From a virus, in IMG/VR virus record IMGVR_UViG_3300008110_009634, positions 1 to 24,851 of that record: a DNA stretch of 24,851 bases; one strand, written 5' to 3'. Positions 1 to 24,851 of the stretch are shown here, piece after piece. The notes below the pieces were generated by a model. The model had not been told where the DNA came from. It ran no database searches and worked only from the letters and a program-made list of their open reading frames with translations. A program made the position numbers and the translations under genes. How positions within the stretch are numbered: position 1 is the stretch's first letter; each line of letters begins with the position of its first letter.

Positions 1-1
1 G

Positions 2-553
2 TCTGATTCAGAAGGTTCTGAAATCGTTAACGCTGTTCAGGACGCCCCAACGGAAGTAAAGGAATCATTCGAAGAGGAAATTAACGTCTTCGCCGGAGTG
101 TTCGACGCCTATGTCCCACTTGATTCAACCATTGATGTTGGGACAAGAAGAAGTGTTATTGCGGTAAACTTGGTAACTAGCACTGTGGCTTTGGCCTCTG
201 CTGCTGGTGGATTACCAACGCCATCTTCATCGACCTCGACTCCAAAACAGGACATGGCCGCCCGAAAGCCAGAGGAGGAAGAAGAAGAGGGTGGAGCCAT
301 TGAGGGCGAAGGTCCTGAGTGGATTAAGCGGATATCTATTTACAAATACGAAAATGGAGTAAGAGTTATGGACTGGAAGAATTTCACTAAAAAGTTTGTT
401 TATGGAGTGATGGCATCTGGATTCACTCTTGCTGGAGCTGTGGTGATGTACTTCACCCTGTCCGGGTTCACCCAGCAGGTAGCGCTATGGGGTACGTCAA
501 TCGCATTTGCTTGCGCAATGTATCTCCACATGAAAGAGCCAGACGGGGAATAA
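2..553 (+). CDS. Membrane protein, C-terminal part (5' end outside window)
   Basis: The frame is open from base 2 and no start is needed inside the window, so this is probably the C-terminal 183 residues of a longer protein. The visible part begins acidic, has a small-residue hydrophobic stretch (IAVNLVTSTVALASAAGG), then a Ser/Thr/Pro and poly-Glu linker. It ends in two likely transmembrane segments (around FVYGVMASGFTLAGAVVMYF and VALWGTSIAFACAMYL) with a short cytoplasmic-type tail. I do not recognise the family. Its position directly upstream of the lysis genes is compatible with a tail or lysis-associated membrane protein. A GTG at position 98 could be an internal start, but the upstream frame looks equally coding. 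Confidence 0.6.
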   Translation, partial: SDSEGSEIVNAVQDAPTEVKESFEEEINVFAGVFDAYVPLDSTIDVGTRRSVIAVNLVTSTVALASAAGGLPTPSSSTSTPKQDMAARKPEEEEEEGGAIEGEGPEWIKRISIYKYENGVRVMDWKNFTKKFVYGVMASGFTLAGAVVMYFTLSGFTQQVALWGTSIAFACAMYLHMKEPDGE

Positions 554-649
554 GTACTTAATTTAGTAACTTATTATTATCCAACTTTTGTTGTAAAATC
601 TTTTAGCGTTGTTTAGCGCTCTCAGTTATTTGCACGAAAAGAGTTGACA

Positions 650-1411
650 ATGAGCAAGCTTGCATGGGACTACATCGTCCCCGTAGTTCTTCCGAAAGAC
701 CTTAAAGGCATCGAACCAGGAAAGCTTCCTGCAAACCTGCTCAAGGCTGTTCCTGGTGGCGGGAAAATGCATTGGATTGCTGCATCTGCATGGACCGCAA
801 TGGTTGAAAAAGCAAAGTCTGAAGGCGTCGAACTAAAACCGACTTCCAGCGGCGACACATATCGCGATTACGAGAGCCAGAAAAAAGGATTTTTGACCCG
901 CTACCAGCTTGAGCCAGTGGCCGGTACCAGCACAAAAACATTTGAGGGGAAGACTTGGTACCTCAAGAAGGGTATGGCGATGCTCGCCACGCCTGGTAAA
1001 TCGCAACATAACCTCGGCTTGGCCGTTGACGTTCATTCAGCATCGGAGCCAAAGCGCCTCAACTGGCTTATTGCAAACGTTAAAGAGTTCGGTTTCTCAT
1101 GGGAAGTGGTTCCATCAGAACCATGGCACCTTCGTTACGTGAATGGTGACAATGTCCCTGCATCAGTAAAAACATGGATGGATGCAAATGGAGTAGTTGC
1201 TCCAGCAGCAGGTTCTCCAGCCCCAGCAGCAGGCGGAGATGATGTAAAGAAGCTCCAGGAAGCTCTTAAAACAAAGGGTTTTTACAAGGGTGAAATAAAT
1301 GGACAGAAAGATGCCGCAACTGACGAAGCAATTAAGGCGTTTAAAATTGCCAACAAGCTTGCAGCCGACTCAGTGGCTGGTCCAAAAGTAAAAGAACTTC
1401 TCGGCCTCTAA
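650..1411 (+). CDS. Endolysin: M15/VanY-type peptidase with peptidoglycan-binding domain
   Basis: The 253-residue protein probably cleaves the peptide part of peptidoglycan at lysis. The zinc peptidase core is clear: SQHNLGLAVDV supplies His120 and Asp127, and SEPWH supplies Glu157 and His160, the layout of LAS-type M15 (VanY-like) peptidases. An Ala/Pro/Gly linker (about residues 183-197) leads to a C-terminal domain (about 198-253, DVKKLQEALKTKGFY) typical of PG_binding_1. The ATG at 650 is preferred over a TTG at 644 because AAAAGAG lies about 6-8 bases before the ATG. No signal peptide is visible, so export by a holin is expected. Membrane proteins follow immediately, completing a lysis cassette. 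Confidence 0.92.
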   Translation: MSKLAWDYIVPVVLPKDLKGIEPGKLPANLLKAVPGGGKMHWIAASAWTAMVEKAKSEGVELKPTSSGDTYRDYESQKKGFLTRYQLEPVAGTSTKTFEGKTWYLKKGMAMLATPGKSQHNLGLAVDVHSASEPKRLNWLIANVKEFGFSWEVVPSEPWHLRYVNGDNVPASVKTWMDANGVVAPAAGSPAPAAGGDDVKKLQEALKTKGFYKGEINGQKDAATDEAIKAFKIANKLAADSVAGPKVKELLGL

Positions 1412-1427
1412 CCACAATCGAGGGATT

Positions 1428-1679
1428 ATGCAGCAAGCAATTCTTCCAACAATAATCACAGGGTGTTTCGGAATTCTTATTGCCCTTGTGCAAAAGAGCC
1501 GAAAAGAAAACACACGCGACCATGGAATTGTGGCCGAACGCCTAGAAGCATTGCGTGAAGATATTCACGATATTGATGCAGACATAGCCGTAATTGAAGC
1601 AAAAATTGATGGCCACATCAATGACCATGCCGTTGGTTTAGTTAGCGAGATACGACACAAGAAAAAGAGCAAAGTATGA
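1428..1679 (+). CDS. Small membrane protein, holin candidate (DUF2746-like)
   Basis: The 83-residue protein has one N-terminal transmembrane helix (about residues 4-21), then a charged linker with KENTRDHGIVAERL and a helical segment with IEAKIDGHINDHA. This pattern of one TM helix, an EN..DHG..VxERL motif and an IDGHIxxH end resembles DUF2746-type proteins found next to actinophage endolysins. The function there is usually guessed to be holin or lysis accessory. GAGGG precedes the ATG. Its stop overlaps the start of the next gene (ATGA at 1676-1679), so the pair is probably co-translated. Confidence 0.75.
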   Translation: MQQAILPTIITGCFGILIALVQKSRKENTRDHGIVAERLEALREDIHDIDADIAVIEAKIDGHINDHAVGLVSEIRHKKKSKV

Positions 1680-1966
1680 ACAACTTAAAGCACATCGTGC
1701 TTAGAATTCTTGCTGTTTTTGCATCAAATGCTCTTGGCGTCATCGGAGCTGGTGCAATTGCTGGAATTCCACTGTGGAAAGCGTGCTTTGTTGCCGGCAT
1801 AGGCGGCGTAGCAACTGTTGTAGAAAGACTTGCTCGTGCATATATGGATGACGGCAAGCTCTCTGTTGCAGAAATAGACGGAGCGTTCAGCCAGGCCAGA
1901 CAAGAGGTCGAGGCAAAAGCGGAAGAAGCGGCTGCGTCTAAGAAAGAAAAATCAGCAACTGCATAA
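1676..1966 (+). CDS. Second small membrane protein of the lysis cassette, holin candidate
   Basis: The 96-residue protein has two hydrophobic segments (about residues 7-27, IVLRILAVFASNALGVIGAG, and 31-48, LWKACFVAGIGGVATVV), then an amphipathic, Ala/Glu/Lys-rich cytoplasmic tail. Size, two TM helices and a charged C-terminus fit a class II holin. The segment after TM2 (RLARAYMDDGKLSVAEIDGAF) is like tails of small actinophage membrane proteins beside endolysins. It starts by ATGA overlap with the preceding gene. Which of the two membrane proteins is the pore former cannot be told from sequence. Confidence 0.7.
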   Translation: MNNLKHIVLRILAVFASNALGVIGAGAIAGIPLWKACFVAGIGGVATVVERLARAYMDDGKLSVAEIDGAFSQARQEVEAKAEEAAASKKEKSATA

Positions 1967-2070
1967 TTTGCTGTAACTAAATACCTACACCTATTTGACA
2001 TTTTGCTGTGATAACTTTTTGTTGTCCCACCGCGCCCAAGGTCGAACCACAATTTTGAAATTTATCCAAA

Positions 2071-2433
2071 ATGCCCGCACCTAAAGAAATAGAACAACTC
2101 TGGCACTGTGATGGCCACGAACTTCTTCTTAGGATAAACCGTGCTGAACTTGAAATACTCTCCATCTTCTGTCCACATGAAGAAAAAGATGGGCCTTGCA
2201 AGAATCGGAAAGGCGAGTGCATAGTCTCAACACACATCACCCGATATGGGATGGACTGCAATGGTGGCGTATCTCCGGCAATGGAGAAGCTGTCTCTCTG
2301 CTGGACGCTTATAGGAGATGTAGATGATATTGATTCTTCACAGCTTTGGTTTATGCCAACATCCGATGATGTGTTTCAAGCATGGATTATTGCGAACAAC
2401 GAAGACGAAGAAACTACCGAGAGCGATACTTAG
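2071..2433 (+). CDS. Unknown Cys-rich protein
   Basis: The 120-residue acidic protein has several cysteines (WHCDGHE, FCPHEEKDGPC, GECIV, GMDCNGG) that could bind a metal in its first half, and a hydrophobic central strand region (LSLCWTLIGDV). I do not recognise the family. There is no strong Shine-Dalgarno before the ATG. A TTGACA at about 1994 upstream could belong to a promoter, but no convincing -10 follows at normal spacing. The last 20 bases overlap the end of the convergent leftward gene at 2414. Confidence 0.6.
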   Translation: MPAPKEIEQLWHCDGHELLLRINRAELEILSIFCPHEEKDGPCKNRKGECIVSTHITRYGMDCNGGVSPAMEKLSLCWTLIGDVDDIDSSQLWFMPTSDDVFQAWIIANNEDEETTESDT

Positions 2434-2878
2434 ATTTTTGACTTGCTCGTCTATTTTTAATTAATCTCATCCTGTTCTCGACAGCAATAAGTATTTCTTC
2501 TTCTTCGTCATACTTGTCCATACTGTCTGATTTTGCAATATTTGATATTTGCTTATTTGTGTTGGCTACATATCTTTTGCCAAGAAATCTTTCTTTTTGA
2601 CCGCGGTAAACAGCAGCTGATTTAAAAATCTGCTCAATTCCATTTTCCGTTATTAACCACTCATCTTCTGATGCCCGTGATATATAACCATTTTTCTCTA
2701 AAGACTTTAATTGCTCTTTAGCGCGAGAGATTCCAGTTTCATGAAATACACCCCGAAGGCATTCTTTCAACTGAATTGCGCTAAATGACCGTCCGTACGA
2801 CTTCATCATTTTCGCGAAGCAAAGGGTGTTGTACCCAGCTGAGTTGTAAACGACTAATCCTTTTGTTGAGCCTGGCAT
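2414..2878 (-). CDS. Winged-helix-like protein, putative DNA-binding regulator
   Basis: The 154-residue protein has a likely winged-helix core: FSAIQLKECLRGVFHETG, then SRAKEQLKSLEKNGYISRA and the wing-like EDEWLITENG. This is the order of a helix-turn-helix followed by a beta wing. The C-terminal third is charged (DKYDEEEEILIAVENRMRL), ending in a basic RRASQKSKYRSR tail. It lies 14 bases downstream of another winged-helix-like gene on the same strand, so the two are likely one operon. No good Shine-Dalgarno is visible. Family not recognised; regulator role is inferred. Confidence 0.65.
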   Translation of the reverse strand: MPGSTKGLVVYNSAGYNTLCFAKMMKSYGRSFSAIQLKECLRGVFHETGISRAKEQLKSLEKNGYISRASEDEWLITENGIEQIFKSAAVYRGQKERFLGKRYVANTNKQISNIAKSDSMDKYDEEEEILIAVENRMRLIKNRRASQKSKYRSR

Positions 2879-2892
2879 GAGTTGGAAGCGTA

Positions 2893-3366
2893 TTAGAACG
2901 GTTCTTGTTCTACAACTTCATCTTCATTTTTTTCTTGCGTTGAGTACATAGATTCAATCGCATTGGCAAAATGTCGTATATCAGGTTGCTCAAGAACAAG
3001 ATTTTGGTTAACACGGTAAATATTTTGGCGATTGACTTTTGTCTTTGTAATTAGACCAGCATTAATTAACTGCTTAACTGTTTTGTCAATCATGGTTTCG
3101 CTTAAATCTAAATATACAGAAATTGCGCGAATAGTCATAGTCGGGTCTTCGATTATCGCAATCAACACACGTCCAGGTGTTGATAGAAGACCTATGTCAG
3201 AATCACGATGGTAACGCAAAACCTTCTTGCTGTCTAATGCGCGAAGTATTTTCTCAAGCGTTTCTTCCGTCGACTCCCCAGGTCTCGCATCGATAACTTC
3301 TTCCAAAGCTTTTTTTTCATACCAAGAGAGAGTAGCAGGTGGGGATAATGCTAAAAGATGCATTGA
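2893..3366 (-). CDS. Winged-helix (MarR/ArsR-like fold) putative regulator
   Basis: The 157-residue protein has a recognisable winged-helix segment: RVLIAIIEDPTMTIRAISVYL, DLSETMIDKTVKQLINAGLI and KVNRQNIYRVN, i.e. helix, recognition helix and wing. The ATG giving MHLLALSPPATLSWYEKKAL is chosen; a longer frame reaches 3447, but it would run deep into the divergent gene. Even so it overlaps the start of the rightward gene at 3348 by about 19 bases, so the two divergent promoters must lie inside each other's 5' ends. Possible role: control of the rightward gene block or the two-gene leftward unit (inference). Confidence 0.65.
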   Translation of the reverse strand, partial: SMHLLALSPPATLSWYEKKALEEVIDARPGESTEETLEKILRALDSKKVLRYHRDSDIGLLSTPGRVLIAIIEDPTMTIRAISVYLDLSETMIDKTVKQLINAGLITKTKVNRQNIYRVNQNLVLEQPDIRHFANAIESMYSTQEKNEDEVVEQEPF

Positions 3367-3617
3367 ATTCGCTGAAGGCGACGCAGGGTAAACAACAGCT
3401 ATGTAAGTTGGGGAAATTGGTCCTTGACCTTGAGGACGAGGAGTCACAACTTCTGGTTGACATATTAAGAAGCGACGTTTCGACGATGAACCTCGTTCGG
3501 ACGCTCAAGTCAGAAGGCATATCGCTAAGCCGAGAATTTCTCGGAGAGAAAAGAAATTGCTTCAAAGATGACGATGAAGCACGGACATGCTGCATAGCAG
3601 AGAGGCTAAAGAAATGA
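3348..3617 (+). CDS. Small putative helix-turn-helix protein
   Basis: The 89-residue protein starts at ATG 3348 behind AGGTGGGG. Its C-terminal half (LVRTLKSEGISLSREFLGEKRNCF) looks like a helix-turn-helix with a basic end, similar in layout to short HTH proteins of actinophages; a terminase-small-subunit-like role is possible but not shown. A GTG at 3339 is an alternative start. The gene overlaps the next one by ATGA (3614-3617), beginning a four-gene rightward block joined by overlaps. Its 5' end overlaps the divergent leftward gene. Confidence 0.6.
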   Translation: MLKDALNSLKATQGKQQLCKLGKLVLDLEDEESQLLVDILRSDVSTMNLVRTLKSEGISLSREFLGEKRNCFKDDDEARTCCIAERLKK

Positions 3618-4831
3618 CCACGAAGAAAAAGCCAACATCAAAACTGGGTGAAAAATTAAAAGCCGTCAAGGTGACCCAGCAAAAAGAAGATGCTAGCGCC
3701 AAGGCCCTCGGTGATATCGCAGCGATGCTCAAGGCAAAAAACATCGACCCGTCCGAAATTGGGACTATTAACAAAGTGTCGTTGTATCAGACGGTAACAA
3801 AGAACGAATTAGGCGAGACAGAAGTCCATAATTTGCAAGCAATTCAGTTCAGCCCTACCTGGGACTCAGGCCCACAGTGGCCACTGATTGAGCAAGGCCC
3901 CAAGATACAACTACAAAAGTCAACGACAAAAGTTACCCGTCCGAAAGGCTGGGAAGAGGCCGTCATCGTACCTGATATACAAATCGGCTTTTACCGTAAA
4001 TCATTGGATTCTATGGACCTGGAGCCAATCCACGACGAGCAGGCGATAGCGGTAGCTTTGAAACTGATTGAGGACATCCAGCCAAATCAAGTGGTGATGG
4101 TCGGAGACAACTTGGACTTTGCAGAATTCGGCAAATTTTTGACTGCTGCTCCGTTTAAGCAACTAGTTCAGGCAGCTATCGACAGGGCAACAATGCTTTG
4201 TGCCCAAATTAGGTCAGCTGCACCAAATGCAAAAATCTCGTGGATTGCCGGCAACCACGAAGCCAGAATGGCGAGATATGTCCAAACCAACGCTGAAGCC
4301 GCCTTCGGAATCACCAGAGGCAAACTCAATGACGAATTGAGGGATAACTGGCCAGCCATGTCGGTTCCCTACCTCTGCCGAATGGACGAGTTCGGGGTTG
4401 ACTATATTCCTGGATACCCAGAGTCTTATGTCAGCCTGAACGAAAACCTGATGGTCATCCACGGACACAAGGTTACGTCCAATGGTTCAACGACCAGCAA
4501 GTACCTAAATGACGCCCACGTGTCGGTGATATACGGACATATCCACAGGACAGAGTACGCCTTCCGCACTCGTCTGTCCAAGAATGGTCCAAGAACCATC
4601 ATGGCGGCAAGCCCTGGCTGTCTCTGCAGGATAGACGGCGCAGTTCCTTCCACGAAATCTGGCGCAGATGAATTCGGACGCCCTATGCTCATGGGAGCAG
4701 AGAACTGGCAACAGGGAATGGCAGTAGTCCAGTACCAGCCGCCAGGGGTAGGCAACGAATGGTTCAACTACGAGCCAATGTGGATTTACAACGGACGAGG
4801 ATTCTTCCGAGGCAAGGAGTACAGCGCATGA
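3614..4831 (+). CDS. Calcineurin-like metallophosphoesterase
   Basis: The 405-residue protein carries the five metal-binding blocks of the calcineurin-like phosphoesterase fold, in order: VPDIQ (Asp121, Gln123), GDNLD (164-168), GNHEAR (213-218), VIHGH (281-285) and YGHIH (307-311). The first block is D-x-Q instead of the common D-x-H, a variant I associate with phage enzymes. The N-terminal ~110 residues are Lys-rich and then unassigned. The ATG at 3614 gives an ATGA overlap with the gene before it; longer reading would add nine residues. The substrate is unknown: a phosphodiester, nucleic acid or nucleotide is possible. The stop overlaps the next start (ATGA at 4828). Confidence 0.9.
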   Translation: MTTKKKPTSKLGEKLKAVKVTQQKEDASAKALGDIAAMLKAKNIDPSEIGTINKVSLYQTVTKNELGETEVHNLQAIQFSPTWDSGPQWPLIEQGPKIQLQKSTTKVTRPKGWEEAVIVPDIQIGFYRKSLDSMDLEPIHDEQAIAVALKLIEDIQPNQVVMVGDNLDFAEFGKFLTAAPFKQLVQAAIDRATMLCAQIRSAAPNAKISWIAGNHEARMARYVQTNAEAAFGITRGKLNDELRDNWPAMSVPYLCRMDEFGVDYIPGYPESYVSLNENLMVIHGHKVTSNGSTTSKYLNDAHVSVIYGHIHRTEYAFRTRLSKNGPRTIMAASPGCLCRIDGAVPSTKSGADEFGRPMLMGAENWQQGMAVVQYQPPGVGNEWFNYEPMWIYNGRGFFRGKEYSA

Positions 4832-5073
4832 GTTCAAACGACCTTCCGCAAGAGTGGAGCGACTATTCAAAAGAAAACCTCCTCGAAGACATGGAGCTTC
4901 TGAGGGAACAAGGCTTGATTGAAGTAGTAGGGATAAACAGTGACGGTGATTGGCTGTATGCCCTGACCGAATCAACAAGAAAGATAATTGACGAAAACAA
5001 GTCAGACGACCCTTGGGCTGTGATATCACAACTACTCATCGATGAACTACCGAATAGAGACGATATCAGTTGA
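4828..5073 (+). CDS. Small protein with possible winged-helix fold
   Basis: The 81-residue acidic protein contains LLEDMELLREQGLIEVVG, then GDWLYALTESTRKIIDE. This helix followed by a two-stranded wing resembles the second half of a winged-helix domain, with no clear recognition helix ahead of it. The ATG overlaps the stop of the phosphoesterase gene (ATGA). The stop overlaps the TTG start of the Ntn hydrolase gene (TTGA at 5070-5073), so translation of all three is probably coupled. Function unknown. Confidence 0.65.
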   Translation: MSSNDLPQEWSDYSKENLLEDMELLREQGLIEVVGINSDGDWLYALTESTRKIIDENKSDDPWAVISQLLIDELPNRDDIS

Positions 5074-5696
5074 CAACAATAATCGGCATTCAGGGAGATG
5101 GGTTCTGTATAGCGACCGCTGATTCGCGTATCGCTGAGACCGATGCCGAGTCAAATTTGATTTCGCAAATTGTCGGTCTAAAAGAGAACAACAGCAAATT
5201 GGGTATTAACGGTAAATACATCCTCGGTGCTGCCGGCGACTTACGGGCAATAAACATCCTGCATCATGCATTCAGCCCACCAACTCCGCCCCCGAATCTC
5301 AAAGGCAAGAAGCTTGACCATTTTGTTACAGTTAAATTTATCCCAAGCTTGAGAGAATGCTTCGAAGCACAGGGATATGCCTCACCCGACAACGATTCAA
5401 AACAACACATCGCTGAACACGGTTCAACAATATTCATGGCTGTCAATGGACAGATTTACATCATTGACGGTGACTACTCATGGATTTCAGACTCCAGCGG
5501 AATGTTTGCCATCGGAAGCGGCGCTCAGTACGCACTCGGAGCGATGTTCGCCATGCAACCAAAAGGCAAGATGACTGTTGGTGCAGCGCGAAAGCTTGCA
5601 CTAAAAGCAATCGCCGCATCGGCCAAGTTCGACCCATACACCGGTGCTCCGTATCATACGTTTTCACAGGGATTAGATAAAACCACTGACCGCTAG
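5070..5696 (+). CDS. Proteasome beta / HslV-like Ntn hydrolase
   Basis: A protein of about 208 residues related to the 20S beta/HslV Ntn-hydrolase fold. After removal of the initiator Met the chain would begin Thr1-Thr2-Ile-Ile-Gly. Counting from that Thr1, Asp17 falls in CIATADSR, the catalytic Asp position of proteasomes. A lysine in GLKENNSKL is a candidate for the Lys33 equivalent, with a short insertion before it. GINGKYILGAAGDLRA and AIGSGAQYALGAM match the conserved Gly-rich strand and GSG motif. Only a TTG start is possible, because upstream in-frame stops lie close by (5043, 5055). This places the nucleophile directly after Met, with no propeptide. Possible roles: protease in head maturation, degradation of host proteins, or a non-proteolytic Ntn enzyme (inference). 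Confidence 0.8.
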   Translation: MTTIIGIQGDGFCIATADSRIAETDAESNLISQIVGLKENNSKLGINGKYILGAAGDLRAINILHHAFSPPTPPPNLKGKKLDHFVTVKFIPSLRECFEAQGYASPDNDSKQHIAEHGSTIFMAVNGQIYIIDGDYSWISDSSGMFAIGSGAQYALGAMFAMQPKGKMTVGAARKLALKAIAASAKFDPYTGAPYHTFSQGLDKTTDR

Positions 5697-6016
5697 TTAG
5701 TTTTGGATAAATTTATCCTGACTCAGATGACTAGATAAGTCCATTTAGGACAAGAAAGAAAGCGCCGCTTTTTCCTTTCACGGATTGCAAAGGCCGCGTA
5801 ATCCCCTAGGACCATATAACCCAATACGTTATGCCCAGAGACTAGATAGGGGTAAGGCAGAGAAAAGGGTGCCAGTAGGGGCAAGGCATAGTTGCAGGGG
5901 GGGTAAGGCATAGTACGAACCAAAGCCAACAACCACTTGACCACCACCTACCAGTAATTACCTAGTAGTAATTATCCAAAGAGATAAGAAATTCATCTTT
6001 TCTCTGAGGAGATTTT
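5697..6016 (+). promoter_or_regulatory. WhiB upstream region with operator copy and inverted repeats
   Basis: No gene is seen in this 320-base gap. It holds the only left-arm copy of the ACTAGATAAGT word (5730-5740), three direct repeats of GGGGYAAGGCA (near 5846, 5875 and 5898), and an inverted repeat TAATTAC-CTAGTA-GTAATTA near 5955-5975. Just before the WhiB Shine-Dalgarno lies a hairpin, AGAGATAAGA / TCTTTTCTCT, with one mismatch. The Shine-Dalgarno GAGGAG is followed by ATG at 6017. The set looks like a regulated leader, but which protein binds is unknown. Confidence 0.5.
5730..5740 (-). repeat. Solitary left-arm copy of the ACTTATCTAGT operator word
   Basis: An exact ACTAGATAAGT (reverse of ACTTATCTAGT) in the gap between the Ntn hydrolase gene and WhiB. 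I found no other exact copy until 12513, where the dense array begins. It links WhiB to whatever protein reads the right-arm sites (inference). Confidence 0.7.
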
Positions 6017-6367
6017 ATGACTGGTAAGAAAGAAATATCCAAACAAAAATTACCCAATAAAAATACCCAACCATTTTCAGAGATAGCTATACCTGCGAAA
6101 GATTGGTTTCAACTGGCAGCCTGTAGGGGAAAGACCGAACTAATGTTTCCCAAACAACATAAGGATATTACTTACATTGCACAGGCAAGAACCATCTGCA
6201 GAGCGTGCCCAGTGAGAAGCAAGTGTTTAGAGTACGCACTTGAGTTTCCACCCGCTGATATGCACGGTGTTTGGGCAGGACTAACGAGCAGACAGCTTGC
6301 AGCAGAACAAAGAAGAAGAAAGATAAAGCCGATACGGCCAACGCTTGCACAGATGTGGGGAGGATAG
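6017..6367 (+). CDS. whiB: WhiB-family Fe-S transcription regulator
   Basis: The 116-residue protein is a complete WhiB-type (Wbl) regulator. The four Fe-S cysteines are Cys36 (AACRG), Cys61 and Cys64 (ICRACP) and Cys70 (SKCLEYAL). They are followed by GVWAG (84-88), the usual G-[VI]-W-G-G turn with Ala in fourth place, and a basic C-terminus (RQLAAEQRRRKIK) for DNA contact. Wbl proteins are restricted to Actinobacteria and their phages and act by binding the principal sigma factor. This one therefore probably redirects host RNA polymerase or mimics a host Wbl. Its start follows GAGGAG. It is monocistronic and divergent from the leftward replication operon. Confidence 0.95.
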   Translation: MTGKKEISKQKLPNKNTQPFSEIAIPAKDWFQLAACRGKTELMFPKQHKDITYIAQARTICRACPVRSKCLEYALEFPPADMHGVWAGLTSRQLAAEQRRRKIKPIRPTLAQMWGG

Positions 6368-6606
6368 ATGTCCACCCGGGCACCTCACCTGAGGAGGGGT
6401 CATGCACCCGACGCAAGGAGTCGCCGGTAGAAACTGGCACAACCACCAAGCGAGTTAATCCTGGCCCGAGTGGACGAGAGCACCTTAGCACAGTGTTGCT
6501 AGCGCTGGGAACAATCTGGACTTAGTCCAAACTAAATGCAAAAAAAGACCAAAAATCCTGCGCCGGCGGTCCTAAAAATTTTTTTTCGAAATTTTGTAAT
6601 TACAAA
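6368..6606. other. Gap between WhiB and the replication operon; no assured gene
   Basis: This 239-base gap has no convincing gene. A strong Shine-Dalgarno (GAGGAGGGG) precedes an 18-codon ORF starting at 6402, too short to judge. Several small hairpins occur: GCCGGT-AGAA-ACTGGC (with one G-T pair), TAGCA/TGCTA near 6487-6501, and GGAC-TTA-GTCC near 6520. On the minus strand a T7 run follows GGTC near 6540-6555, possibly a weak terminator for the leftward operon. A perfect 14-bp palindrome TTTGTAATTACAAA lies at about 6593-6606; its core GTAATTAC also occurs upstream of WhiB. Confidence 0.45.
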
Positions 6607-6951
6607 TTACATAATGCGCAAGTTGCAAGTCTCACAAAATTGCCACTCATTTAATTGGGTAATTTTTTGCAGGCAATCTTTTTTGCCGCACGGCTTTAGT
6701 AATTGTTCCCCGCGCACATACGCCAACACTTGCTCTTCCACTGTTGGTATTGAGAATTGCGCAGAGCCGGGAGTAGGGAATCCCTTTTGGTTGCGGACGA
6801 ATTCATAGAGTGCATAGATGCACAATTGATTTACAGATATTCCCTGTTTAGTTGCGTACTCAACTATCTCGTTTTTTACCCGGCCTTTTATGCGGATGTT
6901 CAGCGTTACATAGCTGTCGAGATGTTTAGTCTTTTTGCTTTTAGCGCCCAT
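6607..6951 (-). CDS. Ribbon-helix-helix protein with C-terminal zinc-type Cys cluster
   Basis: The 114-residue protein has an N-terminal Arc/CopG-like ribbon-helix-helix: YVTLNIRIKGRVKNEIVEYA, then KQGISVNQLCIYALYEFV. A C-terminal CGKKDC ... CETC cluster (Cys88, 93, 106, 109) could bind zinc. It probably binds DNA as a dimer and may be a repressor or partition-like factor. It is the last gene of the leftward replication operon, and its start overlaps the end of a second, shorter RHH gene by 11 bases. The combination RHH plus Cys4 is uncommon. Confidence 0.8.
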   Translation of the reverse strand: MGAKSKKTKHLDSYVTLNIRIKGRVKNEIVEYATKQGISVNQLCIYALYEFVRNQKGFPTPGSAQFSIPTVEEQVLAYVRGEQLLKPCGKKDCLQKITQLNEWQFCETCNLRIM

Positions 6952-7108
6952 CTCGCTCGACCAACGACTCTATGTACGCAGTCAAGCTCAAGTCGACGGC
7001 GCCGGCCTGATGCATGAGTTTTTCTTTAAATTCTTTTGTGACGCGCAATGTCAGCGTCACTACTGGCTTCGTTGGTATAAGAGCTGGTCTGCCTGGGTTT
7101 CTCTTCAC
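6941..7108 (-). CDS. Small ribbon-helix-helix protein
   Basis: The 55-residue protein from a GTG start has a basic, AT-hook-like N-terminus (KRNPGRPA), then VVTLTLRVTKEFKEKLM and VDLSLTAYIESLVERDG, the strand-helix-helix layout of CopG/Arc repressors. It overlaps the next RHH gene by 11 bases in another frame. No clear Shine-Dalgarno is seen before the GTG, so the exact start is uncertain. Two consecutive RHH genes may form a heterodimer or regulate each other (inference). Confidence 0.6.
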   Translation of the reverse strand: MKRNPGRPALIPTKPVVTLTLRVTKEFKEKLMHQAGAVDLSLTAYIESLVERDGR

Positions 7109-7255
7109 AAACCAGAAGCTAGCCCAGGACGACAGACCTCATTGCAACTACTAGCGAGACGACAATAAATATCTTCAACAGGAAAGCAATCCTGGAATAC
7201 ATCACAGCATAAATAAAAAGACTAGAAAAAAATAGGTAAATTATTGTTGGGGTAT

Positions 7256-7738
7256 TCATTTACTACCATCCAATTCGGGAACTGAATACCGGTCCATATC
7301 TAGTTCATTGACGATTCGTTCGTATGTACGGCAGAATGCTTCTCTGTCTGAATTGGTATGCATTCCCCAGGCAGCGTCTCCTAGTGCCCTTACTGTGGAG
7401 CGGAGGGCGTCTGACATCTCCACTGGGTTACCCACACCAGAATTGACGTTAGAAATTACGGTAAGGAATTTACCCCAAGCAACAAGGGGGTCATCGAATG
7501 AGGTCATTTTTGTACGCCTATTTATTGTGGCACGACGTATCTCGCCAGGCCTAGGCATGAACTGGGCACTAACCGCAATCTGGAGGAAAGCCTTCTTTGT
7601 CTCGTCGTACTCCAGGTCATGGAGTAAATCGTGCCAGGACGAATACAGGGTCATCAGTCTGTCTTCTGCTGAGGGGAGTGTTTGGTTGTAGGTGGCGTAG
7701 GCCTGCTCCACCAATTGAACTAATTCGGTTTTAGTCAC
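7256..7738 (-). CDS. Helicase-loader-like replication protein (G39P-like)
   Basis: The 160-residue protein has the layout of phage helicase loader/inhibitor proteins of the SPP1 G39P type: an N-terminal helical region with AEDRLMTLYSSWHDLLHDLEY, then ETKKAFLQIAVSAQFMPRPGEIRRATI, where the 'x-P-x-x-x-E-I-R' turn is typical. Such proteins deliver the replicative helicase to the origin. The start is GTG, overlapping the TGA of a 31-residue upstream ORF. It sits in an operon with a replication-protein-like gene, which supports the call. The helicase itself is not in the window. Confidence 0.6.
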   Translation of the reverse strand: MTKTELVQLVEQAYATYNQTLPSAEDRLMTLYSSWHDLLHDLEYDETKKAFLQIAVSAQFMPRPGEIRRATINRRTKMTSFDDPLVAWGKFLTVISNVNSGVGNPVEMSDALRSTVRALGDAAWGMHTNSDREAFCRTYERIVNELDMDRYSVPELDGSK

Positions 7739-7830
7739 TCGTCATCCTCTTCTTCATTGCAGCGTAGGGGTCGGGTAATCCTATCCATCTCACAGTCGCA
7801 TGGCGGTTTGTTCTTGCCGGCAATAATCAT
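7735..7830 (-). CDS. 31-residue Cys-containing micro-protein
   Basis: A 31-codon ORF that fills the gap between two replication genes exactly: its ATG overlaps the TGA of the upstream gene (ATGA, 7827-7830) and its TGA overlaps the GTG of the downstream gene (GTGA, 7735-7738). The peptide has a basic start with PPCDCEMDR, one more Cys, and an acidic NEEEDDE tail. Double overlap and full use of the gap argue for translation. Its purpose may be coupling alone or a small metal-binding peptide. Confidence 0.5.
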   Translation of the reverse strand: MIIAGKNKPPCDCEMDRITRPLRCNEEEDDE

Positions 7831-8225
7831 TTATCCCCGCTTATCCATTTATCTCGAGCTGTGTTGCCTGTCTTTTCTTCCAGCTTCCTTAGGAACATCT
7901 CGACGTGCTGTGCATCAATGAAGATGTTATGGATGTCGTTGTACTTCTTCCCGTTGGGGTTCTTGCCCATATGCCAATCAGAGACAAGGCATCCGTCTAT
8001 GGCGTCCTTGCAGGACTTGATTCCGTAGTTCTTGATAGCCCATCCAATTCTTGCCGCGCGCTTGGCGTCCAGGACTGCAGCTTTTTTGGAATGGCGTTCT
8101 TTCCAATAGTCGAAAACTATTTTCTTTGCATCTTCAGAAATTGTTTCCGCCGCCGTGCGTTGGTCTTTGGTGTGCTGATTCGGACCGCGCTTTTTCTTCT
8201 CTCTGGGGAAGAGCTCATCAACCAT
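7827..8225 (-). CDS. Phage replication-protein-like C-terminal domain protein
   Basis: The 132-residue protein has a charged N-terminus (FPREKKKRGPNQ) followed by a helical domain. IVFDYWKERHSKKAAVLDAKRAARIG leads to CKDAIDGCLVSDWHMGKNPNGKKYNDIHNIFIDAQHVEMFLRKL. The 'AIDG...S.(F/W)HMG.N..GK.Y.DI' block is characteristic of the C-terminal region of many phage replication (O/DnaD-like) proteins. A promoter at 8232-8260 places the transcription start at or within a base or two of the ATG, suggesting a leaderless mRNA. First gene of the leftward replication operon. Confidence 0.65.
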   Translation of the reverse strand: MVDELFPREKKKRGPNQHTKDQRTAAETISEDAKKIVFDYWKERHSKKAAVLDAKRAARIGWAIKNYGIKSCKDAIDGCLVSDWHMGKNPNGKKYNDIHNIFIDAQHVEMFLRKLEEKTGNTARDKWISGDK

Positions 8226-8231
8226 AGACGC

Positions 8232-8260
8232 ATCCTATCGTTGCTTTCCGCCACCGTCAA
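8232..8260 (-). promoter_or_regulatory. Leftward promoter of the replication operon
   Basis: On the minus strand, TTGACG (8255-8260), 17 bases, then TAGGAT (8232-8237). The -35 lies inside the conserved TTGACGGTGG motif. The predicted start is about 8225, on the ATG itself, so the first mRNA is probably leaderless. Confidence 0.7.
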
Positions 8261-8411
8261 TATTTATCGACACAGAAATGGTACAAACAGGAAAAAAAAT
8301 TTTGCTTAATTTTTAATTGAGTAAAACTAAATTTCGTAGATGAAAATACTCTAGAGATTGGATTAATCCAAAACTATTCTTACTTTCAACCAAGGAATAA
8401 ATCCTTGAATG
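8261..8411. other. AT-rich palindrome-bearing gap; origin or control region candidate
   Basis: No gene is seen. An A/T tract (about 8292-8335) is followed by three symmetric elements in 60 bases: CTCTAGAG (8349-8356), the perfect 14-bp palindrome TTGGATTAATCCAA (8358-8371), and the stem-loop CAAGGA-ATAAA-TCCTTG (8391-8407). Its place directly upstream of replication genes makes a replication origin or a regulator-binding region possible. Neither is shown. Confidence 0.35.
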
Positions 8412-8581
8412 AATAAAGAAGAACCCCTCCTTTGGAGGGGGGTCTGGGGGGAACCTTTGAAATTTTGCCAACTTTCGTGGGGGCGTGGCCGGCTAAGCCT
8501 TTTGTTTCCAAAAGGTTTTCAAGGCATGTAGGTTTTCCCACGTAATGTGTCGACACGTTGGACCGACCTATTGGTCGATGG
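8412..8581 (-). ncRNA. Candidate structured small RNA, about 170 nt
   Basis: A promoter on the minus strand (TTGACG 8611-8616, 17 bases, TAGCTT 8588-8593) would start RNA near 8581. The RNA would contain stem-loops CGACC-AATA-GGTCG (8564-8577) and CCTTTTG-GAAA-CAAAAGG, a perfect 7-bp stem with a GNRA-type tetraloop (8498-8515). It would also hold a palindrome GTGTCGACAC (8547-8556). It ends at a strong intrinsic terminator (CCCCTCC/GGAGGGG, 8424-8440) followed by TTCTTCTTT. No convincing protein frame is inside: the only longish frame starts from a TTG within the promoter. It fits no RNA family I recognise. Confidence 0.55.
8424..8440 (-). terminator. Intrinsic terminator of the candidate small RNA
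   Basis: Perfect 7-bp stem CCCCTCC-(3)-GGAGGGG, read leftward and followed by the T-rich TTCTTCTTTATTC. No leftward gene ends just upstream, so it probably ends the RNA begun near 8581. Confidence 0.65.
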
Positions 8582-8587
8582 CGGTTC

Positions 8588-8616
8588 AAGCTAGCAGAGT
8601 CTTCCACCACCGTCAA
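8588..8616 (-). promoter_or_regulatory. Leftward promoter of the candidate small RNA
   Basis: TTGACG (8611-8616) and TAGCTT (8588-8593) on the minus strand with a 17-base spacer, the -35 being part of the conserved TTGACGGTGGTGGAA motif. Confidence 0.6.
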
Positions 8617-8838
8617 CCACCCAGGGCAAATTCTTTTCAGAATCTTTTCGATTTTTTATTTCTTGAAATATTTACATGGAGTTTTTAAAAATCGTGCTAT
8701 GTTAGCGGGGCTCCTTCCGGAGTTACCCCCTTTCACCGGAATGGAGTTAACCCCAGGGTTGAGTCTTTCTGTTTTCTGGTAGGTGGTGACGGAAGCTGAC
8801 TCCCCTGGGGTTTCCTTTAACCCGGAGAGCTCGAGCGA
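8617..8838. other. Trailer of the leftward operon; hairpins, no assured gene
   Basis: Short frames here look non-coding. The minus strand carries a nested hairpin, GGGG-taa-CTCC-GGAA-GGAG-CCCC, around 8706-8728, with a T5 run about 15 bases further on. A pair of CCCTGGGG/CCCCAGGG-type repeats lies near 8750-8810. Together they could end transcription of the 11.5-8.8 kb operon. Confidence 0.35.
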
Positions 8839-9288
8839 CTATTCGTCAGATTCTGGCTTTTTCCACATCCCTGAGTTAGGTCCGCCTAACTCTCTGTCCT
8901 GGAACGACCAACTAATCAATCCCCATGGGCCTGGCTTCTTTTTGCGCTTGGCCATCTTCTCTTCGAGAATGTGGGTAATGTCGATATCGAAGTCTGTCCT
9001 TCGATTGTTGGTCGGGTGGTTCCATCGAGACTTCATTTGTTCGTACGCAATTTTCTGGGAAAGCTCCTGCAGCTCCATCCCATTGGGCGTCTTATTTTTC
9101 TCTTTTTCTAGTCTCCACGTGTCGAGCTCAGCGATGAGGGTTTTGGCCGCCTGGTCCAGCATTGCGTTCATTTTTTCCTCAGCTTCGTAATAGCGCTTTA
9201 TGTCCCTTCGTCGCTGAAGCGTGCGCGAATCAAAAAACCACAAAATTGCAAAAACCAGATGCAGGCCCAGAGCTACGTAAACGTTCAT
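8839..9288 (-). CDS. Membrane-anchored coiled-coil protein, unknown
   Basis: The 149-residue protein begins with one TM helix (about residues 3-19, VYVALGLHLVFAILWFF). A basic stop-transfer (RTLQRRRDIKR) and a long charged helical region (YYEAEEKMNAMLDQAAKTL) follow. The C-terminus is basic then Gly/Trp-rich (KRKKKPGPWGLISWSF). It would sit in the host membrane with a cytoplasmic body. Family not recognised. The ATG overlaps the stop of the preceding gene (ATGA at 9285-9288). Last gene of its operon. Confidence 0.65.
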   Translation of the reverse strand: MNVYVALGLHLVFAILWFFDSRTLQRRRDIKRYYEAEEKMNAMLDQAAKTLIAELDTWRLEKEKNKTPNGMELQELSQKIAYEQMKSRWNHPTNNRRTDFDIDITHILEEKMAKRKKKPGPWGLISWSFQDRELGGPNSGMWKKPESDE

Positions 9289-9470
9289 GAATTTTCCTCA
9301 TTTTCTTCTTTTTCTTCAGCCGGCAGCCGGCCGCCAGATTCTTTTAAAATTTCATCTTTTTTGATTTGTTCCTCGAGCCACAACGCGTCCGCCTCGAGTT
9401 CAGCTTTGAGCTCAATGATGTCGTCGATTTCGATGTCAGACATTCCAGAAAAGTTAAATTTTCCCATCAT
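9285..9470 (-). CDS. Small acidic helical protein, unknown
   Basis: A 61-residue, very acidic protein, mostly helix (DIEIDDIIELKAELEADALWLEEQIKKDEIL), with a Glu-rich disordered tail. Two consecutive ATGs are possible starts. It overlaps the preceding zinc-ribbon gene by 17 bases and the next gene by ATGA. No function suggested beyond a possible small binding partner. Confidence 0.6.
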   Translation of the reverse strand: MMGKFNFSGMSDIEIDDIIELKAELEADALWLEEQIKKDEILKESGGRLPAEEKEENEENS

Positions 9471-9684
9471 CCCCCCAGTGCCAGGCGCTTCCGATTACGG
9501 CCAAAGTATTTTGATTAATAATATCCCCGCAGCGGTAACACACGTATGACTCTTCGTCCCAGCCGCTGCCGATTTCTGGTTCTAACATTTCCCCTTTTTC
9601 GTTACATGGATAAAAGCCGTCGGCTCCTGGATTGTTTCCACAATCGCAGACCCACCAATCAATGGCTGCTTCTTTTATCGCCAT
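9454..9684 (-). CDS. Zinc-ribbon protein, unknown
   Basis: The 76-residue protein has four to five metal-type cysteines: WVCDCGNNPG, YPCNEKG and SYVCYRCGD, the spacing of a zinc ribbon or knuckle pair. The start giving MAIKEAAIDWW is chosen because it forms a TAATG overlap with the upstream stop (9682-9686). A longer frame exists but is a shadow of that upstream gene. Small zinc-ribbon proteins of this kind are frequent in phage operons, with no assigned role. Confidence 0.7.
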   Translation of the reverse strand: MAIKEAAIDWWVCDCGNNPGADGFYPCNEKGEMLEPEIGSGWDEESYVCYRCGDIINQNTLAVIGSAWHWGDDGKI

Positions 9685-10094
9685 TATGCATCCTCCTTGG
9701 GTACATATTTGTTTTTCTTTTTTTCGTATAAATACTCGGTCATTGTCAGCTTCGCAATGAGTCCCCAGTCGCCATCTTTTAATACATTTTTCAATGCGCG
9801 CATGAGGCCTGCTTTCCATTTGGACCGCTGCCCACCATTTAGATAACGAGACAACAATCTCCCTGAAGACATTTCTGGATAGAGAACGTTGCGCCAGTTG
9901 AGTGGGCATTCTTTAAAATTTGATGATTTAAGCATGTGTCCAACGCGCTTTTCCAGGCAGCCAATGCAGAGCATCCCGCCGTACTTATGCATGCCAGCTC
10001 GTTTCCAGATGGCGTCTGTAGACATGTAGTACTCATTAATTTTAACCGTGTCTACACCGCAGTCAACACAGAGCGCGCCTTTATCGGTTGGCAT
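9684..10094 (-). CDS. Phage zinc-binding protein with CxxC/CxxC pairs
   Basis: The 136-residue protein has two CxxC pairs (Cys9/Cys12 in LCVDCG, Cys43/Cys46 in LCIGCLEKRVG), then FKECPLNW. The 'AIW..AG......G.LCIGCLE.R.G' block followed by 'PLN' is a pattern I recognise from widespread phage proteins without function. The ATG at 10094 overlaps the end of the upstream gene by 14 bases; the longer frame reaching 10163 lies within that gene. The C-terminal half is basic and helical. Confidence 0.75.
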   Translation of the reverse strand: MPTDKGALCVDCGVDTVKINEYYMSTDAIWKRAGMHKYGGMLCIGCLEKRVGHMLKSSNFKECPLNWRNVLYPEMSSGRLLSRYLNGGQRSKWKAGLMRALKNVLKDGDWGLIAKLTMTEYLYEKKKNKYVPKEDA

Positions 10095-10266
10095 AGTACT
10101 CCCGCTCTGCGTCGGAGTCTTTTCGGTAGTACTCGTACATAGCTCTGGTTGAATCGTGTTCACCCCAGTTCTCGTATTCGATTCGAGACCGTTCTTGTCT
10201 GTCTCGTTTCTTGTTAGCGCGACGCTTACCAGCTGAGTAAATGATTGCTGCGCGTACTAAGCCCAT
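10081..10266 (-). CDS. Small basic protein, unknown
   Basis: A 61-residue, highly charged protein (SAGKRRANKKRDRQERSR, then Tyr- and acidic-rich). The ATG lies immediately after the conserved TGACGGTGGTGGAAG motif (10267-10281), which here also occupies the ribosome-binding region. No TANNNT is found 17 bases beyond that motif. Probably disordered and possibly nucleic-acid binding. Downstream it overlaps the zinc protein gene. Confidence 0.6.
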   Translation of the reverse strand: MGLVRAAIIYSAGKRRANKKRDRQERSRIEYENWGEHDSTRAMYEYYRKDSDAEREYYANR

Positions 10267-10316
10267 CTTCCACCACCGTCATCTTTCTAGTAACTTTTTT
10301 TAAATTGCTTTTTAAT

Positions 10317-10985
10317 TTATACCGTGAGCTCGAGGTTAAACCAACCTCGTTCCCACATAATTCCAATTGCTGAGTAGCCGACAATGTCGGTGTATGTGTC
10401 TGAGATTGATTCGTTGTTTGGTGCCGCCGACTGCAGCATGAGGTTCTTTAATCTTGCAATTTTGTCATGCACGCGGACCAGGAGACCATGGCGTCCAAAT
10501 CTTGAAATATTGTGGTGACCGTAGTCGTGCTGTTTGCGAATCAAAGTTTCGGTTATTTGTTCCCGAATCATCCAGCTGTCGAAGACTCCGGTACCGCTAG
10601 CACTTAAATTTTCCATTTTTTTGTAGTTACTGCCGGCCGCAGCATCTGGCAAAAAACTTCCATTTTTCATTCCTCCAGAAGCAGCAATCGCCCCCAGCAT
10701 TTTCCACTCTTCTGCCCAATACATCTGGTCAGCTTCGAACCATTTCGAAGTATTAATCATTCCCTCGAATTGGATGTCGAGGTGGCCCTGGAAGAGGAGG
10801 AACGTCTCGAGCTCAGGATTAAATTTTTCAAAATTTTCTGAGGAGATGAGTGTGATTCTGGATTCTCCGCGGTCGGCCATAATGGCTGCCGTTGAGTCAA
10901 AAATTGAAGAAACACAAACTTTGGCAGCATCTTGCCATCTTCTGGGTTCAAACGGTCCCTCAGTATCAACAGCTGTTATTTGCAT
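10317..10985 (-). CDS. Protein with DUF1599 / nucleotide-modification-associated-type domain
   Basis: The 222-residue protein is two-part. Residues 1-135 are unassigned. Residues 136-222 match the phage domain often called DUF1599 or nucleotide modification associated domain 1: IREQITETLIRKQHDYG, then LLVRVHDKIARLKNL (169-182) and ESISDTYTDIVGYSAIG (192-208). The K...DYG, DKI.RL..L and ES..DT..DI.GY blocks are all present. Such domains occur with nucleotide or base modification enzymes in phages, but no activity is established. The ATG lies about 35 bases after a TTGACGGTGGTGG-type motif. Confidence 0.75.
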   Translation of the reverse strand: MQITAVDTEGPFEPRRWQDAAKVCVSSIFDSTAAIMADRGESRITLISSENFEKFNPELETFLLFQGHLDIQFEGMINTSKWFEADQMYWAEEWKMLGAIAASGGMKNGSFLPDAAAGSNYKKMENLSASGTGVFDSWMIREQITETLIRKQHDYGHHNISRFGRHGLLVRVHDKIARLKNLMLQSAAPNNESISDTYTDIVGYSAIGIMWERGWFNLELTV

Positions 10986-11031
10986 AATTTCCCTTTTCTT
11001 TTAATTTAAAACCAGGCGTCTTCCACCACCG

Positions 11032-11508
11032 TCATTCAGATTCATTGGAATCTAGTAATGATTCCCATTTATCTGGTGGGTTGGCTGCCAGCTCCAGCCT
11101 AACAATTTCCACTAGCTTTTCCAATTCATTCATCCAGGCAACATCACCGATACCAGTGAGCCCCGCGTTTTCTTCTAACAAATCAACTTTTTTAATCTTC
11201 GAGCGAATGAATTCATCAGAAAATGCTGCAATGATGTTCTTATCATTTGCCCCCGGCATGAGGACAGGACCTTCCCGTCCATCGAGTGATGACTTCGGAG
11301 CATGGATTGCCGTAATGGCGTAGGTCCCCTCGGTAAACACAAAGATGACATTGTGTTGATTTTTTGCAGTTTCTTGGATTTGAATCTGGAGCTCTTTGGC
11401 TAGCTCTGGGTCGACATTGTTTTTAGACAATACTTCGGCCAGCTCTTTCTTGCCCTTGTCCCCGTGTCCTAGTTCAATCCATTCTTTTTGATTTTTCTTC
11501 TCTTCCAT
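11032..11508 (-). CDS. Unknown soluble protein, first gene of a leftward operon
   Basis: A 158-residue protein of mixed alpha/beta character (HNVIFVFTEGTYAITAIHAPKSS, then helices to the C-terminus). The ATG at 11508 (MEEKKNQKEW) follows AGAGGTG; a longer frame to 11628 has no Shine-Dalgarno and poor composition. Its TGA is the first three bases of the conserved TGACGGTGGTGG motif. A TACAAT -10-like box lies upstream near 11580 with no good -35. Family not recognised. Confidence 0.65.
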   Translation of the reverse strand: MEEKKNQKEWIELGHGDKGKKELAEVLSKNNVDPELAKELQIQIQETAKNQHNVIFVFTEGTYAITAIHAPKSSLDGREGPVLMPGANDKNIIAAFSDEFIRSKIKKVDLLEENAGLTGIGDVAWMNELEKLVEIVRLELAANPPDKWESLLDSNESE

Positions 11509-11762
11509 TGTGCACCTCTTGCTTAAATGGTGCGTCAATGACATCGCAGTCTGCCATGGCGCTGGGTTATATCGAATTGTAGATATTGAATTTAATGCAT
11601 AATTTGCTGAGCAGTTATTCCATGGCATCCAAGCTATCTTGCGCGCGCATTAATTGCAACCTCTTTTAAAAAGTTTTTCAGGAATAAAACGCGTTTCTCC
11701 ACGTGGGGCTTTCCGCCGCCGTCATATTTAAAAAAATCAATTTATTTACTTGTCACCCCTGG

Positions 11763-11776
11763 CGAACATGTGTTCG
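11763..11776 (+). promoter_or_regulatory. LexA SOS box
   Basis: CGAACATGTGTTCG, a perfect 5+4+5 dyad matching the CGAAC-N4-GTTCG boxes bound by LexA in Gram-positive bacteria and actinobacteria. It ends 2 bases before a TATCGT -10 (11779-11784), so LexA would block the promoter. Confidence 0.8.
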
Positions 11777-11778
11777 TC

Positions 11779-11784
11779 TATCGT
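11779..11784 (+). promoter_or_regulatory. -10 box of the SOS-controlled gene
   Basis: TATCGT, 7 bases before the ATG at 11792. The predicted start is at the ATG, giving a leaderless mRNA. No canonical -35 is at 17 bases; TTGTCA lies 23 bases upstream. Confidence 0.5.
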
Positions 11785-11791
11785 TACAAGT

Positions 11792-12166
11792 ATGGACAAC
11801 AACACCAAATTCAATACCTACATCAAGGCACTTGAGCAATATATTGCACGAGAAGGAAATTCAAAAGTGCCGGCAATTCATGTTGAAAATTTTGAAGAAA
11901 AAGATGTAACTCTTGGAGCTTGGGCTGGATACATTCGCCAGAGATTTCGCAAAGGTCAATTAAGTCAGGAAAGAATTGACAGAATTTCACAAATTTCCCA
12001 GTGGCAGTGGGGCCCATTCCAACCGGGTCCAGCAACTGACTCAAAAAGAAATGAAGTAATTCGCAACATGCGGACCGAGGGTAAGTCCCTTCGGGAAATT
12101 GCAGATGAGTTTGATTTGAGCCGGCAGCGGGTCCATCAAATTGTTAAAAAATTAAAGATTTCTTAA
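11792..12166 (+). CDS. Helicase-associated domain plus helix-turn-helix protein
   Basis: The 124-residue protein has an N-terminal helicase-associated (HA, PF03457-like) domain: YIAREGNSKVP, LGAWAGYIRQRFRKGQLSQERI and WQWGPFQ (residues 9-75). A C-terminal HTH follows, IRNMRTEGKSLREIADEFDLSRQRVHQIV (90-118), of resolvase or sigma-region-4 type. HA domains are nucleic-acid binding and usually found in tandem in helicases; here one stands alone with an HTH. The ATG at 11792 is chosen over an earlier frame because the SOS box and -10 lie in between. The SOS box predicts expression after DNA damage, so it may act in induction or damage response (inference). Confidence 0.8.
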   Translation: MDNNTKFNTYIKALEQYIAREGNSKVPAIHVENFEEKDVTLGAWAGYIRQRFRKGQLSQERIDRISQISQWQWGPFQPGPATDSKRNEVIRNMRTEGKSLREIADEFDLSRQRVHQIVKKLKIS

Positions 12167-12216
12167 ATCCAGGAAAGTCTTCCACCACCGTCAAGTTCCT
12201 AGGAGCTCAGAAGAAC

Positions 12217-12510
12217 ATGCCTTCCAAAAATACTCAAAAAATTGGAAATTCTTTTCCTCGTCCGCTGCCGAACCAGATTTCTGGCGGGGCTCCAACGGTA
12301 AATGGGGGCATGAAGTCAATTCTTGCGATTCTGAATCTTGTGTTCGTGTCGGTCGTACTCGGCTCGGTTCTGTATCTTGCTCTGCGTGTCGTGAGCGTGG
12401 ACGGCAGTGGAGTGAGTATCACACTCTCTCTGTGGCGTTGCATGGTGCTGGCGTTGTTCTACACGCTGTGGCGACTTGTAGTTACTGCACTCTTGCGTGT
12501 GCGTGACTAA
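12217..12510 (+). CDS. Two-TM membrane protein, unknown
   Basis: The 97-residue protein has a Pro/Gly-rich N-terminus (FPRPLPNQISGGAP), then two hydrophobic helices (about residues 33-56, ILAILNLVFVSVVLGSVLYL, and 73-92, CMVLALFYTLWRLVVTALL), and ends in RVRD. TAGGAG and AGAAG precede the ATG. It follows the SOS gene on the same strand, with one copy of the ten-copy motif in the 50-base gap. Function unknown; a holin-like or superinfection role would be guesswork. Confidence 0.6.
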   Translation: MPSKNTQKIGNSFPRPLPNQISGGAPTVNGGMKSILAILNLVFVSVVLGSVLYLALRVVSVDGSGVSITLSLWRCMVLALFYTLWRLVVTALLRVRD

Positions 12511-12657
12511 CAACTTATCTAGTAAGTAGATACGAGCGAATCGCATGCACTTATCTAGTTCATGTGTATTGACTAGATAAGTACCAGTGGTGATACTGAC
12601 TAGATAAGTACCGAGTGTGATACACGCAATACAAGTAAGCAGAATCATAATCAGCAC
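12316..12657 (-). CDS. Doubtful leftward ORF with signal-like N-terminus
   Basis: A 113-codon frame from a GTG preceded by AAAGGA and an operator copy, the same arrangement as at 12894 and 20009. The first 30 residues are hydrophobic (LIMILLTCIACITLGTYLV). Four operator words lie inside it, read as TYLV or LDK. The second half is antisense to the rightward two-TM gene and its composition (His/Gln/Arg-rich) is poor. Either only the 5' part is translated or the frame is accidental. Confidence 0.25.
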   Translation of the reverse strand: MLIMILLTCIACITLGTYLVSITTGTYLVNTHELDKCMRFARIYLLDKLLVTHTQECSNYKSPQRVEQRQHHATPQRECDTHSTAVHAHDTQSKIQNRAEYDRHEHKIQNRKN

Positions 12658-12672
12658 TTATCTAGTCCTTTC

Positions 12673-12894
12673 TCAAACAATTTCTAAGTCAAGTTCAGCG
12701 AGTGAACTCAACTGCGAAATGAAGTCAATGCCTTCGTTCCACAGTAGATTCTCGTAGTCCTCACTTGCTTTCTTTGGTGTGTACGAGCCTGTCGCAATTT
12801 CGTCCAGTATTCCATTCAGATAATGAATCGTATGTTTCAGGCTGTCTTGCAGTTCGCTCAATGCTTCCTGCACTGCTTCATCGGGTGTGTCCAC
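12673..12894 (-). CDS. Small acidic helical protein, unknown
   Basis: A 73-residue protein from GTG at 12894, mainly helical (AVQEALSELQDSLKHTIHYLNGILDEIA). The Shine-Dalgarno AAAGGA is separated from the GTG by an operator word (CTAGATAA), so the operator occupies the initiation spacer. Another operator copy lies 10 bases upstream. No family recognised. Confidence 0.6.
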   Translation of the reverse strand: MDTPDEAVQEALSELQDSLKHTIHYLNGILDEIATGSYTPKKASEDYENLLWNEGIDFISQLSSLAELDLEIV

Positions 12895-12920
12895 TTATCT
12901 AGTCCTTTCACTTATCTAGT

Positions 12921-13090
12921 AGGTATTGGGAGTGCCTAGCCCTCTCGTAGAGCGTTAGAAACGGAAAGTGTATCGCTTGGTATTCAGAGCGACACACGCT
13001 CGCCGAGAGAGCGTAGGCAAGTCGTACACGGTTCTCCCCAACTGTGTACGCCAAGAGTGGGGGCTGGCTCTCGCCAACCCCCACCCGAGG
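12921..13090 (-). other. Strongly structured intergenic region after the VWA gene
   Basis: Several stems occur in 170 bases: GTGGGGG...CCCCCAC (13057-13084), with inner TGGC/GCCA, which on the minus strand makes a nearly continuous 10-bp stem closed by a GAGA loop; GTACAC/GTGTAC (about 13024-13049); and GAGCG-(5)-CGCTC (about 12987-13001). The first is likely the terminator structure of the MoxR/VWA operon although a T-run is lacking. The rest could be a trailer-derived RNA. No protein gene is seen. Confidence 0.45.
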
Positions 13091-13104
13091 ACTTATCTAG
13101 TAAC

Positions 13105-14646
13105 TCAAGCGAGTGGGATTTTGCCCATGTGTCTGCGCCACACATCACGGAACATCGCTGGATAGACACTCCGTGCCGTTCCACCGTTGCTCAATGACTT
13201 GAGTTGCTTTATCGCTTCCTCAACATGAGGAACAACGATGTAGTTGTTCTTGCGAGCGTAGGTGAGACACTGCATAGCGAGTGAATCGTGGAAACTGTCG
13301 TTCACACCACACACTCCACCATCTGTCACCCACACGAGAGGAGTGCGAGAATCTTTGCGATTCTTTACGCCCCACTGAATCGCTGGATAGTCCACGCCGT
13401 TGCCGTGTCCGTAGTCAATTCCTTCCACTGTCTCAACCATGCGTCCTTTGTCGCCAACGACCCATGCGTTATGACCACGACTACCTCTGTCGGAGTAGAG
13501 CAACACAGTAGCCCCAGGGGCATGCTCAATGATTTCGGCAATTTGTTCTGTCGTGAACGACATAGAACCACTTGCGTCAATAACGACCATGCCACCACTG
13601 CCACGCACCTTTCGGTCAAACACTCGCATAGCAGGGTCGGTCATCATGCGTTGCATACGGCGAGGTCTGCGACCTGCATTTGTTGCAATACGCTTCTTAC
13701 CGATACCACCTTTGCTGTAGCGAGGCATTGGCATACGCTCAAGACGAAGTTCGCCCCATTTCGGAGTGCCAGTGGTGATAGCAGACGGAGTTATGTCCTT
13801 GAGTGGATTTCCGTCCTTGTCGCCTTCACCTTCCTTGCCTTCGCCTTCGTTGCTGTGGGCTTTGGACTTATCTAGTGAGTTACCTTCGCCCTCACCACCA
13901 GCCTTGCCCTTGCTCGGCTTTGGTTGCTTCCGTTCCTTTGGTGGTGGGAACGAAGCGAGCCTGTCCACCCACTCGGCGAGTTGTTCCGTGTAGGTGAATC
14001 CGAACGGCGCAAGTCCGTTGTGAACTGTCGTGTTAGCCAAGTGACCAGTGCGATGAGCCTTCTTCATCTCACGCACGGCTCGCTTGCCAATGTCTAACAG
14101 TTGGTCGCCCCATGCACGATTCACTCTGCGAACGCCGTTGAGAAATTGCTTGTGTCCAGCACTTCCAGCAGTTCCAACGCACATAGCAACTGCCATCGCC
14201 CAGTCGTTAGTTTCTGCGCAACGCTGTCCACTTGCAAGTTCGCTTCCGTCAGCAAGGTGCTTCTTTACATCTATCCCTGCCTGTTGGCAGAGAAAGTTCA
14301 CACGAAGTTCCTCAACGACAGTGAGTGCTGTAGCCGAAGCCATTTCACGCTTGACCCACTCTGCCATTTGTGCCGAATCAGGCGACACCTTTGCGTGCAT
14401 GAGTTCGTGCGCACGAATCGCCCGAGCCTTGTCGTCATTGTCCGTTGGTGCGAACATGATTTTGTTGGTCACATCGGTCATTGGCTCGCCACGCACGGCT
14501 TGGCAGTGTTCCACTGTCCAAACTCCGTGTGCTTGGTCACGCCGACCGAGAAGGGTTGCCTCGGCTTTGGCGTTACCCCGAGTGGACTTATCTAGTCCAC
14601 TCGGGAACGCCTTGCCAGCAACATGCTTGCCAGCAGGTTGAGACAT
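13105..14646 (-). CDS. VWA-domain protein with N-terminal HExxH zincin motif
   Basis: The 513-residue protein has three parts. Residues about 60-200 contain RAIRAHELMHAK, an HExxH metallopeptidase motif (80-84), with a following VVEELRVNF (110-118) that could supply a third ligand. A disordered Gly/Glu/Lys linker follows (238-282). The VWA domain (350-510) has the MIDAS DASGSMS (357-363), GNGVDYPAI and WVTDGG. The layout resembles CobT-like / DUF2201-type VWA proteins that work with MoxR ATPases. The partner gene lies directly upstream with a TAATG overlap. Two operator copies are within the gene, each read as LDK (residues 18-20 and 258-260), in the flexible N-terminus and the linker. Substrate unknown. 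Confidence 0.85.
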   Translation of the reverse strand: MSQPAGKHVAGKAFPSGLDKSTRGNAKAEATLLGRRDQAHGVWTVEHCQAVRGEPMTDVTNKIMFAPTDNDDKARAIRAHELMHAKVSPDSAQMAEWVKREMASATALTVVEELRVNFLCQQAGIDVKKHLADGSELASGQRCAETNDWAMAVAMCVGTAGSAGHKQFLNGVRRVNRAWGDQLLDIGKRAVREMKKAHRTGHLANTTVHNGLAPFGFTYTEQLAEWVDRLASFPPPKERKQPKPSKGKAGGEGEGNSLDKSKAHSNEGEGKEGEGDKDGNPLKDITPSAITTGTPKWGELRLERMPMPRYSKGGIGKKRIATNAGRRPRRMQRMMTDPAMRVFDRKVRGSGGMVVIDASGSMSFTTEQIAEIIEHAPGATVLLYSDRGSRGHNAWVVGDKGRMVETVEGIDYGHGNGVDYPAIQWGVKNRKDSRTPLVWVTDGGVCGVNDSFHDSLAMQCLTYARKNNYIVVPHVEEAIKQLKSLSNGGTARSVYPAMFRDVWRRHMGKIPLA

Positions 14647-15374
14647 TATTTCACCCCGTCAATGGCGAGTGCGTCAAGAATCTGACGGGAACGGTCGCCG
14701 AAAGTGAGTGAGCATGCTCGTTCCATGCCAACGCTCGCACGGAGTTTGTCCAATGCGATGAACGCACGAAGTGAGATACGGTCGTCACCAGCGTCAGCCA
14801 TGCGAACGGCGTACTTGCGCAAGTCAGGAGACAAGCGAAGCAGTGCGCTCGGGTGTGGCTCGTTGATACGAATACGAATCGGGAAACGGTCAGCGAGTGC
14901 TGTTGGCAACTCACCCATGTTCTCAATGTTCGTGGTCATAATCGCCGAGAATCCACCGAGAGGACGAATCACCTCGCCAGTTTCAGGATGCTCAAACGAA
15001 GCAGATTCAGGTGAATCCAACATCGCCAAGAGTGTTGCGAACACATCGCCCGAAGCCTTATCTACTTCGTCCACGATGAGCCGTCCACCCTCTGTTCCGT
15101 TGCCCTTCCATGCCTTGAGAGCCGAACCGTCCAGCCACATGAAGCCACCTTTGCCGTTCGGCATGAAGCCACCTGTAACATCCATGTTCGTCATGTCCTC
15201 GGTGCAGACCAGTCGGAACGCACCAGCGTCCACTTTGCCGAGCGTCATGCCAGCGTAGGTCTTTCCGATACCTGATGGACCGTAGAGGATTACTCGGTCT
15301 ATCCCTGCGTTGAGGCAGTCCTCAAGTGCTTTCCAGCACTCGGGGAGAGCCGTTGTTTCTGTCTGTGCAACCAT
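14646..15374 (-). CDS. MoxR-family AAA+ ATPase
   Basis: A 242-residue AAA+ ATPase: Walker A GPSGIGKT (32-39), Walker B LIVDEVDKA (99-107), sensor-1 MTTN (146-149), and ALADRF (159-164), which matches the arginine-finger box of MoxR/CobS/McrB-type ATPases. MoxR proteins remodel or activate a client with the help of a VWA partner, here the next gene. GGAG precedes the ATG. A leftward promoter lies at 15419-15446. The pair could load metal, assemble a complex or remodel a host target (inference). Confidence 0.9.
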   Translation of the reverse strand: MVAQTETTALPECWKALEDCLNAGIDRVILYGPSGIGKTYAGMTLGKVDAGAFRLVCTEDMTNMDVTGGFMPNGKGGFMWLDGSALKAWKGNGTEGGRLIVDEVDKASGDVFATLLAMLDSPESASFEHPETGEVIRPLGGFSAIMTTNIENMGELPTALADRFPIRIRINEPHPSALLRLSPDLRKYAVRMADAGDDRISLRAFIALDKLRASVGMERACSLTFGDRSRQILDALAIDGVK

Positions 15375-15418
15375 TGGTATTTCTCCGTTTCTAGTAGTTG
15401 GGTTGGTTGTCGTGTACC

Positions 15419-15446
15419 ACTGTAGCGACCCGATAGCAGATTTATC
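15419..15446 (-). promoter_or_regulatory. Leftward promoter of the MoxR/VWA operon
   Basis: GATAAATCTGC (15436-15446), 11 bases, then -10 TACAGT (15419-15424) on the minus strand. One of eleven promoters of identical geometry. Confidence 0.8.
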
Positions 15447-15682
15447 TCGCCACTTATCTAGTTAGTTCATACCACTTATCTAGTCAGTCCACTTATCTAG
15501 TTAGTTTCACTCGGACACTTATCTAGTTAGTTCCAGTCACTCGGTAATCGTTCGGCAACTTGCACCCGACTACCCCGTGCCTCGCCAACTTGTACCCGAC
15601 CACCCCGAGCCTCGCTTCCTCTGGAAGCCCCGCGGACTTATCTAGTAAGACATCAGTTTTTTGATTTTTTTGACTTATCTAG
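15447..15682. repeat. Operator-dense gap with two CCCGAC(C/T)ACCCCG boxes
   Basis: Six operator copies (15452, 15474, 15491, 15517, 15636 and 15673) fill this gap. Two boxes CCCGACTACCCCG (15565-15577) and CCCGACCACCCCG (15595-15607) precede GGAAGCCCCGCGG, a truncated form of the AGCCCCG stem-loop found elsewhere. No gene is seen. Confidence 0.75.
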
Positions 15683-16162
15683 TTAGTCAGGTCGCTTTGC
15701 AATAGACACTCGGTACAAGCCACGCTTGACCTTGATGAACTCGGGTGTCTCATTCACGAATCCAAGTGTCGTCTGATACGAGAATCCAGACTGTGCGACC
15801 AATTCCTCGGTAGTGAATTCTTTACCGTCTTTGGTCTTTGCCCACTCCATAAACGCACCCCATTTGTCCTTGCGTTTTTCAGGCTTCTGCATTGCTTCTT
15901 TCTGAACTTCCTTGCCACAGTATGTCTGAATAATGTGGTCGGCGATGTGGGGAAGCACGGAGTACGAGTTCAGGTAAGAAAGCACATTCTTGCTTCCACC
16001 TTCCCTTTGCCATAATTGCAACACATGTAGCCCACGAATCAGTTCGCTGGCATTGGACGCTTGCTCTTTAGGAATCCGATACATCGTTCCGAATTCTTTT
16101 TCCATTTCCTTCCACATCTCTTTGTGGATTCCGTCAATGAATTCATCAGTCAGTTTTTTCAT
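15683..16162 (-). CDS. Unknown protein with possible C-terminal winged helix
   Basis: A 159-residue protein, Lys/Glu-rich and helical in the first part (FIDGIHKEMWKEMEKEFG). The end (FTTEELVAQSGFSYQTTLGF, then FIKVKRGLYRV) reads like a helix-turn-helix followed by a wing. AAAGGTAG precedes the ATG and the stop TAA runs directly into an operator copy. Family not recognised; DNA binding is only suggested. Confidence 0.6.
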   Translation of the reverse strand: MKKLTDEFIDGIHKEMWKEMEKEFGTMYRIPKEQASNASELIRGLHVLQLWQREGGSKNVLSYLNSYSVLPHIADHIIQTYCGKEVQKEAMQKPEKRKDKWGAFMEWAKTKDGKEFTTEELVAQSGFSYQTTLGFVNETPEFIKVKRGLYRVSIAKRPD

Positions 16163-16207
16163 GGCTACCTTTCTAGCAGAACTTTATTCCGACTTGCCCG
16201 TTTCCCC

Positions 16208-16235
16208 AGACTATCTTTTGGTAGGCAGACTTATC
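16208..16235 (-). promoter_or_regulatory. Leftward promoter for the gene at 16162
   Basis: GATAAGTCTGC (16225-16235), 11 bases, TAGTCT (16208-16213). The operator here is one mismatch from exact (ACTTATCTGGT, 16229). Confidence 0.8.
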
Positions 16236-16239
16236 TGGT

Positions 16240-16525
16240 ACGGCAACGCAAGAAAGTTATTTTTTTGACTACCTGCCATCGAGGGCATTTCCTTTCCGCC
16301 ACCGTCAATTAGATTCACCACCCCCCGGGAATTAAATTTGTCAAATTTTTCATTTTTTTGCACGTTCTGGCGGCGGGCTGCGGCGGCTCTGGATTTCTAA
16401 ATTTTTGGCAACGAAACGCGGGGCTTACATGGTGAATCGGGTGCATAAAGAAAGAGGGTGGGTTTGACCCCACCCCCTGACTTATCTAGTTAGTTATCGG
16501 ACTTATCTAGTAACTAGATAAGTGG
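16240..16525. other. Gap with second motif, GC-rich stretch, terminator and operators
   Basis: No gene is seen. From right to left: three operators (16480, 16501, and reverse 16513), the terminator at 16456-16475, a CGGGGCTTACA element in inverted orientation (about 16418), a GC-rich stretch (CTGGCGGCGGGCTGCGGCGG), an AT-rich stretch, and the second motif (16293-16308). Confidence 0.5.
16456..16475 (-). terminator. Intrinsic terminator after the gene at 16526
   Basis: Stem GGGTGGG-(6)-CCCACCC followed on the minus strand by TCTTTCTTT. Operator copies lie between the gene's stop and this hairpin. Confidence 0.7.
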
Positions 16526-16924
16526 CTACTGGTTCTTGAGAAAATCCTCAATGTCGGGAATCGTTTCTTTGGCGATTTCCCGTGCTTCCGAGTAAGCCAT
16601 AGCGTCCATAATCAAGTCGTCCAGCATGTCTGCTAATGCACGGTCGTCCTCTGTGAGCAACGGTCCATCAGGACTTGGTACGAGAAACTTTAGTGCCTCA
16701 TCCTTCTCCTTGTCGGGGAGTTGTGCAATTTCATGCACCTGCGAGAAACTGAATCCCATTCGGTGACCATGATTCTGATAAACAAACAGTGCCTCGGTCA
16801 ATGTCTGTAGTGCGTCAAATCCGAATCTGATAAACGGATTCTCGGTGGGGAACTTGGTGTCATCGGAGAACACCTTTTTCATTATTTCTTGCATTTCTTC
16901 ATCATGGTTTTGTTGTTCGCTCAT
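16526..16924 (-). CDS. Acidic unknown protein (MSEQQ start)
   Basis: A 132-residue acidic protein, largely helical (FGFDALQTLTEALFVYQN, then SQVHEIAQLPDKEKDEALKFL and DDRALADMLDDLIMDAM). It shares the opening residues MSEQQ with the gene at 17773. AGAGGAAG precedes the ATG, which overlaps the stop of a 50-residue upstream gene (ATGA). Third gene of the operon from the promoter at 17804. Confidence 0.65.
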   Translation of the reverse strand: MSEQQNHDEEMQEIMKKVFSDDTKFPTENPFIRFGFDALQTLTEALFVYQNHGHRMGFSFSQVHEIAQLPDKEKDEALKFLVPSPDGPLLTEDDRALADMLDDLIMDAMAYSEAREIAKETIPDIEDFLKNQ

Positions 16925-17073
16925 TTCACTTCCTCTTTCTGTTTGTCGTTGGTTATTAGCGAACGCAGGTCAAGCAACATGTCGGTCATTTCCGATGAAG
17001 CAACTAAGTCTCTGCCCGAGCAGTGACGAATCATTGTGTCCACCAGTTCGGTTGCTGTAAGTGTTTGGGTCAC
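16921..17073 (-). CDS. 50-residue protein, unknown
   Basis: A small gene that fits exactly between its neighbours. GTG at 17073 is preceded by AAGGGA and an operator word whose TAG ends the upstream gene. The TGA at 16921-16923 overlaps the ATG of the next gene. The peptide (TLTATELVDTMIRHCSGRD ... TDMLLDLRSLI) looks helical and well composed. Position, Shine-Dalgarno and overlap support translation; no family recognised. Confidence 0.6.
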   Translation of the reverse strand: MTQTLTATELVDTMIRHCSGRDLVASSEMTDMLLDLRSLITNDKQKEEVK

Positions 17074-17077
17074 TTAT

Positions 17078-17773
17078 CTAGTTCCCTTCTTTGTCGTTGT
17101 CGGCTTCGGTGAGCAAGGTGTGAAACGCCTTTGCCTTTATTGCCATTTTCAGATAGGTAATCGTCTGAAGCATGGCATTGGTGAAACGAGCCTCAGCCAT
17201 TTCGCTGTTCTCATCTGTCAGGTGAACAATGTCAGTGTCCACATCGTCAAACATCGGTACGCCTCGGTCGTCATAGGTGTAGGTGCTTGCGCTCATGTAA
17301 ATCTTGTCCTGTTCCCAGTCCACGCCACTCACTACAAGACCTTCACGAACATCTGAGAAAGGGTTGTTTTGGAACTCGTCTTTCAGCGATTCGCCTTCAC
17401 TGTCAAAGTTCACTTTGTCCGTGCCACGACGCATGTAGCCCTCAACTGCAAGAAAGATGAAGTTCACTGGTGCTGTAGGCAAGTGACCAATAGCGTCCAT
17501 GTAAGCGTCGTATGGGTCTTCCTTGTGAATCAGTGGAAGCATGCCAACATCGTATTGGCGTTCCAAGCCCAATTCCTTTGTGTATTGACTTGCTGATTCA
17601 GTCATTTCATCATCTGTATCATCAGACTGGTGAATACGACCAATGATGAGCATTGGTGGGTTGTCGCTCATCGCAACTTCTTTGCACATTTCCTTTTTTG
17701 CATACTTGCTTCGGCGCATTACATCGCCGAGAATCTTTAGTATGTCGTTTGAGATTACTTGCTGTTCGCTCAT
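17078..17773 (-). CDS. Unknown acidic protein, first gene of a three-gene operon
   Basis: A 231-residue protein with alternating strands and acidic loops (PPMLIIGRIHQSDDTDDEM, VNFIFLAVEGYMRRG, LVVSGVDWEQDKIYMSAS) and a helical C-terminus. The ATG follows AAAGGAG. The stop TAG is the TAG within operator copy 17072-17082. A promoter lies at 17804-17831. Family not recognised. Confidence 0.65.
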   Translation of the reverse strand: MSEQQVISNDILKILGDVMRRSKYAKKEMCKEVAMSDNPPMLIIGRIHQSDDTDDEMTESASQYTKELGLERQYDVGMLPLIHKEDPYDAYMDAIGHLPTAPVNFIFLAVEGYMRRGTDKVNFDSEGESLKDEFQNNPFSDVREGLVVSGVDWEQDKIYMSASTYTYDDRGVPMFDDVDTDIVHLTDENSEMAEARFTNAMLQTITYLKMAIKAKAFHTLLTEADNDKEGN

Positions 17774-17803
17774 GGCGTTTCTCCTTTGGTGGTAAGTACC
17801 AAC

Positions 17804-17831
17804 ACTGTATCTATTAGTAAGCAGACTTATC
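17804..17831 (-). promoter_or_regulatory. Leftward promoter for the 17773-16526 operon
   Basis: GATAAGTCTGC (17821-17831), 11 bases, TACAGT (17804-17809). Operator 17825-17835 covers its upstream half. Confidence 0.85.
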
Positions 17832-17839
17832 TAGTGAGT

Positions 17840-17867
17840 ATGGGTGGGGTGTCCACTCCCCACCCAT
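17840..17867 (-). terminator. Hairpin after the XRE gene
   Basis: Perfect 10-bp stem ATGGGTGGGG-(8)-CCCCACCCAT, 13 bases beyond the stop of the XRE gene and immediately before the next promoter. No T-run follows, so it is either a Rho-assisted or weak terminator. Confidence 0.5.
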
Positions 17868-17880
17868 TTCACATCAGGCA

Positions 17881-18105
17881 TTATTTTGCAATAATGTCTT
17901 GGGCGTTCACTTTCATCGCTTCGCACAACAATAGAAATGTCGTCATGCTTGGCGAGAAATGTCCGTTCTCAATGCGATTCACTGTCTTACGGTCAATGCC
18001 AGCCTTATTCGCCAGCGTTTCTTGTGACCACTCACGCTCAAGTCTTTCGTTCTTGAGTCGCTCTGCGATTCGCATTGTCTTTTTCTCAATGGCTGTAAGT
18101 GCCAT
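17881..18105 (-). CDS. XRE/Cro-CI-type DNA-binding regulator
   Basis: A 74-residue single-domain HTH_XRE protein: SQETLANKAGIDRKTVNRIE (27-46) is a canonical helix-turn-helix, followed by NGHFSPSMTTFLLLCEAM. AAAGGAG precedes the ATG. It is the only Cro/CI-like regulator seen in the right arm, so it is a candidate reader of the ACTTATCTAGTNAGT sites; the pairing is inference. It follows the Api92-like gene, probably in one transcript. Confidence 0.85.
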   Translation of the reverse strand: MALTAIEKKTMRIAERLKNERLEREWSQETLANKAGIDRKTVNRIENGHFSPSMTTFLLLCEAMKVNAQDIIAK

Positions 18106-18141
18106 GTCTTTCTCCTTTGTTTTCTTTGGTTGATTTTGGGT

Positions 18142-18909
18142 TTAGGACTTATCTAGTAAGTAATCGTCATACTGGCTGAACGATAGTTTCTCCTTTCGCC
18201 TCTGATTAGAACGAATCCACGACACGATGAGTTGCATAGCCTTGTCGCACGAATCAACCATTTCATCATCACGGTTTGCTCGCCACTCACTCTGTGCTTC
18301 CCAGTATTCGTCCATTTGTTCATCGGTGTCTTGAGGCATGCCCTCTATGTCCGAATCCATTTCGGTTACACCTTCGCCCTCAACAATTAGTTCTCCATCG
18401 TGGATTACAACCCAACCAGCAAAAAACTCGGCTTCTTCTGTGAACACGACACCGAATACAAGTTTCGGGAACTGCTTTGAGATACGAGCGATAAGACCGT
18501 TGCATGGTGACCATGCCGACTGGTAATACATTGAGACAGAACCTTTGTTGTAGTCGTCATCAGATACGCCAACATCACCTGCACCCCACTTGCTTCCCCA
18601 TACGGCGTTGGCATAGTCGTACCAGTCCTTGTAGCCGTACTTATCTAGGTTGTCTTGCATTTGCTTTTTGTGTTCAGCCTGTTTGTCCTCGGGAACTGAA
18701 CCCGAAACCGTGTTCATCAACGCCTCGGGAATCGGGTCAAGGTGGTTGAGTGAATCAACTTCTACTTCTTTTTCACCAGTGGCTACCCATTTGCCGTCTT
18801 GTATTTCGCCCGTCTTTTGCATTTCCTTTATCTTGAGTGATTTCAGGAATCGCTTGAGTTCAGGCTTTGGACCTGACACCTTCATTGTGTTACTGCACCA
18901 GTTTGGCAT
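18142..18909 (-). CDS. Api92-like (DUF1281-type) protein
   Basis: A 255-residue protein starting MPNWCSNTMKVSGPKPELKR, the hallmark N-terminus of Api92/YubB-like proteins. Matching inner blocks follow (WYDYANAVWGSKWGAGDV, YYQSAWSPCNGLIARISKQFP, VFTEEAEFFAGWVVI). The family occurs in phages and plasmids and its function is unknown. The ATG at 18909 is chosen: a longer GTG frame to 18954 contains the -10 box of its promoter. GAAAGGG precedes the ATG. An operator word near the end is read as LLDKS, and a variant inside as NLDKY. Confidence 0.8.
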   Translation of the reverse strand: MPNWCSNTMKVSGPKPELKRFLKSLKIKEMQKTGEIQDGKWVATGEKEVEVDSLNHLDPIPEALMNTVSGSVPEDKQAEHKKQMQDNLDKYGYKDWYDYANAVWGSKWGAGDVGVSDDDYNKGSVSMYYQSAWSPCNGLIARISKQFPKLVFGVVFTEEAEFFAGWVVIHDGELIVEGEGVTEMDSDIEGMPQDTDEQMDEYWEAQSEWRANRDDEMVDSCDKAMQLIVSWIRSNQRRKEKLSFSQYDDYLLDKS

Positions 18910-18941
18910 GCTCGCCCTTTCGTCTAGTAGTGGTACGACCC

Positions 18942-18969
18942 ACTCTAGCCCCACACCAGCAGATTTATC
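18942..18969 (-). promoter_or_regulatory. Leftward promoter for Api92-like and XRE genes
   Basis: GATAAATCTGC (18959-18969), 11 bases, TAGAGT (18942-18947). Its position fixes the true start of the downstream gene at 18909. Confidence 0.85.
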
Positions 18970-19011
18970 AACCCGACTTATCTAGTCAGTATGGTCTTCC
19001 ACCACCGTCAA

Positions 19012-19187
19012 TGTCTTGGTGTGTTCTCAACCCGACCCGACTTCCACCCGACCTACCCGTGAGCCGACCCAACTTCTTGCCGACCACCCCGAACCAGCCC
19101 CACCCCACCACTTACCGTGTAAGCCCCGCGTCCCACTGTTTAGCCGGGGCTCAAAGGGTCGAGCTGGTTTTATTTGGTTGGACTTAT
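19012..19187. repeat. Intergenic cassette: CCCGAC-rich stretch and AGCCCCG stem-loop
   Basis: Contains several CCCGAC words, CCGACCACCCCG (19080-19091), CTTACCGTGTAAGCCCCG, and the stem AGCCCCG (19122-19128) / CGGGGCT (19145-19151). The second motif (18996) and an operator (19182) flank it. No gene is seen; frames across it end quickly or look non-coding. Confidence 0.65.
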
Positions 19188-19517
19188 CTAGTCAGTAATG
19201 ATTTCGTCTGCGTAGACGAGTTGCGTTTCGCTGATTCGCCAGCCGTCCTGATGGTCCGTCCATGCGTACTTGATAAGTGCCGTCCACTTATCTAGGTAAT
19301 GAAAAATCTCATCGTCTGGAATCCCGTAATCGTCAAAGTACGATGTGTCATTCGGGTCTGGCGAGAAAGAAAAGTAAAGAAACGAGCGACCCTCTGGGAA
19401 CTCCACCCTGCACTTACTGCCGATGAGAATCAGACCACGAACCTTTATTGCGAGCATGGTCAGAAAGAGCCGAATCGTAACCCACAGGGGAACGAAGAAC
19501 TTATCTAGTAGGTTCAT
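19188..19517 (-). CDS. Unknown protein with hydrophobic N-terminal helix
   Basis: A 109-residue protein. The first residues, MNLLDKFF, include an operator copy (LDK), then a hydrophobic helix (VPLWVTIRLFLTMLAIKV), then a soluble acidic region (FSFSPDPNDTSYFDDYG, DEIFHYLDKWTALIKYAW) with an operator variant. The start overlaps the preceding gene by 17 bases. Probably membrane-associated; family not recognised. Confidence 0.6.
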   Translation of the reverse strand: MNLLDKFFVPLWVTIRLFLTMLAIKVRGLILIGSKCRVEFPEGRSFLYFSFSPDPNDTSYFDDYGIPDDEIFHYLDKWTALIKYAWTDHQDGWRISETQLVYADEIITD

Positions 19518-19743
19518 ACGCCATCTCGTTTATGTCTTTGCCGAGAACTTGGTCTGTGGTCAGCCGAATTATTGAGCGCACAATGTCGTCACTTGTTAGA
19601 CCCCACGAATCAAGAGCCCACGACAATAAAGTTCCATTTGCTAAATCACCACAAATTGCTTCTATCGCTTGAGCCCGTGTAGTGGCAAGGAAGTAGTAGT
19701 TCTCCCACAAAATCTTGTCCAAGTCGTCAGGTGTCAGAACCAT
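19501..19743 (-). CDS. Small helical protein, unknown
   Basis: An 80-residue protein (TPDDLDKILWENYYFLATTRAQAIEAICG, then LGLTSDDIVRSII-type helices). The ATG at 19743 overlaps the end of the previous gene by 10 bases, and the TAA is formed by the operator word (ACT AGA TAA). Part of the four-gene operon from the promoter at 20561. Confidence 0.6.
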   Translation of the reverse strand: MVLTPDDLDKILWENYYFLATTRAQAIEAICGDLANGTLLSWALDSWGLTSDDIVRSIIRLTTDQVLGKDINEMAYEPTR

Positions 19744-20009
19744 TTCTCTCCTTTCACGGAAACAGTAGTCCGTACCACCCCAGTTTCGGTAGCAGAAACC
19801 ACGACTGGGGTCAGCACCTTGTATGCGTTTATCCAGTATTTAGACCGTTCAGCAGACCTGACCCATTTCGCTTTTTCATCATCGGTCATGTATTGCCACT
19901 CATCGGGCATTTCGTTGGTGGGGATACTCCACTCCTCAATTATTTCTTCTTCTTCGTGCTTCACAATTTGTGCGCTCGCACGGACTGTGATGTGAACATG
20001 AGCAGTCAC
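19734..20009 (-). CDS. Unknown protein, GTG start behind an operator
   Basis: A 91-residue protein: a beta-like N-terminus (HVHITVRASAQIVKHEEEEI), MPDEWQYMTDDEKAKWVRSAERS in the middle, and a strand-rich end. GTG at 20009 is preceded by AAAGGA with the operator word between, as at 12894. No family recognised. Confidence 0.6.
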   Translation of the reverse strand: MTAHVHITVRASAQIVKHEEEEIIEEWSIPTNEMPDEWQYMTDDEKAKWVRSAERSKYWINAYKVLTPVVVSATETGVVRTTVSVKGEKWF

Positions 20010-20022
20010 TTATCTAGTCCTT

Positions 20023-20529
20023 TCAGTACCAGCAGTTAGAGCCGTCTGCTTCATCAGCAGTCCAACGAAGCCACCAAATCGCATAACGAATCTGAGGAAT
20101 CAAATCCTCACCGTTCACGATGAACTCTGGAGAATCCTGAATCTTGTCGTTCAGAAGTCCTTCCATGTAGTCGGCAGTTGCTCGGCAACTCTCTGGAGAC
20201 TTCTCCGTGCCTTCCTCATTGTCGCCATAGAAATCGTATTCGCCTTCGCTACCGTCAAGAGCCTGCATGAGGTAGTTCCCCCACTTACCCCGATACCAGC
20301 ACGGAGTTCCGAACATGCCGTACACAGCACCTTCGGTCATGCCACTTGCCTTGACTGCTGTCTGATACGGGCATGCGTTGCGATTAGCAGTTTCCTCACA
20401 GGAAATGCTTTCCACAAACTCACCGTCTTGTCCACGAATCGGCTGACCGTCCTTGTCCAGTCGCCTCACCATTACTGCCGTGCCTTTGGACTTGCACGGG
20501 TAGTTCTTCGGTATGTTGTCTAATCCCAT
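20023..20529 (-). CDS. Conserved-looking phage protein starting MGLDNIPKNYPC, unknown function
   Basis: A 168-residue protein. The start MGLDNIPKNYPC followed by spaced cysteines (ISCEETANRNACPYQ, TPCWYRGKWGNY, ESCRATADYM) suggests metal binding, and I recall similar openings in other phage proteins without a function. It ends with WWLRWTADEADGSNCWY. First gene of the operon from the promoter at 20561. Confidence 0.65.
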   Translation of the reverse strand: MGLDNIPKNYPCKSKGTAVMVRRLDKDGQPIRGQDGEFVESISCEETANRNACPYQTAVKASGMTEGAVYGMFGTPCWYRGKWGNYLMQALDGSEGEYDFYGDNEEGTEKSPESCRATADYMEGLLNDKIQDSPEFIVNGEDLIPQIRYAIWWLRWTADEADGSNCWY

Positions 20530-20560
20530 CTTCTTCCCCTTTGGTTTAGTAGGTGATTAC

Positions 20561-20588
20561 ACGATACATGCGTACGAGCAGACTTATC
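20561..20588 (-). promoter_or_regulatory. Leftward promoter for the 20529-19188 operon
   Basis: GATAAGTCTGC (20578-20588), 11 bases, TATCGT (20561-20566). Operator 20582-20592 overlaps it, and the second motif starts at 20598. Confidence 0.85.
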
Positions 20589-20613
20589 TAGTAACCCTTT
20601 CCACCACCGTCAA

Positions 20614-20865
20614 ACAGTTAGAGCCAGCGAACGACATTCCCCCGACACGCCCGAACTCTGCGCACTTTTTCCCGACCACCCCGTGAACAAGCAAAAAAAT
20701 CCATTTTTTGCTACTCACCGTGTAAGCCCCGGCTCATGGTCGGGGCGCGGGGCTTCCATCGTCGGAAGCGAACTTATCTAGTAAGTATTCGGGTCGGCAC
20801 TTATCTAGTAAGTATCCAGCCAGTCCGACCCACCGTTGGCGAGTGGGTCAGACTAACTAGATAAG
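20614..20865. repeat. Intergenic cassette and terminator hairpin
   Basis: Holds CCCGACACGCCCGA, CCCGACCACCCCG (20671-20683) and GTGTAAGCCCCG with stem AGCCCCG (20725-20731) / CGGGGCT (20748-20754). Operators are at 20772, 20799 and, reversed, 20856. A 7-bp hairpin GACCCAC-(9)-GTGGGTC (20827-20849) lies after the stop of the next gene. No protein gene is seen. Confidence 0.65.
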
Positions 20866-21177
20866 TCACTCGGCTTCGGCGATACCAGCCCTGCGCTCGT
20901 AGCCACGCACAGCGTGAGAGAGTGTGCCGTAGTAATCGCCGTGTCCAGCACTCCAGCCTTCGGGTCGTGCAACGAGTGTCCACACTGCGAAGCGTGAGTA
21001 GTTGTCATTAGGCAAGTGGCACAGCACTGTCCACGAAGCGTACAGACCGTCACCAGCGAGATTACGCAAGTGATACGCAAGCACCAACGCATTGTTGGAG
21101 TTAGTAAGCACCAGCCCCACTTCGGGGGCTGGTGACTTATCTAGTGACTTGATGTTGTGGATAGTTGCTTCACTCAT
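20866..21177 (-). CDS. Unknown protein with operator and hairpin inside its 5' end
   Basis: A 103-residue protein from ATG 21177 (MSEATIHNIKS). Codons 12-14 are the operator word (LDK), followed at once by a perfect 10-bp hairpin (21109-21134) that encodes SPAPEVGLVL. The rest (NNALVLAYHLRNLAGDG, YGTLSHAVRGYERR) is unassigned. It overlaps the upstream gene by 8 bases. A longer frame to 21219 lies inside that gene. Confidence 0.6.
   Translation of the reverse strand: MSEATIHNIKSLDKSPAPEVGLVLTNSNNALVLAYHLRNLAGDGLYASWTVLCHLPNDNYSRFAVWTLVARPEGWSAGHGDYYGTLSHAVRGYERRAGIAEAE
21109..21134 (-). terminator. Intragenic hairpin beside an operator, attenuator candidate
   Basis: CACCAGCCCC-(6)-GGGGCTGGTG, a perfect 10-bp stem directly abutting operator 21135-21145, about 30 bases inside a gene. 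No T-run follows. Confidence 0.4.
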
Positions 21178-21640
21178 TGGGAAGTTCACCGTTGGCGAAG
21201 TAGTTGTCCATCTGCTCATCGGTCATACCGATTACCTTTGGTGCGAAGTTCTCATCATCGCTCGCCCAGTCAGTGAGCCAATTTGCGTACTCACCGTCAG
21301 TACGCACGGTCTTGACGAGATTTGCGAATTGCTCACTCCATACGAACGCAGGAACATCGTGGTTCTCTCCGTCATACTCGCCCTGCTCGTTGAGCGCACC
21401 GATTACCACGCAGTCACCTGCTAGTGGTCTGCCAAACAGTGCCGAAGCGACTGCGTTCATTGGCAAGCCGATGAGCAAGCCTTCATCGTTGATGTAACCA
21501 ACAATGCCCAAGTTTCCCTCGTTCACGCTGTCAAACCAACCACCTACGATTTCGTTGATGGCGATGTGAGCCGTGTCCTCGTCAAGAAAGAGTGGCAAGC
21601 ACTCTCCCTCGCTTGTGATGTGTAATGCCTTTGTTGCCAT
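21170..21640 (-). CDS. DUF3846-like protein
   Basis: A 156-residue protein. The block GIVGYINDEGLLIGLPMNAVASALFGRPLAGDCVVIGALNE (written here in two parts: GIVGYINDEGLLIGLPMN and GRPLAGDCVVIG) fits DUF3846 proteins of phages and mobile elements, whose function is unknown. The C-terminal half is acidic with several Trp. The ATG at 21640 has a weak GGGGGTAG-type upstream sequence. Confidence 0.7.
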   Translation of the reverse strand: MATKALHITSEGECLPLFLDEDTAHIAINEIVGGWFDSVNEGNLGIVGYINDEGLLIGLPMNAVASALFGRPLAGDCVVIGALNEQGEYDGENHDVPAFVWSEQFANLVKTVRTDGEYANWLTDWASDDENFAPKVIGMTDEQMDNYFANGELPNE

Positions 21641-21680
21641 TGTTCTACCCCCTTCGGGTCTAGGTATTTCTTACGATTTC

Positions 21681-21708
21681 ATCGTAATAGTAGGTGGGCA
21701 GACTTATC
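21681..21708 (-). promoter_or_regulatory. Leftward promoter for the DUF3846-like gene
   Basis: GATAAGTCTGC (21698-21708), 11 bases, TACGAT (21681-21686). The operator sits in the loop of an interrupted hairpin (GGTGGG..GACTT / AAGTC..CCCACC, about 21693-21725), so upstream termination and promoter may overlap. Confidence 0.85.
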
Positions 21709-21735
21709 TAGTAAGTCCACCCACCCACTGAACGA

Positions 21736-22146
21736 CTAAGCGACCTTGCTCGCCTTGCTTGCTGGCTTGACTGCGCCCTTCGCTGGCTTCACCAGCACTC
21801 GGACATAGTTCGTGATTTCCACGACTGACTTGATTACCTTGTTTGGGATTTCGCCCTTGTCCACTGCGCTATCCCAAGCCTTCGTGTCCACGCTTGGCTT
21901 CGTCACCTTACGGAACAGAGCAGGACTGACTGACTTGCGCAACTTATCTAGTGAGAAAGACCTGCGCTCGCTCGGCGTGACCGAGAGAGTGATTTCGTCT
22001 TGCGTGAAGTCGTTGATGCCGTTCTCGGCGAACACTGCGACAAGAGTTTCTCTTGCCACTTCGTGCGCTTGCTCGGCTTGTTCTTTCGCTGTGAGAGCGT
22101 TTAGGAACGCTTCCACTGCTTGTTGGATTTGGGTTTCAGTAGCCAT
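21736..22146 (-). CDS. Helical protein with Lys/Ala-rich tail, unknown
   Basis: A 136-residue protein: an N-terminal helix (IQQAVEAFLNALTAKEQAEQA), a middle domain (SERRSFSLDKLRKSVSPALF) that includes one operator copy, and a basic low-complexity end (KPAKGAVKPASKASKVA) suited to nucleic-acid contact. AAGGAG precedes the ATG. Family not recognised. Confidence 0.65.
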   Translation of the reverse strand: MATETQIQQAVEAFLNALTAKEQAEQAHEVARETLVAVFAENGINDFTQDEITLSVTPSERRSFSLDKLRKSVSPALFRKVTKPSVDTKAWDSAVDKGEIPNKVIKSVVEITNYVRVLVKPAKGAVKPASKASKVA

Positions 22147-22185
22147 TGGTTTAGTCTCCTTGTGTTGGGTGGTGGCTTGCGCACC

Positions 22186-22213
22186 ACCCTACACCCCTGA
22201 AAGCAGATTTACC
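22186..22213 (-). promoter_or_regulatory. Leftward promoter for the gene at 22146
   Basis: GGTAAATCTGC (22203-22213), 11 bases, TAGGGT (22186-22191). The upstream half is degenerate and no full operator overlaps it, unlike most others. Confidence 0.75.
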
Positions 22214-22394
22214 AACATCGCTAGACAGATTTCTGAAACTTCCCCCCGACACGCCCGATTTCCACTTCCCCCCGACCACCCCGTGCGCCCATTATTCTTT
22301 CCCTATGCGCCCTTTCCTTGTAAGCCCCGGCAGCCAGCCCTTCCAACGGGGCTCCGAAGGTTGGATAGAGGAAAGGCTGGCACTTATCTATGAA
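22214..22394. repeat. Intergenic cassette: CCCGAC boxes and AGCCCCG stem-loop
   Basis: Contains CCCGACACGCCCGA, CCCGACCACCCCG (22271-22283) and TTGTAAGCCCCG with stem AGCCCCG (22323-22329) / CGGGGCT (22347-22353). A degenerate operator (22382) follows. Confidence 0.65.
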
Positions 22395-22505
22395 ATGACA
22401 GCCGAAGCGAACAGACTGATAGCGATAGCCGAAGCAAGCAACGCCGAAGCGAAAGCCCTGCTCGCTCGTAGTCGCTTCTCGCTCGTCAGGGACTTATCTA
22501 GTTAG
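22395..22505 (+). CDS. Doubtful 36-residue rightward ORF
   Basis: Reads as an Ala/Glu-rich amphipathic helix (MTAEANRLIAIAEASNAEAK) built on three GCCGAAGC repeats and ends within an operator. The same frame is open upstream to 22305. Helix-like composition and GAAAGG about 17 bases upstream support it; being opposite to all neighbours and lacking a promoter argue against. Confidence 0.25.
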   Translation: MTAEANRLIAIAEASNAEAKALLARSRFSLVRDLSS

Positions 22506-22511
22506 ATAAGT
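22492..22511. repeat. Back-to-back operator palindrome
   Basis: ACTTATCTAGTTAGATAAGT, two half-overlapping operator words in opposite orientation. A longer form of the same arrangement occurs at 23801-23824. Confidence 0.7.
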
Positions 22512-22514
22512 GAA

Positions 22515-22548
22515 ACGGGTGGCTCACCATTTCTGGCAAGCCACCCGT
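22515..22548 (-). terminator. Hairpin after the gene at 22578
   Basis: Perfect 10-bp stem ACGGGTGGCT-(14)-AGCCACCCGT, lying 29 bases past the stop, followed by TTTC and the operator palindrome. Confidence 0.55.
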
Positions 22549-22577
22549 TCGGTTCGGTGGTTTAGTGGGAAAGGGGG

Positions 22578-23003
22578 TTAGAGATACTTCGCCACCGAGT
22601 TGTAGGTGCTGGCACTCACTAACTGCTCGTCTGTGAGTTTCAGCACACGAATAGCCTGCGAGATTTCCTCTTTCTCACGCTTGAACTCGTGTTCGCTGTA
22701 ACCATTGGGGCGTTCAGGCTCGTCTGGGAGTGCGCCTGCTGGAAGCAGAACGCTGACGCTGAACGACACTTTGCCCTTGTTCTTTCGGTCACGGTTGCTC
22801 CAATAGTTCTTGCTGGCTTCCTCTATCTCGCCCTTGCCCGCCTTGATGAGTTTCAGTACAGCGAGGTTGTACGCCTCAACTGCCTTCTCGTAGGCAAGTT
22901 CCTCTTTCTCTTGGTTCTTGAACCGAGCCTGACGCTCGGCAAGAGCCTGCTCTAAGTGAGAGATGAGAACACTCACCTTCACCTTGACTTTGACTGTGGA
23001 CAT
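22578..23003 (-). CDS. Coiled-coil protein, unknown
   Basis: A 141-residue protein: a basic strand-like start (STVKVKVKVSVLISHLEQAL), a long charged helix (RQARFKNQEKEELAYEKAVEAYNLAVLKL), a short beta segment (GKVSFSVSVLLPAG) and a helical end. AAGGAGAG precedes the ATG. No family recognised; possibly a structural or DNA-associated helper. Confidence 0.65.
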   Translation of the reverse strand: MSTVKVKVKVSVLISHLEQALAERQARFKNQEKEELAYEKAVEAYNLAVLKLIKAGKGEIEEASKNYWSNRDRKNKGKVSFSVSVLLPAGALPDEPERPNGYSEHEFKREKEEISQAIRVLKLTDEQLVSASTYNSVAKYL

Positions 23004-23048
23004 TATTGCTCTCCTTGTTCGGGGTCTAGTTGGTATCCGAACGACATC

Positions 23049-23076
23049 ACACTACGAACACGACAGCAGACTTATC
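23049..23076 (-). promoter_or_regulatory. Leftward promoter for the gene at 23003
   Basis: GATAAGTCTGC (23066-23076), 11 bases, TAGTGT (23049-23054). Two operators (23070, 23082) and then the second motif (23105) lie upstream. Confidence 0.85.
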
Positions 23077-23120
23077 TAGTTACTTATCTAGTCAGTTCAG
23101 TTCCTTTCCACCACCGTCAA

Positions 23121-23326
23121 TAAGTTCAGGACAGGTGTGGTTCTTTCTTTCGCAACAGCACGGACTTCACCCCGACCACCCCGAAACACACTCGCTTCAC
23201 CAACTCGCCTGCTTACCGTGTAAGCCCCGTGGTTTTTTGTTTTATTGAGCGAAGCGGGGCTCAAACCGTTGAGTGATGTTTTGGCAACTTATCTAGTGAG
23301 TGTGTGTGGACTTCGGACTTATCTAG
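23121..23326. repeat. Intergenic cassette: CCCGACCACCCCG and AGCCCCG stem-loop
   Basis: CCCGACCACCCCG (23171-23183), CTTACCGTGTAAGCCCCG, and stem AGCCCCG (23223-23229) / CGGGGCT (23255-23261) with a T-rich loop; operators at 23287 and 23317 close to the stop of the LysM gene. Confidence 0.7.
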
Positions 23327-23626
23327 TTAGTTATCGTCTATCGGCAGGTCTATCGCCTGTCCTGCGTAGATAGTCGTGCCGTACTTATCTACTAGGTAAT
23401 CGGCAACCTGTGTGATTTCGCCCGTACACGCTGTCTCTGCGATACTCCATAGCGTGTCACCTTCTCTAACGATTATCGTTGCTTCTGAGCAAGTGTAATC
23501 GGGCTGATTTGCTGTGTGAGTGGCAAACAACGCAATGACAATAACTGCGATTATTGCGAACGCTCTGAACTTGCGAGCGAGCATACGGTAGTGCTGGTCA
23601 TACTTATCTAGTTCATTGTTTCTCAT
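23327..23626 (-). CDS. Membrane-anchored LysM protein
   Basis: A 99-residue protein. A basic N-terminus and one TM helix (about residues 21-37, RAFAIIAVIVIALFATH) are followed by a LysM domain (51-95): IIVREGDTLWSIAE, then ITQVADYLVDKYG and IYAGQAIDLP. The topology predicts a periplasmic or wall-facing LysM bound to peptidoglycan. In an early-type operon this suggests a role at the host envelope, for example blocking a second infection (inference). Two operator-like words are read as LDK and VDK. Confidence 0.8.
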   Translation of the reverse strand: MRNNELDKYDQHYRMLARKFRAFAIIAVIVIALFATHTANQPDYTCSEATIIVREGDTLWSIAETACTGEITQVADYLVDKYGTTIYAGQAIDLPIDDN

Positions 23627-23654
23627 CAGTAACCCCCTTTATTTGGTTTCTCTA

Positions 23655-23682
23655 ACTCTAACTCGTATCGGGCAGATTTATC
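23655..23682 (-). promoter_or_regulatory. Leftward promoter for the LysM gene
   Basis: GATAAATCTGC (23672-23682), 11 bases, TAGAGT (23655-23660). The operator is degenerate here. Confidence 0.8.
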
Positions 23683-23898
23683 TGACTTTCACCCGACTAC
23701 CCCGTGAGCAAGCCAAGTGCGCTGATTTTTCCACCATTGGAAGCCCCGATTTTTTTTCGGTTTATTCAGTGACGTAATCGCTGTATGTCGGGCTCGCAGG
23801 ACTTATCTAGTTAGATAGATAAGTGTCGGCAACGGAATAAGCCCGACACACTCGCAAGCGTGTCGGGCTCGTCCGTCTCTGGTAGGACTGGCTAGGTA
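23683..23898. repeat. Intergenic cassette and terminator hairpin
   Basis: CCCGACTACCCCG (23692-23704), GGAAGCCCCGA with T8, AGCCCCG (23742-23748) partly paired with CGGGCT (23789-23794), an operator pair (23801-23824), and a perfect 10-bp hairpin AGCCCGACAC-(10)-GTGTCGGGCT (23840-23869) after the gene to the right. Confidence 0.65.
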
Positions 23899-24195
23899 CT
23901 ACTCGCTATCCTCGCCGTACAGTTCCAAATGTGCTTGCCAGTCAATGTATTGACCTTAGTGTAAGCCCTCTACAAGTGCGTCCGTTGGGCAGGTTGTTTG
24001 ACCTCGCCACGTGACACCTGCAGGCAACTCCACTGGTGCGTTCCAGTCGGCTCGTTGTGCGTTGGCAATGGCAACCTTGCAAGGTTCAACCATTACGGAC
24101 GGTACTGACGGATAATGATTACTAGCCAAGTGCCAGCGAAGTGTGGTGTCAAAGTCTGCGACCTCTGACATTCCCTCTAGTGAGTGTGCGCCCAT
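23899..24195 (-). pseudogene. Small actinophage-type protein with in-frame TAA before its C-terminus
   Basis: Translation from ATG 24195 (MGAHSLEGMSEVADF) gives 79 residues to TAA at 23956-23958: LRWHLASNHYPSVPSVMVEP, then WNAPVELPAGVTWRG and ALVEGLH. Beyond the TAA the same frame continues without break, GQYIDWQAHLELYGEDSE, to TAG at 23899. The family I recall from actinophages (HL..NHYP, LP.G, VEGLHL) continues after VEGLH with such an end. So the gene is either freshly truncated, read through at the stop, or affected by a sequence error. The 79-residue product may still be functional. Confidence 0.6.
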
Positions 24196-24234
24196 TGTGT
24201 AACCCCCTTAGGTTGTTGTTGTTAGGCAAGTACC

Positions 24235-24262
24235 ACTATAGTACCTAGCGTGCAGACTTATC
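24235..24262 (-). promoter_or_regulatory. Leftward promoter for the gene at 24195
   Basis: GATAAGTCTGC (24252-24262), 11 bases, TATAGT (24235-24240), the best -10 of the series. Operator 24256-24266 overlaps it and touches the stop of the next gene. Confidence 0.85.
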
Positions 24263-24265
24263 TAG

Positions 24266-24547
24266 TTAGTCTGGTAAGCCGTAGTAAGTCTCGTATTGTG
24301 GCTCGCATAGCGTCTGCCAACACTCGTTGCATAACTCGCGCTCGCCGTCCTCGTCAATACGCCAGTACGTGATTAGCGACACACCTTCACGCCAACCTAC
24401 CTCTGTACTGCAACGCTCGCAGGTGCGCTCGCCTACTCGCAAGTCTTTACCCTCGTAGTCGGCGTAGTTCAGTTCAGTAATCAGCACGGGCTCGTATTCA
24501 GGGATACGTGTTATCCAGTTATCCAGCGCTCGTGTGTCTAGTCTCAT
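24266..24547 (-). CDS. Zinc-finger-like protein, unknown
   Basis: A 93-residue acidic protein with two CxxC pairs (Cys43/Cys46 in TCERCSTEVG, Cys73/Cys76 in LCNECW), likely one zinc site. GAGGTAAG precedes the ATG. Its final codons (GLPD, stop) adjoin an operator. No family recognised. Confidence 0.7.
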   Translation of the reverse strand: MRLDTRALDNWITRIPEYEPVLITELNYADYEGKDLRVGERTCERCSTEVGWREGVSLITYWRIDEDGERELCNECWQTLCEPQYETYYGLPD

Positions 24548-24589
24548 AATTCTTACCTCGCTTAGTCATTGGATTAGTTCCTACTGATT

Positions 24590-24617
24590 ACGGTATGGCG
24601 CAGTGGGCAGACTTATC
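24590..24617 (-). promoter_or_regulatory. Leftward promoter for the gene at 24547
   Basis: GATAAGTCTGC (24607-24617), 11 bases, TACCGT (24590-24595). The operator has one mismatch (ACTTATCTAAT, 24611). Confidence 0.8.
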
Positions 24618-24621
24618 TAAT

Positions 24622-24851
24622 TAGTTCCCCTCACGCTCGGCACTTGCCCCCGACCACCCCGAAGCTCAACGCTTGCTTGCTTGCGTTGGAAGCCCCGGGT
24701 TTCGCCGACTTCTGCGGGGCTTACAAGGTGCTGGCTGGTTGCTGGCACTCGGGTGGGTCGGTGGCAAGTTCGGCTTTCGCTCGGAGTGAGTTCGTGGCTA
24801 GCGCACACGGCTGTCGCCGTGCTTGCTCTCGGAGTGAACGGCAGACCGTCA
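24622..24851. repeat. Intergenic cassette at the window end
   Basis: CCCGACCACCCCG (24649-24661), GGAAGCCCCG, stem AGCCCCG (24691-24697) / CGGGGCT (24715-24721). The remaining 130 bases show no supported gene; frames here look accidental. Confidence 0.6.

Follow-up and report, generated by a model that had tools for sequence, protein, structure and literature searches.

A predicted proteasome-like Ntn hydrolase encoded together with a metallophosphoesterase in a phage of freshwater actinobacteria

Sequence profiles and a structural model place the protein encoded at positions 5070-5696 of the window (the whole stretch of 24,851 nucleotides analysed here, an IMG/VR virus contig) among the proteasome-like Ntn hydrolases of the PF00227 superfamily. 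Its most probable function is that of an active threonine peptidase, one maintained under strong selection. The explanation that we favour, with some reservation, is a predicted homo-oligomeric, propeptide-free threonine peptidase that resembles the betaproteobacterial proteasome homologue (BPH) and works without a dedicated ATPase. The fold, the catalytic set, the Met-Thr start, the single gene copy, the purifying selection and the coupling to a phosphoesterase gene were all supported by computation. Endolysin, holin-like and WhiB genes were found near the Ntn gene, and WhiB genes served as the markers by which the phages were recognised as actinophages. The phage origin suggested earlier was thereby confirmed and the actinophage origin supported, and the source is a virus of freshwater actinobacteria. 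The features discussed below are as follows.

3587..4831, plus strand: 414-aa calcineurin-like metallophosphoesterase, whose gene opens the coupled unit (Pfam Metallophos 3e-4; PHROG 20266 3e-68)
4828..5073, plus strand: small protein, 81 aa, possibly winged-helix-like (weak DUF2513 match, below cut-off)
5070..5696, plus strand: predicted proteasome-like Ntn hydrolase, 208 aa, TTG start, stop TAG, propeptide-free
5073..5075, plus strand: Thr1 codon (T2 when Met is numbered), expected N-terminal nucleophile, invariant in 150/150 viral relatives
5121..5123, plus strand: Asp17 codon (D18), invariant in 150/150 viral relatives
5196..5198, plus strand: Lys33 codon (K43), invariant in 150/150, aligned with Lys33 of E. 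coli HslV
5370..5426, plus strand: acidic loop between H2 and S7, residues 101-119, at the pore-loop position (from alignment and model)
5514..5540, plus strand: GSGAQYALG motif, residues 149-157, Ser129 region; G149 and G151 invariant and S/T at 150 in 150 relatives
5631..5642, plus strand: Asp166 (D188) and Thr169 (T191) positions, invariant in 150/150 viral relatives
6017..6367, plus strand: WhiB-like regulator (Pfam Whib 2e-15), a neighbour and actinophage marker outside the coupled unit

Start codon, catalytic residues and predicted fold

The TTG codon at 5070 is the only ATG, GTG or TTG between the in-frame stop codon (TAG, 5055-5057) and residue 30 of the ORF, so that Thr directly follows Met in the encoded protein. 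The original prediction of an ORF with a single possible start, Thr1 right after Met and no propeptide was therefore correct. Asp17 and the GSGAQYALG motif, which it had also named, were present, and Lys33, Gly47, Asp166 and Thr169 were recognised besides. Gly47 (G56) was invariant among 150 viral relatives, and the Ser169 position is occupied by Thr (T191).

The viral scan with the protein yielded 228 relatives, and the profile scan of IMG/VR with the family yielded at least 588 loci. The loci taken from both scans were the best 80 of each, a sample that leans towards close relatives. In all 150 viral relatives whose start could be read, Thr-Thr came right after the start codon (ATG in 127, TTG in 17 and GTG in 6). 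Conservation of Thr1 among relatives had been proposed as a check on the assignment, and the residue was invariant throughout. Where dN/dS could be computed, it ranged from 0.05 to 0.14, values that are rough as dS was high in most pairs; the codon comparisons indicate strong purifying selection on the gene.

The protein matched the Pfam family PF00227 Proteasome above the cut-off (6e-7; 29.7 bits, cut-off 22.4) and PHROG 1040, 'peptidase HslV family' (1e-22). Considering these scores together with the Thr-Thr start in 150/150 relatives and the dN/dS range, the Ntn assignment is not a chance result. BPH and HslV chains were also matched in a profile search with the family; AlphaRep, the top match of that search, was discounted as a repeat artefact. 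AlphaFold modelling from a 32-sequence alignment gave two good models out of five (pLDDT 82 and 79) and three poor ones (53-59), the best reaching a pLDDT of 81.8 and a pTM of 0.80. When this model was compared with the PDB using Foldseek, BPH ranked first (E 2e-11), followed by HslV and then by proteasome beta subunits. The TM-scores of about 0.55-0.78 and the rmsd of around 5 Å point to the same fold with clear divergence. The alpha-beta-beta-alpha fold, which the original prediction had put forward as a second check, was thus seen in the model, and its view of a proteasome/HslV-type Ntn hydrolase was supported by Pfam, PHROG 1040 and structure prediction alike.

Two stretches of the chain bear on the possible mode of action. 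The loop between H2 and S7 comprises 19-20 residues with a net charge of -1 to -4 in 32/32 aligned members and aligned without gaps to BPH in the profile search; AlphaFold modelled it with low confidence. The stretch between Asp17 and Lys33, which adjoins the active site, comprises 21-24 residues in the family and is longer than that of HslV.

Position within the proteasome superfamily

Viral relatives of the proteasome are already known: PHROG 1040, the groups named PPH and AAH (PMC8665760) and, in Alteromonas phage V22, a gene described as 'proteasome-like' (PMC7289586). A superfamily tree was built from 38 sequences, without CPH, in which the rows taken as AAH, PPH and BPH had been identified from taxonomy or similarity (BPH by similarity to the PDB 5ovs fragment, AAH by taxonomy) and not by published accessions. 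The family grouped with the proteins of phages DSL-LC01, Pumpernickel and Pitbull (96/87). The AAH-like and PPH-like sequences, i.e., Rhizobium/Streptomyces plasmid proteins and PPH-like phage proteins, formed a separate clade (99/97). HslV and BPH were placed together (97/90), apart from the family, with HslV as a clade of its own (100/100) that is closer to BPH than to the family. The family therefore grouped with neither AAH nor BPH. The HslV equivalog cut-offs were also missed by far (25.7 bits versus 157.75 for TIGR03692; 25.9 versus 137 for NF003964), and these cut-offs and the tree ruled out membership in HslV.

The original prediction had likened the exposed Thr1 to HslV. The position of Thr1 after Met without a propeptide was upheld, but the implied kinship was not supported by the tree or by the literature. 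Among these homologues a propeptide is confined to the beta subunits of the proteasome and to HslV, the others having none (Fuchs et al. 2021, PMC8665760), so its absence here is what one would expect and is no sign of kinship with HslV. Consistently, the phage and plasmid homologues examined start with Met-Thr or Met-Ser. The protein shares with HslV (ClpQ) the fold, the catalytic residues and the Met-Thr-Thr start of the E. coli enzyme, but it differs in its clade, in its long pore loop and in that no HslU gene was found alongside in records that may be incomplete.

The similarities to BPH (PDB 5ovs, 5ovt, 5ovu) are the fold, the best PDB match, the propeptide-free start, the long acidic pore loop and the lack of a visible dedicated ATPase in the window's lineage. 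H2 and S7 are joined by a short linker in HslV, whereas BPH has a long acidic pore loop (PMC5777263). On the other hand, BPH is only about 21% identical to the protein and lies in a separate clade, and the protein studied here is viral, is encoded in a phosphoesterase operon and has a longer Asp17-Lys33 stretch. With AAH and PPH (PMC8665760) it shares a place among phage-borne Group I proteasome homologues, and the relatives examined start with Met-Thr and lack a propeptide. PPH, however, has about 140 residues and no helix H2 (PMC8665760), in contrast to the 208 residues and the modelled helix at residues 83-100 of the present protein. Fuchs et al. 2021 (PMC8665760) reported AAH from no phage specific to Actinobacteria and described no neighbourhood of genes that was informative. 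AAH-like proteasome homologues were frequent on large Rhizobium/Sinorhizobium plasmids, many of which come from legume hosts or from nodules.

Between the protein of the window and that of DSL-LC01, identity is 46%. The relatives in Microbacterium, Arthrobacter and DSL-LC01 phages are annotated as 'protease' or 'ATP-dependent protease subunit', annotations that come without a mechanism. Moorella, Geobacillus, Tenacibaculum and Vibrio phages carry more distant homologues. Distant homologues adjoin or lie near thymidylate synthase genes (ThyX directly upstream in Pumpernickel; Geobacillus E3; ThyX downstream on a Bacillus plasmid), which may be a coincidence. Among 84,980 bacterial and archaeal genomes, the family was found at one locus, on a contig within a Gammaproteobacteria MAG. 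Since this sole cellular-genome locus has a phage gene order, the close family appears to be viral. The contig shares the gene order of the window, including WhiB, and is probably a misbinned actinophage.

Coupling to a phosphoesterase gene and wider neighbourhood

The start of ORF 4828-5073 overlaps the stop of the metallophosphoesterase gene (3587-4831), and its own stop is overlapped by the TTG start of the Ntn gene. Of the 48 dereplicated loci that extend at least 1.3 kb upstream, 38 carry a phosphoesterase gene no more than 1 kb ahead of the Ntn gene. The link to a metallophosphoesterase and a small protein described by the original prediction was accordingly seen in the window, and its phosphoesterase part in these loci as well. 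In 19 of the 38 loci the phosphoesterase gene abuts or overlaps the Ntn start, and the other 19 leave space for one small ORF. Relatives of the small ORF were found in 60 fetched loci; with relatives only there and no room for it in 19/38 loci, it was ruled out as an essential part of the unit. The remaining 10/48 loci belong mostly to a second lineage, with contigs of up to 216 kb, different neighbours and no adjacent phosphoesterase gene. The coupling in 38/48 loci and the other neighbours in 10/48 show that the phosphoesterase and the Ntn enzyme are strongly associated in one lineage and are not obligate partners. DSL-LC01, Pumpernickel, LeeroyJenkins and Pitbull did not show the coupling.

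The metal-ligand motif residues of the phosphoesterase are conserved, the first metal motif reading D-x-Q, and its model matched Mre11/SbcD-like folds weakly (TM about 0.3). Relatives of this protein are present in many actinophages. In Clavibacter phage CN1A, a phosphoesterase homologue (3617-4951 of the locus) directly follows an endolysin and two holin/anti-holin genes, and no Ntn gene is present. Lysis genes were found within 5.2 kb upstream of the Ntn gene in 29/44 dereplicated loci, and WhiB downstream of it in 21/44. A TrmB/MarR-like winged-helix regulator gene (2893-3447, minus strand), divergent from the phosphoesterase gene, may encode the regulator of this unit. Scans for promoters and terminators found sites no more often than in shuffled sequences. 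A PADLOC search with the Ntn, phosphoesterase and small-ORF genes returned no match, and their reading as an anti-phage defence system was rejected on this basis.

Predicted mode of action and implications

Exactly one Ntn gene was present in each of 16 long phage records, and any ring would therefore be homomeric unless host subunits join. That the protein forms a ring of its own is plausible. The BPH-like reading draws on the precedent of BPH, from which Met is removed and which assembles into a tetradecameric double ring with no apparent ATPase partner (PMC5777263). By analogy, Met1 would be removed by the host methionine aminopeptidase, Thr1 would act as the nucleophile together with Lys33 and Asp17, and the subunits would assemble into a homo-oligomeric double ring. 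Without Met1, the protein has a computed mass near 22,070 Da. Through the long acidic pore loop, which may act as a gate, unfolded or small proteins would be admitted with no dedicated ATPase involved. Produced together with the phosphoesterase, often beside lysis genes, the enzyme would be at work in actinobacterial cells during infection and break down a restricted range of proteins of the host or phage. In the long records of the window's lineage, no Clp/HslU-type ATPase (including PF07724) exceeded the cut-off, a result that is suggestive only, given the unclear completeness of the records; the only ATPase of the AAA kind found there was MoxR/CobS-like. The missing ATPase is weak evidence, since these records are fragments or may be incomplete and a host ATPase could serve. 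In the window, the MoxR/CobS-like AAA ATPase gene (14646-15374, minus strand) and a 513-aa gene without family assignment (13105-14646, minus strand) overlap, and DSL-LC01 carries a comparable pair of an AAA gene and a 'cobalamin biosynthesis protein' gene about 8-10 kb before its Ntn gene.

Counting against the BPH-like reading is the second lineage, which lacks the adjacent phosphoesterase and has both ClpB-like and PAN/CDC48-like ATPases. The former, ClpB-D2-like proteins of 390-475 aa, are encoded 53-62 kb from the Ntn gene in 5/6 records, and a CDC48/PAN-like ATPase was likewise found in 5/6 records. In two records (G008 and G005), a phage ATPase of approximately 534 aa, closest to CDC48 and the proteasome-activating nucleotidase, lies about 9 kb from the Ntn gene (376-1980 and 293-1894 in the fetched loci). 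These ATPases, and the place of HslV among the closest solved structures, are what one would expect of an HslV-like peptidase that relies on an AAA+ unfoldase, whether this comes from the host or, in some phages, is encoded by the virus itself. We nevertheless regard this alternative as unlikely, as the ATPases are absent from the window's lineage and are not adjacent to the Ntn gene, the ClpB-D2-like one matches ClpB/ClpA and not HslU, and both the tree and the long pore loop, in place of the short HslV linker (PMC5777263), set the family apart from HslV.

Next in order, and also improbable in our estimation, is a specialised enzyme other than a general protease, i.e., a peptide or protein ligase or amidase, possibly monomeric. 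Connectase provides an example of a monomeric ligase within the superfamily (Fuchs et al. 2021, PMC8665760), and the extended Asp17-Lys33 stretch beside the active site could be read in this sense. However, the connectase signature is an S3-S4 insertion, at a different site, and the full hydrolase set, including the pair at the Asp166/Ser169 positions, is kept.

A proteasome is present in many actinobacteria and WhiB marks the phages as actinophages, and it had been suggested that the protein might mix with host subunits or inhibit them. This suggestion found no support and is very improbable. The M. tuberculosis PrcB chain was absent from the phmmer matches at E<=1, among which BPH, HslV and eukaryotic beta subunits were present, and PrcB resembled the model in fold only (Foldseek rank 43). 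A complete catalytic site under purifying selection would be needless for a plain inhibitor. The distant homologues are also carried by phages whose hosts (Moorella, Geobacillus, Tenacibaculum and Vibrio) are not expected to have a 20S proteasome. Finally, a decaying passenger gene, which the TTG start and the modest Pfam score might suggest, was refuted by the dN/dS values, the invariant active site and the spread over at least 588 IMG/VR loci.

As far as the literature was searched, neither the actinophage clade nor its abundance among viral contigs nor the phosphoesterase coupling appears to have been described. Phage proteasome homologues were listed previously without a gene neighbourhood that hints at function (Fuchs et al. 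2021, PMC8665760), and no mention of the protein was found in papers on freshwater actinophages. More tentatively, and with considerable doubt, the actinophage branch may be a separate one whose proteins act as compartment proteases that are encoded by the virus and independent of ATP. Functionally coupled to a metallophosphoesterase of the lysis region, such an enzyme would break down particular components of the host or phage in the late phase of infection. The family constitutes an actinophage clade that spans at least 588 viral loci and whose partner gene is strongly conserved. Cultured relatives exist (Microbacterium phage Pumpernickel gene 135 and Arthrobacter phage Pitbull gene 77), which, together with the conserved partner, makes the role of a viral proteasome homologue genetically testable. 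If the ATP-independent compartment were confirmed, the protein would be a simple viral self-compartmentalizing protease and, if the functional coupling also held, would form with the metallophosphoesterase a two-enzyme phage module not previously described.
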